Source of the DNA: Nitrospinaceae bacterium
GTDB taxonomy: Bacteria > Nitrospinota_A > UBA7883 > JAJDBK01
Length of the DNA: 56,408 bases
Assembly (NCBI GenBank): GCA_029261405.1
Contig: JAJDBK010000010.1
Span: 1-56,408 of the forward strand
Reading direction: 5' to 3'
Position 1 is the stretch's first letter; each line of letters opens with the position of its first letter. A program made the position numbers and the translations under genes. Under the pieces are notes generated by a model. The model was not told where the DNA came from. It was given only the letters and a program-made list of their open reading frames with translations, and made no database searches. Below, piece by piece: positions 1 through 56,408 of the stretch.

Positions 1-141
1 GCAAATGGGCCAAAACCGGGCAGAATCAGAGCGCATATTCACAAAGATCATCGTAACAGTCGAACGTAAATTAAGCGTCACGCCAGAAACAGCATAATAA
101 TTACCACTTTGCCGGTATTTGACCTGTTTGGCGACAGACCC
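1..141. repeat. Left copy of a 141-bp inverted repeat
   Basis: This stretch is the reverse complement of 55051-55191, with two mismatches that I can find (positions 3 and 27). It ends at the REP-like motif GGCGACAGACCC (130-141). It has no convincing reading frame in either direction. It is likely the end or non-coding part of a mobile element. The copy starts at the window edge, so its true left boundary is unknown. Confidence 0.9.
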
Positions 142-239
142 ATAAATGGCGTGCGCTCGACGCACCGAAACGATTGGCAGAAATCATCGAAGGAGTCCAA
201 TTCATCAACGGAGAACGGAAACTAAAACGCGCCACCTGA
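142..239 (+). pseudogene. C-terminal remnant of an unidentified, probably mobile-element, protein
   Basis: An open frame runs from the repeat boundary to a TGA at 237-239 and encodes about 31 residues, including KRLAEIIEGVQFINGE. It has no start codon or ribosome binding site of its own, and the frame closes upstream at a TGA at 120-122. It abuts the inverted repeat, so I read it as the last part of a transposase-like gene whose 5' part was lost. I cannot name the family with confidence. Confidence 0.4.
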
Positions 240-257
240 TATGTCAGAACACAACAT

Positions 258-287
258 TTGACAATAACTTCAGATAGAGAGTAAACT
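258..287 (+). promoter_or_regulatory. Candidate sigma-70 promoter of the Anbu operon
   Basis: TTGACA at 258-263 is a perfect -35 box. TAAACT at 282-287 is a 4/6 match to the -10 box, with 18-base spacing. The predicted start near 294 lies about 20 bases before the first ATG of the operon. The promoter sits just after the stop of the upstream remnant, so the operon probably has its own transcription start. Confidence 0.5.
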
Positions 288-315
288 GAACGTTTGGACT
301 AGAGAGGTGTCGGGC

Positions 316-1755
316 ATGGGTTTGAATATAGAAAAATACCTGACCGACGGCTTTTACGACGAGCTTTTTCTTGGAGATGGAATCCCCCGGGAAGCCGCAT
401 CGCTTCTGGTGCAACGCCTGACAGACCTTTCAACCGACGAAATAAAACTACGACAACAGGCTGCCGAGGCGGCTCTCTACAAGATGGGAATTACTTTTGG
501 GGTATACGGCTCCCTTGACGCAGAGGAGAAGATATTTCCCTTCGACATCATCCCCCGGATTATTGACGGCGATGACTGGGGGCTGCTAGAAGCGGGGCTG
601 AAACAACGCGTCCATGCTCTCAACCTCTTTCTCGACGATATTTACACTGATCAACGCATTCTGAAGGAAAGAATTGTCCCGCAAGAATTAATCGACTCCT
701 GCGCGGCTTTTAGAAGGGAGCTTGTCGGTTTTAGTCCACCAAAAGGGATATGGTGCCATATCTCGGGGGTCGATCTCATACGTGACGAGTCGGGTGTGTT
801 CCATGTCCTGGAAGACAACCTGCGCTCCCCCTCCGGCGTATCCTATGTGCTCGAAAATCGGGAGGTCCTCAAGCATACTTTTCCACGGGTTTTTGGCCCC
901 TCCCGGGTTCGGCCAGTGGAAGACTATCCCAACCAGCTTCTCGGCATGCTCGAAAGCCTTGCCCCACAATCGGTGGACGAGCCATCGGTGGCTGTTCTTA
1001 CTCCAGGGGTTTTCAACAGCGCCTATTTCGAACATACGTTCCTTGCCAAGCAGATGGGCGTTCGGCTCGTTGAAGGACGTGATCTTGTGGTGCAGGATGA
1101 TTTTGTCTACGCCAGAACAACACGAGGATTCGAGAGGATCGATGTTATCTATCGCCGCATCGACGATGACTTTCTAGATCCGCATGTTTTCAGGCCTGAT
1201 TCATTGCTGGGAGTGCCAGGAATCATCGACGCCTACCGGAAGGGAAGGGTGGCCCTCGCCAATGCTCCCGGTTGTGGTGTGGCAGACGATAAGGCAGTGT
1301 ACGCCTACGTCGAAAAAATCATTCGGTTCTATCTCTCCGAAGAGCCCATCATCCCCAATGTGCCGACCTACATCTGCTCCGACGCAACCGACAGAAAATA
1401 TGTCATCGAGCATATCGACCAACTGGTAGTCAAGGCGGTGAACGAATCGGGAGGGTATGGCATGCTCATCGGCCCCCATGCCACCCCCGATGAACGGGCC
1501 GAATTCGTCAAGAAAATCGAGGCTGCCCCCAGAAACTACATCGGCCAGCCGACACTTTCCTTGTCCCGCGCCCCCATTATCGCCGATGACCGGGTGGAGG
1601 GGCGGCATGTTGATTTGCGACCCTATATACTCTATAGCGATAACATTTATGTCCTTCCCGGCGGTCTGACTCGTGTGGCCCTCAAAAAAGGCTCTTTGGT
1701 AGTCAACTCCAGCCAGGGAGGGGGAAGCAAAGACACCTGGGTGGTGGATCGATAA
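316..1755 (+). CDS. Circularly permuted ATP-grasp type 2 protein of the Anbu cluster
   Basis: First gene of a four-gene operon. The 479-residue product matches the circularly permuted ATP-grasp family (COG2308, former DUF404/DUF407). Visible signatures are EDNLRSPSG near residue 166 and a glycine-rich GGGSKDTWV end. These proteins are predicted ATP-dependent amide or peptide ligases, but their substrate is unknown. I prefer the ATG at 316 because AGAGAGG (301-307) lies at ideal distance; a GTG at 307 would overlap that site. The next gene starts 15 bases after the stop. It travels with alpha-E, Anbu and transglutaminase genes in many bacteria, and this context supports a peptide-tagging or peptide-synthesis role by inference only. 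Confidence 0.9.
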   Translation: MGLNIEKYLTDGFYDELFLGDGIPREAASLLVQRLTDLSTDEIKLRQQAAEAALYKMGITFGVYGSLDAEEKIFPFDIIPRIIDGDDWGLLEAGLKQRVHALNLFLDDIYTDQRILKERIVPQELIDSCAAFRRELVGFSPPKGIWCHISGVDLIRDESGVFHVLEDNLRSPSGVSYVLENREVLKHTFPRVFGPSRVRPVEDYPNQLLGMLESLAPQSVDEPSVAVLTPGVFNSAYFEHTFLAKQMGVRLVEGRDLVVQDDFVYARTTRGFERIDVIYRRIDDDFLDPHVFRPDSLLGVPGIIDAYRKGRVALANAPGCGVADDKAVYAYVEKIIRFYLSEEPIIPNVPTYICSDATDRKYVIEHIDQLVVKAVNESGGYGMLIGPHATPDERAEFVKKIEAAPRNYIGQPTLSLSRAPIIADDRVEGRHVDLRPYILYSDNIYVLPGGLTRVALKKGSLVVNSSQGGGSKDTWVVDR

Positions 1756-1770
1756 GAAAGTGATACGACA

Positions 1771-2763
1771 ATGACCGAAGCCATGATCTCCCGGGTTGCC
1801 GACGCCGTCTACTGGATGAGCCGATACGTCGAGAGAGCCGAAAACGTCGCACGGTTCGTCGACGTGAATCACTATCTGACACTTGACATGCCGATGGATG
1901 AAACGGCGCAGTGGCGACCCATGCTGGAGGTGACCGGTGACCTGGCCTCTTTCGCGGAGCGTTACCCAGAAAGCAACCAACGTAGCGTTGTACAATTCCT
2001 GGTGTTTGACATAGAGAACCCCAACTCCATTATTTCGTGCCTGCGGGCGTCCCGGGAAAACGCCAGGACCGTCCGGGAAGCCATCAGCTCCGAGCTATGG
2101 CGCCAGATAAACGGCATGTATCACACCGTGCGAAACGCCTCCCATGATGAGGCCATCTATGACGAACCCCATCCTTTTCTTGAGACGGTCAAAGAGGGGT
2201 GCAATCAGGTGACAGGCATCACAGAGGCGACCATGTCCCATGATGAGGCGTGGCACTTTGCTCGGCTCGGCAGGATGATCGAGCGGGCCGACAAGACCTC
2301 TCGCATATTGGATGTGAAATATTTTCTGTTGCTCCCGGGTGTCGATTATGTCGGAACTCCCTACGACAAGATCCAGTGGGCGGCGGTGCTTAAGTCGGCC
2401 AGCGCGCTGGAGATGTATCGCAAGAAATATCGGCGCATCACCCCGAAGCAGATCGGGAGTTTTTTGATCTTCAACCGACATTTCCCCCGGTCCATTCACT
2501 ACTGCCTTGAGGCGGCGTCCCAATCGCTACATGCCATATCGGGTTCGCCTCACTCATCTTTTACCAATGTGGCGGAGCGGCGTTTGGGACGTCTCTGCGC
2601 CGATATCGATTTCTCGGATGTCGACGAGGTATTTGACGCCGGTATGCACCAATACCTTGATTATATTCAGGCGCGTCTCAATGAGATTGGCGAAGCGGTG
2701 TTCGACACATATTTTTCACTTGCCCCAGCGGCCATCGCCGACGGCTTCAGGAGTAACGCTTAA
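1771..2763 (+). CDS. Alpha-E domain protein (DUF403)
   Basis: The 330-residue, largely helical, soluble protein belongs to the alpha-E family (COG2307). It begins with the typical ISRVADAVYWMSRYVERAE signature around residues 6-24. No catalytic motif is evident. In known clusters it always sits beside the circularly permuted ATP-grasp protein and is thought to act with it, but its biochemical role is undefined. The stop codon overlaps the next start as TAATG at 2761-2765, so translation of the Anbu peptidase is probably coupled to it. Confidence 0.9.
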   Translation: MTEAMISRVADAVYWMSRYVERAENVARFVDVNHYLTLDMPMDETAQWRPMLEVTGDLASFAERYPESNQRSVVQFLVFDIENPNSIISCLRASRENARTVREAISSELWRQINGMYHTVRNASHDEAIYDEPHPFLETVKEGCNQVTGITEATMSHDEAWHFARLGRMIERADKTSRILDVKYFLLLPGVDYVGTPYDKIQWAAVLKSASALEMYRKKYRRITPKQIGSFLIFNRHFPRSIHYCLEAASQSLHAISGSPHSSFTNVAERRLGRLCADIDFSDVDEVFDAGMHQYLDYIQARLNEIGEAVFDTYFSLAPAAIADGFRSNA

Positions 2764-3503
2764 TGACATTTTGTCTCGGCATGAAAGTGCGCAACGGTTT
2801 GGTGGGGCTTGCAGACACCAGAGTGACCACCGGTGTGGAACAGATAACGGCGCGTAAGGTCACCATTCACGAACATGGGCGCCACTCCATGTTTCTGATG
2901 ACCTCGGGGCTTCGGTCGCTCCGCGACAAGGCGCTCACCTATTTTGAAGAGACCATCGAAGAACGGGACGAGTCCTTCGACAAACTGTATAAGGCGGTCA
3001 ACGCTTTTGCCACGCAGGTAAGACGGGTGGTGGAAGAGGACAGAAAGGCGCTTGAGGAGGCGGGATTGACTATCAACCTCTTTTCCATCATCGGAGGGCA
3101 ACTTGAAAACGATACCGAGCATAAACTCTACCTGCTCTATCCGCAAGGGAACTGGGTGGAAGTTTCCGAAGGAACTCCCTACTACATCATCGGTGAATCG
3201 AGTTATGGAAAGCCTATACTCGACAGGGTGCTCACCTATGATTCGAGCATCAAGGAGGCGTTGAAGGTAGGTTACCTTGCCTTCGACAGCACACGTATCG
3301 CCGCTACCGATGTCGGGTTTCCGGTCGATTTAGTGTACTATCAGCGAGGCACCTTCGATATAGTCTGCCATCGATACATCAAGGATGATCTGGTGGGTCT
3401 GGGCGACTGGTGGCAGCATCATCTTCGATCCGGGGTAGAAGAGTTTCCCGCCGACTGGATGGAGCCTCTGCTGAAGAAGGCCATCAAGAGGCAGTCTGTC
3501 TGA
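2763..3503 (+). CDS. Anbu peptidase (proteasome-type self-assembling protease)
   Basis: The 246-residue protein starts MTFCLGMKVRNGLVGLADTR, typical of Anbu (ancestral beta subunit, COG3484). The family uses an N-terminal Thr nucleophile exposed after Met removal. Here Thr2, Asp18 and Lys32 are in the expected places, so the active site looks intact. Homologues assemble into open ring or helical particles that differ from the closed 20S barrel. No AAA unfoldase or Pup gene lies beside it, consistent with the usual Anbu cluster. The physiological substrate is not known. It is the third gene of the operon and is coupled to alpha-E by a TAATG overlap. Confidence 0.93.
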   Translation: MTFCLGMKVRNGLVGLADTRVTTGVEQITARKVTIHEHGRHSMFLMTSGLRSLRDKALTYFEETIEERDESFDKLYKAVNAFATQVRRVVEEDRKALEEAGLTINLFSIIGGQLENDTEHKLYLLYPQGNWVEVSEGTPYYIIGESSYGKPILDRVLTYDSSIKEALKVGYLAFDSTRIAATDVGFPVDLVYYQRGTFDIVCHRYIKDDLVGLGDWWQHHLRSGVEEFPADWMEPLLKKAIKRQSV

Positions 3504-3507
3504 ACCG

Positions 3508-4350
3508 ATGCGTATTTTCATCCGTCATCGCATCGAATATCGATACCGGACACCCGTTTTCCTTGAGCCTCACCTCATACGAATGCGTCCCCGCTCGGAT
3601 GTCAGACAATATCTGGTGTCGTACGGGCTCACCGTCACGCCGGAGCCGACGGGACGGTCCGCCTGCGTCGACCTGTCGGGGGGGAGCGGGGAGATTTGCT
3701 GGTTCGACGGTCTTACCACATCGCTGACGGTGGAGGGGCGCATGCTGGTGGAAACCACCACCGCAAACCCTTTCGACTTTGTCCTGCCCGAAGCCCGATA
3801 TGCTCGGCTTCCTCTTTCACTGCCCGAAGCGGAGCAAAGAGAAGCGCAACCGGCCCTGGTCGTTGCTCCACTTGGTGGGGTTGCAGCTTCTCTTGTTGCC
3901 CACGCGCGCGAAGAGGTGGAGGATGATCTTCTGCGGTTTCCCGCCGCGCTGGCAGCTACAATCGCCAACCGGGTGGTCCAGCAGGAGCGAAAGGAGCCAG
4001 GTTTGCTCGATTTCGAGGAGATGTTGACCGCAGGGAGGGGCGCCTGCCGCGATGTGGCCACCCTCTTCGTCGTCGGATGCCGTTCAGTGGGTATTCCTGC
4101 CCGTTTCGTCTCAGGTTATCACTTCGCCGAAACGGAATCGGGAAGGCACGAGTTGCATAGCTGGGGGGAAGTTTATCTCCCCGGCGGTGGATGGCGCCCT
4201 TACGATCCCTCTCTCGGGGTGGCTTGCTCATCGGATCACGTGGCCCTCACCTCCGCTACCGATATTGACCTTACAACGCCGGTTTCAGGATCCGTCAGGG
4301 GGGATGACCCGGGAGACATGCTCTATGAGGTCAATGTTAGAGCCGAATAA
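3508..4350 (+). CDS. Transglutaminase-like cysteine peptidase of the Anbu cluster
   Basis: The 280-residue protein has the bacterial transglutaminase-like N-terminal region (about 1-80) and a transglutaminase core. The catalytic triad is visible: Cys180 in GACRD, His217 in HSWGEVY and Asp233 in YDPS. No signal peptide is present, so it probably acts in the cytoplasm like its neighbours. It starts four bases after the Anbu stop and closes the operon. In this family the core fold more often hydrolyses or transfers peptide amides than cross-links proteins; the substrate is unknown. Codons 100-150 are less conserved in character. Confidence 0.9.
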   Translation: MRIFIRHRIEYRYRTPVFLEPHLIRMRPRSDVRQYLVSYGLTVTPEPTGRSACVDLSGGSGEICWFDGLTTSLTVEGRMLVETTTANPFDFVLPEARYARLPLSLPEAEQREAQPALVVAPLGGVAASLVAHAREEVEDDLLRFPAALAATIANRVVQQERKEPGLLDFEEMLTAGRGACRDVATLFVVGCRSVGIPARFVSGYHFAETESGRHELHSWGEVYLPGGGWRPYDPSLGVACSSDHVALTSATDIDLTTPVSGSVRGDDPGDMLYEVNVRAE

Positions 4351-4374
4351 GCTCTTCCACAATAAGCGCGCTAA

Positions 4375-4554
4375 TCAAGCACGTTCAATTCCGTCAGGAG
4401 CGTGGGCGACTCGTATGAATATTATGCCACACTCAAAGACGAATTGCTATTCGGCGACAGACCCATACAGGATCGCTACGCCAATGTCACAAGGGCATCA
4501 CGACAATCTGTAGTACAAATCCGTCCAAAGGGGGGAAAAGAAAATTCGGGCTAA
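4375..4554 (+). pseudogene. Remnant of an IS3-type transposase (OrfB) reading into foreign sequence
   Basis: An open stretch of 59 codons without a start encodes FNSVRSVGDSYEYYATLKDE and more. The SVGDSY and ATLKDELL segments resemble the region around the catalytic Glu of IS3-family integrases. The usual stretch between them, which carries that Glu, appears deleted. After ELLFGDRP the similarity is lost; that point coincides with the REP-like motif GGCGACAGACCC (4453-4464). I infer a decayed insertion. The 320 bases between the transglutaminase gene and the tRNA hold nothing else that looks like a gene. Confidence 0.45.
4442..4464 (+). repeat. 23-bp repeat containing the REP-like motif (copy 1)
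   Basis: These 23 bases recur identically at 45402-45424. The last 12, GGCGACAGACCC, also end the two long inverted repeats (130-141 and, reversed, 55051-55062). Flanks differ between copies. The motif recalls the ends of REP sequences mobilised by Y1-type transposases, but no such transposase lies in the window. Confidence 0.7.
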
Positions 4555-4599
4555 AAGGAGTGGTGAATCAAAAAACGGTCGGATTTAAAAAAAAGCGGT

Positions 4600-4621
4600 T
4601 CTGGGTCCAGTCTGGGTCCAG
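4600..4621. repeat. Tandem duplication of an 11-base unit
   Basis: The unit TCTGGGTCCAG occurs twice without spacing, 50 bases beyond the 3' end of the tRNA-Met gene. Integrase-mediated elements often insert beside tRNA 3' ends and leave short direct repeats. The unit does not match the tRNA sequence, so an attachment-site reading is only speculative. Confidence 0.6.
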
Positions 4622-4670
4622 TATTTTGTGGAAAAGTCGAAGATAAGTCATTGAAAACAAAGAAAAAGAA

Positions 4671-4747
4671 TGGTAGCGGAGGAGGGACTCGAACCCCCGA
4701 CAAAACGGATATGAGCCGTTTGCTCTAACCACCTGAGCTACTCCGCC
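4671..4747 (-). tRNA. tRNA-Met (anticodon CAT)
   Basis: A full cloverleaf can be drawn on the minus strand. The acceptor stem GGCGGAG pairs with CTCCGCT through one G-U pair. The anticodon stem is ACGG/CCGT around loop CTCATAT, the T arm contains GGTTCGAGTCC, and CCA is encoded. The first base pair is not the C-A mismatch of initiators, so elongator Met is most likely. An Ile2 tRNA with modified CAT cannot be excluded by eye. Confidence 0.95.
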
Positions 4748-4755
4748 ATTCAATC

Positions 4756-4914
4756 TTATTTATTCTTTTCCGAATCCTGCGTCGTATCAGGTTCAGGCTT
4801 CATAAACGCTACGTCTTTCGTATACTCCTTGCAATGTAGCTCCATCGACTGGTATTTAAACTTCAACGCGCATGTGCCGCGCCAAGCGCAAACTACACAT
4901 TCTTTCGACGCCAT
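4756..4914 (-). CDS. Small Cys-rich protein of unknown function, downstream of cobA-hemD
   Basis: A 52-residue reading frame starts ATG at 4914 with GGAA eight bases upstream and ends TAA at 4756. It encodes MASKECVVCAWRGTCALKFK at the start and then a Cys in LHCKEYTKD. The pattern C-x2-C-x5-C plus a fourth Cys at residue 28 suggests a small zinc or metal site. The tail is charged and probably flexible. It lies 56 bases after hemD and before the tRNA, so it is likely the last gene of that operon. I recall similar CxxCAWRGTC proteins in deltaproteobacteria, but no function is known to me. Confidence 0.75.
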   Translation of the reverse strand: MASKECVVCAWRGTCALKFKYQSMELHCKEYTKDVAFMKPEPDTTQDSEKNK

Positions 4915-4970
4915 CGCAATATTCCGAAATAGGAGATTCTATGGGCTATCAAACCGCCTGTCAACGATCC

Positions 4971-6494
4971 TTAACCACTAAAATGATCTTCGATGCTTTT
5001 TGTCAGAGCCGCAGTCGTATACTCCGCTGGTTCGATAGTCGGTTCCAGCCCATTCTTCCGGGCCGTATCGGATGTTATCGGACCTATAGACGCCACGGTC
5101 ACCCCGTTCATCAGGCTAAGAGCCTCTTCGGGGCTGTCCCACATCTCAATGAACTTTGTCACCGTAGACGACGATGTGAACGTAACCACATCGATACGAC
5201 CCTCCTTGAAAAGGGAGCGGACCTCGTCTCTCCGGGTAACAGGTTTGACTGTCACATATGTTTCTGCGATGGTTACTTCGGCCCCCATCTTTTTCATCTC
5301 AACCGGCAGAACCTCCCTGGCCACCTTTGCGCGGGGTATAAGAACCTTCTTACCGGAAAGCTCCTTTTCGCCAAGCGCTGTGATGATCGCTTCGGCCCTG
5401 TATTCATTCGGCAAAACATCGACCCGGACACCGAGATTTTCAATAGCTTCGGCTGTTTTTGGACCGATGGCGCACACCTTTACGCCATACAGTGACCGGA
5501 TATCATGGCCGGTTTCCCTTAATCGTTTGACAAAAAAGTGGACACCGTTAACCGAAGTGAAGACTATCCAATCGTAATCCCTCAGTTTCGATATGGCGGT
5601 GTCGAGGCTCTCCCACGACTCAGGTGGCGCGGTCTGGATGGTGGGGAATTCGATTACGTCAGCGCCAAGGTCGGTCAACCCTGCGGCAAAGTCTGACGCC
5701 TGCTCCCTGGCTCTTGTCACGACAACCTTTTTGCCGAAGAGCGGTTTCGTCTCGAACCAGTCAAGTTCGCTCTTGAGACTCACCACATCGCCAACAACGG
5801 TGATGGCGGGCGCTTTGATACCAGCGTTTCGTACGATATCTACGATATCAGTTAGCGTGCCGGTGACAGTCTGTTGCTGTGGTCTTGAACCCCACCGTAT
5901 AACGGCTACAGGAGTTTTCGGATCACGACCGTTTGCGACGAGGTTCTCAACTATATTGGGTAGATTTTTTATTCCCATGTAGAAAACAAGGGTTCCTATA
6001 CCGGTCGATATCTTGTCCCACTTGATGGTCGATTCCGGTTTGTTCGGGTCTTCGTGTCCCGTTATAAACGCTACGCTTGTGGTATGGTCGCGGTGGGTAA
6101 GCGGAATGCCGGAGTAGGCTGACGCCGCAGAACCGGCAGTCACACCTGGAACAACCTCGAAAGGCGCCCCGGCTTTTACCAGTTCCTGAGCTTCTTCGCC
6201 ACCACGCCCGAAGATATAGGGATCGCCACCTTTCAGGCGGACGATGGTTTTTCCACGTTTACTCGCCTCGACGATAATCTCGTTGATCTCGTCCTGGGTT
6301 TTTGTATGTTCACCACCCATCTTGCCGACGTAGATCTTCTCCGCGCCTGCAGGAGCGAGATCCAGCAGTTTTACGTTGGCCAGATAGTCGTATATCAATA
6401 TCTCGGCCCGCTCAATAAGTTCCTTGCCGCGTACTGTAATCAGACCCTGATCACCCGGGCCTGCTCCCACCAGATAAACAACACCTTTAGGCAT
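4971..6494 (-). CDS. cobA-hemD: Fused uroporphyrinogen-III C-methyltransferase / uroporphyrinogen-III synthase
   Basis: The 507-residue bifunctional enzyme makes uroporphyrinogen III (HemD part) and methylates it to precorrin-2 (CobA/SUMT part), at the branch to siroheme, cobalamin and heme. The SUMT domain covers about 1-245, with VGAGPGD at 9-15, GGDPYIFGRG at 89-98 and PLTHRD at 131-136. The HemD domain covers about 250-505, including ITVVGDVVSL at the junction and VFTSVNGV within. This fusion is common in deltaproteobacteria and Firmicutes. TTAGGA upstream of the ATG at 6494 is a good ribosome site. hemA, hemC and hemB are not in the window. The gene follows RNase P RNA by about 35 bases with no evident terminator. 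Confidence 0.95.
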   Translation of the reverse strand: MPKGVVYLVGAGPGDQGLITVRGKELIERAEILIYDYLANVKLLDLAPAGAEKIYVGKMGGEHTKTQDEINEIIVEASKRGKTIVRLKGGDPYIFGRGGEEAQELVKAGAPFEVVPGVTAGSAASAYSGIPLTHRDHTTSVAFITGHEDPNKPESTIKWDKISTGIGTLVFYMGIKNLPNIVENLVANGRDPKTPVAVIRWGSRPQQQTVTGTLTDIVDIVRNAGIKAPAITVVGDVVSLKSELDWFETKPLFGKKVVVTRAREQASDFAAGLTDLGADVIEFPTIQTAPPESWESLDTAISKLRDYDWIVFTSVNGVHFFVKRLRETGHDIRSLYGVKVCAIGPKTAEAIENLGVRVDVLPNEYRAEAIITALGEKELSGKKVLIPRAKVAREVLPVEMKKMGAEVTIAETYVTVKPVTRRDEVRSLFKEGRIDVVTFTSSSTVTKFIEMWDSPEEALSLMNGVTVASIGPITSDTARKNGLEPTIEPAEYTTAALTKSIEDHFSG

Positions 6495-6529
6495 ATTTAT
6501 TTCCTAAATAAGAAACGATTTTCTGTTTG

Positions 6530-6948
6530 TTGAAAGAGGCCGATCGTAAGCCGGATTCTGTCCCGGTCAGTTCCCGAGAGAACCGACCGATGATGACCAT
6601 TCCTCTAGCTGTAGCGTTGCCGATACAGTCAAGCGGCCTACCCGGAAACAACGGCGAGCAACCATCTGCGAGGAGGCTAACCCCCTTGCGTGTTTCCCTA
6701 TTCGGCCTTGCACCGGGCAGGGCTTGCCGTGCCAGTGATGTCGCCACCACTGCGGTGAGCTCTTACCTCGCCATTTCACCCTTGCTCCTGAAGACTTTTT
6801 ACGGCCTCCGGTTAGCGGTATATTTTCTGTGGCGCTTTCCCTGGGGTCACCCCCGCTCTCCGTTAGAGAGTACCCTGCTCGTTGGTGTCCGGACTTTCCT
6901 CCCGAAGGGGCTATATACCCAACCGGCGGTCATCTCTCGACCTCTTTC
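6530..6948 (-). ncRNA. rnpB: RNase P RNA, bacterial class A
   Basis: The minus strand carries the catalytic RNA that matures tRNA 5' ends. I see the P1 stem (GAAAGAGG... with ...CCTCTTTC at the two ends) and the universal GAGGAAAGTCCGGAC of P4 (6887-6901). A central AGGGTGAAATGGCGAGGTAAGAGC-type region is present, as is the closing ACAGAATCCGGCTTAC (near 6543-6558). The length of about 419 nt is normal for type A. It starts only eight bases after the stop codon of the upstream zinc-ribbon gene, so its promoter lies inside that gene or it is cut from a common transcript. Reading frames across this region are not real genes. Confidence 0.95.
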
Positions 6949-6956
6949 GTTTATAA

Positions 6957-7742
6957 CTATTTTTTGTCTTGCGCCCCTTGCGCTTCCTGTAACTTGTCAG
7001 CCTCGTGGTTGTAATACAGGTACCTGCTACAATGGGGACATGTAAAGAGTTCTTCGGTCTCTTTTACATGATAAAAGAGCTGGGGGGGAATAAACTGGTG
7101 ACACGCCAGGCAGGTCATATCCTTTACTTCCGCTACGCCAACTCCGTCACGAGCTTTCAATATTCGCTCGTATGCGCCCAGTACCGTTGCGTCGATTTCT
7201 GATATCACTCCGCTACGCTTGTTTACAAGCTCGGCAACCAGTTTTTCGAGTTCTGCAATGGCCTGTTCTTTCTCTTTTTTGACTACTGCGAAACTGGCTT
7301 CTTCCTCTTTGAAGGCTTTTTCGAGGACTGACCTCTCGCCGGAGTGACCTTCAGCCGCCTCCATGAGTTCGAGTTCCTTATCCTCAAGCTCGGTTATCCG
7401 GTTCTTGTAGTTTTCAAGCTCCTTGAGCATGGCGGTATATTCCACGTTGGTTTTCACCACGCCCAGTTTGGCGTTATCTTTTGTGATCTTGTCTTTTATC
7501 GATTCGACTTCCCGTTCCAGTTCACGCCTGGTTTTCGATTCGTTTTTCAGCGACTCATCGAAATCAGCCAGCTTTGACTTTGCCTCTTCGCACTCCGAGT
7601 AACTCTCTTCAATCTCCAGCGGAAGTTTTGCAAGCAGGTTTTTCTTCCGAAGTATTTCGGTGTCCAACCTTTGCAGGTCGATGAGTTTTGCAAGTTCAGG
7701 ATTAATTCTGTTCTCTTCCGGTCCGCTGGTATCGTTAGTCAT
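6957..7742 (-). CDS. Coiled-coil and C4-type zinc-ribbon protein (DUF164, COG1579)
   Basis: The 261-residue protein has a long charged coiled coil from about residue 20 to 180, then a zinc ribbon with Cys211, Cys214, Cys235 and Cys238. Family members are thought to bind nucleic acid, but no function is proven. It is cytoplasmic, with no signal peptide. It lies directly upstream of RNase P RNA, an arrangement I remember from other deltaproteobacteria. That hints at a link with RNA metabolism, by inference. The ATG at 7742 is preceded by AAGGAG-like bases. Confidence 0.9.
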   Translation of the reverse strand: MTNDTSGPEENRINPELAKLIDLQRLDTEILRKKNLLAKLPLEIEESYSECEEAKSKLADFDESLKNESKTRRELEREVESIKDKITKDNAKLGVVKTNVEYTAMLKELENYKNRITELEDKELELMEAAEGHSGERSVLEKAFKEEEASFAVVKKEKEQAIAELEKLVAELVNKRSGVISEIDATVLGAYERILKARDGVGVAEVKDMTCLACHQFIPPQLFYHVKETEELFTCPHCSRYLYYNHEADKLQEAQGAQDKK

Positions 7743-7829
7743 GATCCCTGTTATAAGGAGAAAAATTGAAAAACGAACATTATATTATTTAACGAAACTG
7801 GCTGTAAAGAGCGATATGACGGTAATCGT

Positions 7830-8936
7830 TCAGGCATTGCTATTTGTCAGGTTGTTTTTGGACCGGTCACGAAAGTCGCTCAAGTAATATTTCTGGTCTA
7901 TTGTGTAAAGAGTAATCGCCACTCCTTTTTTCCCCACCCGACCGGTTCTGCCGATTCTGTGAACATAGGTGGTCGGATCTTCCGGAAGCCTGTAGTTGAC
8001 CACCGTTGAGATATCATCCACGTGTATGCCTCTGGCGGCTACATCGGTGGCCACCAGAACGCTGATCTTGGCCTCCTTGAACTTTTTCATCACCCGGTCT
8101 CTTCTGGCCTGGGAGAAATCTCCATGAATTCCCTCCGCAGGGTAGCCATATTCGCTCAGTCTTCTGGTTACCATGTCTACCTCCCGTTTAGTGCGACAGA
8201 AGATCAGGGTCTGTCCGCTACTCTCTTTGTCGAGTACGTCCATTAGGACGGGAAGACGGTCAGCGGGGCGTACCAGGTGGAAGGATTCCTTGATGTTATC
8301 GAGCTTTTCCGGGTCCTCTTTGACCCGGAGAATTTTTGGATTCACCATATGGTTGAAGGCGATCGACATGACTTTGTCCGCCATGGTGGCCGAGAAGAGA
8401 AATGTGCGTCTATCTTCAGGAAGGTAACGCAGGATTTTTTCCACATCCTCCAGGAAGCCCATATTCAGCATTTCGTCCGCTTCGTCAAGAACGGCGGTAT
8501 CGACGAAATCGAGGTTAAGCAGACCGCGTGTGAGCAGGTCAAGAACTCTGCCCGGAGTACCCACTACTACATGGGTACCTTTCCGAAGGTCCCTTATCTG
8601 CCGGTCCATAGCCCGCCCGCCGACTACATCAACGATTCTTATCTTTTTATACTCGCCGATACGGCGCATCTCTTCTTTTATCTGTGTCGCCAGTTCTCTG
8701 GTCGGCGCCAGGATGAGAGCCCGCGGGTTTGTCGGGCGCCTGTTGGTTATGCCGGCGATGATCGGTATGGCGAAAGCGGCGGTTTTCCCGGTGCCTGTTC
8801 TCGCTTGCCCGATAACGTCTCGCCCGTCAAGGCCGAAAGGGATCGACATGGCCTGAATCGGGGTAGGAGTGATGTAGCCCATTTTTTCGAGAGCCTTCTC
8901 AAGCTCCCAACCGAGGTTAAAATCTGAAAAGTTCAT
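7830..8936 (-). CDS. DEAD-box ATP-dependent RNA helicase
   Basis: A 368-residue minimal helicase core. The Q motif PTPIQ is at 24-28, Walker A ARTGTGKT at 45-52, DEAD at 150-153, SAT at 181-183 and HRIGRTGR at 325-332. It lacks the long basic C-terminal extension of RhlE or the DeaD RNA-binding tail, so the precise subfamily (RhlE, RhlB or CshA type) cannot be fixed. Its likely role is ATP-driven unwinding of rRNA or mRNA structure, often in ribosome assembly, decay or cold adaptation. No clear Shine-Dalgarno sequence precedes the ATG at 8936. It is followed by the zinc-ribbon gene after 87 bases. Confidence 0.93.
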   Translation of the reverse strand: MNFSDFNLGWELEKALEKMGYITPTPIQAMSIPFGLDGRDVIGQARTGTGKTAAFAIPIIAGITNRRPTNPRALILAPTRELATQIKEEMRRIGEYKKIRIVDVVGGRAMDRQIRDLRKGTHVVVGTPGRVLDLLTRGLLNLDFVDTAVLDEADEMLNMGFLEDVEKILRYLPEDRRTFLFSATMADKVMSIAFNHMVNPKILRVKEDPEKLDNIKESFHLVRPADRLPVLMDVLDKESSGQTLIFCRTKREVDMVTRRLSEYGYPAEGIHGDFSQARRDRVMKKFKEAKISVLVATDVAARGIHVDDISTVVNYRLPEDPTTYVHRIGRTGRVGKKGVAITLYTIDQKYYLSDFRDRSKNNLTNSNA

Positions 8937-9063
8937 ATTACTGTATGGGGGAAGGGGATGTTGTATCTTTTGTATGCTAACCTCGGAACCGGTCTATCGA
9001 CAAGTTCCGCAGGCCGATCCGCATATTGCCCCCTAAACGACGATGAAGGAGGGTCAAGGCTTG

Positions 9064-9255
9064 TCAAGCGCTCATAAACCGCTGGTTCTTCTTTCTCTTC
9101 TTCTCCGCTTCTTTCAATTTTCTCTTACGTTTGGCTGACGGTTTTTCGTAAGCTCTTCTTTTCTTGAGTTCTTTCCAGAGCCCATCTTTTAGCAATTGTC
9201 GTTTCAACGCCTTTAAAGCGTGATCGACCTGTTGATTGACAACCTTTACCTGCAA
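9064..9255 (-). CDS. rpsU: 30S ribosomal protein bS21
   Basis: The 63-residue, very basic protein begins MQVKVVNQQVDHALKALKRQ and contains the RRAYEKPSAKRKRK block typical of S21. S21 sits near the 3' end of 16S rRNA and helps initiation by Shine-Dalgarno pairing. The gene stands alone between comEC and the helicase gene. A well-formed promoter (9326-9354) and a leader hairpin (9288-9302) precede it. The usual neighbours dnaG and rpoD are absent. Confidence 0.95.
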   Translation of the reverse strand: MQVKVVNQQVDHALKALKRQLLKDGLWKELKKRRAYEKPSAKRKRKLKEAEKKRKKNQRFMSA

Positions 9256-9287
9256 AGCGACCCTCCCGATTGAATACTGATCAGATG

Positions 9288-9308
9288 GCCGGAAACTCCG
9301 GCTTTTTT
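9288..9308 (+). terminator. Hairpin with T-tract in the rpsU-comEC gap
   Basis: GCCGGA and TCCGGC flank a three-base loop, and six Ts follow on the plus strand. In that orientation it would stop antisense transcription running toward comEC. On the minus strand it lies in the rpsU leader with an A-tract before it, so it is a structured leader element rather than a terminator there. Confidence 0.5.
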
Positions 9309-9325
9309 ATAAAAGTAAAACGGGC

Positions 9326-9354
9326 ATGATAGTGCATTAAAATATTCCGGTCAA
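9326..9354 (-). promoter_or_regulatory. Sigma-70 promoter of rpsU
   Basis: Reading the minus strand, TTGACC (9354-9349) and TATCAT (9331-9326) are separated by exactly 17 bases. The predicted start lies about 65 bases before the rpsU ATG and upstream of the leader hairpin. Both boxes match five of six consensus positions. Confidence 0.65.
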
Positions 9355-9365
9355 GGTTATTTGTG

Positions 9366-11825
9366 TTATTTTGTACAGGTTTCCCAACGGACTTCTCTCC
9401 CGTCAGAGCGCAGAACGACCTGTCCGTCAATATCGGTTCTGAAGACGTTCATTCCCGCCTTTTTGATATTGACCAACGCCTTTTTAGAGGGTTGGCGGAA
9501 CCGGTTTTTGTATCCAACGCTGATAACGGCGGTCCTGGCGCCGGTGGCTTTCAGAAAATCGACTTCGGAAGAGTGGGCGCTTCCATGATGGGCGATCTTC
9601 AGGACATCAGCCGTAAGGTCGAGTGACGATTCAAGTAGCCATTTTTCTGTTTCGCTTCCGATATCTCCGGTGAGAAGAATCTTTGTATTACCAAATACAA
9701 GTTTTAGCGTCAGGGAAAGGTTATTGTCGTTGAGAGTATACTCTTTAGATTCGTTCGGTCCTGGTGGGTTCAAGACCTCGACTCTCACACCTCCCGGAAA
9801 TTTTATGACATCCCCTCTTTTGAGAGGCTGGTAAATCCCTTCTGCGATCCCCTTTTTCCGGAGCCTTTTGATCCCTTTATCGTAGGTCTCATACCCGTTG
9901 TCGTATATCGCCTTCGTTGAAATGGTATTAAAAATACCCGGCAAACCCCCTGTATGGTCCAGATCACCATGGGTGGCGAAGATCGCCGATAGTGTTGAGT
10001 GGCCCGACCGGAATAACGCAGGCGCCACAACAGACCTGCCAACGTCGAATGTCTTGAATCGTGAGCCGCCGTCAATTATGAACGCGCCTTCTTTCCATGT
10101 GACAAGTGTGCTTTCACCCTGACCGACATCGAGAAATCTGACTGTAAGATCGTTATCGAACCCACTTTTTATCGGACCGGCCAAAACAGAGACTGTAAGA
10201 AACAGAAACGAGACCGCAACACAGACTCTTCTGTTTCTACCCGGTTTGAGAACCATATAGGGAAGAACCGTGGTGTAGAAGAAGAGAAGTGAAACTGGAC
10301 TGAATGCTGGTATGGTCATGAAGGCGTTCGGCATGGAAGACGCCTTATTGGCGACATAGCCTATGGTAAACATCGAAAATTGCGTCAAAAGCGAAGCTGT
10401 ATCAGAAAAACCGGTAGACCAGACAAGCCCCCACGGAATCGATAGCGCCACCAGGGGCGCTAACACGATATTTACAGGAACAGAATAGTTTGGAGCCATG
10501 TGGAAATGATAGGCCGCCACAGGGCCGGAACCGATGAAAGCGGCTATGGATACCCCTATGTAACCAGATATAACCGGGAATCTTTGGAACTGACGTCTAA
10601 GTGGCGAGATTTCCATCTTCTCAAGGTCGTTCTCTTCCCCAGCTTTTGCTTCACTGCTGTTGATAAACCTCTCCATGAAAAGAGCGATAAAAAATACAGC
10701 AATAAAAGAGAGCTGGAATCCGGTTTCAAAGATAGCCCACGGGGCTACAAGAAGAATCAAAGCCAGGGCGGTTGCGAAAGCTCCGAAAAAATCCCTGCCC
10801 CGTCCGAAGATCATCGCAAGGAGGTAGACCGACACCATTACCGTAGCGCGGAATGCGGGAAAACGGGGGCCGGTCAACAGTCCATAAGCGATCACCACTA
10901 TCAAAGCAAATATTGCCGCCAGAGTGAGGGGTAATCCGGCGGCGACCCATCGGTAACGAAACGGGTAGATTGTGGCGAAAAAAAGCGAGTACGCGATAAA
11001 CCATGCCGCTCCAGCTACGAATCCAACGTGCAACCCGGATACCGCCAGCAGGTGGGCCAGACCAGCTCTGGCGAAACTGTCCCGCTGTTCAAGGGAGATC
11101 ATTCCTGTATCCCCGATCAGTATGGCAAGCCCTATAGGGCCACCCGCGTGTTCGATATTTTTTCGCATCCGGTTCTTGATTTTTTCCAGCGGACGACGCA
11201 GGTTAAAATCGTACCCGTCTCTTTTTATTATGGATCGGCTTGTAGAAAACAGTAGCCCCTCCACGCTCCGGTCTTTGAGGTATTGTTCATAATCCCACCC
11301 GCCGATGTTTCTGTAACCTCTGGGCGCTTTCAGACGGGCGTCGGTAATGATGAGACGGTCGCCCGGCAGGTATCTCTCTGGAACGGTTTTTCGGTACGCA
11401 TTCCACCTTGCCAACCCGGTGGCGCTTTTATCGCCTATCGACGAAACCGATACAAGATAGCGGATCGAATCGGGTTTTACCGTCTCAGTGGCCTTCACGG
11501 TTATAGAAACGGTTGCGCTCCTCTCCGGGAGCAGGTTCGTAACGCTGTTTTCCGCAAGGCGTGGGTTGTCGTGAATAAAGATAAGGATAAAACCAGTTAT
11601 AAAAGCCACTGAATAGGCTGTTTTGCTTGTAAGGGATGAGTGAAAATAAACGAAACCGAGAGCCAAAACAAAAAAGAAAAAGAGAAGAAAGTCCACCGAT
11701 TGAATCCTGCCTGCCAGGATTCCGATGGCGATAAAAACTGGTATGAGAAGGGTGGGGCGCTCGCCCTTGGGTAAGGCGCTGAGCAGGCTTGTTTTTGGTC
11801 TTATTCGGTAATTATCGTCATTCAA
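9366..11825 (-). CDS. comEC: ComEC/Rec2-family DNA internalisation protein
   Basis: The 819-residue membrane protein is the channel for single-stranded DNA entry in natural transformation. It has an N-terminal membrane pair and a soluble DUF4131/OB-like part. The multi-spanning competence domain follows (about 240-530), then a metallo-beta-lactamase domain with LDVGQGES near 565, HGDLDH near 617 and HHGSAHSS near 745. All three regions of full-length ComEC are present, so the gene looks functional. The start at 11825 overlaps the accA stop by eight bases, so translation may be coupled. Other competence genes (comEA, pilins) are not in the window. Confidence 0.92.
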   Translation of the reverse strand: MNDDNYRIRPKTSLLSALPKGERPTLLIPVFIAIGILAGRIQSVDFLLFFFFVLALGFVYFHSSLTSKTAYSVAFITGFILIFIHDNPRLAENSVTNLLPERSATVSITVKATETVKPDSIRYLVSVSSIGDKSATGLARWNAYRKTVPERYLPGDRLIITDARLKAPRGYRNIGGWDYEQYLKDRSVEGLLFSTSRSIIKRDGYDFNLRRPLEKIKNRMRKNIEHAGGPIGLAILIGDTGMISLEQRDSFARAGLAHLLAVSGLHVGFVAGAAWFIAYSLFFATIYPFRYRWVAAGLPLTLAAIFALIVVIAYGLLTGPRFPAFRATVMVSVYLLAMIFGRGRDFFGAFATALALILLVAPWAIFETGFQLSFIAVFFIALFMERFINSSEAKAGEENDLEKMEISPLRRQFQRFPVISGYIGVSIAAFIGSGPVAAYHFHMAPNYSVPVNIVLAPLVALSIPWGLVWSTGFSDTASLLTQFSMFTIGYVANKASSMPNAFMTIPAFSPVSLLFFYTTVLPYMVLKPGRNRRVCVAVSFLFLTVSVLAGPIKSGFDNDLTVRFLDVGQGESTLVTWKEGAFIIDGGSRFKTFDVGRSVVAPALFRSGHSTLSAIFATHGDLDHTGGLPGIFNTISTKAIYDNGYETYDKGIKRLRKKGIAEGIYQPLKRGDVIKFPGGVRVEVLNPPGPNESKEYTLNDNNLSLTLKLVFGNTKILLTGDIGSETEKWLLESSLDLTADVLKIAHHGSAHSSEVDFLKATGARTAVISVGYKNRFRQPSKKALVNIKKAGMNVFRTDIDGQVVLRSDGREVRWETCTK

Positions 11826-12774
11826 TGAACGCGCCGATTTTGCGAAATTTCTCGCGTCTATGCGCTACAAGTTCTTCTCCCGTAAGTTTGCTTATCTCCG
11901 AGAGCTGACGCCGCAGAACCCTTCTGAGGATCGATATGGCGATTCTTGGGTGACGGTGGGCGCCTCCCGGCGGTTCTTTCACTATCTCGTCTATGACACC
12001 AAGTTTCATCAGATCCTGGGCGGAACACTGGAGAGCGTCGGCCGCTTCTTCGACTTTTTCGTTGTTTTTCCAGAGGATCGCGGCGCATCCTTCCGGGCTT
12101 ATGACCGAATAGACTGTATTTTCGAGCATCATTACTCTGTTGGCGATTCCGAGGGCCAAAGCGCCGCCAGAGCCTCCTTCCCCGATTATCACGCTTATGA
12201 TCGGTATTTTCAGCTGTGACATTTCGAGCAGGTTTCGAGCGATAGCCTCCGACTGTCCCCGCTCTTCGGCTCCGACTCCCGGATACGCTCCGGGTGTGTC
12301 GAGCAGGGTTATCACCGGAAGATTATATTTTTCAGCCAACTTCATCAGACGTAAAGCTTTGCGGTACCCTTCCGGGTTTGCCATTCCAAAATTTCTTCTT
12401 ATTTTTTCCTTGGTGTCGCGCCCTTTCTGGTTTCCCATAATCATGATTCTCTGGCCGTCAAGTTTAGCGAATCCGGTGACGATGGAAACGCCGTCCGCAA
12501 AAGTTCTGTCGCCGTGAAGTTCAACGAACCCGGTGGTCATCATGTTTATAAAATCGAGGGCGTATGGCCTGTCCGGATGGCGGGCGAGCCTTGTTCGTTG
12601 CCATCTGGTCAGTTTATCGAAGGTATCTTTTCTGAGGCGGTTTACCTTTTTGTGCAGTTTCCTTACTTCAGCGGAGACTTCCACCCCGGTTTTGCGCGAC
12701 TGCTCCTTAAGCCTGTCGATCTGCAATTCGAGTATGTTAATCGGCTCTTCAAAATCGAGATAATTTCTGGACAT
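11818..12774 (-). CDS. accA: Acetyl-CoA carboxylase carboxyltransferase subunit alpha
   Basis: The 318-residue protein transfers the carboxyl group from biotin to acetyl-CoA, together with AccD, in the first step of fatty acid synthesis. It starts with the helical N-terminal region YLDFEEPI and includes the family blocks HGDRTFADG (about 92-100), GRDTKEKI and GGSGGALALG. Length and sequence are typical. accD is not nearby, which is usual. The gene is divergent from dnaX and leads into comEC by overlap. A TATACT-like -10 box is visible upstream but I see no matching -35 box. Confidence 0.95.
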   Translation of the reverse strand: MSRNYLDFEEPINILELQIDRLKEQSRKTGVEVSAEVRKLHKKVNRLRKDTFDKLTRWQRTRLARHPDRPYALDFINMMTTGFVELHGDRTFADGVSIVTGFAKLDGQRIMIMGNQKGRDTKEKIRRNFGMANPEGYRKALRLMKLAEKYNLPVITLLDTPGAYPGVGAEERGQSEAIARNLLEMSQLKIPIISVIIGEGGSGGALALGIANRVMMLENTVYSVISPEGCAAILWKNNEKVEEAADALQCSAQDLMKLGVIDEIVKEPPGGAHRHPRIAISILRRVLRRQLSEISKLTGEELVAHRREKFRKIGAFIE

Positions 12775-12992
12775 CTATTAAAATACACCGCATGGGAGTG
12801 GTTATCGTTTTTGGAAGTATAACAAATGCTCTTCTTTTCTGTTACCGGATAATCTTTCAACCCGGATATTTCTTTGGTTTCGATAACCACATGATAATCA
12901 ACGCTTATGGTTCTGTTGCGAAATGAGATGATATCGTAGTACATTATTAGGATTCAACGAACCATCAGGTGGAGCGGGTCATACCGGAAAAA

Positions 12993-14663
12993 ATGAGTCA
13001 GTCAGCCTACGAAGTATCCGCGCTAAAATTCAGGCCGGGTACCTTTTCGCAGTTGGTGGGTCAGCCTCATATAGTGCGCACCCTGAGCAATGCGATCAAA
13101 GCCGGGCGGATAGCCCACTCCTATATTTTCTCCGGTACAAGGGGTGTGGGGAAGACCACCACAGCCCGAATTCTGGCAAAAGCTCTCAACTGCGCTGAAG
13201 GGCCAACGCCAGACCCGTGCATGAAATGCGATAATTGTATTGATATCACCCGGGGGGCGTCTCTGGACGTATTGGAGATAGATGGCGCTTCAAACACCGG
13301 TGTCGATAATATTCGGGAGTTAAGAGAGAACGTCAGATTTTCGCCAAGCTCCTCCCGGTACAAGATTTATATTATCGACGAAGTTCACCAGATCTCGAAA
13401 GCCGCTTTTAACGCCCTCCTCAAGACGCTCGAAGAACCGCCTCCCCATGTGGTTTTCATATTCGCCACGACCGAGCTTAACAAGGTTCCGGAGACGATAC
13501 TTTCACGTTGCCAGAGTTTTGAATACAGAACTATTTCTACCGTCGATATAGCTTGTCAGTTGAAGATGATGGCCGAGACGCTCGAAATAGAAACCACAGA
13601 GAGCGCCATTGGACTTTTAGCCAGAAGGGCCCGTGGCTCGATGCGGGACGCGCAGTCTCTCTTCGACCAGACCGCCGCTTTCGGTGGCGGAAAAGTGACC
13701 GCCGAGGATGTTAAACTGATCCTTGGCATGGTCGATAAGAGTCTGCTCTTTGAGATAATGGACGCGCTGGTTAAGATGGACGGTGTTTCGGTCCTGGAAG
13801 GGATCGAAAAGATGGTCTCTACAGGTGGAGACCCGGCCCTCTTTACCGAAGAGCTTTGTGAAACCGCAAGAAATATTGTCGCGGTAAAACTTCGACCCGA
13901 TAGTAATTCGGAGCTTGAGGTGGATGAACGGACCAAAATAGCCAAGTGGGCCGGGCAGTTGTCCGAAGAGGAGATACAACGTTTTTTCGATACTTTCATC
14001 GAGGTGGCCGAGCAGATGCGCCGGTCGCATCAACCCTCCATGAACCTTGAGATGGGCCTGTTGCGCCTTACCCAAAGAAGAGGTTTGGTGACAGTAGGGT
14101 CGCTTATCGACGAAGTGGCGAAGGCGACTACAATGATCGAAAAGGAATTTATACCTCCAGGGGAGTCCGCCCCACCACCATTGCTACAATCTGCGATACA
14201 GAAACAAGTTGAACCCGTTTCGCCCAGACCTACGCCCGAACCGGAGCCTGAAATTCCTTTTTCCATCGTTGAGGCGGAGACCAAAAACGCCCCGGCTGAT
14301 CTTGTCCGCAAGTTCAAAAGTGTAAAACCATCCTTGCAGGGTGTATTCGAAAACGCGACGATACATATCATCGAAGACGCTGTGGTGGTGACGGTTTCAA
14401 ACGAATACGAGTTATCTCGACTTACCGAGAAAGAGACAAACGTGGCGGTGGAAGAGATCGCCTGTCAGGCTTTTGGAAAGAAAACCCGTCTGGTGGTGAA
14501 ACTCGCCGGGGATCAAAAAAAAAAAGGTGACGACGCGGAGAGGCTAAAATCGGACGAGAAGGACTCGGCCATTTTAGGGCAGATGGCGGAAATGCCCATT
14601 GTGCAAGACGCTCTTGAGCTTTTCAACGGCGACATTGTTGAAGCTAAAGTGACGAAGAAATAG
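12993..14663 (+). CDS. dnaX: DNA polymerase III subunits gamma and tau
   Basis: The 556-residue clamp-loader ATPase couples the clamp loader to polymerase III. Walker A GTRGVGKTT lies near residues 48-56, the zinc module uses Cys67, Cys76, Cys79 and Cys82, and IIDEVHQ is the Walker B region. I chose the ATG at 12993 over a GTG at 12969 because GGA lies just upstream and MSQSAYEVSALKFRP matches the usual N-terminus. Near codon 509 a run of eleven As (14515-14525) occurs in frame. Slippage by one base would give an immediate TGA and a shorter gamma-like product. ybaB and recR follow, the classical order. Confidence 0.95.
   Translation: MSQSAYEVSALKFRPGTFSQLVGQPHIVRTLSNAIKAGRIAHSYIFSGTRGVGKTTTARILAKALNCAEGPTPDPCMKCDNCIDITRGASLDVLEIDGASNTGVDNIRELRENVRFSPSSSRYKIYIIDEVHQISKAAFNALLKTLEEPPPHVVFIFATTELNKVPETILSRCQSFEYRTISTVDIACQLKMMAETLEIETTESAIGLLARRARGSMRDAQSLFDQTAAFGGGKVTAEDVKLILGMVDKSLLFEIMDALVKMDGVSVLEGIEKMVSTGGDPALFTEELCETARNIVAVKLRPDSNSELEVDERTKIAKWAGQLSEEEIQRFFDTFIEVAEQMRRSHQPSMNLEMGLLRLTQRRGLVTVGSLIDEVAKATTMIEKEFIPPGESAPPPLLQSAIQKQVEPVSPRPTPEPEPEIPFSIVEAETKNAPADLVRKFKSVKPSLQGVFENATIHIIEDAVVVTVSNEYELSRLTEKETNVAVEEIACQAFGKKTRLVVKLAGDQKKKGDDAERLKSDEKDSAILGQMAEMPIVQDALELFNGDIVEAKVTKK
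14515..14525 (+). promoter_or_regulatory. Homopolymeric A11 slippage site in dnaX
   Basis: Eleven As read as CAA-AAA-AAA-AAA in the dnaX frame and are followed by GGTGAC. A -1 shift yields AGG TGA, an immediate stop. Thermus dnaX makes its short subunit by slippage on a similar A run. That it happens here is inference. The resulting protein would be only about 43 residues shorter than tau. Confidence 0.45.
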
Positions 14664-14702
14664 ACAGATATTTAACATTTCATATCTTTGGAGTAATCGG
14701 AT

Positions 14703-15023
14703 ATGTCTAAAGGTTTTGGGAACCTGATGCGTCAGGCCCAGCAGATGCAGAAGAAGATGGCGAAGATCCAGGAGGAACTGGATGGGATGAGCGTGGAGGG
14801 GGAGGCCGGACAAGGGAAGGTCAAGGCGGTCATGAACGGCGCCAGCGAACTTCAATCCGTATCGATCGACCCGGAGTTGATCGACAAGGATGACCCGGAA
14901 ACGATGCAGGATCTTCTGGTTCTGGCCGTCAACGACGCATTGGCTAAAGTGAAGAAGCTTAAGGATGAAGAGATGAACAAGGTTACAGGCGGCGTGAACC
15001 TCAACATGCCGGGCATGTTTTAG
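14703..15023 (+). CDS. ybaB: YbaB/EbfC family nucleoid-associated protein
   Basis: The 106-residue protein begins MSKGFGNLMRQAQQMQKKMA and continues with the family pattern of a long helix followed by a sheet, with VTGGVNLNMPGMF at the end. Family members form dimers that bind DNA and accompany RecR. The gene sits between dnaX and recR, 39 bases after dnaX and 18 before recR, so the three are co-transcribed. Its size is standard. Confidence 0.95.
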   Translation: MSKGFGNLMRQAQQMQKKMAKIQEELDGMSVEGEAGQGKVKAVMNGASELQSVSIDPELIDKDDPETMQDLLVLAVNDALAKVKKLKDEEMNKVTGGVNLNMPGMF

Positions 15024-15041
15024 GTCGAGCGCCACCACCTT

Positions 15042-15641
15042 ATGAAACATGGACCGGAGTCTTTATCCCGACTGGTTGACGAACTGATAAAATTGCCGGG
15101 CGTCGGGAGAAAGACGGCTGAACGGCTCGCTTTTTACGTTCTGAAATCCTCCCGGGAGCAAGTTGCCACTCTTGCCACGGCTCTGACTGAAGTAAAAGAG
15201 AAGGTCAAGCTCTGCTCGGAGTGTCATTCGATGACGGAGACCGATCCGTGCGCGATTTGTAGAGATCCTGGCCGGGACAAGAGCCTTATCTGCGTAGTGG
15301 AAGAGCCTCACGATGTCTACGCCATAGAGAGGATCAACGAATACAGGGGACGGTACCATGTTCTGATGGGTGTGCTTTCGCCGTTGGACGGGATCGGCCC
15401 TGACGAACTGACCATCGACGAACTTGTCAAGAGGGTCTCTGTCGGAGGAGTGGAGGAGGTTATCGTTGCGACCAACCCGAATGTCGAAGGTGAATCGACC
15501 GCCATGTACCTGTCGAAAACCCTCGGCGACACCGGAGTTACCGTAACCAGAATCGCCCGTGGCCTTCCCATGGGGGGTGATCTTGAGTACGCCGACGAGG
15601 TTACCTTGAGCAAGGCGTTAGGTGGGCGAATAAGGATGTAA
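15042..15641 (+). CDS. recR: Recombination protein RecR
   Basis: The 199-residue protein works with RecF and RecO to load RecA at gaps. It has the helix-hairpin-helix LPGVGRKTAERLAF (about 18-31), a zinc finger with Cys58, Cys61, Cys70 and Cys73, and a Toprim domain beginning near residue 81 (LICVVEEPHDVYAIE). The C-terminal Walker-like ARGLPMGGDLEYAD is also present. Length is normal. It ends the dnaX-ybaB-recR operon, and a 147-base gap separates it from the oxidoreductase genes. Confidence 0.96.
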   Translation: MKHGPESLSRLVDELIKLPGVGRKTAERLAFYVLKSSREQVATLATALTEVKEKVKLCSECHSMTETDPCAICRDPGRDKSLICVVEEPHDVYAIERINEYRGRYHVLMGVLSPLDGIGPDELTIDELVKRVSVGGVEEVIVATNPNVEGESTAMYLSKTLGDTGVTVTRIARGLPMGGDLEYADEVTLSKALGGRIRM

Positions 15642-15788
15642 ATGGAAGAAGTAGGTGATAAGCTCTTTCTATTTTGATAACATAATCGTTTCGTATGTAT
15701 TGAACAAAACCTGGTAGCGTGGCTGAATTGTCAATCCTGTTTTAGACACAGGCCGGGTATCTCGATTTGATATAAGGAGTCGCGTAAT

Positions 15789-16808
15789 ATGAGCAATCTT
15801 CCAGTTAACAACGACCTTGGGTTTTACGAAATCAGGATGGAGTCGGTTGGTGGATTCGGCGCAAATCTCGCCGGAAAGATCCTGGGTGAAGCCGGAATTC
15901 TGGGAATGGGTTTTAACGGATCCAATTTTTCGAGTTACGGTTCGGAAAAGAAGGGTAGTCCAGTAAAAGCCTTCGTCCGTTTCTGTGATCCTGATGTAGA
16001 GGTTCGGGTGAACTCACCTGTCATCGAGCCTCACATGCTGGTAATTTTCGTGGAATCGATGGTAGGCGCCCCCGGAATCCTGCAAGGGGTTAGCGAGGAC
16101 ACGACCGTCATCATCAATACCTCCCTCTCACCCGACGAAGCCCGCGATATGATGAAACTTCAGTGCGGAAGGCTCGTGACCATCGACGCCATGAAGATCG
16201 CCGTCGAGGAGAAGACCAGGGTCAACACAGCGCTACTTGGCGCAGTGGCCGCTACATCGGGATTTATCGATCCTGGATCGATAAAGGATTACATCAGGAA
16301 AAACCTGGGCAAGAAATACGCTTTTCTCATCGAGCCGAACCTGAAGACCTTCGACAGGGGTTTTAGCGAGTTTTCCGAGAAGAAGTTCGCCGACGACGGA
16401 AAGTACCCATCCCAGACCATTGAGCGGGGCGACCAGAAAACCGGATACCTGAACCAGGCGATGGGCGGGGTTATATCCGCTCCCGGCAACTCAATCAACA
16501 AAGACCTGACTGTTTCCCGTTCCGGCTGGGTTCCGGTACTGCTAAGAGAGAAATGCACACACTGCGGAGAGTGTGACATCACCTGCCCCGATTACTGTTT
16601 CATATGGGAAAAGGGGACAGACAAAAAAGGGAAAGAGGTACAACTTTTAGACAGAATCGTTTACCAGCATTGTAAAGGATGTCTCCGATGTGTGGAGATT
16701 TGCAAGTTTGACGCCCTGGTGGAGCGGGTCGAATATGAAACGGATCCTGAAATTATAAAGCTGGGATACTCAAGCGAGGTTCCAGAGGATAAAGCGGCGG
16801 CAAAATAA
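15789..16808 (+). CDS. 2-oxoacid:ferredoxin oxidoreductase, fused gamma and delta (ferredoxin) subunits
   Basis: The 339-residue protein has a gamma-subunit domain (about 1-190; VGGFGANLAGKILGEAG near the start) joined to a ferredoxin domain. The cluster ligands are Cys256, 259, 262 and 266, and Cys295, 298, 301 and 305, which make two [4Fe-4S] sites. It pairs with the next gene to form a complex that oxidises a 2-oxoacid such as pyruvate or 2-oxoglutarate to acyl-CoA and reduces ferredoxin, or runs in reverse for CO2 fixation. AAGGAGT precedes the ATG, as in the next gene. Substrate cannot be decided from sequence alone. Confidence 0.88.
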   Translation: MSNLPVNNDLGFYEIRMESVGGFGANLAGKILGEAGILGMGFNGSNFSSYGSEKKGSPVKAFVRFCDPDVEVRVNSPVIEPHMLVIFVESMVGAPGILQGVSEDTTVIINTSLSPDEARDMMKLQCGRLVTIDAMKIAVEEKTRVNTALLGAVAATSGFIDPGSIKDYIRKNLGKKYAFLIEPNLKTFDRGFSEFSEKKFADDGKYPSQTIERGDQKTGYLNQAMGGVISAPGNSINKDLTVSRSGWVPVLLREKCTHCGECDITCPDYCFIWEKGTDKKGKEVQLLDRIVYQHCKGCLRCVEICKFDALVERVEYETDPEIIKLGYSSEVPEDKAAAK

Positions 16809-16877
16809 TGTTGTACGCCATTGCCAGACAAAGCGCGGTCGATAGCGGCCTGCGGAATAATATAAGGAGTTTGATGG

Positions 16878-19178
16878 ATGAGTTCCGGGACTGAGTCAAG
16901 CGACAGCGCTGTTAAAACAGAGAGGCCCGCCCAGACCACCGATTTTCGGTCTGGCAACGAGATGGCCTCTCTTGCGGCTTCGCATATCAACTTTCACGTT
17001 ATGGGTTATTACCCCATAACGCCATCGACAGAGGTGGCGGAGTATCTGGACGAAATGTGGGCCAACGGCGAGCATGGTGTCAAGATGGTTCCGGGCGACG
17101 GGGAGCATGGCGCCGCAGGAATCTGCTACGGCGCCTCCACTGCTGGCGGCAGGGTTTTTAACGCCACCAGCGCCAACGGTCTGCTCTACTCTCTGGAGCA
17201 GTTGCCGGTTCAATCCGGCACGAGGTACCCGATGGTGCTCAACCTGGTCTGCAGGTCAGTATCCGGCCCTCTCGATATCAGGGGAGATCACTCCGATCTG
17301 ATATCGACCCTCGACATGGGATGGATTGTTCTGTGCGCCAAAGATCCCCAGGCTACATACGATATGACGATCCTGGCGGTAAAGATCGGCGAGGCCGAAG
17401 GGGTTCGTCTGCCGGTTATCGTGGCCGACGACGGATTCTTCACATCCCACCAGAAGAGAAAAATCAGCTATTTTTCTGATGCCAAAACTGTACAGGATTT
17501 CGTGGGTGAGTTTGAGGTTATAAACTCCTCTGTGGACCCGACACAACCGATCACCATCGGTCCTTACATGAACGATCCTGACCAGATAAACAACAAAAAA
17601 CAGCTCTCCATGGCTATGAAGTTGTCCGAGACGGTTATTCCGAAGGTTTTTGCGGAGTATGAGAAGATTTCGGGCAGGGCTTACAAGCCGCTTGAGACCT
17701 ATAAGATGGAAGACGCCGAGACTGCGGTCTTCATCCTCAACTCCGCCGCAGACACCTGCATGGATGTTGTTGACAAGTTAAGAGAGCGGGGGAAAAAGGT
17801 AGGCGCAATCTACCCGACGGTAATACGCCCGTTTCCCGCCGATGAACTCAGGAGCGTGTGTAAAAACGTCAAGGCGTTGCTTGTGGCCGACCGGGCCGAC
17901 TCCTACGGCGCTCACGGGGGCAGGATGTCCCACGAAGTGAAGGCGGCTCTGAAAGACGATCCTGATAACCGCACCCTTGTTATTTCACGGATATACGGAC
18001 TTGGCGGAAAGGATTTCTTCTCTGAAGACGCTGAGACGATGTACGATCTTACTTTTGAAGCAGTCGAGAAGGGTAAAGTCGAAGTTCCTTACGATTATAT
18101 CGGCGCCTCACCTGGCGACCCGGACTGGAAACCGGCGCCCGGCGTTCCCGTTCTTACCAAGGCGGATCAATCCCCTGGCATCCTGAATGTTTTCAAAGAC
18201 GAGAAGACTGGCAAAGTAGAGGTTAAAGGTGTAAAACAACGAGACCTGACCGCCATGCCGCACAGGATTACAGCCGGTCATGGCGCTTGCCCCGGCTGTG
18301 GAATCTTTCCGAGTATCGGAACATTTCTTAAAGGGATCGAAGGCTTCGTCGTAATGTTGTGGCATACCGGTTGCGGTATGGTTGTCACCACAGGATACCC
18401 GAACACATCGTTTGCCATCACCTACATCCACAACCTGTTTCAGAATGGCGCCGCTACCATGTCGGGTGTGGTGGAGATGTACAAGGAGCGACAAAGACGA
18501 GGAGAGATAGCCCAGGACGAAGAGATCACCTTTGTCATGGTGACAGGAGACGGCGGCCTTGATATCGGTCTTGGACCGGCTTTGGGGGCGGCTTTCCGTA
18601 ACCACAACATGATTATCCTTGAGTACGATAATCAGGGCTACATGAACACGGGTAACCAGATGTCGTTTACGACCCCTCTGGGACACGCCACATCGACATC
18701 GAACGTCGGTACGGTTGGTCGGGGAAAAACCTTTAACCACAAGGACTCCGCCCAGCTCTTTTCGGCGACTCATATCCCGTATGTCTTTACAGGCTCGGAA
18801 ACGAATTACAAGGATCTTATCCGCAAGGCGGCAAAGGCCCAGTGGTACGCCAGGAACGAAGGATTGGTCTTCGGGAAACTTTTTTCCGATTGCCCCTTAA
18901 ACTGGCGGCATGCGGATGGTAACGGTCAGGAAGTGATTCAGGCGGGTATCGACTGCGATTTCTTCCCCCTCTACGAGGTGGAGAACGGAATCACAACCCT
19001 TAACTACGACCCGTCGGCCAAGGGCAAAAAAGTTCCGGTAACCGATTGGCTCAAGTTGACCGGCAAGACCAAACACCTGCTTAAACCGGAGAACAAAGAT
19101 CTGGTTGACCAGTTCCAGACCGAGGTGGACAGACGTTTTGCCCGTATCAGGGCAATGAGCGAAAACCCCATTCTTTAA
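16878..19178 (+). CDS. 2-oxoacid:ferredoxin oxidoreductase, fused alpha and beta subunits
   Basis: The 766-residue protein joins the alpha subunit (about 25-420; GYYPITPSTEVAEYL near 38 and the domain II region after 290) to the thiamine-diphosphate-binding beta subunit (about 450-760). In the beta part, GHGACPGCG has the CPGC cysteine pair. GDGG near 557 and NQGYMNTGNQ form the cofactor-binding signature. The CoA and 2-oxoacid are handled here, and electrons pass to the clusters of the preceding gene, 69 bases away. A strong terminator at 19190-19223 ends the pair. Alpha-beta and gamma-delta fusions reduce a four-subunit enzyme to two chains. Confidence 0.88.
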   Translation: MSSGTESSDSAVKTERPAQTTDFRSGNEMASLAASHINFHVMGYYPITPSTEVAEYLDEMWANGEHGVKMVPGDGEHGAAGICYGASTAGGRVFNATSANGLLYSLEQLPVQSGTRYPMVLNLVCRSVSGPLDIRGDHSDLISTLDMGWIVLCAKDPQATYDMTILAVKIGEAEGVRLPVIVADDGFFTSHQKRKISYFSDAKTVQDFVGEFEVINSSVDPTQPITIGPYMNDPDQINNKKQLSMAMKLSETVIPKVFAEYEKISGRAYKPLETYKMEDAETAVFILNSAADTCMDVVDKLRERGKKVGAIYPTVIRPFPADELRSVCKNVKALLVADRADSYGAHGGRMSHEVKAALKDDPDNRTLVISRIYGLGGKDFFSEDAETMYDLTFEAVEKGKVEVPYDYIGASPGDPDWKPAPGVPVLTKADQSPGILNVFKDEKTGKVEVKGVKQRDLTAMPHRITAGHGACPGCGIFPSIGTFLKGIEGFVVMLWHTGCGMVVTTGYPNTSFAITYIHNLFQNGAATMSGVVEMYKERQRRGEIAQDEEITFVMVTGDGGLDIGLGPALGAAFRNHNMIILEYDNQGYMNTGNQMSFTTPLGHATSTSNVGTVGRGKTFNHKDSAQLFSATHIPYVFTGSETNYKDLIRKAAKAQWYARNEGLVFGKLFSDCPLNWRHADGNGQEVIQAGIDCDFFPLYEVENGITTLNYDPSAKGKKVPVTDWLKLTGKTKHLLKPENKDLVDQFQTEVDRRFARIRAMSENPIL

Positions 19179-19189
19179 TTAATTTTCAG

Positions 19190-19223
19190 ACGGGCGGGAC
19201 ATTTGCTGTTCCGCCCGTTTTTT
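19190..19223 (+). terminator. Rho-independent terminator after the oxidoreductase genes
   Basis: An 11-base stem (ACGGGCGGGAC with GTTCCGCCCGT, one G-U pair) encloses a seven-base loop, and six Ts follow. The next plus-strand start codon, at 19229, lies immediately beyond, so the kinase gene needs its own initiation or read-through. Confidence 0.92.
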
Positions 19224-19228
19224 ATTTT

Positions 19229-20296
19229 ATGTCATCAAAACGCGCGGATGGAGTCGAGGGGATTCTCTCGTCCTTTAACGACGCGGTTCTGATTCTCGGC
19301 TCCACCGGATCGGTAGAGTGGATCAACCCTTCGGCGGAATCGTTGTTCGGATTATCGTGCAACCTTACGAAAGGAAAGGGGATAGACGCCGTTTTCGGAC
19401 GCGACAGGGAACTTCTTGACTTTATCTGTAGCGCTGTGGAAAAAGGTGTTTCAGCCGTTAGCCATGACACGAAATTTCATACCCCTAAAAACGACGAGAC
19501 ACCTGTCTCCATAACCGTCAGTCCCATAGAGGAATCGGCCGGTGGTGGCGCCGTAATAATCTTGCGCGACCTGACTACGGCCAAGGAACTGGAACGATAT
19601 CTTGGCGTATCGGACCGCATGGCCGAAACCTTGACTCTTGCCGCCGGGATAGCCCACGAGATTAAAAATCCACTTAGTGGAATCAGAGGCTCAGCGCAAC
19701 TGTTGGGCGCGGAGATAGGTGAGGAGCTACGCGAATATACCGACCTGATCGTACGGGAGGCTGATCGTATAAACCGGCTGGTCGTCGATCTTATCGAGAT
19801 GAATCAGCCGGACGAAAGACCGACAGAGTTATGCAACATATACCCGGTTCTCGACGATACGCTGACGTTGATGAAGAAGCAGGCGAAAGAGAAGGGTGTA
19901 AGTTTTACTGTGGTTTATGATCCGAGTCTGCCACAGGTTTCGGGCGATCCGGATCGTTTGCGGCAGATATTCCTGAATCTGCTGAAAAACGGTGTGGAAG
20001 CGTGTGCGCCAAACGGGAACGTGAGCGTTACGACATCACTTTCGCTCAATCCACCGCTGGTCTTGACGAAGAGGGGTTATATAGTTGTAAGGATCACCGA
20101 CGACGGGCCGGGATTAAGTGAAGATGAGAAATCAAAAGTCTTTACTCCTTTTTATTCGGGTAAAAAAAGGGGGACCGGTCTCGGGCTGCCGATAGCCATG
20201 CGCCTGGTTAAAAGCCACGGCGGACTACTCGATCTATGCAACAGAAAAGATGGCAGGGTGGGCGCTACGGCCAAGGTATATCTGCCGTACGGTTGA
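19229..20296 (+). CDS. PAS-containing sensor histidine kinase, NtrB-like
   Basis: The 355-residue cytoplasmic kinase has a PAS domain (about 8-115), a dimerisation and phosphoacceptor domain with His143 in GIAHEIKNPL, and an ATPase domain. The ATPase domain shows NLLKNGVEAC (N box), DDGPGL and GTGLGLPI (G boxes). The NPLSGIRGSAQLL stretch after the His is characteristic of NtrB (GlnL), which phosphorylates NtrC under nitrogen limitation. No response regulator gene is adjacent, so the nitrogen role is tentative. The ATG follows a terminator by five bases and has no Shine-Dalgarno sequence, so initiation may be leaderless or use read-through transcripts. Confidence 0.85.
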   Translation: MSSKRADGVEGILSSFNDAVLILGSTGSVEWINPSAESLFGLSCNLTKGKGIDAVFGRDRELLDFICSAVEKGVSAVSHDTKFHTPKNDETPVSITVSPIEESAGGGAVIILRDLTTAKELERYLGVSDRMAETLTLAAGIAHEIKNPLSGIRGSAQLLGAEIGEELREYTDLIVREADRINRLVVDLIEMNQPDERPTELCNIYPVLDDTLTLMKKQAKEKGVSFTVVYDPSLPQVSGDPDRLRQIFLNLLKNGVEACAPNGNVSVTTSLSLNPPLVLTKRGYIVVRITDDGPGLSEDEKSKVFTPFYSGKKRGTGLGLPIAMRLVKSHGGLLDLCNRKDGRVGATAKVYLPYG

Positions 20297-20334
20297 AATG
20301 GAAGTCACGAGAAACCTTAAGGCAGGGTGATTGC

Positions 20335-20360
20335 GGTCCGGGTGTCTGAGCGCCCGGACC
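20335..20360. other. GC-rich hairpin between convergent genes
   Basis: GGTCCGGG and its complement CCCGGACC can pair around a short loop between the kinase gene and rpsT, which converge here. Neither strand has a T-tract after it, so termination is uncertain. Confidence 0.4.
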
Positions 20361-20372
20361 GGGATGGCTCTA

Positions 20373-20636
20373 TTACCCCAGTTTATTTACCTGAAGGGCC
20401 AGTCTGGAAATTCTTCTCGCCGCGTTGTTCCTGTGCAAGGAGCCTTTGGTAACTGATGTGTGCAATATCTTTGTTACTTCCAGAAGGGCTTTTTGAGCAT
20501 CTTCCTTGTTTCCCGCGTCTATGGCTTCGCGTACCTTTTTAACGGTTGTCCTGCCTGTGGACCGGATAATTTTGTTGCGCAGGTTTTTTTTTCTGTTCTG
20601 ACGAACTCTCTTTATGGCCGACTTGTGGTTGGGCAC
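20373..20636 (-). CDS. rpsT: 30S ribosomal protein bS20
   Basis: The 87-residue basic protein begins MPNHKSAIKRVRQNRKKNLR and ends RISRLALQVNKLG, the standard S20 pattern. It binds 16S rRNA at the bottom of the 30S body during assembly. It is monocistronic here, as in most bacteria. The gene is at normal length and lies convergent to the NtrB-like kinase gene. Confidence 0.96.
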   Translation of the reverse strand: MPNHKSAIKRVRQNRKKNLRNKIIRSTGRTTVKKVREAIDAGNKEDAQKALLEVTKILHTSVTKGSLHRNNAARRISRLALQVNKLG

Positions 20637-20710
20637 TTCCTTGTCACTCCAGCGTTATATTATAATAATTGGGAATTATGCCCTTTGGGCGTTTGGTAGT
20701 CAACTTTAAA

Positions 20711-21139
20711 CTACTGAAAATTCTTCTTAAGAACGTTTATGGCCTTCTCGTGTTTTCGTTTGGCCGCTTTCTCAAACCAGCTTTTTGCCTCTTCCAGGTT
20801 TTTATTTACCCCTTCACCCTTGAAATAGTAGATTCCGAGGTTGTATTCCGCTTTGGCATACCCCTTATTAGCGGCTATAAGTTGCCATCTTACCGCCTCC
20901 ACCATGTCTTGCCGCACACCCTCTCCGAGGTTATAGCAGTTTGCCAGGCTGAATTGACCGTAAAGATCGGCCTGTTCCGCGGCTATACGAAGCCATTTAA
21001 CCGCCGAGGTCCCATCCGCCTCAAGACACGGCGCCCCGGTATCGTATGACAAACCAGAGGGGGAGTCTTCCGCCATGGAGAAATCTGAACCTGTAAGAGT
21101 CAATGATAATAGTGCAACCATGATAATGCGCTGGATCAT
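20711..21139 (-). CDS. Secreted or periplasmic Sel1-repeat protein
   Basis: The 142-residue protein has a likely signal peptide (about 1-23) followed by tandem Sel1-like helical repeats. Recognisable units are AVKWLRIAAEQADLYGQFSL, AVRWQLIAANKGYAKAEYNL and AKSWFEKAAKRKHEKAI, each about 36 residues. Such repeats mediate protein contacts. A specific partner cannot be named. It stands alone and is divergent from the cNMP-binding protein gene, with about 260 bases between them. Confidence 0.85.
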   Translation of the reverse strand: MIQRIIMVALLSLTLTGSDFSMAEDSPSGLSYDTGAPCLEADGTSAVKWLRIAAEQADLYGQFSLANCYNLGEGVRQDMVEAVRWQLIAANKGYAKAEYNLGIYYFKGEGVNKNLEEAKSWFEKAAKRKHEKAINVLKKNFQ

Positions 21140-21334
21140 CTTTATTTCCCGATTTCCTGTTTATGTTTTTTTATGAAAAATAGTAGCTGTAGCTAATTGT
21201 TGCAAGAGCCGTGAGCCGACTTATCCACGGTTAATCCGATTTTTACCGCGTCACATTGTATAACAGAAAAGCCGTAACATGCGAACCATGCCACACCTAT
21301 CGGTCCCGTTAACAGGTAAAAGACCCGGATTTCA

Positions 21335-21358
21335 GTCCGTTTGATATAATCAACGGAC
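21335..21358 (+). promoter_or_regulatory. Palindrome overlapping an extended -10 promoter box
   Basis: GTCCGTT-T-GAT and ATCAACGGAC form a 10-base inverted repeat around ATA with one extra T. The same bases contain TGATATAAT (21342-21350), an extended -10 promoter. The palindrome would make a good operator for a dimeric repressor of the cNMP-binding protein gene that starts 48 bases downstream. A -35 box is not evident, which fits an extended -10 promoter. Confidence 0.5.
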
Positions 21359-21406
21359 ATCATAAGATGTCTAGGCGGGGAATCTTCACCAGGAGACGTG
21401 GAAAAA

Positions 21407-21850
21407 ATGGCCAAGAAACAACATGAACAGGGCAGAGAAGCTTTGAGACAAGTCGAGTTTTTCAGATCATTCACAGATGATGAGATGGATGAGTTGCTCA
21501 ATATCTCCCTTCTGAAAAAATTTGATATCCATGACGTTATCATCAAGGAATCGAGAAAGGGCCATTTCTTTTACGTTATCCTCAATGGCGCCGCAAAGAT
21601 CATAAAGGGTGACCCGCAAGGAGAGCATACCGTACTTGACATTCTGTCCGTGGGAGACTGTTTCGGTGAGATAGCCGTACTTCTCCATCAACCGAGAATA
21701 GCCACGGTAGTCGGGGGGGTAAACTGTTTTGTGTTTGAGGTGGAGGGGGAGCATCTCGACAAGCTGAACATCAATGTCCGGGAAAAACTTTATAAACAAT
21801 TCGCCATCACTCTCGCTCGCAGGTTGCATCTTAGTTCATTGGATAAATAA
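21407..21850 (+). CDS. Stand-alone cyclic-nucleotide-binding domain protein
   Basis: The 147-residue protein is a single cNMP-binding domain of the Crp/PKA type. It has FRSFTDDEMDELL at the start, GHFFYVILNGAAKI in the beta barrel and GDCFGEIAVLLHQPRIATV as the phosphate-binding cassette. The cassette retains Glu and Arg, so nucleotide binding is plausible. There is no DNA-binding helix-turn-helix, so it is not a transcription factor by itself. I chose the ATG at 21407 because AGGAG (21391-21395) is at acceptable distance; a GTG at 21398 is too close to it. A palindrome-covered promoter lies upstream. Confidence 0.88.
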   Translation: MAKKQHEQGREALRQVEFFRSFTDDEMDELLNISLLKKFDIHDVIIKESRKGHFFYVILNGAAKIIKGDPQGEHTVLDILSVGDCFGEIAVLLHQPRIATVVGGVNCFVFEVEGEHLDKLNINVREKLYKQFAITLARRLHLSSLDK

Positions 21851-21939
21851 TTCTCCTGTGTCACCAGATTTTTTATGACAGACCCTTGCGCGGACGGGAG
21901 GGAGACGGCGCCCAGCTGTTGTGCTGTTCCAGGGTCCTG

Positions 21940-23661
21940 TTAATTGTTGGCGGCGGAGATAAACCTTACCGACGTAAAAGGCGATTCAAGTCCGTTCTTT
22001 ACGATGCTTTTGCTCGTTTTGCTTTTGCCGAAACGTAACGCCGCCATCCTTATGATGTGGGCGTGGATTTGCGGATTTCTCGATTTCCCACGAACGTTTC
22101 CGTAATCGACATTTAACGCTTCCGCAAGCCCGTTAACCGCTGTGGCGGTCTTCATTCTCGACAAGGCGTAGGCGGCGCTCGATCTTACATAGTAGTTTTC
22201 ATCCGAGAGTAGCGTAATCAGAATCGGAACGCCGTCCTTATGGTTCAGGTCGCCCAAAGTTCCGGCTATCTGTATTCGCAGGTTGGCAAGCTTACGAGCC
22301 TGAGCTTTCGACTGGTCCTTCTTCCCGGCGAGCATTCCGAGTAGTTTCTGCGCTCCACTCTTTTCCGGGGGCCTTTTTTCAGCAAGCTGTTTCAGCGCGG
22401 AAATTCCTGAATAATCCTTATATTTAGCCAGCGCTTCGGTTATCCTGACGGCGGTGTAGCTCCAGTTCGGCGTTTTCAATGATTCCTTGATGAAACCTAT
22501 CTGGCTCTTGTCGCCGAGGATCAGAAGACCGGTTGCCATCCAGGTTTTTATCCACTCGTCATCCTTGAAATTGCCGATGGTTTCCGCCAGAATTTCTCTG
22601 CTTTTTTCGCCCCCCTTGTTCACCAGGGCTGTCACGACATCGGGAGTAAAATCGGCCTTATCCTTGTCGAGTGACAATAAACTTTTCTTTTTCGGAGTAA
22701 GTTGTTCTTTGGCCCAGGCATAACCTGCCTCTTCCCCTCCGGCGATCAGCAGTGTTCCGCCGAATAGATTGTCCTCGTCATCGTTCATGGTCATAAAACC
22801 GCTCTTGGTCAGCTTTTGAAGCTCTTCAACTACACTTTTATCTTTGAAGGTGAGAAGAAGGGAACGGATAGCGGCCCGTTTAGTCTCTTTGCTGGCGGTC
22901 AGTCGTTCCGTAAAAGCTTTTAGGGGTTCGACAGCTTTCGGGTCTTTTATCAGGTCAAGAGCGTATATGACTGCGTAATCGGTCCCTTCTGTTGTCATGC
23001 TATCGAGGGTTGTGAGAAGTTTGTCGAGGATCGCTTCTTTCTGCTTCTTCGGGGTTTTTTTCCATGCCGCAAGATGTCCCAGGTTACGCATGGCGGGATT
23101 TCTTATTACCTCATCCGGTTCATCAGCCCATTTCATCAGGAGTCCAAACGCTTCGTCAGGTTTGGCCTGAGCGAGTCCTTGCACACACCTTGATTGAGAG
23201 TATGAATCTGGAATGTTTGAAAGTCCAAAAGTAAAAAACTCTATGGCGTCCTTCTTGTATCCAGCGCGAAGAAGTTTGAACGCCGCATCGACCCATGACA
23301 CCCATTCCCTGTTGTAAGAGCGGGAGACATCCCTGCCTGCGGATCGTACAGTCTTGTCACCCGACATCGACATGGCAAGACCGATGGCGTTACCCATGGC
23401 AACTGTCGCCTGTTCATCCTTTGCCGCTTTTACTTTTGCGCGAAGGGCGGCAACAAGCTGGGTGAGGGCGGTTTTGCGAGTCTCCTTTTTAAGTTTGCCG
23501 ACACCCTCCTCCAGGAGGAAATCGATCAGAACAGGGTTGTACGATTTTTCCAGCTTTTTCGATTTTAATATCGAAGCCACGTTTTCCGCGGCGTAAACAC
23601 CAGGCGCCGGAAAAGCGATAAATGCCGCGAAAACCAGTGCGCTTATCAACCTGATCATCAT
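21940..23661 (-). CDS. Exported HEAT-repeat protein
   Basis: The 573-residue protein has a clear signal peptide (about 1-24, ending PGVYAA) and then repeated helical pairs. Late repeats such as DGVPILITLLSDENYYVRSS and VNGLAEALNVDYGNVRGKSR are HEAT-like. It is probably periplasmic, and no catalytic motif is visible. The C-terminus is SAANN. It lies alone, convergent with the cNMP-binding protein gene and divergent from folB-folK. Function unknown; a scaffold role is a guess from the fold. Confidence 0.8.
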   Translation of the reverse strand: MMIRLISALVFAAFIAFPAPGVYAAENVASILKSKKLEKSYNPVLIDFLLEEGVGKLKKETRKTALTQLVAALRAKVKAAKDEQATVAMGNAIGLAMSMSGDKTVRSAGRDVSRSYNREWVSWVDAAFKLLRAGYKKDAIEFFTFGLSNIPDSYSQSRCVQGLAQAKPDEAFGLLMKWADEPDEVIRNPAMRNLGHLAAWKKTPKKQKEAILDKLLTTLDSMTTEGTDYAVIYALDLIKDPKAVEPLKAFTERLTASKETKRAAIRSLLLTFKDKSVVEELQKLTKSGFMTMNDDEDNLFGGTLLIAGGEEAGYAWAKEQLTPKKKSLLSLDKDKADFTPDVVTALVNKGGEKSREILAETIGNFKDDEWIKTWMATGLLILGDKSQIGFIKESLKTPNWSYTAVRITEALAKYKDYSGISALKQLAEKRPPEKSGAQKLLGMLAGKKDQSKAQARKLANLRIQIAGTLGDLNHKDGVPILITLLSDENYYVRSSAAYALSRMKTATAVNGLAEALNVDYGNVRGKSRNPQIHAHIIRMAALRFGKSKTSKSIVKNGLESPFTSVRFISAANN

Positions 23662-23762
23662 TCAATCCCTCGTGTTCATGTTGTCGTTTCGTTTCTACGT
23701 TTTTGCAAACTCTCATATTATCATATAGGCTTTACAATGCTAAAATTTTGCTGGATATAGTG

Positions 23763-24617
23763 ATGACCGACAAGATACTACTTACCGGGCTTGAGATCGA
23801 ATGTGTAATAGGAATATTCGACTGGGAGCGGAAGGTAAAGCAGACAGTAAGCGTCGACCTTGACCTCGATTGTGATGTCGCAAAGGCGGGCATGAGTGAC
23901 GATATATCGGACACGGTAAACTACAAAGAGATCGCCAAGGAGATTATCGCCCTGGTTGCGCCATCGAAGTTCTACCTGATAGAAAAGATGGCTGAGCGGA
24001 TCGCCATGATCTGTCTTGCGACGGAAGGGGTGAAACAGGCGAAGGTCACGGTGTCGAAACCTGGCGCTGTGCGCGGATCGAAAAACGTATCCATTCAGAT
24101 CGTGCGTCCTTCGCCAATGGTGACGTTATACCTGGGGGTAGGGGGGAATATCGACCCTGAACGGAATATTCCGGCGGCGCTATCGATGTTGTCGGATCGT
24201 TTCCAGGTTATAGACAAGTCACCTGTTTACAAGTCTACCGCGTGGGGGGTAAAAGAGCCTCAGCCAGACTATCTTAACCTAGCTGTCAAAGCTGTAACCG
24301 ACAAGGACCTGTTTACCGTGAGAGCGGAACTGAGGTGGATAGAGGAGCTTCTGGGACGGAAAAGGACACTCGATAAATTCGCGCCACGGAGAGCGGATAT
24401 AGATCTCCTGCTGTATGGGAATATGGTACGCTCCGATGGGGGGGGGGTGTTGCCGCACCATCAACTCACGACCCAGCAGTTTGTCTATATGCCGATGATG
24501 GACCTCGACCCGGATGTTGTTCTTCCCGGAACCGGAACCGCGCTTAAGGAGATTGATCCGCAATACGAATCGCCCGACCTTAAGATATCCAGAGTTGTTA
24601 CCCCAAAAAGCGTTTGA
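23763..24617 (+). CDS. folB-folK: Fused dihydroneopterin aldolase / 6-hydroxymethyl-7,8-dihydropterin pyrophosphokinase
   Basis: The 284-residue bifunctional folate enzyme has FolB at about 1-118 (MTDKILLTGLEIECVIGIFD at the start) and FolK at about 122-270 (YLGVGGNI, then PRRADIDLLLYG). I chose the ATG at 23763 over one at 23703 because it gives the usual FolB N-terminus. Inside the FolK part, a run of ten Gs (24438-24447) encodes the Gly codons of SDGGGVLP. A one-base slip there would truncate the enzyme. It overlaps the convergent truncated receiver by 20 bases. folP is not nearby. Confidence 0.93.
   Translation: MTDKILLTGLEIECVIGIFDWERKVKQTVSVDLDLDCDVAKAGMSDDISDTVNYKEIAKEIIALVAPSKFYLIEKMAERIAMICLATEGVKQAKVTVSKPGAVRGSKNVSIQIVRPSPMVTLYLGVGGNIDPERNIPAALSMLSDRFQVIDKSPVYKSTAWGVKEPQPDYLNLAVKAVTDKDLFTVRAELRWIEELLGRKRTLDKFAPRRADIDLLLYGNMVRSDGGGVLPHHQLTTQQFVYMPMMDLDPDVVLPGTGTALKEIDPQYESPDLKISRVVTPKSV
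24438..24447 (+). repeat. G10 homopolymer inside folK
   Basis: Ten consecutive Gs lie in the FolK coding region. Such tracts are prone to slipped-strand change and are used as contingency switches in some pathogens. In a housekeeping gene this is unexpected and may reflect an error-prone site or a sequencing artefact. Confidence 0.75.
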
Positions 24618-24879
24618 CTCTCGGAATGAAGTCGCTGGCCGAGACAGGTTTTATCACGAAGTCTGCGGCGCCTGCGGCGAAGACCTGGCGGCGCGCTTCG
24701 ATTTCGTGAAGGTCCGTTGAACTTGCCGATGAGGTCGCCACGATTACCGGCACGGACGTAAGCTGTATCGTGCGAATAAATGTGATGCCGTCCATCAGGG
24801 GCATCTGGATATCACTGATGACAAGGTCCGGTTTCAGGCTACCCATTATTTCAATCACGGGACACCGGAAAACAAACAC
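24598..24879 (-). pseudogene. Truncated response-regulator receiver domain
   Basis: The frame from a GTG at 24879 gives 93 residues that match only the last two thirds of a CheY-like receiver. They include the phosphoacceptor region LVISDIQMPLMDG and the conserved Lys in VIKPVSA. The first beta strand and the acidic pair that binds Mg2+ are missing. The frame begins inside a 30-base inverted repeat (24859-24888), which marks the break. Without its N-terminus it cannot fold as a normal receiver, so I call it a pseudogene. It runs convergent with folB-folK. Confidence 0.65.
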
Positions 24880-24888
24880 CGGTGTCCC
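24859..24888. other. Perfect 10-bp inverted repeat with 10-base loop
   Basis: GGGACACCGG and CCGGTGTCCC flank AAAACAAACA. It lies 17 bases after the ydcH-like stop and coincides with the broken 5' end of the receiver fragment. Neither strand has a T-tract after it, so it may be a terminator without a tail, or the scar of a rearrangement. Confidence 0.75.
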
Positions 24889-24905
24889 ATATATTCATTA
24901 CGAGC

Positions 24906-25133
24906 TTACGGTTTAGTCTCGCTCAAGATTTTCCGCATCTTGTCCTTACCGGACAGTTTCAGTTTCTTCAAGCGTTTAATCTCCAGTTCGTCTGAACTGT
25001 CAGGTGAACTTTTCTGTTGAAGATTCGCCACTTTATCCTTGAGATCCTGATGTTCTTCAAACAGTTTCTTGAAATCCGGATTTGTGGTGAGAAGCTCGTC
25101 GATAAGTTCCTTATCTTCCGTCAGTTGTTGCAT
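24906..25133 (-). CDS. YdcH/DUF465 family small coiled protein
   Basis: The 75-residue, highly charged, helical protein has the DUF465 pattern: DFKKLFEEHQDLKDKVANLQ followed by LEIKRLKKLKLSGKDKM. Family members are small cytoplasmic proteins of unknown role. It lies 18 bases after tsaB and is likely co-transcribed with it. No cysteine or catalytic residue stands out. Confidence 0.85.
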   Translation of the reverse strand: MQQLTEDKELIDELLTTNPDFKKLFEEHQDLKDKVANLQQKSSPDSSDELEIKRLKKLKLSGKDKMRKILSETKP

Positions 25134-25151
25134 AGTCTTTCTCCTTCCTTA

Positions 25152-25850
25152 TCAAGTTAAACTCTGAAGTTTTTCCCGGTTTATTTCCGCCTGGGATTTT
25201 CGTACATAACAAGGAACCGGGGGAACCTCGCTGATTTTACCGTTTCTTATATACTCTCTTGCGAACGAGGCGACACCATATGAAACTGGCCGGGAAGGTC
25301 TGTCAACGGCGGTTACCCGGCTGTTAATCTGGTCCCTGAACATCCTGGCGTATGGTTCAAACCCGTCACCTATAAACTGTACCGGCCCGTCTATCATTCC
25401 AGGCAACTCTTCCGGTCTTATAACCATATCTCTGGTGATTCTCTCAAAGCCATCTTCAGTCCTTCTGAATACGGCTGTATAGACTTCCGCTTTACATGCG
25501 GTGAGAAGAGGAGAGAGGTATTCGCTTGAGCGGTCTTCATGGGCCAATACGATGGAGGTCAACGTTCCGGCCCCTATAACGGGCGCCCCTATGGAGTCGC
25601 CAATACCAAGGGCGGTTCCAAGCCCTATTCTCAGCCCCGTGAATGATCCGGGGCCGATACCGCAAGCGACAGCCGTAATAGATTCGGTTGTGAGTCCTGT
25701 GGAGAAGAGCGCTTTTTCCACAAGATCAAGCAGGTTTCTCGAATGAGTATTGTCCAGAGCCAGGCGAATTGAATAAAGAGGGGTTGTACCATCGCCCAGA
25801 AGAGCGACACTGGTCTCCGAAAACGACGTGTCTATACCTAGTATACACAT
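25152..25850 (-). CDS. tsaB: tRNA threonylcarbamoyladenosine biosynthesis protein TsaB
   Basis: The 232-residue protein is the partner of TsaD in attaching threonylcarbamoyl to A37 of ANN-decoding tRNAs. It has the ASKHA fold start MCILGIDTSFSETSVALLGD and the family block GIGPGSFTGLRIGLGTA near residues 66-82. TsaB lacks the metal ligands of TsaD and serves as a scaffold. Start and length match the family. tsaC, tsaD and tsaE are not in the window. Confidence 0.93.
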   Translation of the reverse strand: MCILGIDTSFSETSVALLGDGTTPLYSIRLALDNTHSRNLLDLVEKALFSTGLTTESITAVACGIGPGSFTGLRIGLGTALGIGDSIGAPVIGAGTLTSIVLAHEDRSSEYLSPLLTACKAEVYTAVFRRTEDGFERITRDMVIRPEELPGMIDGPVQFIGDGFEPYARMFRDQINSRVTAVDRPSRPVSYGVASFAREYIRNGKISEVPPVPCYVRKSQAEINREKLQSLT

Positions 25851-25916
25851 GTAATAATTGAACGCATATCTGGGTAGAATATAGCAGATACCACGGCGGA
25901 TTGCAAGAAACGTATG

Positions 25917-26372
25917 TCAATCCTTCGACATCCAGATCAGCTTTTCAAAAATCCAGTATTTGTCACCCTCCGTATCCACCACATGATACCAGGGCGCTTT
26001 ATTTTCCAGAACTTTTACAAGCCACCCTTTTTCGACTGTAAACAGTATCGGATATTCGGTGCCGGGGCCTTTTCTTACATTCCCTTTCATGTTCGTCACG
26101 ATGGCGGCCATCCCCTTACCGATAACCTGCTCATGAACCCAGCCGACCAGTCCGTCAATATCACGGGCTACATACCAATCCTTATATTTCGCCAGATATT
26201 CCAACGGGTAATATTTGGGGGCCTCCCAAATAACATCGTATTGTGTGCCGGGACCCGACCTGAACCGCGCCTTGTCGGCGTTTACATAGATAAGCTCGGC
26301 GTCGGCGATGGTTGCGCCGCTTATAGACGAAATAACAATTACGGACAAAATCAGGACTACGATCTTATTCAT
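25917..26372 (-). CDS. Secreted protein with two bacterial SH3 domains
   Basis: The 151-residue protein has a signal peptide (about 1-25, ending IADA) followed by two SH3-like repeats. They carry ARFRSGPGTQYDVIWEAPKY and GNVRKGPGTEYPILFTVEKG. In this family the repeats bind cell-wall peptides or glycans. It has no enzymatic domain, so a role in the envelope is the most that can be inferred. It lies between tsaB and ricT on the same strand, 36 bases after ricT. Confidence 0.88.
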   Translation of the reverse strand: MNKIVVLILSVIVISSISGATIADAELIYVNADKARFRSGPGTQYDVIWEAPKYYPLEYLAKYKDWYVARDIDGLVGWVHEQVIGKGMAAIVTNMKGNVRKGPGTEYPILFTVEKGWLVKVLENKAPWYHVVDTEGDKYWIFEKLIWMSKD

Positions 26373-26408
26373 TTATCTTTCCGCCATGAGTCTGTCGAAC
26401 CTGTTTAA

Positions 26409-27902
26409 TCAGGACGAGCTGTTTCCGGTTTCACCTTCGGAGGAGTCTTTCCTTTTCATTATGCGCCTTCTTCTTAAACCCGGTCTATCCCTGCGCTGAG
26501 ACGAAGGTTCGTTTTGTGATTCTCTCTTTTTTGGCAGGTTGTTTCTCTCCGGCTCTTTAGGCCGTCTTTCGGTGGATTGAGTCGATGCCCCTTTAACTCC
26601 AGCAGGTCCAGGTCTTCTGTTTGCTCTCTTCCGCGGCGCCTGTTTTGTCTCTTCCGGGGAGGTTCCGGCGTTCTGTTTTTCATCTTTGCTAGCCTCCCGC
26701 TCCCTTGGGCCTCCCGGGTTTTTGACCTTGGGCCTTGCAACGGAACCGCCCCTTCTTTGTGGTCGTGGCTCTCTTTTTACGTTTTCCTTGCGGGTACCTC
26801 TGGGGCGTCGGGTGACATCGGTCGGTTTCTCCCCCTTGGGAGGCGGAAACCTTAATTTCTCATCTTCACCGGCGGTTTCGGTGGAACGCTCCACCCGTTT
26901 CTGATTGATAGCGCCACCCGATGTTATTTCAGAGAAGCGCCACTCCTCTTTTATTCCACCTTCAAACAGGACAACTACCTGTTCTTTCAACAGGTTAATT
27001 TGAGCCACCTTGCCAACTTTCCCGTCAGATGTGGTTACAGTCTTGCCAAGTTTTGGCGCTTGGGACTGAAGTTCCTTGTAATGTTTATGCTCGAAAGAGA
27101 GACAACACATCAGTCTGCCGCATACTCCCGAAATCTTCGCCGGGTTTAACGATAGATTCTGATCCTTTGCCATCCTTATGGAAACAGGTGTAAATCCGCT
27201 TAAAAAAGTCGAGCAACAAAGCTGACCACCGCAAGGTCCGCAACCACCTATAAGTTTTGCTTCGTCGCGTACGCCGATCTGGCGCATCTCCACCCTCACC
27301 CCGGAAAAGGTGGCGAGGTCTCGTACAAGATCGCGAAAATCGACTCTCCCTTCGGAGGTGAAAAAGAAAACGGCCTTCAGTCCGTCAAAGGAGAAGTGGA
27401 CACGCGACAGACTCATTTCGAGACCCATAGTGGGAATGCGAGTTCTGCAATAGGCCATGGCCATGGTCGCTTTTTCCGACAACCCGGCGGCTCTTTCCTG
27501 ATCGTCTGCAGTGGCCTTACGAATGACTTTTCCCGATCTTTTCGGTTTCGAGCAACCTGAACAGGCGGATTCGGGCCGTTTGGTCAGGGCCACACTACCA
27601 AAGTCGAGTCCATCCTCATCCTCCACGACACAAAGGTCACCGACCTTGAGGTCGATCATGTTCCAGTAAAACTCCGCCACACGTCCCTGGGCGCCAGACA
27701 TAACGCTGGTCACATACGCCAGGCTTCTATCGCTTTTATCTGGAGAGGTGGTTTGGGCGTCAGGCATGGCGCAACAACATCCCGGAGCTTTCCGCCGAGA
27801 TAGCTCTTTTTGCCCCTCAAGGTTATTCATGTCACCCGGGAAGATGTTTCCTTCGTTATCCGGGTCCGGAGTCCCAAGTGAAAGATCATTGCTCTCAACC
27901 AT
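26409..27902 (-). CDS. ricT: PSP1-domain protein, RicT-like, with a long basic C-terminal tail
   Basis: The 497-residue protein has a PSP1/RicT core at about 65-330. Ligand-type cysteines lie in GCGPCGGQLCC (220-230) and GVCGRLMCC (259-267), with an extra CxxC at 114-117. RicT (YaaT) in Bacillus forms an iron-sulfur complex with RicA and RicF that promotes mRNA processing by RNase Y. Residues 330-497 are Arg, Lys, Pro and Gly rich, contain no obvious domain and are probably disordered. That may bind RNA. The tmk-holB-ricT order is conserved. ricA and ricF are not seen. Confidence 0.85.
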   Translation of the reverse strand: MVESNDLSLGTPDPDNEGNIFPGDMNNLEGQKELSRRKAPGCCCAMPDAQTTSPDKSDRSLAYVTSVMSGAQGRVAEFYWNMIDLKVGDLCVVEDEDGLDFGSVALTKRPESACSGCSKPKRSGKVIRKATADDQERAAGLSEKATMAMAYCRTRIPTMGLEMSLSRVHFSFDGLKAVFFFTSEGRVDFRDLVRDLATFSGVRVEMRQIGVRDEAKLIGGCGPCGGQLCCSTFLSGFTPVSIRMAKDQNLSLNPAKISGVCGRLMCCLSFEHKHYKELQSQAPKLGKTVTTSDGKVGKVAQINLLKEQVVVLFEGGIKEEWRFSEITSGGAINQKRVERSTETAGEDEKLRFPPPKGEKPTDVTRRPRGTRKENVKREPRPQRRGGSVARPKVKNPGGPREREASKDEKQNAGTSPEETKQAPRKRANRRPGPAGVKGASTQSTERRPKEPERNNLPKKRESQNEPSSQRRDRPGLRRRRIMKRKDSSEGETGNSSS

Positions 27903-27908
27903 TTACAA

Positions 27909-28913
27909 TTATTTTCTCATTTCCAGGGCCATAAGGCTCATGGATAATAGCGGATTAATATTCCATAGCCTGCCGGAAGATATATCGACTGCTATTTTAT
28001 GCGCTCGCAAAATCGAGCGGAGGGAACACTCTCTTGATCTTGGCAGTAGTTCCCCGCCCAAGTCCATGTTTATCAAGTTATCATATTTCCCGCAAGTTTT
28101 CAGGACCGCAAGGTCCCGCAGGAGGAGACGAATGGACGCAAGCACACTATCCACAAGCGCCCTCTCTTTCGATCTGTCTATCGCCTGAGCCAGCTTGAAG
28201 ACTTCTGAAGTGTCTCCGTCCAGGATACCGCAGAGGAACCTCCACGCCATTGAGCGCACCTCTTTACGTGACTCAAGCTCCTCGTTATTCAGCGCGGTCC
28301 CCGGAGAGCCTTTTGCTAAAGCCGCCACAGCCTCAGCCTCGTTTTCCCCCATTCCTTTCATATCCATCAGGAAAGTTTTTACACTCTCATGGTCCACCGG
28401 TCCGAAACGAATCACCTGACACCTCGATACGATAGTAGGGAGCAGGCTTCTGATGTTGGACGTGACGAGAATTATGACCGTATCGGGAGGAGGCTCCTCC
28501 AGTGTTTTAAGGAATGCGTTTCCAGCCGGGGTATTCATCATATCGGCCCGGTCAACAATGGCGACTTTTATTTTTGCTTCGTATGGCCTGTAGGATAGAG
28601 CTTTTGTTAACTCCCTTATATGAGTGATATCAAGCTCTTCTTTCACTTTTTTCTCTCTAGCCACAGGCGAGGCGAGGATAAGATCGGGGTGGACCTCTTT
28701 TGCCATCTTTATGCAATTACCGCACTTGCCACAGGCGATATCCCCTCCCTTGCCGCACAGAAGGATCGAAGCCCAGGCCAGCGCCGCGCTCCTCTTTCCC
28801 ACACCTTCCTGTCCCGTAAACAGGTAGGCGTGAGCTATCTCCCCGCTGTTTATAGCTGATTTCAGTACCTTAAGGGGCGCCGTATGCCCTATTATATCCG
28901 TTAGTTGTAACAC
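27909..28913 (-). CDS. holB: DNA polymerase III subunit delta prime
   Basis: The 334-residue clamp-loader subunit has GQEGVGKRSAALAW (a P-loop variant near 35), a zinc module CGKGGDIACGKCGNC, and LEEPPPDTVIILVTSN in the AAA core. Delta prime has a degenerate ATP site, which the Lys-Arg-Ser after GVG fits. It starts with GTG at 28913, overlapping the tmk stop as TAGTG, so translation is coupled. ricT follows by six bases. Confidence 0.93.
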   Translation of the reverse strand: MLQLTDIIGHTAPLKVLKSAINSGEIAHAYLFTGQEGVGKRSAALAWASILLCGKGGDIACGKCGNCIKMAKEVHPDLILASPVAREKKVKEELDITHIRELTKALSYRPYEAKIKVAIVDRADMMNTPAGNAFLKTLEEPPPDTVIILVTSNIRSLLPTIVSRCQVIRFGPVDHESVKTFLMDMKGMGENEAEAVAALAKGSPGTALNNEELESRKEVRSMAWRFLCGILDGDTSEVFKLAQAIDRSKERALVDSVLASIRLLLRDLAVLKTCGKYDNLINMDLGGELLPRSRECSLRSILRAHKIAVDISSGRLWNINPLLSMSLMALEMRK

Positions 28914-29569
28914 TATTTCAGATTATCTGGATGAAGTTGTGCGATGTCGGATAACGATGCCAGAATCCTTGAGAAAACATCGCTTTCAGAGCCATCCGCA
29001 TCCACAATCCTTACCCTTTTAGGCTCGTTATCGGCGATAGCCATGAAACCGTCTCTCACTTTGCCATGAAACTCCCGCTCCTCCATCTCGAATCGCCCTT
29101 CATCACTATGTTCCAACTTGAGACGTTGTCGAGCCCTTTCAAGCCCCACTTCCGCAGGAAAGTCGAAAATAACTGTTATGTCGGGCCATACTCCCTGACA
29201 GGCGGCCCTGGTTACGTTTTCTATAAAGGTTTTGTCAATACCTCTGGCGTACCCCTGATAGGCCATTGTGGAGTCGGCGAACCGATCACAGATCACCACG
29301 GCGCCCCTGTTAAGAGCTGGAAGGATCGCGTTTATTACCAATTCCCGACGGGCGGCGGAGAAAAGCATAAGCTCCGTGACAGGGTCGATCTCTCCGGTCT
29401 TTTCGTCAAGCAGGATCTGTCGGATCATCTCACCGGCTTTGGTTCCTCCCGGTTCACGAAGGGATATCACCTCAAGGCCCCTTCTCTTCAGCTCTTCAGT
29501 GATGAGTCTGGCCTGGGTGGTTTTACCCGAGCCATCGATCCCCTCAAGTGTGATGAAAACTCCACTCAT
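28913..29569 (-). CDS. tmk: Thymidylate kinase
   Basis: The 218-residue kinase converts dTMP to dTDP. The P-loop GIDGSGKTTQ is at about 10-19, the base-binding block DRFADSTMAYQGYARG follows, and a lid region contains RQRLK. The sequence is full length and typical. It is the first gene of a tmk-holB-ricT operon and is divergent from the beta-propeller protein gene, with about 75 bases between them. Confidence 0.95.
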   Translation of the reverse strand: MSGVFITLEGIDGSGKTTQARLITEELKRRGLEVISLREPGGTKAGEMIRQILLDEKTGEIDPVTELMLFSAARRELVINAILPALNRGAVVICDRFADSTMAYQGYARGIDKTFIENVTRAACQGVWPDITVIFDFPAEVGLERARQRLKLEHSDEGRFEMEEREFHGKVRDGFMAIADNEPKRVRIVDADGSESDVFSRILASLSDIAQLHPDNLK

Positions 29570-29644
29570 TTACGCGTAACTCTTTAGGTTCGTAATAACG
29601 ATTTCGGTTATTGTAGAATATTCGTAGTTATTTGAGAGAGATAG

Positions 29645-30610
29645 ATGGCGAAAAAACTGAAAATAAGAAAAATCTGGAGTTATAAACACGTCCGGAAGAT
29701 AGATTCTTGCTCGTTGGCGCGAGAATCGGGCGATGTCCTTGTAACCGATAGACGGGAGAGTATCGCCCTGCTCGACCGTACCGGCAAAACTCTCTGGTCG
29801 AAAAACGTCAGTTTCTCTCCGCTCGAAGGGAAGATTTCCTGCGATGGCGCATATGTCTTCATTCTCACCTTCAAGGGGCAGGTAATCAAGGTTTCCCGTG
29901 GCGCGGAACTTGAGTGGGAGTCTTTTGTCGATAAGGACGCCCGCACAATGGCGGTAAAATCGCGCGGGCAGTCGGTTGCCGTAGCCAGTTACAAAGGAAG
30001 GTTTCACGGTCTCAACTCCTCAGGAGAGAGGACCGGAATCGTTCATACGGCGCAACCGGTGATCCACGCCCGGTTCACTTCGAAATCAGGCTCGCTTTTT
30101 GTCGCCAGCGCCCACGGCTGGGTTGGCCTCTACGACAAAGAATTCAAACCTGTAGGGGAATATGATACGGGTCGTACAATCAACGAGATAGAGGTGTCGG
30201 AGAGGGGCGGTAAAATCTTTTTGCCATCGCGTGACGAAGGGTTAACCATAATCGAGTTTAAAACGAGCCAGATGAGCGTCTACAACCCCGGATTCGCCGT
30301 CGCCAAGGTTGGCATAGACCGGAAGGGAAACCTGATGGTGGCCGTCGGTGGCAAGGGGGAGATCGCTGTCATGGATATTAATGGAGACATTCTCTGGAAT
30401 ACAGACACGGACCACTCTTTTATCTTTTGCGAGATGACAATAGAAGGGGACCGATTCGTGGCGGTTTCCGACAAGGGAGTGGTAGAGTGTTACGAATTAC
30501 TGCAAGAAGAGGAGCTTGCCAAAAAGGAGTCGTTCGAGTTCCTTGAGACCGGCGAGGAGAAAAAGGGCGAAAAAAAAACGTCCGACCATTTCGATTACCT
30601 GGAGATATAG
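29645..30610 (+). CDS. Cytoplasmic beta-propeller protein
   Basis: The 321-residue protein consists of repeated strands of the PQQ/WD40 type: DVLVTDRRESIALLDRTGKT, GKGEIAVMDINGDILWNTD and DKGVVECYELLQEEE are examples. It has no signal peptide and no catalytic motif. The tail after residue 290 is charged (EKKGEKKTSDHFDYLEI). It ends three bases before the AAA ATPase start, so the two are translated together. A substrate-recognition or regulatory platform for that ATPase is my inference. It could instead be an ordinary propeller of unrelated function. Confidence 0.78.
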   Translation: MAKKLKIRKIWSYKHVRKIDSCSLARESGDVLVTDRRESIALLDRTGKTLWSKNVSFSPLEGKISCDGAYVFILTFKGQVIKVSRGAELEWESFVDKDARTMAVKSRGQSVAVASYKGRFHGLNSSGERTGIVHTAQPVIHARFTSKSGSLFVASAHGWVGLYDKEFKPVGEYDTGRTINEIEVSERGGKIFLPSRDEGLTIIEFKTSQMSVYNPGFAVAKVGIDRKGNLMVAVGGKGEIAVMDINGDILWNTDTDHSFIFCEMTIEGDRFVAVSDKGVVECYELLQEEELAKKESFEFLETGEEKKGEKKTSDHFDYLEI

Positions 30611-30613
30611 ACC

Positions 30614-32101
30614 ATGGATGACGTATCTAAAGAGCTAACCCTGCTGATCCGGGCGCGATACCCTGTGGTCTACCTGCTGACATTCGAGGAGGACCGGGCC
30701 GAAAAGACGCTCTCCTCCATCGCGTCGAAGATGAAAAAGAAGTTCGTCTCCTGGTCGGTGACCAATGATAGCTCGAAAAGCCACGCTCCCATGAAAGCCT
30801 TGTCCGCCCTTGAGGACGCGATCCAGTCGGCTGACAGCGCCATATTCCTGTTTCGGGACTTTCATCCGTTCCTGAAAGATGAACAGGTCATTCGCAAAAC
30901 CCGTGACCTCGTCAACGATTTCGCCAGGTCGCACAAGACGCTGGTGATCGTTTCCCCCACTATGACCATACCGGCGGAGCTTGAGAAGGATATTACGATC
31001 CTTGATCTCCCTTTGCCCAACAGGGCCGAGATCGAAAGCTCCCTTAACGAGGCCATCTCTTTTGCCCAAAGGAATCCGAACCTCTCCGTTTCGTTAAACG
31101 ACGAAGAGAAGAACAGCGTGGTGGACGCTACTTTGGGCCTGACCCTGACCGAGGCGAAAAGAATATTTTCCAAAGCGATGTTGACCGATCATATGTTCTC
31201 GACGAAAGATATCGAACTGATTCTCTCGGAGAAGAAACAACTGATAAGAAAATCGGGGTCGCTCGAATATTTTGAAGCGAGTGACAAGTTGACCGACGTT
31301 GGTGGTATGAACACCCTGAAGCGGTGGCTTACAAAACGCCATTCATCTTTCTCCAACAAAGCCCGCGACTACGGTCTGCCTGTGCCTAAAGGGGTCATGT
31401 TGCTGGGAGTTCAGGGTTGCGGAAAATCACTCACCGCAAAAGCTGTCGCCTCTTTATGGAATCAGCCGTTGTTGAGACTCGATATGGGGAAGATTTTTTC
31501 GTCTTACATCGGCTCGTCGGAGGAGAATATGCGAAAGGCGATAGCGACCGCAGAATCGCTGGCGCCGGTTATTTTATGGATCGACGAGATCGAAAAGGGA
31601 CTCTCCGGGGTGAAATCGGGAGGGGGTGGCGACTCCGGTGTAACGGCCCGTATCTTCGGCACATTTCTCTCCTGGATGCAGGAGAAGACAAAACCTGTTT
31701 TCGTGCTGGCGACTGCGAACAATATCAAGGAGCTTCCCCCCGAACTGCTGAGAAAGGGGAGGTTCGATGAGATATTTTTTATCGATCTGCCGGAAAAGAA
31801 AGAGCGAAAGGATATCTTCGCCATTCACGTCAGGAAAAGGAAAAGGGATCCAAAAAAATACGATCTGGACGCTTTGGCGGAGGTATCGGACGGCTTTTCC
31901 GGGGCCGAGATAGAGATGGCCATTGTGGAGTCGATGTATATAGCGTTCGGCGAAAACCGGGAGTTTAATACGGGGGATATCACCACCGCGCTGTCTGCAA
32001 CTGTACCGCTTTCGAGAACTATGGCGGAGGATATCTCGGAGTTGCGCTCCTGGGCTAAAGAACGGGCGAGACCGGCGTCGGAGCCTGTGGAAGAGGTTTA
32101 A
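30614..32101 (+). CDS. Ycf46-like AAA ATPase
   Basis: The 495-residue protein has an N-terminal degenerate P-loop-like domain (about 1-190; RARYPVVYLLTFEEDRAEKT near the start) and a C-terminal AAA domain. The AAA motifs are Walker A GVQGCGKS, Walker B LWIDEIEK and the second region GRFDEIFFIDLP, followed by a lid ending ARP. This matches the Ycf46 family, whose cyanobacterial member is linked to inorganic carbon use. GGAGAT gives the ribosome site for the ATG at 30614. It is an active-looking ATPase: both Walker motifs are intact. It pairs with the beta-propeller gene. Confidence 0.87.
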   Translation: MDDVSKELTLLIRARYPVVYLLTFEEDRAEKTLSSIASKMKKKFVSWSVTNDSSKSHAPMKALSALEDAIQSADSAIFLFRDFHPFLKDEQVIRKTRDLVNDFARSHKTLVIVSPTMTIPAELEKDITILDLPLPNRAEIESSLNEAISFAQRNPNLSVSLNDEEKNSVVDATLGLTLTEAKRIFSKAMLTDHMFSTKDIELILSEKKQLIRKSGSLEYFEASDKLTDVGGMNTLKRWLTKRHSSFSNKARDYGLPVPKGVMLLGVQGCGKSLTAKAVASLWNQPLLRLDMGKIFSSYIGSSEENMRKAIATAESLAPVILWIDEIEKGLSGVKSGGGGDSGVTARIFGTFLSWMQEKTKPVFVLATANNIKELPPELLRKGRFDEIFFIDLPEKKERKDIFAIHVRKRKRDPKKYDLDALAEVSDGFSGAEIEMAIVESMYIAFGENREFNTGDITTALSATVPLSRTMAEDISELRSWAKERARPASEPVEEV

Positions 32102-32110
32102 GAATAGATT

Positions 32111-32767
32111 TCAGGAGTTGGCGATTTTCATTTTGATAGCTTTTATTTTCTTCGCCTGCTTGCTGTCGTCGATATCATCGGTCATAAGTTTGTTCAAGGC
32201 GGCCTTATACAGTTTTACCGCGCCATTCACATCGCCTGTGTTACCCGCCTTCTTCCCCTGGTACAAGAACTCCTGCACTTCCACCTGGTCAATGACACGA
32301 TCGATTCGTTTGGGAAGATTTATCTCGTAATACCGACTGGCGTCACGGTGTTTTATCAGTTTCAGGCGAAGTTTGGATATGGCGTTTAACTTGGAATGGT
32401 CCTGTTTGTATAGACTGATCTGTTTCAGGATTGAGCGGATATCGTTCTCTATGGAATTGACCAGTACGTTTTTCTTCTGCCTGTTGTAGAACCGTCTGAT
32501 GTACGATGGTGGCGGGTCCATCACTCTGATACCGATCTTTTCTATCTCGATAAGAGCCTCGCTCTCTTTATCTATCCGGGCATAACATCGAAGTTGCGCG
32601 TTTACCGATTTCGCTTTGATCGCCTTGTCTATAGCTTTTGTCAAGGCTGATGTTCTTGTCTCTATCTCCCGGTTGACAGCGGAGGCGCAATCGGAGCAGA
32701 GCGTCTGTTTGTTGAGCTGGCGAGGGTAACGCCGTTTCTTGCATTTACGGCATCTCTGGTTCGGCAT
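32111..32767 (-). CDS. Unknown protein with N-terminal CxxC zinc ribbon
   Basis: The 218-residue protein starts MPNQRCRKCKKRRYPRQLNK and has CRKC and CSDC pairs within the first 32 residues, which likely bind zinc. The rest is basic and helical, without recognisable motif or membrane segment. It converges with the AAA gene nine bases away. I do not recognise a family. A nucleic-acid-binding role is plausible from charge and ribbon, but not shown. Confidence 0.7.
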   Translation of the reverse strand: MPNQRCRKCKKRRYPRQLNKQTLCSDCASAVNREIETRTSALTKAIDKAIKAKSVNAQLRCYARIDKESEALIEIEKIGIRVMDPPPSYIRRFYNRQKKNVLVNSIENDIRSILKQISLYKQDHSKLNAISKLRLKLIKHRDASRYYEINLPKRIDRVIDQVEVQEFLYQGKKAGNTGDVNGAVKLYKAALNKLMTDDIDDSKQAKKIKAIKMKIANS

Positions 32768-32817
32768 TTCGGTCTTATGTAGAGCAGTTCATGGTTTATT
32801 GCAGGCGGGCAATTATA

Positions 32818-33303
32818 CTACTCCCGCTTCCCGGCGTTTACAGCATTTTCAAAAATTGCACGGTTTGCTGTTAATACCGTTCGCGACTTCAAGTGGACAA
32901 AGGTGTAAAAAATAAAACAGAACCATGCGCCGAAACTGTGAAGATAAAGCTCTATTCGCCCCGTATCGTAAGCCGCTCCCAGAATCGGTGTGGCAATGAG
33001 GATCACCAACGCCAGGATAATAGGGGGGAACAGCCAAACCTTGAATTTTCGTGTTTCAAGGTAATCCTCTTCTGGAACAGCTTTACGGTTCGCCGCCTCT
33101 TTAATGGCTGATCCTGTGCCGATGAGGTAGAACATCAGGATGGATAGGAGTAACATTCCGGTAAAGACCGCAGTCAGCCCCACTATAACGTGGGTAACGG
33201 TCTCAATGGCATGCCCCACCAGATACCCGGAAGCTATCGCAACCAGGAGGGCCACGGCGGTTAAGACGCCAAACAGTTTTAGAAAGGTAGTCACGATCAA
33301 CAT
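32818..33303 (-). CDS. Small integral membrane protein, four predicted helices
   Basis: The 161-residue protein has hydrophobic segments at about 5-27, 38-63, 91-110 and 122-138, and a polar loop between the second and third. A His pair (GHAIETVTH near 30-38) and a further His near 121 face the helices, which recalls heme-binding or CcmC-like small proteins, but the match is weak. The family is unknown to me. It lies 50 bases upstream of the zinc-ribbon protein gene on the same strand and divergent from pheA. Confidence 0.7.
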   Translation of the reverse strand: MLIVTTFLKLFGVLTAVALLVAIASGYLVGHAIETVTHVIVGLTAVFTGMLLLSILMFYLIGTGSAIKEAANRKAVPEEDYLETRKFKVWLFPPIILALVILIATPILGAAYDTGRIELYLHSFGAWFCFIFYTFVHLKSRTVLTANRAIFENAVNAGKRE

Positions 33304-33360
33304 TGTACACGGTTTAATCTTGTTTTGCCCGGTTCCATACCCGATAATAATCTCCTGATT

Positions 33361-34434
33361 ATGAAAGATTTAAAGAGCATTCGGGACGAGATTGACAGGA
33401 TCGACGAACGCCTTGTCAAACTGTTCAACAAAAGGGCCAGCCTTGGCGTGAAAATCGCCGAGGTGAAACGGGCGGAAGGAAAACCGGTATTCTTCCCTGC
33501 CAGGGAGAACGAGATTCTACAGAAAGTCGCCCGACTCAACAAAGGTCCGTTGCACGACAAGGCGGTACAGGCGATCTACCGTGAAATATTCTCCGCAACC
33601 CGGTCTGTGGAAAAAGATATAAAAGTGGCGTGCCTCGGTCCTGAAGGCACTTATAGCCATCTTGCCGCCAGACGAAGTTTCGGGTCGCTCTCCTCGTTTG
33701 TTTTCGGGAAGAGTATAGACTCCGTATTCGACGCTGTAGAGAAAGAGCAGGTGGATTACGGCGTTGTCCCTATAGAAAACAGCCTTGAAGGGCCGGTAGG
33801 GAGAACATTCGACCTTCTGGTCAATTCGCCCCTGAAAATCTATGGTGAGCAATATCTCTCTATCCACCACAACCTTCTCTCCCGGGCCACAGGGATCGAC
33901 AAGATCAAAACGCTCTACACCCACTATATGCCTCTGGCCCAGACGAGAGAGTGGGTGACCGGTAACCTGCCGAAGGTAAGGATCGTAGAGACCTCCTCTT
34001 CAACTGAGGCGGCGAAAAGCGCGGTGAAATCGGCCCGCTCCTCAGCCTCCATCGGTTCCGCCGAGGCTGGAGCCATCTACGGGCTGGATATGCTGGCGCA
34101 AAGGATCGAGGATCAAAGCTGTAACCAGACCAGATTTTTCATACTTTCACGAAAAACATCGCCAAAGAGTGGAAAGGACAAAACCTCAGTGGTCTTTACC
34201 CTCAAGGATTCGGCGGGCGCCTTGTACGAAATATTACAGCCTTTCTCAAAGAAAAAAATCAACCTGTCTAAAATTCAGTCCCGGCCTATAAAAACTTCCG
34301 ATTGGGAGTACGCCTTTTTTATCGACCTTGATGGACATGAAGAGGACGATGATGTGAAGTGGGCGTTTGAAAAGATAGCATCCGCAACCCGGACGGTGAA
34401 GATACTCGGCTCCTACCCGGATACCAGAGCCTGA
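33361..34434 (+). CDS. pheA: Bifunctional chorismate mutase / prephenate dehydratase
   Basis: The 357-residue P-protein makes phenylpyruvate from chorismate. The chorismate mutase domain covers about 1-85 (MKDLKSIRDEIDRIDERLVK), the dehydratase about 95-275 (GPEGTYSH and the catalytic NQTRFFIL), and the ACT regulatory domain about 285-357 (KIQSRPIK in place of the usual ESRP). I chose the ATG at 33361 over an upstream TTG because it gives the standard N-terminus. tyrA follows after eight bases. Confidence 0.94.
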   Translation: MKDLKSIRDEIDRIDERLVKLFNKRASLGVKIAEVKRAEGKPVFFPARENEILQKVARLNKGPLHDKAVQAIYREIFSATRSVEKDIKVACLGPEGTYSHLAARRSFGSLSSFVFGKSIDSVFDAVEKEQVDYGVVPIENSLEGPVGRTFDLLVNSPLKIYGEQYLSIHHNLLSRATGIDKIKTLYTHYMPLAQTREWVTGNLPKVRIVETSSSTEAAKSAVKSARSSASIGSAEAGAIYGLDMLAQRIEDQSCNQTRFFILSRKTSPKSGKDKTSVVFTLKDSAGALYEILQPFSKKKINLSKIQSRPIKTSDWEYAFFIDLDGHEEDDDVKWAFEKIASATRTVKILGSYPDTRA

Positions 34435-34442
34435 AAACGCCT

Positions 34443-35306
34443 ATGCTGTTTGAAAGGGCTGTTATCGCTGGAGTCGGCCTTATAGGTGGCTCGCTGGCTC
34501 TGGCGGGTAAAAAGGCGGGACTCTTCGGCAAGGTAGTTGGACTGTCGCGCAATCAGGCCACGATAGAAAAGGCTGTGGAGCTTGGAATAATCGATGAAGG
34601 GACCACCGACCCGCAAAAGGGGGTAAAAGGGGCTGATCTTCTGTTTGTCGCAACGCCGGTTCAGAGTATTGCGCCACTTATATTGTCGGTTGAAAAAAGC
34701 CTTGAGCCAGACTGTATCGTTACTGACGGCGGTTCAGTGAAGGGGCCGATAGTTGACCAGATCGAAAAACGGTTAAAGTTTCCTGAGCGGTTTGTTGGCG
34801 CGCATCCTGTGGCGGGGGATGAGAAATCGGGGCCTGAATCGGCGTTTCCCACCCTTTACGAAGACCGGTATACCATTCTTACACCAACAGATATAACTTC
34901 AATGCGAGCCGTTGAACGTATTGAAAAAATGTGGCAAGCGGTTGGTTCGAAAACCGTAATCATGACTCCGGAAAAACACGATACCGCTCTTGCCGCCATA
35001 TCTCATCTGCCCCATCTGGTCGCTTATTGTCTTGTGGAGTCGCTTGACGAGTGTGACCCGGAAGGTGTCGCCAGAGCCTTTATTGCGGGCGGTTTCAAGG
35101 ACACCACCAGAATCGCGGCCAGCCATCCGGGTATGTGGCGAGATATTTTTGACATGAACCGCGAAAAAACCCTTGAGATGGTCGCTACGTTTGAAAGACA
35201 GTTATCAGATTATAAAAAAATTATCTCCGAAGGTGATTTTGACCGGCTTGAGGAGAAATTAAGGAGAGTGAGGGATCTTCGCCTCTCTATGAGTGGAGAA
35301 TCGTAA
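34443..35306 (+). CDS. tyrA: Prephenate dehydrogenase
   Basis: The 287-residue NAD-dependent enzyme converts prephenate to 4-hydroxyphenylpyruvate in tyrosine synthesis. The nucleotide-binding fold begins GVGLIGGSLALAGKKAG near residues 11-27, and the helical C-terminal domain has the HPVAGDEKSGPESA and SHLPHLVAY blocks. It lies between pheA and cmk. The stop overlaps the next start as TAATG. aroA, often present here in relatives, is absent. Confidence 0.94.
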   Translation: MLFERAVIAGVGLIGGSLALAGKKAGLFGKVVGLSRNQATIEKAVELGIIDEGTTDPQKGVKGADLLFVATPVQSIAPLILSVEKSLEPDCIVTDGGSVKGPIVDQIEKRLKFPERFVGAHPVAGDEKSGPESAFPTLYEDRYTILTPTDITSMRAVERIEKMWQAVGSKTVIMTPEKHDTALAAISHLPHLVAYCLVESLDECDPEGVARAFIAGGFKDTTRIAASHPGMWRDIFDMNREKTLEMVATFERQLSDYKKIISEGDFDRLEEKLRRVRDLRLSMSGES

Positions 35307-35992
35307 TGATAAATAATATCCAGATTCCCGACAGGCTGGTCGTTACTATAGATGGTCCGGCAGGGGCTGGAAAATCGACTCTCGCCAAACTGCTGGCGAA
35401 GAAGATCGACGCTCTGTTTCTCGATACCGGAGCCATGTACCGTTGCGTAACGGCCAAGGCGCTTGCTGTTGGAATCGACGTGAAAAAGGATGAATCCGCT
35501 GTTGTTAAAATCGCCGAAGCTATTGATATTGGCTTCGAGGCTGTAGAAGGCGGTCAGTCGGTATTTGTGGATGGCGCAGATTATACGAAAGTTATCCGTG
35601 AACCACGAGTCAATGATAACGTCTCTCATGTGGCCGCTATCAGGGAAGTGCGGGAAAAAATGACCCGGTTGCAACGGGAAATCGGGCTTGAGGGGAGGGT
35701 GGTCGTCGAAGGGCGAGACACAGGTTCAGTGGTTTTTCCCGGCGCAGATTATAAATTTTTCCTGACCGCCAACGCCGATGTCAGGGCTGGCAGGAGAGTT
35801 TTGGAGTATGAGGCCGGGGGAGGGAAGGTTGGCCTGAAAGAGGTCTCCGATAATATTATGGAGCGGGACCGGCTCGATAGTTCCAGAAAAGTGGCTCCGC
35901 TTGTAAAACCTGATGGCGCGTTTGAAATTGACGCAAGTAATTTAACTATTGACGAAGTATTGACAAAAATGGTAAATAAACTCTCTTGTTAG
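35306..35992 (+). CDS. cmk: Cytidylate kinase
   Basis: The 228-residue kinase phosphorylates CMP and dCMP. The P-loop DGPAGAGKST is at about 16-25, then LDTGAMYRCVTAKAL, and GRDTGSVVFPGADYKFFLTA near the catalytic Arg. Length and motifs are standard for the bacterial enzyme. It is translationally coupled to tyrA (TAATG) and precedes rpsA by 114 bases, as in many deltaproteobacteria; ispH is missing from the usual position between them. Confidence 0.94.
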   Translation: MINNIQIPDRLVVTIDGPAGAGKSTLAKLLAKKIDALFLDTGAMYRCVTAKALAVGIDVKKDESAVVKIAEAIDIGFEAVEGGQSVFVDGADYTKVIREPRVNDNVSHVAAIREVREKMTRLQREIGLEGRVVVEGRDTGSVVFPGADYKFFLTANADVRAGRRVLEYEAGGGKVGLKEVSDNIMERDRLDSSRKVAPLVKPDGAFEIDASNLTIDEVLTKMVNKLSC

Positions 35993-36106
35993 TCAGGGTA
36001 TTTGCGCCGGTATTCATAAGCGCACTCTTTATTGGTAAGTATCAAACAATCTGACAAAACCATTAAAACCGGTAAAAGGTAAGATAAAGGGTCAAAAGGA
36101 ACTTAA

Positions 36107-37984
36107 ATGTCAATCATTAGTCGGGTAACCGAAACGGATTATGCGGACAGCGTCGAGGAAGCTAGTGGCGCGATAGGAACGGTAGATGGAGACTACTCCA
36201 AAGAAGAGTACGAAGGTCTTCTAAACCAGAACATGTCCACCCTGAAGGTGGGTGAGCTTGTAACCGGTGTCATCGTCGAGAAAGATAACAACCACGTTGT
36301 GGTAGACGTTGGATACAAGAGTGAAGGCTCCATTCCGTTGTCGGAATTCGGCTCCCAGGCCGCAAGCCTGGCCGTCGGCGACCAGGTAGAGGTTCTCCTC
36401 GAATCTGTCGAGGACTCGGAAGGCAGACTCGTCATTTCCAAAGAGCGGGCCAACAAGGTCCGTGTCTGGGAGGTCATGGCCAAAAAATACGATGACGACG
36501 AAGTTGTGGAAGGTGAGGTTATCTCCAAGATCAAGGGTGGTCTCTCTGTAGATATCGGCCTCAAGGCTTTCTTGCCTGGCTCACAGATCGACCTTCGCCC
36601 CATAAAGAACCTGGACAAACTCCTCGGAGAGAGGTTCAATTTCAAGATCATCAAGATGAACAAGAAACGGGGCAATATTGTTCTGTCCCGACGTGTTCTT
36701 CTGGAAAAAGAACGACAGGTAAGTAAAGAACAGGCGCTTTCCAACCTCGAAGAGGGGAAAGTCGTAGAAGGCGTTGTGAAAAATATCACCGATTACGGCG
36801 CATTTATAGATCTTGGCGGTATCGACGGTCTGTTGCACATCACCGATATGTCGTGGGGCAGGGTAAACCATCCGAGCGAAATGTTCGCCATAGGCGACAC
36901 AGTCAACGTGATGGTCCTAAAATTCGACAAGGAAAAAGAGAGGGTCTCCCTCGGTTTCAAACAGACCACACCAGATCCGTGGGAGAATGCCGAAGAGACA
37001 TACAAACCACCCACCAAAGTTAACGGTAAGGTTGTCTCCATCGCCGATTACGGCGCGTTTGTCGAGCTTCAGGAAGGGATCGAAGGGCTTGTCCATATCT
37101 CCGAAATGTCGTGGAATAAAAATGTTCGCCATCCGAACAAGATAGTCAGTGTGGGCGATATGGTCGAGGCGGTCGTCCTGTCGATCGACAAGGAGAAAAA
37201 ACGTATCTCCCTCGGTATGAAACAGGTTCTGGATAACCCGTGGGACAGCATTGAAGAGCGATACCAGGTCAACTCCTCCGTTGAAGGAAGGGTTCGCAAC
37301 CTGGCTGACTTCGGAGCTTTTGTAGAGCTTGAAGAGGGTGTGGACGGTTTGATTCATATCTCCGACATGAGTTGGACACAGAAGATAAAACATCCGTCCG
37401 AGGTCGTGAAGAAGAGGGACAAGGTGAAATGTGTCGTTCTGGCCGTGGACAAAGAGAACCAGCGTCTCTCCCTTGGTCTAAAACAGCTCGATAAAGATCC
37501 GTGGGAGACTGTGGAAGAGCGATACCCCGTCGGCGCCGACGTCAAATGTGAAATCACCAAGGTTACAAACTTTGGAGCTTTCGCCGAACTCGAAGGTGGA
37601 GTCGAAGGTCTGATTCATGTCTCACAGCTCTCTACAAGTAGAGTAGCAAGCCCCCGCAAGGCTGTCCGGGTTGGCCAGGAAGTCACAACAAAGGTGATAA
37701 AGGCTGACGCGCCCAACAGGAAAATCGGTCTTTCCATTAAGGCTTTTCTTGAAGGGCTGACCCCGGAAGAGGTGGAGATTGAGCTTAAGGCCATGGAGGA
37801 GGAAGCCGCTCTTGAGGCCGCCGCTGAAGAGGCCGCACTGGCGGAAGGCTCCTCCTCTGGCGGGGAAAATGCCAACGATGCAAGCGATGACGCCGCCAGG
37901 GAAACTGGTGAAACATCTGAGGCCACAGCCGAAACCAAAGAACCTGAAGCGGTTGCTTCTAATCCGGATGAATCTGGCGCCTGA
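36107..37984 (+). CDS. rpsA: 30S ribosomal protein bS1
   Basis: The 625-residue protein has six S1 domains: about 45-115, 130-205, 220-290, 305-375, 390-460 and 475-545. Recurrent signatures are YGAFV-type strands and GLVHISEMSW, GLIHISDMSW and GLIHVSQLS. The first two domains are divergent, as in other S1 proteins that use them for ribosome binding. The C-terminal 70 residues are Ala, Glu and Ser rich and acidic. AAAGGA precedes the ATG. A hairpin terminator follows at 38013-38065. Confidence 0.95.
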   Translation: MSIISRVTETDYADSVEEASGAIGTVDGDYSKEEYEGLLNQNMSTLKVGELVTGVIVEKDNNHVVVDVGYKSEGSIPLSEFGSQAASLAVGDQVEVLLESVEDSEGRLVISKERANKVRVWEVMAKKYDDDEVVEGEVISKIKGGLSVDIGLKAFLPGSQIDLRPIKNLDKLLGERFNFKIIKMNKKRGNIVLSRRVLLEKERQVSKEQALSNLEEGKVVEGVVKNITDYGAFIDLGGIDGLLHITDMSWGRVNHPSEMFAIGDTVNVMVLKFDKEKERVSLGFKQTTPDPWENAEETYKPPTKVNGKVVSIADYGAFVELQEGIEGLVHISEMSWNKNVRHPNKIVSVGDMVEAVVLSIDKEKKRISLGMKQVLDNPWDSIEERYQVNSSVEGRVRNLADFGAFVELEEGVDGLIHISDMSWTQKIKHPSEVVKKRDKVKCVVLAVDKENQRLSLGLKQLDKDPWETVEERYPVGADVKCEITKVTNFGAFAELEGGVEGLIHVSQLSTSRVASPRKAVRVGQEVTTKVIKADAPNRKIGLSIKAFLEGLTPEEVEIELKAMEEEAALEAAAEEAALAEGSSSGGENANDASDDAARETGETSEATAETKEPEAVASNPDESGA

Positions 37985-38012
37985 GCCGATTCTGATAAGA
38001 TAGACACTTACG

Positions 38013-38065
38013 AGCCAGAGGTACTCCTCCTTTCCCGGAGGGGGCCTCTGGCTTGTTTTATTTTG
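38013..38065 (+). terminator. Rho-independent terminator after rpsA
   Basis: GCCAGAGG pairs with CCTCTGGC. An inner CTCC/GGAG stem extends it, and a T-rich tail TGTTTTATTTT follows. The sppA ATG lies about eight bases further on. Confidence 0.85.
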
Positions 38066-38072
38066 ATTCCCA

Positions 38073-38978
38073 ATGAATGAAACAAAAAAGAACACAAGTC
38101 CTGTCATAAAGGCGCTTCTCTTTCTGGCGCTTCTGGTGATTCTTTTCGTTTCGGGCGTTATGTTGCTCCTTCCGAACAACAATACATTCATCGCTTCTTC
38201 TGGCGACGGGAAAGTCGCCCTGGTAAGGATTGAAGGTGTAATCGTCAGTGGCGAAAAAGTCGTTGACCAGATTGAAAAATGGGCCGACGATGATTCTGTC
38301 GACGCCATTGTCTTGCGTATAGTCAGCCCTGGCGGAGTGGTTGCCCCTTCCCAGGAGATCTATACGGCAGTCAGAAACGCCAGAAAACAGAAGAAGGTAG
38401 TCGCCTCCATGGGGGCCGTGGCGGCCTCAGGTGGATATTACATAGCGGCGGCTTGTGACAAAATCGTCGCCATGCCCGGATCGATAACAGGGTCGATCGG
38501 CGTTATCATGATGTTCAACAATACATATAAGCTGTTCGACAAGATCGGCCTCGGTTCCGTAGTCATCAAGAGTGGTCAATTCAAGGATACAGGCTCCCCT
38601 CACCGGCCAATTACCAAAGATGAGAGGGCGCTGATGCAAACCGCGGTCAACGATATTCAAACCCAGTTCGTCGAGGATGTCGCCGAGGGTAGGGGGATGG
38701 AACAGGATCTGGTAAGGAACCTCGCCGATGGAAGGATCTATACCGGCAAGCAGGCCCACAAGGAAGGACTGGTGGACAAACTCGGTACATTGGGGGACGC
38801 GGTATCACTGGCCGGCAAGCTGGCCGGCGTTGAGGGGGAGCCTGACATAGTCGAGGAGAGAGATAAACTGGGGTTCCTGGAAAAACTGTTGGGGGAGGAG
38901 TATGAATTAAAATTTCCTTTTTCGGTACCGATGAATCTCCAACCCGGTTTCTATTTCATCTGGCCAGCGGCGATCTAA
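38073..38978 (+). CDS. sppA: Signal peptide peptidase SppA, short form
   Basis: The 301-residue membrane-anchored serine protease degrades cleaved signal peptides. One N-terminal membrane segment (about 13-33) is followed by a periplasmic domain. The catalytic pair is Ser119 in VAASGGYY and Lys171 in QFKDTGSP, as in the Bacillus enzyme. The start is eight bases beyond the rpsA terminator and has no visible Shine-Dalgarno sequence, so its own promoter may lie within the end of rpsA. It is followed by a GT39-like gene after four bases. Confidence 0.92.
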   Translation: MNETKKNTSPVIKALLFLALLVILFVSGVMLLLPNNNTFIASSGDGKVALVRIEGVIVSGEKVVDQIEKWADDDSVDAIVLRIVSPGGVVAPSQEIYTAVRNARKQKKVVASMGAVAASGGYYIAAACDKIVAMPGSITGSIGVIMMFNNTYKLFDKIGLGSVVIKSGQFKDTGSPHRPITKDERALMQTAVNDIQTQFVEDVAEGRGMEQDLVRNLADGRIYTGKQAHKEGLVDKLGTLGDAVSLAGKLAGVEGEPDIVEERDKLGFLEKLLGEEYELKFPFSVPMNLQPGFYFIWPAAI

Positions 38979-38982
38979 CACC

Positions 38983-40458
38983 TTGTCGAGCCGACGCTAT
39001 TTTTACGCGCTACTATCCGTTCTTACTCTTTTCCGCCTCTACTATAGCGGTCTGATAGAGCTTTCTTTGGACGAGGCCTACTACTGGGTCTGGTCCTTAT
39101 ACCCGTCCCTCAGTTATTACGATCATCCTCCCATGACAGGCTGGATGATCTGGTTTACCGGTCTTTTCGGGGACACCGAAAGGTTTGTCAGGTTTCCAGC
39201 AGTTTTATCGTCCGGACTAGTTACCGCCATGGTATATGAAATCTCCACACGCATATTTTCAGACAGGAGAATCGGATTCGTAACGGCTCTGCTGACGAAC
39301 GCTCTGCCGATTTTCGCCATGGGCGGATTTATTGTCACTCCCGATACGCCACTGGTCCTTTTCTGGGTGGCCGCTCTCTACAGTGGTTTCATGCTTGTCG
39401 AAACGCAAAAACCTGGATGGTGGTACGCCATCGGTTTTTTCTTTGGGCTTGCCATGTTATCGAAATATACGGCGGCGTTTTTCGCTCCGTGCCTTCTTCT
39501 TTTTCTGCTCTTTTCTCCTGCTAACAGATATTGGTTGTTCAGGAGAGAACCATACCTTGCGTTCGCTCTTTCGTTTATCCTCTTTTCACCTGTGATCTAC
39601 TGGAACTTTGAACAGGGATGGGCTTCATTTTCTTTTCAGTTCGCCCACGGCCTGATCCCGGAAGAGCGAGACAGAGTGAAGGACTTTCTTGATTTCTGGG
39701 GGCTTCAGATAGGTATCTACGGTCTGTTCCTATTCTTTTTTATCGTGGCGGCGGCTTTCGGGGTCAACCATTTGGGACGCCACGAAAACCGGGACGATTA
39801 TCGCTACCTGGCCTTTATGTCGTTTCCTATCCTGATTTTCTTTTTAATCAATAGTCTTCGTACCGAGATGCAGGGGAACTGGTCTGTAATCGCTTATATC
39901 TCGGCTGTTATCGCCACTCCGGGATGGGTGTCGGAAGTCAGTCTGTATATGAGGGAAAAAAGAGCGAGGCTTTTGCAAACAGGTTTTACCTTTTCGATTA
40001 TTTTCTCGTTGTCTCTTCTGATTATCGCCCATATACAGATAGTCGAACCTCTCTTTCCGATGCCACAAAAGAGGGAGATCAGTCGGAGGGTTTATGGATG
40101 GGAAATCCTGGGAAACAGAACTGGAGATATATTGAAAAGCATGGCTCCAGATACTTTTATCCTGTCGAGCAGGTACCAGATTACAAGCCTTCTTAAATTT
40201 TACACGCCAGGCAGACCCGCTTCGTACAAAACGGAAGGGAAAAGAAGGTTTGGTTCGTTTATAAAAGACGATAAAATTGCTGGGCGAAACGCCGTATACG
40301 TTATCGAGACAGAAAGGGTCGATCTTGATCGTATTTCCCCCTGGTTTGACAAAGTGGAACCTGCCGGTACAATTCGTATAGAACGACGGAATGAATTGAT
40401 AAGGGAATTTAGCTTCTTTAAATGCTTCAACTACCGTAGCGGTTTGATAAAGTCGTAA
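38983..40458 (+). CDS. GT39-family (ArnT/PMT-like) membrane glycosyltransferase
   Basis: The 491-residue protein has about ten hydrophobic segments and the N-terminal motif SLDEAYYWVWS with the Asp-Glu pair typical of dolichyl- or undecaprenyl-phosphate-sugar transferases (PMT_2). HPPMTGW follows, also characteristic. Donor would be a polyprenyl-phosphate sugar, and the acceptor (lipid A, protein or glycan) is unknown. It starts TTG at 38983; no in-frame ATG occurs near the beginning. It is four bases downstream of sppA, suggesting one transcript. Confidence 0.85.
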   Translation: MSSRRYFYALLSVLTLFRLYYSGLIELSLDEAYYWVWSLYPSLSYYDHPPMTGWMIWFTGLFGDTERFVRFPAVLSSGLVTAMVYEISTRIFSDRRIGFVTALLTNALPIFAMGGFIVTPDTPLVLFWVAALYSGFMLVETQKPGWWYAIGFFFGLAMLSKYTAAFFAPCLLLFLLFSPANRYWLFRREPYLAFALSFILFSPVIYWNFEQGWASFSFQFAHGLIPEERDRVKDFLDFWGLQIGIYGLFLFFFIVAAAFGVNHLGRHENRDDYRYLAFMSFPILIFFLINSLRTEMQGNWSVIAYISAVIATPGWVSEVSLYMREKRARLLQTGFTFSIIFSLSLLIIAHIQIVEPLFPMPQKREISRRVYGWEILGNRTGDILKSMAPDTFILSSRYQITSLLKFYTPGRPASYKTEGKRRFGSFIKDDKIAGRNAVYVIETERVDLDRISPWFDKVEPAGTIRIERRNELIREFSFFKCFNYRSGLIKS

Positions 40459-40576
40459 TATCAGGTTCGGAATAGCGCGTCAAAAGTGGATATGCGACCT
40501 TTTGTGAACATATTCGCTTAAGATAGCTCGACTGGAAAACTGTCGTAAAGATACGACTCCAAACGTTTACCAAAGT

Positions 40577-40620
40577 CGGGGCGTAGCGCAATCTGGTATC
40601 GCGTCCGCTTTGGGAACTGG
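40577..40620 (+). pseudogene. Degenerate tRNA-Pro (TGG)-like 5' half
   Basis: The sequence CGGGGCGTAGCGC at 40577-40589 matches the acceptor and D-arm start of tRNA-Pro, and TTTGGGA at 40609-40615 matches its anticodon loop. The D stem has one mismatch and the anticodon stem two of five. No T arm or CGCCCCG 3' end follows. I read it as a decayed or truncated tRNA gene. The rest of the gap 40459-40705 shows only a CTACCCGGGGTAG palindrome near 40655. Confidence 0.5.
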
Positions 40621-40705
40621 ATGGGGGGCGTACTTTATTCGCTGTGGTCGAGCTACCCGGGGTAGTCGCACTACTCGCCAACGAACCCCTGAGCCCGACA
40701 GACCC

Positions 40706-41944
40706 CTAGACCGGGCAGTCGCCTCTTTCGATGCAAGCGCCTTTAGCTACAACGGTTATCCCGGATTCGGTTACAGAAAACCGTTTTTCGTCGGCGATCC
40801 GGTTGTAACCGATGGTGATGTCCGAGGGAACATGAACATGTTTGTCTATTATAGCCCTGCGGATTTTTGTATTTCTTCCGACAGTCACCCCTTCCATAAG
40901 AACTGACTCCTCTACATGGGCATAGCTGTTGATCCGGCAGTGGGGTGATAGCACGCAACGGTTTACCCTACCACCCGAGATGATGGAGCCTTCCGAAATT
41001 AATGAATCTGTGGCTATGCCCGCCCTGCCGCCTATATCTGCGAAAACGAACTTTGCCGGAGGAGCCGGAGGGTAATAACAACTTATGGGCCATTTGTCGT
41101 TGTATAGATTGAAGACCGGTGTGACGTTGACCAGGTCCATCGACGCCTCCCAGTACTGGTCCAGGTTGCCCACGTCCCGCCAGTATCCACGTTCCCGCTC
41201 CTCTGCGCCAGGAACCACGTTATTGCTGAAGTCGTATGCGAAGACATTGTACCTGTCGAGCATGGAGCTTATTATGTTCTTGCCGAAATCGTGTTCCGTA
41301 TCCTTGGCGGCGTCCTCCTTGATAATCTGTACCAGCGCTTTTTTGGAGAAGATGTAATTCCCCATAGACACAAATGACATATCGCTCGAACCGGGCATAA
41401 GTTGAGGGTCGCGCGGTTTTTCGTGAAACCTTCTGATCCTCATATCCGGGGTGGCTTCAATTACGCCAAACTCCTTTGCTTTTTCCCTTGGGTATGGAAG
41501 CGCTGAAACTGTCAGGTCAGCGTTATTTTTGATGTGAAACGCAAGCTTCTGCCTCATATCCATCTTGTAGATATGATCTCCCCCAACTACGAATACATAA
41601 TCCGCCTTCTCCCGTTCGATGAAATCGATGTTCTGATAGATGGCGTCGGCTGTACCTCGGTACCAGTCTCTCCCTTTTCGCATCTGGGCCGGAGTGGCGT
41701 CGATATACTGGTTCAGGATAGGGGACAACTGCCAGCCTCGTGAGAGGTGTCGGATAAGGGAGTCGGCCTTGAACTGAGTGAGAACCTTGATCCGGGTAAC
41801 GCCGGAGTTTACAAGGTTGCTCAACACAAAATCGACGATACGATACCTGCCGCCGAACGGAACCGCAGGTTTAGAGCGTTCGGCGGTGAGGGGCAATAGC
41901 CTGCGGCCTTCGCCGCCGGCGAGAATCATGGCAATTGTGCTCAT
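40706..41944 (-). CDS. glgC: Glucose-1-phosphate adenylyltransferase
   Basis: The 412-residue enzyme makes ADP-glucose for glycogen. It begins with the nucleotide-binding [14 protein letters not shown] and [13 protein letters not shown] blocks, then [12 protein letters not shown] near residue 120, and ends in the left-handed beta-helix domain ([21 protein letters not shown]). It is the only glycogen gene in the window; glgA and glgB are elsewhere. It stands alone and is divergent from the unknown gene at 42076. Confidence 0.93.
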
Positions 41945-42075
41945 GACGTAATTCTAAAGCGCTTGGGATTAAGTGTAAAGAGAGCGCTCCATATCATGAA
42001 AAGTGAACAGCCTGGGATTGTTCTCTCCATAAACGCCTGATCTGGTATATAATCAACGTCTTAAGGGAACTAATT

Positions 42076-42921
42076 ATGGCGCTGACTGCGTTTTATGCTA
42101 TATATGAAAGAAGATCGGATTACCTGATGGGAAAAACGCCGGACATCGTTACTTCTGTTGATACTCAAGAGAAAACAGTCAGCGTTGGTTCTGTGAACGA
42201 ACCAGATGAGCAACTCGGGCAAATAGCTGGAGGGCCAGAACAACCGCCTGAGACAATGTGGTCATCTCCCCTCTCCGCCAATTCCATGACTGCCGCGATA
42301 AACCTTTTTGCGAAGGTTCTGGCTAAAAACGGTGTTGACCAGAGCGTTATCGATAAGTCCCTTGGTGATGTGGCCAACGAACTTAATGTTTTAACAAGCA
42401 AGATAAGTAAGCCTGCCAAAAAGAATTTTCCGTTCAGTAAAGTCGATGACCCCATGTCGAGAAGAAACGACTATCTGGGACGAGCGTTGATGTCGCATAT
42501 AGAAAAATATTTTCCGAAGGACGAAAACGATAGAGGGCGGATCGTAAACGAAAGCATTCAGGGTTTCCTCCCTAATACAATAGCCGAAGGACTTATCAAC
42601 GCCATTAAAAGCTCGAACAGAGTTGGTGAGGTGCATGAAAGGGAGAAGAGATTCCTCAACAAGGCGGCGATGTACCGGCGAAAATCCGATATGCTTATCG
42701 ATGTCGCCCGCTTGATGAACGACAAGGAGATCAGGGCGGTAGTAAAAAACATGATGCGGGTGTTTGAAAATTTTTTCAAACATATGGGGGAGAAAAAAGG
42801 CGAAGAATGGATAATGCAAAATATTAGTCAAAGTCAGGCTTTTGTAAGAATGAACCGGAATCTCACAGAAGATGAATATAGCCTGATCCGGGATCATATA
42901 TTCGAGATAGGCTCGGAATGA
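42076..42921 (+). CDS. Unknown soluble protein heading a CheY-CheC cluster
   Basis: The 281-residue protein is polar and largely helical, with no signal peptide, membrane segment or motif I recognise. The N-terminal 100 residues are Glu, Gln and Ser rich and probably flexible. The C-terminal 180 are denser and charged. AAGGGAA is a good ribosome site for the ATG, and a TATAAT box lies about 25 bases before it. It is closely followed by a CheY-like gene (27 bases), a CheC-like gene and a diguanylate cyclase gene. It could be a scaffold, effector or target of that pathway, but I cannot assign a function. Confidence 0.72.
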   Translation: MALTAFYAIYERRSDYLMGKTPDIVTSVDTQEKTVSVGSVNEPDEQLGQIAGGPEQPPETMWSSPLSANSMTAAINLFAKVLAKNGVDQSVIDKSLGDVANELNVLTSKISKPAKKNFPFSKVDDPMSRRNDYLGRALMSHIEKYFPKDENDRGRIVNESIQGFLPNTIAEGLINAIKSSNRVGEVHEREKRFLNKAAMYRRKSDMLIDVARLMNDKEIRAVVKNMMRVFENFFKHMGEKKGEEWIMQNISQSQAFVRMNRNLTEDEYSLIRDHIFEIGSE

Positions 42922-42948
42922 CATTATGGATTGGCGGGGAAGCTTAAT

Positions 42949-43317
42949 ATGGCGACAGTGTTGATAATTGACGACTCCGGGTTTCAGCGATCTACAATTC
43001 GCCGGGTGGTTCAAGCGGAAGGACATCAAGCCATTGAAGCGAAGAACGGAGTTGAAGGAGTAAGCAAGGCTATCGAGCTAAAGCCCGATTTTATTACCCT
43101 CGATTTGCTGATGCCTGAAATGGACGGCGTTTCTACTCTTGCGGAGTTAAAAAAGAAAAACATCAAAATACCGGTAGTGGTTGTAACAGCCAATATTCAG
43201 GAGACAATAAGAAAAGAGTGCATGGATCTGGGCGCCGTAGGTTTTGTCAACAAACCTATGATGGGGCCAGCCGTTGATACCTTCAAAAACCTTCTGAAAT
43301 GTTACATTGATGCTTAG
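42949..43317 (+). CDS. CheY-like response regulator
   Basis: The 122-residue protein is a single receiver domain. Asp pair at residues 8-9 (LIIDDSGFQRS), the phosphoacceptor Asp in FITLDLLMPEMDG, Thr in VVVTANIQ and Lys in FVNKPMM are all present, so it can be phosphorylated. The start ATG at 42949 is chosen because it yields the usual N-terminus. A CheC-like phosphatase is encoded 84 bases downstream. No kinase is adjacent on this strand. Confidence 0.9.
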   Translation: MATVLIIDDSGFQRSTIRRVVQAEGHQAIEAKNGVEGVSKAIELKPDFITLDLLMPEMDGVSTLAELKKKNIKIPVVVVTANIQETIRKECMDLGAVGFVNKPMMGPAVDTFKNLLKCYIDA

Positions 43318-43401
43318 CCCGGAAATTCAGGTGTACGACCATAGCGGTGACAGCTCATCTTCGGGCAATTATGACAGTGGCCCAGCCAGAGAGGTTTTTA
43401 G

Positions 43402-43995
43402 TTGCAATTAACACCAGAGCAAACGGACGCGTTGGCGGAAATTGTCAACATCGGAGTCGGTAGAGCCGCCGGTATCCTGAATGAAATGGTTGACGGGAGC
43501 GTTGACCTGAAGGTGCCTTCTATTGAGGTGCTACTATCACGCAAGGCCCTGCGGGAAGGCAAACTCTTTGGTGGGCAAATGTTGTCGTGCGTCAAGATGC
43601 CGTTTAATGGAAGCCTGACCGGTTGCGCCTACCTCATATTTCGTTCCGATAGCGCGCTAAACCTGGTGGCGGCGTTGACCGGAGAGAGGGTCGATTCTCC
43701 TGACCTTGACTCCATGAAAGTTGAAACCTTGAACGAGGTTGGTAACATCATTATCAATGCCGTGATGGGCTCCATAGGAAACATTCTGGACAAATATATC
43801 GACTATTCAGTCCCCGCGTATGAGGAGAGTACGTTTTCCGGTATTCTCTCCTCGAATGTGGATGATGACGCCTGGGTTGTGCTGGCCCATACCGATTTTT
43901 CCATCGAAAAAAGGAAAATCAAAGGGAACATACTTCTTGTCTTTGAACTGGCGTCTTTCGATTCAGTCCTGTCTGCAATCGATAGTATGAGTTGA
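43402..43995 (+). CDS. CheC-like phosphatase of phospho-CheY
   Basis: The 197-residue protein has two CheC active-site signatures. The first is Asp9-x3-Glu13-x2-Asn16 with Pro39 after exactly 22 residues. The second is Glu-x3-Glu-x2-Asn followed by Pro after 22 residues, around residues 110-140, with Glu replacing the usual Asp or Ser. Both sites may be active. It begins with TTG, preceded by AGAGAGG seven bases upstream. The likely target is the adjacent CheY-like protein, giving a phospho-signal with its own off switch. Confidence 0.88.
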   Translation: MQLTPEQTDALAEIVNIGVGRAAGILNEMVDGSVDLKVPSIEVLLSRKALREGKLFGGQMLSCVKMPFNGSLTGCAYLIFRSDSALNLVAALTGERVDSPDLDSMKVETLNEVGNIIINAVMGSIGNILDKYIDYSVPAYEESTFSGILSSNVDDDAWVVLAHTDFSIEKRKIKGNILLVFELASFDSVLSAIDSMS

Positions 43996-45368
43996 GAAAG
44001 CAAACCTTTATTGATATGAGCGGTACCGCAAGCGGCCACACCAATTTCACCCTGTTCGATAGCCTTCCTATTGGCGCCCTTGTAATTAACAAGGAATTCA
44101 AAATCGTTTACTGGAACAGAACCCTTGAGGTCTGGACCGGAATGGATAAAAACCGGATTGTCGGCAAAAGCCTCCTTGATAGTTTCCCCAACCTGAACCA
44201 AAAAAAATACGCGGATAGAATAAAGCAAATATTCACCGGAGCGCCTTCGGCTGTCTTCTCATCCCTGCTACACCGCTATTTGATTCCTGTGGAGGGAAAG
44301 GATGGTTCGTTTCGCTCCCAAAACAGTACTGTTACCCCGATGGTCAGCCCCTCCGGGGAAGTATTCGCCATGTTTTTCATCCAGGATGTAACTGAACTTA
44401 GCGCTCGTATCCGGGACTTCAAAAATATGCGCGATAAGGCGATTCAGGAGATAAAAGAGCGCCAAAAGGTAGAAGAAAAGTTAAGGCTCATGGCCGCAGT
44501 CATTGAAAACACAGCAGAAGGGGTGATCATTACCGACACACAGGGAAATATACAAATCGTCAACAAATCGTTCACAAAAATTACTGGTTATAGCGAAAGG
44601 GAAGCTCTGGGCAATACACCGAGGTTATTGAGATCAGGCCGTCACAATGAACATTTTTATAATAACATGTGGCGACAAATCAATGAGACCGGTTTCTGGG
44701 TTGGGGAGTTCTGGAACAAACGGAAAAACGGGTCGATCTATCCTCAGAAGACCTCCATTTCCCCTGTCATGGACGCTAATGGCAAACTGAGCCACTACGC
44801 AGGTATTTTTCTGGATATCACTGATCGCAAGATCGTCGAGGATGAACTTAGAAAACTCTCCACAACCGATGGTTTAACCGATGTGTCGAACAGACGGAAC
44901 TTCGATTTCACGCTCGATATGGAATGGAAGCGTACCAGAAGGGACAAAACCCCTCTCTCCCTTCTCATGATCGATATTGACAGATTCAAGTTGTATAACG
45001 ATACCTACGGTCACCTGGCGGGCGATAAGTGTATACAAAGCGTAGCAAATTCCCTGAAAGGTTTTGCTAACCGCCCGGGAGACCTGGTGGCCAGGTATGG
45101 CGGCGAGGAGTTTACGGTACTCCTGCCGGGAGTAGACCGACTCAACGCCGAAACCATAGCCCAGAGCATCCGATCACATATCGAGTTTCTTGAAATTCCG
45201 CACCCGACTTCCGGAGTTAGCAAATTCGTTTCAATAAGCGCAGGAGTGGCTACTGTCTCCATTGACCACGGCGCCACCCCATCGGAGCTTGTGGAACTGG
45301 CGGACAAGGCTCTCTATCAGGCGAAAAGAGCCGGACGAAACCGCATTTACGTGTATGAGAATAAGTAG
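43992..45368 (+). CDS. PAS-PAS-GGDEF diguanylate cyclase
   Basis: The 458-residue cytoplasmic protein has two PAS domains (about 20-135 and 170-290) and a GGDEF domain (about 300-455). The active site reads RYGGEEFTVLLPG with GGEEF at about 370-374. An RPGD inhibitory site lies five residues before it, so the enzyme should make c-di-GMP and be feedback inhibited. The frame begins TTG at 43992, overlapping the CheC-like stop. An ATG at 44016 is an alternative start; neither has a clear ribosome site. Confidence 0.88.
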   Translation: MRKQTFIDMSGTASGHTNFTLFDSLPIGALVINKEFKIVYWNRTLEVWTGMDKNRIVGKSLLDSFPNLNQKKYADRIKQIFTGAPSAVFSSLLHRYLIPVEGKDGSFRSQNSTVTPMVSPSGEVFAMFFIQDVTELSARIRDFKNMRDKAIQEIKERQKVEEKLRLMAAVIENTAEGVIITDTQGNIQIVNKSFTKITGYSEREALGNTPRLLRSGRHNEHFYNNMWRQINETGFWVGEFWNKRKNGSIYPQKTSISPVMDANGKLSHYAGIFLDITDRKIVEDELRKLSTTDGLTDVSNRRNFDFTLDMEWKRTRRDKTPLSLLMIDIDRFKLYNDTYGHLAGDKCIQSVANSLKGFANRPGDLVARYGGEEFTVLLPGVDRLNAETIAQSIRSHIEFLEIPHPTSGVSKFVSISAGVATVSIDHGATPSELVELADKALYQAKRAGRNRIYVYENK

Positions 45369-45401
45369 TCGCTCCTGAAAAAGCGCCATAATCCTATAAA
45401 C

Positions 45402-45424
45402 AATTGCTATTCGGCGACAGACCC
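45402..45424 (+). repeat. 23-bp repeat containing the REP-like motif (copy 2)
   Basis: Identical to 4442-4464. It lies in the 92-base gap between the diguanylate cyclase and the convergent receiver gene. Flanks differ, so it is not a longer duplication. It may be the debris of a mobile element. Confidence 0.7.
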
Positions 45425-45460
45425 CATATGTGCAAAGTTCCACTTAAGCTACAGCTTCGC

Positions 45461-45814
45461 TTAATATTCCGAGATTGTATTTAAGAGCTCTTTGTATGAA
45501 ATCGGTTTGGACACATAGCCAGCGCAACCCGCATCCAGTATTATTACCTCATCACCCTTCATAGCCATTGCCGTAAGAGCGATAACCGGTATAGATTGTG
45601 TTGCTGTTATTTTTTTCAGTAACCTTGTTGCTACTATGCCATCCATGCCGGGAAGATGCATGTCCATAAGTATCAGGGCCGGTAATTCCTGTTTGGCCAA
45701 CTCGATTCCGGTTTCCGCTTCTTTTGCCTTAATAACCTCATGCCCAGCCTTGACAAGAATGGTGGTCACCAGTTTCATGCTTATTTCATTGTCTTCTATT
45801 ACAAGTATTTTCAT
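45461..45814 (-). CDS. Response regulator, single receiver domain
   Basis: The 117-residue protein has the receiver motifs IEDNEISM at the start (Glu-Asp pair), LILMDMHLPGMDG with the phosphoacceptor, TAMAMKGD and Lys in VSKPISYKELL. There is no output domain. It lies 23 bases after the hybrid kinase and probably receives phosphate from it, acting as a separate relay or sink. No Shine-Dalgarno is strong. Confidence 0.87.
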   Translation of the reverse strand: MKILVIEDNEISMKLVTTILVKAGHEVIKAKEAETGIELAKQELPALILMDMHLPGMDGIVATRLLKKITATQSIPVIALTAMAMKGDEVIILDAGCAGYVSKPISYKELLNTISEY

Positions 45815-45837
45815 CAGTTTCTCATACTTTGTTTCAG

Positions 45838-48800
45838 CTAATGACGCCGTGAGAGAGTTTTTCGTAAGCTTTCGAGAAGTTTTGACTCGACATCACCACT
45901 CTTTGCCACGATCTGAAGAGCGGATTTTGATAACAGGCTACGCTCCTCTTCGCTGATGTCTTTTGCAGTCAGGATGATGACAGGGGTTTTTTCTGTGGAA
46001 CGTACAGTTTTGAGAGTGTCAAGAACCATGAAGCCATTCACTTCAGGCATCATGAGATCTAGAATGATTGCGTCTGGTTTTGATGACTGCGCCTTGTTGA
46101 TACCTTCCTCACCGCCGGTCGCTTCTATGACTGCATATCCATTCTGGGTTAAACTGCGGCAGAGGGAATCACGCACCACTGCATCGTCATCGATAACAAG
46201 AATTGTTGTGTCGATTGAAGCCTCCACCCCGGCCGCGGCGAGCGCTTGGAGCAACTCAGCCTTTTTTACCGGTTTAGTTAGTACATCGGCGGCGCCAAAT
46301 GCAATCCCTTTTGCTTTATCCGCTATCACCGACGCGATAATGACGGGAACGTTTTTTAACGCTTCGTTATCGCCTAATCGTGCGAGAAATTCCCAGCCGT
46401 TTATATCAGGAAGAATGATATCGAGGATAATAGCCGCTGGTCTATTATCTTTGGCTACATTAAGTCCTTTTTCAGCTGAATTGGAATACTCAACGGAATA
46501 TCCAGCGTTGGTAAGCTGGAGTCGCATGGTCTTAACCGATGATTCATTGTCCCCTATTATCAAAATGTAATCATTAGCGTTTGTCGATTCTGAAGAAACC
46601 GCCGTTATCTTCTGATCTTCTTGCTCATACATATTATCATTGGATAATGGGAATAGCGCGGTAAATCGGCTCCCCTTACCCAGTTCACTTGTGACGCTGA
46701 TTTTTCCACCATGGATGGTAACAAGTTTCTCCACAAGGGCCAATCCGAGCCCGGTTCCTTCATATTTACGAGCAAGGGAACTGTCGAGTTGTTCAAAAGG
46801 ACGGAACAATTTATCCAAATCATCTGGAGCTATGCCGATCCCCGTATCAGAAACGCTAATCTCGAAGGCAGGATCATTATTCGGCATAACCGCTTTGCGG
46901 CTTTGTATCGTGACCTTTCCTCCTTCTGGAGTGAATTTGACAGCATTCGATAGGAGATTATACATGACCTGCTTGATTTTTCTTTCGTCCAGGGAAATGA
47001 CTCCGATGGACTCATCCAAGTCGACTTCAAGCGTTACACGATGTTGTTGCGCCCGCTTCCGAACAATGGAGAGACTGTTGCGTAGAAGTTGGGTTATATC
47101 GACGTTATCGCGATCAAGGCTTATTTTACCCGCCTCTATCTTGGAAAGATCAAGGATATCGTTGATCAACGACAGAAGATGCTGACCACTTGTAAAGATA
47201 TCTTTAATATGTTCAGACTGGTTGTCGGTCAAGTCTCCGAGAAAGCCGTCTTTGAGCAACTCCGAGAATCCTATAATGGCATTGAGCGGTGTCCTTAACT
47301 CGTGCGACATGTTGGCCAAAAACTCAGATTTGAGACGGTTTGCCTGGCGAAGTTGCTGATTCTTTTCAGCAATTTCACTTCCACGTTTCTCCAGTTTGCA
47401 GGATAGCTCCTGCATGTCGGCGTATTGCGCAAGGTTTTGAAGCGCTATGCCGAGTTGGATAGCCAGACGTCCGAAGAACTCCTTCTCAGACTGGAAAGCA
47501 TTGTCACTCAACGTCTTTTTGACGGAGGTGATAACCAGCGTCCCCTTGAGGCTTTCCTGGAAGAAAATAGGCTGTATAAATATGGTTTGTGGTTTTAGGA
47601 CGCATGTGCCGGTTTCGATATTGCAGACAATACCTTCCGGTGACCGCACGGCCAGAGTCTCTTTTTCAGTAATAGCCTGCCCAATGAGTCCTTCATCGAC
47701 ATCAATTGTCTGCTTATATTTTTTGGGCACACCGTAGCCAGCCATATAATGGAGCTTGCGCCCGGATTCGTCATAGCTGTAGTAGACGATACACGGAAAG
47801 TCGAACGTTTTAGCAAGCACCTTCGCCGTATCCCTGATTGCGTCGTTTCTGCTGAATGTCCGGCTGAAGATTGAGCTAACTTTGGAAAAAGCCCGCTCGG
47901 TAGCTACACGTTGCGAGAGTTCCTTTTCGAATTTCTCTATTGCGTTATCCTGGCTTTCGGCAAAAGTGTTCAGGAAAGAGGAGAGATCGTAAAACTCGTC
48001 TTTGAGAAGAGAAGAGTCGATACGGGTATCAAGCTTTCCTCCCCCCATATTTCTCGCCGCCGTGGAAAGTATAAGCACTGGACGAATGATGGTATGATTC
48101 ACTGTCCAGATAATCAGCAGAACAGATACCAGTGTAATACCCAGCCCGAGCAGGAGCATGGTGTTGCGTGTTATTCGCAAACTGTTTAAACCAACGTCCT
48201 CTGGAAGGTGATGATATATCGCCCACCAGCGATCATTGTTACCGGGATTAAAAAAGATTTTCCTGAATCCATCTATATGACCACCACCTGCATGGTACTG
48301 GACAAGTTGCTCTTTGCCCTCCAGATCGTTGAGGATGTGATTCTCTACATCCGAAACAGAATACGCAAACCCAAGATCGAATCCGTACTCTTTTGAATGG
48401 TCGGGGTGAAGCAGTATGTGTTCTTGTTCCGTGAAGATATACTTATCATTTGCATCTTCCTTGCGCTCAATAATAGATGAGAAGAGTTTACCGGCTTTGA
48501 CATTGATGATGATTAATCCACGCGCTACCCCCTCTTCGCTATACACGGGGGTCGCCATACGAAGCGTTGGTGTAGTGGGAAATTGTACACTCCCTCTTTC
48601 CCGATTAAGGCTTACATCAGAATAGTAGATATGTCCAGGCTTAAGCTTGATTGTGCTGGCAACGTAGGAATGATCACCTTTATCCTGAAGTTCATTTTCT
48701 TCGGCAATGATGATCTTTCCATTTCGCATTTCACACCGGACTATTTCCATGCCAGTGTCGCTCAAGAGACGGATCTGCAAATATTCAGGGTGGGATTGCA

Positions 48801-49158
48801 AAAAACCGGAAAAAATAGTTTGCATTCGGTCTTTCCACTGGTCCAGGGAGCTACCCGATTTTGGATCTATGCCACCGTTGTCGAAGGAACGGAAGATAGC
48901 AGTAGGGGGTGGGGTGGTGTTGATTACTTGCAGATCTTTACGAATGGCGGCGAGGGAACTCTCGATTTTCACAACATCGGTTTCGATTTCTCTCTGGACC
49001 TGGCTAAGCAAGTTGGCGAGAGCCAGCTGTGATCCTTGCCAATAGATAACTCCGCCCATCATGGCCAGCGCCAGAAGCACAAGCAACGTCAGGGTCAGGA
49101 CAGTCTTACCCCTGAGACCAAATAGACGCTGTTCGTCACTATTCGATATCGTCGGCAT
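45838..49158 (-). CDS. Large hybrid sensor histidine kinase (sensor-HAMP-GAF-kinase-REC-REC)
   Basis: The 1106-residue membrane kinase has a membrane segment near 17-37, a periplasmic sensor (about 50-320, Cache-like), a second segment near 330-350, HAMP (about 355-405), GAF (about 430-590), a coiled linker, a phosphoacceptor His619 in NMSHELRTPL and an ATPase domain. Two receivers follow. The first starts IIGDNES with Gly at one acidic-pair position and may be weak. The second starts VIDDDAV and has LDLMMPEVNG, but VAKSG replaces the usual KP. It is followed by a stand-alone receiver and preceded by the REC-PilZ gene. Confidence 0.88.
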   Translation of the reverse strand: MPTISNSDEQRLFGLRGKTVLTLTLLVLLALAMMGGVIYWQGSQLALANLLSQVQREIETDVVKIESSLAAIRKDLQVINTTPPPTAIFRSFDNGGIDPKSGSSLDQWKDRMQTIFSGFLQSHPEYLQIRLLSDTGMEIVRCEMRNGKIIIAEENELQDKGDHSYVASTIKLKPGHIYYSDVSLNRERGSVQFPTTPTLRMATPVYSEEGVARGLIIINVKAGKLFSSIIERKEDANDKYIFTEQEHILLHPDHSKEYGFDLGFAYSVSDVENHILNDLEGKEQLVQYHAGGGHIDGFRKIFFNPGNNDRWWAIYHHLPEDVGLNSLRITRNTMLLLGLGITLVSVLLIIWTVNHTIIRPVLILSTAARNMGGGKLDTRIDSSLLKDEFYDLSSFLNTFAESQDNAIEKFEKELSQRVATERAFSKVSSIFSRTFSRNDAIRDTAKVLAKTFDFPCIVYYSYDESGRKLHYMAGYGVPKKYKQTIDVDEGLIGQAITEKETLAVRSPEGIVCNIETGTCVLKPQTIFIQPIFFQESLKGTLVITSVKKTLSDNAFQSEKEFFGRLAIQLGIALQNLAQYADMQELSCKLEKRGSEIAEKNQQLRQANRLKSEFLANMSHELRTPLNAIIGFSELLKDGFLGDLTDNQSEHIKDIFTSGQHLLSLINDILDLSKIEAGKISLDRDNVDITQLLRNSLSIVRKRAQQHRVTLEVDLDESIGVISLDERKIKQVMYNLLSNAVKFTPEGGKVTIQSRKAVMPNNDPAFEISVSDTGIGIAPDDLDKLFRPFEQLDSSLARKYEGTGLGLALVEKLVTIHGGKISVTSELGKGSRFTALFPLSNDNMYEQEDQKITAVSSESTNANDYILIIGDNESSVKTMRLQLTNAGYSVEYSNSAEKGLNVAKDNRPAAIILDIILPDINGWEFLARLGDNEALKNVPVIIASVIADKAKGIAFGAADVLTKPVKKAELLQALAAAGVEASIDTTILVIDDDAVVRDSLCRSLTQNGYAVIEATGGEEGINKAQSSKPDAIILDLMMPEVNGFMVLDTLKTVRSTEKTPVIILTAKDISEEERSLLSKSALQIVAKSGDVESKLLESLRKTLSRRH

Positions 49159-49198
49159 TGCTTATCCTTTCTGGTGGGCGATTATGGCCCGGTTGTAT

Positions 49199-50002
49199 CT
49201 AATCTTCAATGTCGAGGAACCTCTTCCGCTCTCGATCCGGGGGTTTCTTTTTCGCTTGTTGAGCTACAGTTTTGCATCTGTTCAAAAGACTCTGGTACGC
49301 TTTTGGAAGCTCGTTGCCATCCTGCAGGAATTCAAATCCCAGGTTGATGACATCTTTCCTGGATTTTGCAAGAGGATTGTTGGAGAGTCCCTTTGCCTTT
49401 CCACTTAATGCAATCGTATCACCACCCAGGTGGAGATCTAGTGTAACATCTTCATTTTCCACCGGAATGGAAATTCCGCACCTGTTAAGGGAGACACAAC
49501 AGCCTCTATCCGATACATTAACCAGTTCACCATGACAGGTAGCGGAAGCAGACCTGATTTGCACCGGATATTTTTCATCAACCAGATAGCGATCAGTATT
49601 ACAGTCACTTGCTTTATAGGTTACCCGCTTGATTTTAGAGACCAGGTCTTTGGCGGAGTAGGGTTTTATCAGAAAGTCGGTCACACCGGCCTGAATGGCT
49701 GTGATAACTAAATCCTTACTGTTGTTTCCCGTTTCCAAGATAAAGGGGATGTCGGAATATCCTTCGAGGGAGCGAACTTGCAAGAGAAACTCGTCTCCAC
49801 TCATGCCGGGCAATCCCCAGTCGCAGATAATCAGGCCAATTTCAACACCATCGGGTGGATCTTTCAATATGCGAAGCGCCGCCTCGGCGTCACTCACCTG
49901 GAGTGGATTCGGAAGGTCTAGTTGGTTTTTAAGTACAGCTGCAATGAAGCGCCGCATTTGGGCATGGTCTTCAATTATCAGACACGTTTTGTTTTGTAGC
50001 AT
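49199..50002 (-). CDS. Response regulator with PilZ domain
   Basis: The 267-residue protein has an N-terminal receiver (about 1-125; CLIIEDHAQMRR, CDWGLPGMSGDE, Lys in LIKPYSA) and a C-terminal PilZ domain. The PilZ part has NVSDRGCC, the second c-di-GMP-binding motif. I could not find a proper RxxxR motif before it, so ligand binding is uncertain. The gene lies 40 bases upstream of the hybrid kinase and may be its output. It links phosphorylation to c-di-GMP signalling. Confidence 0.83.
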   Translation of the reverse strand: MLQNKTCLIIEDHAQMRRFIAAVLKNQLDLPNPLQVSDAEAALRILKDPPDGVEIGLIICDWGLPGMSGDEFLLQVRSLEGYSDIPFILETGNNSKDLVITAIQAGVTDFLIKPYSAKDLVSKIKRVTYKASDCNTDRYLVDEKYPVQIRSASATCHGELVNVSDRGCCVSLNRCGISIPVENEDVTLDLHLGGDTIALSGKAKGLSNNPLAKSRKDVINLGFEFLQDGNELPKAYQSLLNRCKTVAQQAKKKPPDRERKRFLDIED

Positions 50003-50029
50003 AAAGTCAGCTCATCTTTTGCACTAATA

Positions 50030-51166
50030 TTATAGCGCCTGGTATTTACTTAACATCGCCCTGGCCTCGGTAAAGTTGGGGTCAAGGGAGAGCGCCTTTT
50101 TCAGCGCCATGATAGCTTTTTCCGGTTGGTTGGCCTCATAAAGCGCCCTGGCGAGATTGAAGTATAAGGCTTCGTCCCCTGGATCGATTTTGATGGCGCG
50201 ACGATAGATTCCGATTGCCTCTTTATACCTTCCCAGTTTTCGCAGGGCGATGGCGATATGGGTATAGAGAGAGAAATTGTCTGGACTTCGATCAATGGCG
50301 GCGGCAAGAGCCTTCTCAGCTTTTTGATAAAGCTGTTTCTCGAGGTAGGCGATACCAATCTGTTTGCGGTTGGAGATATTCTCAGGCTCCAACCGAACGG
50401 CTGTTTCAAACGACTCGTCAGCTTCCGGAATCATATCGACCCCCAGATAGCTTTTGCCCAGTTGTACATAATGATCCGATCCCGCCTTTTGCCGCTCGAT
50501 AATCCTTTTGAGGTGACGAATGGCCGCCAGATAATCTTCATGCGACATACCGCCAGGAGCTGTTCGGTTATCTATCTGACCCACCTCATGAAGATCGGAA
50601 TCGAACCTCGCCAGAACGGCTTCATATTTGCCCTGGTTCAGGTAGCAACTACCGGGCGAAAAAAAATAGTACAGGTCAGGTTCGGAGTTAAGCGCATGCC
50701 TTATAGCTTTGATATGACGGTCATAGGAACCATTGGTCAACCGGTTCATTCCCAAGGCGTAAGCTTCTTGTGCCAGTTCACGCCCGTGGGAACGATCGAT
50801 TCCATATACAGACAAGATAGCGTTTACCAGTTCTTCGGCCTTGAATGGGCGTTTGAGTGTGGAGACGCTTAGTCCTGGAATTGGCTCTTCTCGGTATTCA
50901 TCAACGGCTTGGGGCATGAGAACGATTACATGCATTGTAGGCATGTCTGTAAAACCGGTCAACCGGGCGGTAAGTTGAGTCCAGGGATACTGGTCGATTA
51001 TCAGAACTTCGGGGGGGCTGACGGTCAGCTCACTTACAAAATCCATACTCGGATCGGGGAACATGATATTTGAAAATCCAAATGTTCTGAGGCGTCGGAT
51101 CATCTGTTCTCCCTCCCGTGGTGTATCGACAACCACAATGGATTTGTCAGCTACGTTGGAACCCAT
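50030..51166 (-). CDS. Degenerate receiver with TPR repeats
   Basis: The 378-residue protein has a receiver-like domain (about 1-130): VVVDTPREG at the start, an Asp in LIIDQYPW and Lys in LKRPFKAEEL. One acidic-pair position is replaced, so phosphorylation is doubtful. Residues 230-375 are four or more TPR repeats, including AEKALAAAIDRSPDNFSLYT and AIGIYRRAIKIDPGDEALYF. It is a likely interaction platform in the cluster. It lies 27 bases before the REC-PilZ gene on the same strand. Confidence 0.85.
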   Translation of the reverse strand: MGSNVADKSIVVVDTPREGEQMIRRLRTFGFSNIMFPDPSMDFVSELTVSPPEVLIIDQYPWTQLTARLTGFTDMPTMHVIVLMPQAVDEYREEPIPGLSVSTLKRPFKAEELVNAILSVYGIDRSHGRELAQEAYALGMNRLTNGSYDRHIKAIRHALNSEPDLYYFFSPGSCYLNQGKYEAVLARFDSDLHEVGQIDNRTAPGGMSHEDYLAAIRHLKRIIERQKAGSDHYVQLGKSYLGVDMIPEADESFETAVRLEPENISNRKQIGIAYLEKQLYQKAEKALAAAIDRSPDNFSLYTHIAIALRKLGRYKEAIGIYRRAIKIDPGDEALYFNLARALYEANQPEKAIMALKKALSLDPNFTEARAMLSKYQAL

Positions 51167-51267
51167 GATTCTTCCCCCTCATCTATCCTGGTTATCTACT
51201 GTTTTACCGGATGCGCACATATCATGCCAGCGTCCGCCGTTTTTTTTTCCACTTATCCGAAGGTTTG

Positions 51268-54200
51268 TCATGAGATATCTTCTTGTCTGCGGATATAGAT
51301 TTCAAATTCGTTGGCGGCCATCGGTTTTGCGAAATAATACCCCTGCAATAGATCGCAACCATAGCTCCGCAGGAGTTCGACATGTTTCAACTCCTCCACC
51401 CCTTCGGCCACCACCGTGAGACCAAGTCCTTGTCCCATCTGAATAATGGTTTTGACCAGAACCTTGTCGCTCTCCTTTTCAGGGGCGTTTCGAATGAAGG
51501 TCTGGTCTATTTTTACTGTATGGAGGGGGAACTGCTGTAAATAGCTTAGAGAAGAGTAACCTGTCCCGAAATCGTCCATAGCGATTGAGACACCCATTTC
51601 TGACAACTCGATCATCGTGCTGATAGCGGTGTCCTTGTCGCCCATTACCATAGATTCCGTGACTTCCATCTGCAACCATTCAGGCTTCATACCGGTTTCA
51701 TCCAGAATCAACGCTATTTTTTTCGTCAGATCCTCATACCTGAACTGCTGGGCAGAAAAATTGACCGCCACACAAAGTGATAGATTGTACGTTTCATTCC
51801 ACTGTTTTGTTTGTCTGCACGACTCGCGTAGAACGAAATCGCCAAGCTTTAATATAAGGTTGCTCTCTTCGGCGATGGGAATAAACTCAAATGGTGGTAT
51901 TAGACCCCGTTCCGGGTGGCGCCATCGAAGCAAGGCTTCCATGCCGACAACAGCATCCGATTTTGCATCTACTTTCGGTTGGTATACGACGAAAAAATCC
52001 TCCTCTTCGATGGATTTACGCATATCCCTCTCCAACTCTATCCTTAACTGAGCGTTTTTGTTCATCTCCTGAGTAAAAAGCTGGAACCGATTTTTACCAT
52101 CTCTCTTAGCCGCGTATAGAGCCAGATCGGCGTTGCGTACTAGCGTTTCGGTTTCGATCCCGTCATCGGGATAAATCGCTATTCCGATACTCGCAGAGGT
52201 GTCAACATTCGCCCCTTCGATTATGAAAGGGGTCGCAAAGGCTTCGAAAATGCGTTTTGCAGCAAGAATTGAATCTTTTGGCTGATTAGCGCCCGCTATG
52301 AGCAGTTGGAATTCATCTCCACCGAATCGGGAAACAGTATCGTAATTACGGACAGATTTTTCCAGACGACGAGCCACCTCCAACAAAAGAGTGTCGCCAA
52401 CCCTGTGCCCGAGGCTGTCATTCACCTTTTTGAATTCATCAAGGTCAATAAAAAGAATACCCAGTCTATTCTCGTTTCTGCCTGCATACTCGATAGACAG
52501 GGCGAGGCGGTCTTCAAAAAGCATTCGATTGGGAAGCTGTGTTAGCGCGTCATAGTTTGCCTGAAACTTGATTTGTTCCTCACGGGACCGAATCTCGGTG
52601 ATATCGTAAAAGACAGAAACGTAATTGATTTGATCGGTCCCAGGGTCGTGTACAGAAGTTATGCTGGTTTTTTGCGGATAGGCTTCACCATTTTTTCTGC
52701 GATTCCACAATTCCCCTTGCCAAGCGCCCTGCGCCTTAAGTGTTTCCCATAATTCCTTGTACAGGAGTTGGTCATTTCGTTCGGATTTCAGAATGCGGGG
52801 AGTATTCCCTATCGCTTCCTTTGAGCTGTAGCCAGTTATGTTGCTGAACGCCTCATTGACATAGAGGATGCTACCCTTTTGGTCTGTCACCATGATCCCC
52901 TCTGTAGCGTTCTCGTAAACGGCCGTTGCAAGGAGTAATTTTCCTTCAAGCGATTTGCGCGTGGTGATATCACGCACGACGGAGAAGAAATAGCGTTGAC
53001 CATCAACCAGGACCAGTTTTGCACTCACTTCGACAGGGAGTGGAGCGCTGTTCTTCCGTTCCATACGGGTTTCGAAGATACCTGAGGTGGAGGCGGTTAT
53101 CCTGTCCTCCAGTTTCCCCCAGGAGGTAAGATCCGGAATGTTGCAATCCAGGTCGATGATACTAATATCGAGCAACTCTCCGGCGGAATATTCAGACATC
53201 TCTGCGGCCCTGTTGTTAGCGTCCAAAATCCTGGCTGTGCTCGGATCAATCACGATAAAGGCCTCGTTGGAGTTGTCGATCAACGAGCGAAATAGACGCA
53301 TATCCTTTTCAATTATACGCCTTCGTTCTATTTCAGACTCAAGATCTACGATCATCGGATTGCTGATCACATAGAAGAGACCCGCCCCAAGCAATGTTGC
53401 GACTACGAGTGTGAAAAGCAGGGTAAGATTCGTATCGGTAAAAGCCTCTTTGAGGTCGGCGATGTCAATACTTACCGTCAGCGCAACGTCAACGGAATCT
53501 ATGTAGCTGTACACAGCTATGACATCACGTCCTTGAGAATCCAGACCTCGGTAAAGCCCCTCCTTGCCCTCCATCGCCAAAACGATTGGATCGTCACCTA
53601 TTGCGCCTGCCGGGATGAGAGAGTAGCGGGCTTTATGGGTTCCGACCGAGTGATAAAAGATAAAATATCTGTCAAGCTTCCGGGCTATGTATACACGACC
53701 CGAATTGCCGAATTGCTTATACAGAGGCGGCGTTTTATTGCTTTTCTTATCCTCGATATTGTTATATACCTCTTCAGGAGAAAGCCCTGTCAAGAACCGT
53801 TCCCGATGACTCGACGATTCTATCTGTTCAATATAGGCGTCCGCCAATCCCTTGAGAGAATCAGTCTCCCGCATGTATGCGATGTTGTACAGGTGACCGA
53901 GTGCGACACCAATGACAATGACAATCGAACAAGACATGATCAGGACGAGCAAGAGAAGCCGCGCCCTGCCTGAAAGGCGCTTCTTCATGTCCGTCACAAC
54001 CATTGACAATACGATGACGGTGATCATTCCGAGAGTGATCGTCAGGCTAAGATAGGCTGTATCGAGAATCTTGACGCCACCAGGCGTAGCGAGCGGATCT
54101 TTGACAAATATCGTGGCGCCCATTCCAGTATAGTGCATGCTGGACATTGCGACACTCATGACAATGGCGCTGAGCGGCTGAAATATCTTGAGCGACTTCT

Positions 54201-54738
54201 TTTCTGAATTGATCATCAACCAAAGAGAGGCTGTGGCCGCTATGATCCCAATGCAAATGGAAAAAAGAAATGGAAACGGCTGATAATATATTCTGGCCTG
54301 CATCACCATGGCGCCCATACCGAGATAATGCATGGCGGCAATGCCACAACCGACAAGAAAACCACTTCCCATTAGTCGGAAAACAGAAATGTTTTTATAC
54401 AACAGAAGGGAAAAGGCCAGGCTGGACATAATTACCGATATAGCGGCTGAAAGAAATGTTAAAAGCGGATCATACGCTACCTCTACAGGTAAAGAGAGCG
54501 CGAGCATGGCAATAAGATGCATCGACCATATACCACCTCCCAATGTCATGCCACCGGAGAGAACAAGAGCGCTTTTCTGTGGCTTTGCACCAGATCGTCT
54601 GAAACGAGAGGCGATTTCGAGCGCCACATACGAGGTGGCTACGGCAACCAGGAAGGAGAGTGCAACAAGGCTGTATTCATACCCCCTAGGTAGAACGAGA
54701 GCAGACTCCAGTAGTTCACCGACGCTCAAAAACTGCAT
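51268..54738 (-). CDS. MHYT-PAS-PAS-GGDEF-EAL sensor protein
   Basis: The 1156-residue membrane protein has an MHYT sensor (about 1-245; MHLIAM, AMHYLGMGA and SMHYTGMGA repeats with His ligands), a further membrane and extracytoplasmic region (about 260-465), two PAS domains (about 475-720), GGDEF (about 735-895; FGGDEF near 805) and EAL (about 905-1150; MEALLRW, DDFGTGYSSL, VAEGVEE). An RNYD inhibitory site lies five residues before GGDEF. Both catalytic halves look intact, so synthesis or breakdown of c-di-GMP is controlled by a sensor that may bind copper and respond to gases such as oxygen, CO or NO. Confidence 0.9.
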   Translation of the reverse strand: MQFLSVGELLESALVLPRGYEYSLVALSFLVAVATSYVALEIASRFRRSGAKPQKSALVLSGGMTLGGGIWSMHLIAMLALSLPVEVAYDPLLTFLSAAISVIMSSLAFSLLLYKNISVFRLMGSGFLVGCGIAAMHYLGMGAMVMQARIYYQPFPFLFSICIGIIAATASLWLMINSEKKSLKIFQPLSAIVMSVAMSSMHYTGMGATIFVKDPLATPGGVKILDTAYLSLTITLGMITVIVLSMVVTDMKKRLSGRARLLLLVLIMSCSIVIVIGVALGHLYNIAYMRETDSLKGLADAYIEQIESSSHRERFLTGLSPEEVYNNIEDKKSNKTPPLYKQFGNSGRVYIARKLDRYFIFYHSVGTHKARYSLIPAGAIGDDPIVLAMEGKEGLYRGLDSQGRDVIAVYSYIDSVDVALTVSIDIADLKEAFTDTNLTLLFTLVVATLLGAGLFYVISNPMIVDLESEIERRRIIEKDMRLFRSLIDNSNEAFIVIDPSTARILDANNRAAEMSEYSAGELLDISIIDLDCNIPDLTSWGKLEDRITASTSGIFETRMERKNSAPLPVEVSAKLVLVDGQRYFFSVVRDITTRKSLEGKLLLATAVYENATEGIMVTDQKGSILYVNEAFSNITGYSSKEAIGNTPRILKSERNDQLLYKELWETLKAQGAWQGELWNRRKNGEAYPQKTSITSVHDPGTDQINYVSVFYDITEIRSREEQIKFQANYDALTQLPNRMLFEDRLALSIEYAGRNENRLGILFIDLDEFKKVNDSLGHRVGDTLLLEVARRLEKSVRNYDTVSRFGGDEFQLLIAGANQPKDSILAAKRIFEAFATPFIIEGANVDTSASIGIAIYPDDGIETETLVRNADLALYAAKRDGKNRFQLFTQEMNKNAQLRIELERDMRKSIEEEDFFVVYQPKVDAKSDAVVGMEALLRWRHPERGLIPPFEFIPIAEESNLILKLGDFVLRESCRQTKQWNETYNLSLCVAVNFSAQQFRYEDLTKKIALILDETGMKPEWLQMEVTESMVMGDKDTAISTMIELSEMGVSIAMDDFGTGYSSLSYLQQFPLHTVKIDQTFIRNAPEKESDKVLVKTIIQMGQGLGLTVVAEGVEELKHVELLRSYGCDLLQGYYFAKPMAANEFEIYIRRQEDIS

Positions 54739-55050
54739 TTTGCCATTCCTTGGTTGATGACTTTTACGACTTTAATAGTGCGCTTAACCTATAATCCTAC
54801 GATGACAAGAATCATTGAGAAATCTAGTCATATTATAGCCTGTATTGGCGATGCTATACCGCACCTCAACTCTGCATGTTTAATACTACTTCAAGTAGTG
54901 AATTTATCTTGAGTCATATCACTCATATAAACACTACGCGCAAAGGGAGCAATAATGGCACCAAAGCATAAAAATGCAAACTCTAAGTATATCATTTGGT
55001 TATCCCTTATGCCAGCTTCTCAAGTTTCATAGCGGCGCCTTGCCGTTGCC
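54739..55050. other. Intergenic region upstream of the MHYT gene
   Basis: No gene is visible. The stretch is AT rich. It holds a palindrome, ACTACTT-C-AAGTAGT, at 54885-54899 that could be an operator, and several TATAAT-like boxes but no matched promoter for the minus-strand gene. Beyond it begins the inverted repeat copy. Confidence 0.5.
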
Positions 55051-55191
55051 GGGTCTGTCGCCAAACAGGTCAAATACCGGCAAAGTGGTAATTATTATGC
55101 TGTTTCTGGCGTGACGCTTAATTTACGTTCGACTGTTACGATGATCTTTGTGAATATGCGCTCTGGTTCTGCCCGGTTTTGGCCCATTAGC
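55051..55191. repeat. Right copy of the 141-bp inverted repeat
   Basis: Reverse complement of 1-141 with two mismatches. It begins with GGGTCTGTCGCC, the complement of the REP-like motif. It lies 32 bases from the transposase fragment at 55223-55426. I found no third copy in the window. Confidence 0.9.
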
Positions 55192-55222
55192 CAGGATTTG
55201 GGCGCAACTATCCTGTTACCGG

Positions 55223-55426
55223 TCAAGTTTCAAGGGCAACTATCTGATCCTTAATCCTGACCCAGCGTTTCAGGTTGTGACCCAGAACTTCCATGAACCC
55301 TTGAAACTGAACCTTACTCGCATTCTTTGAGCGCCTGAGACCCCGGTGTGATCGTAGATGCTTGGTCAACTTCTTCTTGAGCGCGCCACGGGTTTGAACG
55401 AACAGGCTGCCGCATTCAAGTAGCAA
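55223..55426 (-). pseudogene. C-terminal fragment of a transposase (IS1182/IS5-like)
   Basis: The minus strand codes 67 residues that end in a block GLRRSKNASKVQFQGFMEVL followed by GHNLKRWVRI. The pattern of GLRR, then a helix, then HNLKR is typical of the end of DDE transposases of the IS1182 or IS5 type. The rest of the gene is missing, and the start codon is probably not natural. It lies between the inverted repeat and the IS66 element. Confidence 0.5.
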
Positions 55427-55511
55427 GGTAACCGTTCAATGTTCCGCATCTTTTCTTGTGAGTAATTGTTTGTCATGATTGTCCTTCGATATTCATTGGA
55501 AGGTAATCCGT

Positions 55512-55874
55512 ATGAAAGGTTCCAAGAGGATTGGCGGTAAAAGTCGGAGTACGGTATTTTGGGAAAAGCATGTTGATGCGTGGAGCCTTGATGGATCTAC
55601 CCAGACTGAGTATTGCCGTCGCCATAATCTCAGTCTGACGGCGTTCGGTTACTGGAAGAGAAAACTTGTATCCCCTGACATGGCAAAGAGAGAGGAGCTT
55701 GCCGCCCCGGGAGAGTTCGTCGAAGTCAGGCTGAATGAAACCCCCGAACCTTTTGTACAATCCACCTCGAATCTGAAACTTCTGGTCGGCGATGAGTTCA
55801 CCATCGAGGTGGGCGATCGGTTCAGCCCCGATTCGCTCAGAAGTCTTGTTGCTGTTCTTCGTGATCTTTCCTGA
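55512..55874 (+). CDS. tnpA: IS66 accessory protein TnpA
   Basis: The 120-residue protein has the small helix-turn-helix pattern of IS66 TnpA: WEKHVDAWSLDGSTQTEYCR, then LTAFGYWKRKL. GGAAGG precedes the ATG at 55512 at a proper distance, so I prefer it to a TTG at 55479. It overlaps tnpB by 14 bases, suggesting translational coupling. Its role is DNA recognition in transposition. Confidence 0.88.
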   Translation: MKGSKRIGGKSRSTVFWEKHVDAWSLDGSTQTEYCRRHNLSLTAFGYWKRKLVSPDMAKREELAAPGEFVEVRLNETPEPFVQSTSNLKLLVGDEFTIEVGDRFSPDSLRSLVAVLRDLS

Positions 55875-56217
55875 ACAGCGGCGCACCAGGGTTTTCCTCG
55901 GCCTTGGCGTAACCGACATGCGCAAATCGATCAACGGTCTGTCGGCTCTTGTGGAGTCGCTGTTCGATCTTGATCCTTTCTCCGGTCATTTTTTCGTCTT
56001 TTCAAACCGGCGGCGCAACATCGTCAAGATATTGTACTGGGACCGAAACGGTTTTTGTCTCTGGCACAAGCGTCTTGAGAAGGAGCGGTTCTGCTGGCCC
56101 GGAGAGGATGGTGAGTCTCTTGAGATCGACCATCAAAAGCTTGGCTGGTTACTTGACGGGCTTGATTATTCCCGTATCAAGGGTCATAAAAAGTTAAGTT
56201 ACAGCACGGTTTTATAA
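55861..56217 (+). CDS. tnpB: IS66 accessory protein TnpB
   Basis: The 118-residue protein begins MIFPEQRRTRVFLGLGVTDM and has NGLSALVESLFDLDPFSGHF and KILYWDRNGFCLWHKRLEKE, the TnpB pattern of IS66. It starts with GTG at 55861 inside the end of tnpA. IS66 transposition needs both accessory proteins besides the DDE transposase. Length is usual, so this copy is probably intact. Confidence 0.9.
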   Translation: MIFPEQRRTRVFLGLGVTDMRKSINGLSALVESLFDLDPFSGHFFVFSNRRRNIVKILYWDRNGFCLWHKRLEKERFCWPGEDGESLEIDHQKLGWLLDGLDYSRIKGHKKLSYSTVL

Positions 56218-56298
56218 TGTGGTGAACTCGTTGTGAAAAACAGGAAGAAACCGCCATTAACAGCTTGATATATCAGGTGGTTATGGTATGATTCTGTT

Positions 56299-56408
56299 GT
56301 GAATATCAATACCGTAAACCTTCCCGATAATCCTCAGGCTCTCAAGGAAATAGTCATTTCGTTACAGGAACAAATCCGCCATCTTCTCGCCAAACTTTAC
56401 GGTAGCAA
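56299..56408 (+). CDS. tnpC: IS66 transposase TnpC, 5' part
   Basis: The frame from GTG at 56299 gives 36 residues to the window end, including NPQALKEIVISLQEQIRHLL, the coiled-coil leader of IS66 transposases. The zinc-finger and DDE domains lie beyond the window. The gap after tnpB is 81 bases, longer than in most IS66 members. Confidence 0.7.
   Translation, partial: MNINTVNLPDNPQALKEIVISLQEQIRHLLAKLYGS

Follow-up and report, generated by a model that had tools for sequence, protein, structure and literature searches.

The window, that is, the whole stretch of DNA analysed here (56,408 nucleotides), is an entire contig (C10, 1-56408) of a 3.27-Mb assembly in 81 contigs; accordingly, its base 1 is a contig edge. 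Bases 1-141 are the reverse complement of bases 55051-55191 except for two mismatches, at position 3 (A/T) and position 26 (T/C). The original prediction of a 141-bp inverted repeat with two differing positions is thus borne out by direct comparison, and searching the genome from which the window comes yields the same match with E = 4e-66 and 99% identity, which far exceeds chance. The prediction also placed the copies at both ends of the window. This is true of the left copy, which starts at base 1, but 1.2 kb separate the right copy, which is assembled through unbroken, from the end of the contig (56408).

Each copy adjoins transposase debris, as had been noticed from the sequence: on the left, the debris is IS256-like (a weak match), and on the right, a transposase C-terminus remnant is followed by an IS66-family element (Table 1). 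The latter, which carries both tnpA and tnpB and is distinct from the repeat, interrupts the right copy at about position 55428 and is truncated where the contig stops. The flanks of the two copies are unlike each other. When searched against the genome, the flank at 54930-55050 matches only itself, and the one at 142-306 has a single other match, of 32 bases. Pieces that by eye resemble the C-terminus of an IS30-like transposase adjoin several of the insertion sequence (IS) ends described below (L025 1-171, L038 around 1501, and 55400-55426 of the window).

Table 1. Features of the window, by position in the whole stretch
Feature	Coordinates	Strand	Evidence
Right (3') end of a decayed IS1182-type IS, cut at the contig edge (base 1), with its upstream part absent from the assembly	1..141	+	Equals C14:1-141; first 101 bases equal the end of C81
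Right terminal inverted repeat GGCGACAGACCC (read outward)	130..141	+	12/12 bases against the left end GGGTCTGTCGCC on C81, 16/19 when extended
IS256-like transposase C-terminus debris abutting the IS end	142..237	+	tblastn against sequences annotated 'IS256 family transposase': weak hits, E about 0.01, with 30-31 aa aligned at 52-57% identity
Left-end relic of the same IS family, 52 bp	4413..4464	-	98% identical to IS positions 1-52
tRNA-Met gene	4671-4747	-	
RNase P RNA gene (class A)	6531-6945	-	
Relic resembling the family's left terminal repeat, 23 bp	45402..45424	-	Sequence match
Second right-end copy, differing by two substitutions	55051..55191	-	Search of own genome and direct comparison
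Rest of the 3' part of the right IS copy with transposase C-terminus remnant	55192..55427	-	55315-55226 aligns with the C62 copy
IS66-family element (tnpA 55479-55874, tnpB 55792-56217)	55428..56408	+	NF047593 TnpA, E 4e-16; NF033819 TnpB, E 9e-35; PF05717

The pair in the window is part of a larger set. A whole-genome search with the 141-mer, the check that the original prediction had proposed, retrieved further copies at 100% identity on C14 (bases 1-141) and at the end of C81 (its last 101 bases), as well as a partial match of 41 bases at 88% identity on C62. This right tail is therefore present at four assembly sites (C10 twice, C14, and C81), three of which are at contig ends, where short-read assemblies typically leave repeats, and a variant with a shorter tail is found on C62. 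In addition, left-end relics with the same terminal repeat occur in about ten places. The 52-bp relic inside the window falls within a short open reading frame at 4402-4554, which lies a short distance downstream of a transglutaminase-like gene. The suggestion that the repeats are two copies of one mobile element is supported by these additional right and left ends.

Several lines of evidence tie the element to the IS1182 family (NCBIfam NF033551; Pfam PF05598 and PF13751). The inner boundary of both window copies (bases 141 and 55051) ends in GGCGACAGACCC, a terminal inverted repeat of an IS1182-type IS. On C81, the matching left end GGGTCTGTCGCC is located at 20992 and is followed by a truncated transposase remnant and then by a tail equal to window bases 1-101, so that terminal inverted repeats are present at both element ends. 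The exact translation of the C81 remnant matches DUF772 (PF05598, E 9e-17) and the N-terminal part of the IS1182 model NF033551 (E 5e-14), and that of a C-terminal piece on C62 aligns with the end of NF033551 (positions 448-487 of 488, E 5e-5) and with DDE_Tnp_1_6 (PF13751, E 2e-5). These matches come from fragments and score well under the full-protein cut-off of 270 bits; together, the remnants match both ends of the model. As in the IS1182 family, there are terminal inverted repeats and multiple dispersed copies, several of them at unrelated sites.

Unlike typical members of that family, all copies seen here are decayed. The most complete one, of 932 bp with both terminal repeats, is obtained when C46 and C62 are joined through their 141-base overlap. 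It carries frameshifts and has no continuous transposase frame, and elsewhere there are fragments only; no intact transposase was found in the assembly. A target-site duplication could be looked for at the C46/C62 join, where the flanks share a repeat of at most 2 bases (GA); the two flanks of any other copy never lie on a single contig. The assembly contains no complete, intact copy that ends in the 141-bp type of tail, and the boundaries of the element on its inner side were therefore derived from C81 and from C46/C62. The copies are remnants of an IS1182-type IS, none of them an active member.

The copies differ in how they end. Positions 881-921 of the C46/C62 copy have 88% identity to window bases 1-41, and the copy on C62 (L005 268-319) ends 11 bases past the part shared with window 1-141. 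The C10, C14, and C81 copies instead continue for about 100 bases of different sequence that close with the terminal repeat, which gives the copies at issue a tail about 100 bp longer than that of C46/C62. Directly past the terminal repeat, window 55040-55050 and C14 142-152 share 11 extra bases, GGCAACGGCAA, which the left copy lacks at window base 142. It is conceivable, although rather unlikely, that this IS family changed its right end, given the tail that is present in four copies, absent in C46/C62, and still closed by a matching terminal repeat, with two of the copies (C14 and the right one on C10) sharing GGCAACGGCAA beyond it. The family may have captured a new end or inserted into a preferred target motif, which would explain the longer tail together with the common 11 bases, or a shared duplication might account for both.

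The length of 141 bases and the start at base 1 have a separate source. We compared 500 bases from either end of every contig, leaving out masked ends, which gave 159 ends read inward. Among these, 30 pairs are common for exactly 141 bases and then diverge, and 19 pairs are alike over 136-140 bases; no pair is alike over 15-135 bases or over more than 141. A joining-sense overlap of exactly 141 was observed in 16 further pairs. An apparent likeness over all 500 bases between C5 and C51 was due to masked N and was discarded. The left ends of C10 and C14 make up one of the 30 pairs, and the two contigs part at base 142, directly after GGCGACAGACCC. De Bruijn assembly at k = 141 gives this pattern; we infer that value from the overlaps, the records naming no assembler. 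Because base 1 is the edge of C10 and 141 is the longest stretch common to any contig ends, 141 is not a biological length: the outer limit at base 1 is a contig cut, and only the inner boundary, at bases 141 and 55051, is biological. As with other overlaps in an assembly graph, contig ends here are common for the exact k-mer length and then diverge, and this explains both the exact length of the repeat and its position at base 1, with no difference left over.

The same coincidence could be read as an assembly error, in which the first 141 bases were wrongly attached to C10, given that their length matches one assembler overlap exactly. But a de Bruijn overlap continues into read-supported bases, which here start at base 142, and the position of the junction coincides exactly with the terminal inverted repeat, as expected of a real IS insertion; we consider such an error highly improbable.

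The explanation that we regard as almost certainly correct is that the two window copies are right ends, out of at least four, of a small, heavily decayed IS1182-type family that spread by transposition in a Nitrospinota-like genome, with a contig break at the repeat. Under this scenario, ordinary transposition would have dispersed the copies, as suggested by terminal inverted repeats joined to unrelated flanks, and later decay would have followed as frameshifts and internal deletion occurred and other IS elements inserted. Assembly from short reads presumably could not pass identical copies and stopped at the repeat, so that C10 and C14 begin with an identical stretch of 141 bases. Such a stop would place one copy exactly at base 1 and make its length equal to the assembler's k.

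The original prediction also raised another possibility, namely, that the repeats frame the 55-kb segment and could invert it by recombination. On this reading, homologous recombination between the inverted copies would flip the segment in part of the population. Inverted copies that are 55 kb apart and 98.6% identical could, in principle, undergo rare RecA-dependent exchange. However, the frame arises from the contig cut at the repeat, and at least two other copies are equally or even more similar; because at least four copies of similar identity exist, the pair in the window is not special. Furthermore, the proteins tested beside both copies are IS66 parts and products of ordinary genes, with no recombinase gene linked to the repeats, and the unbroken assembly through the right copy also speaks against inversion. 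No evidence of a second orientation emerged. Recombination between the inverted copies thus remains a matter of principle that nothing here calls for, and we consider an inversion substrate very improbable.

Nor do the two copies seem to bound a composite transposon of 55 kb as its inverted ends. They do belong to the same IS family and turn the same end toward the segment, but none of the copies seen has a functional transposase, the flanks have no duplication in common, and the segment holds housekeeping features (RNase P RNA, tRNA-Met, and a cobA/hemD-type gene). Moreover, the neighbouring gene order is kept in related Nitrospinota over at least 315-3478. Taken together, these observations leave a composite transposon scarcely credible.

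The closest named relatives of a window gene come from two Nitrospinota metagenome-assembled genomes (L221 and L222), with 81-83% protein identity. When an empty site was looked for in them, homology began only at window positions 280-315, so the comparison covers the sequence from there on; neither genome has the IS. Among 60 genomes taken as relatives, a DNA search detected, besides the genome itself, only two weak, unrelated-looking matches (G023 and G031), which were set aside as stretches without a transposase frame in distant genomes. A scan of genome contigs for relatives of the N-terminal part of the transposase, with an approximate query spliced from two frames and 82-92% identical to its C81 source, retrieved none, and a literature search returned nothing specific.

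These results call for caution in reading repeats at contig boundaries. Where a contig of this assembly begins or ends in a repeat of exactly 141 bases, that repeat is an assembler overlap, and copies of repeats, for example, mobile elements, lie at many of the contig edges. An inverted-repeat frame around a window should therefore be compared with the assembly before inversion is proposed. As for the organism itself, the repeat pair is ordinary mobile-element debris rather than an inversion switch, and the IS family to which it belongs is a decayed member of an already known kind.
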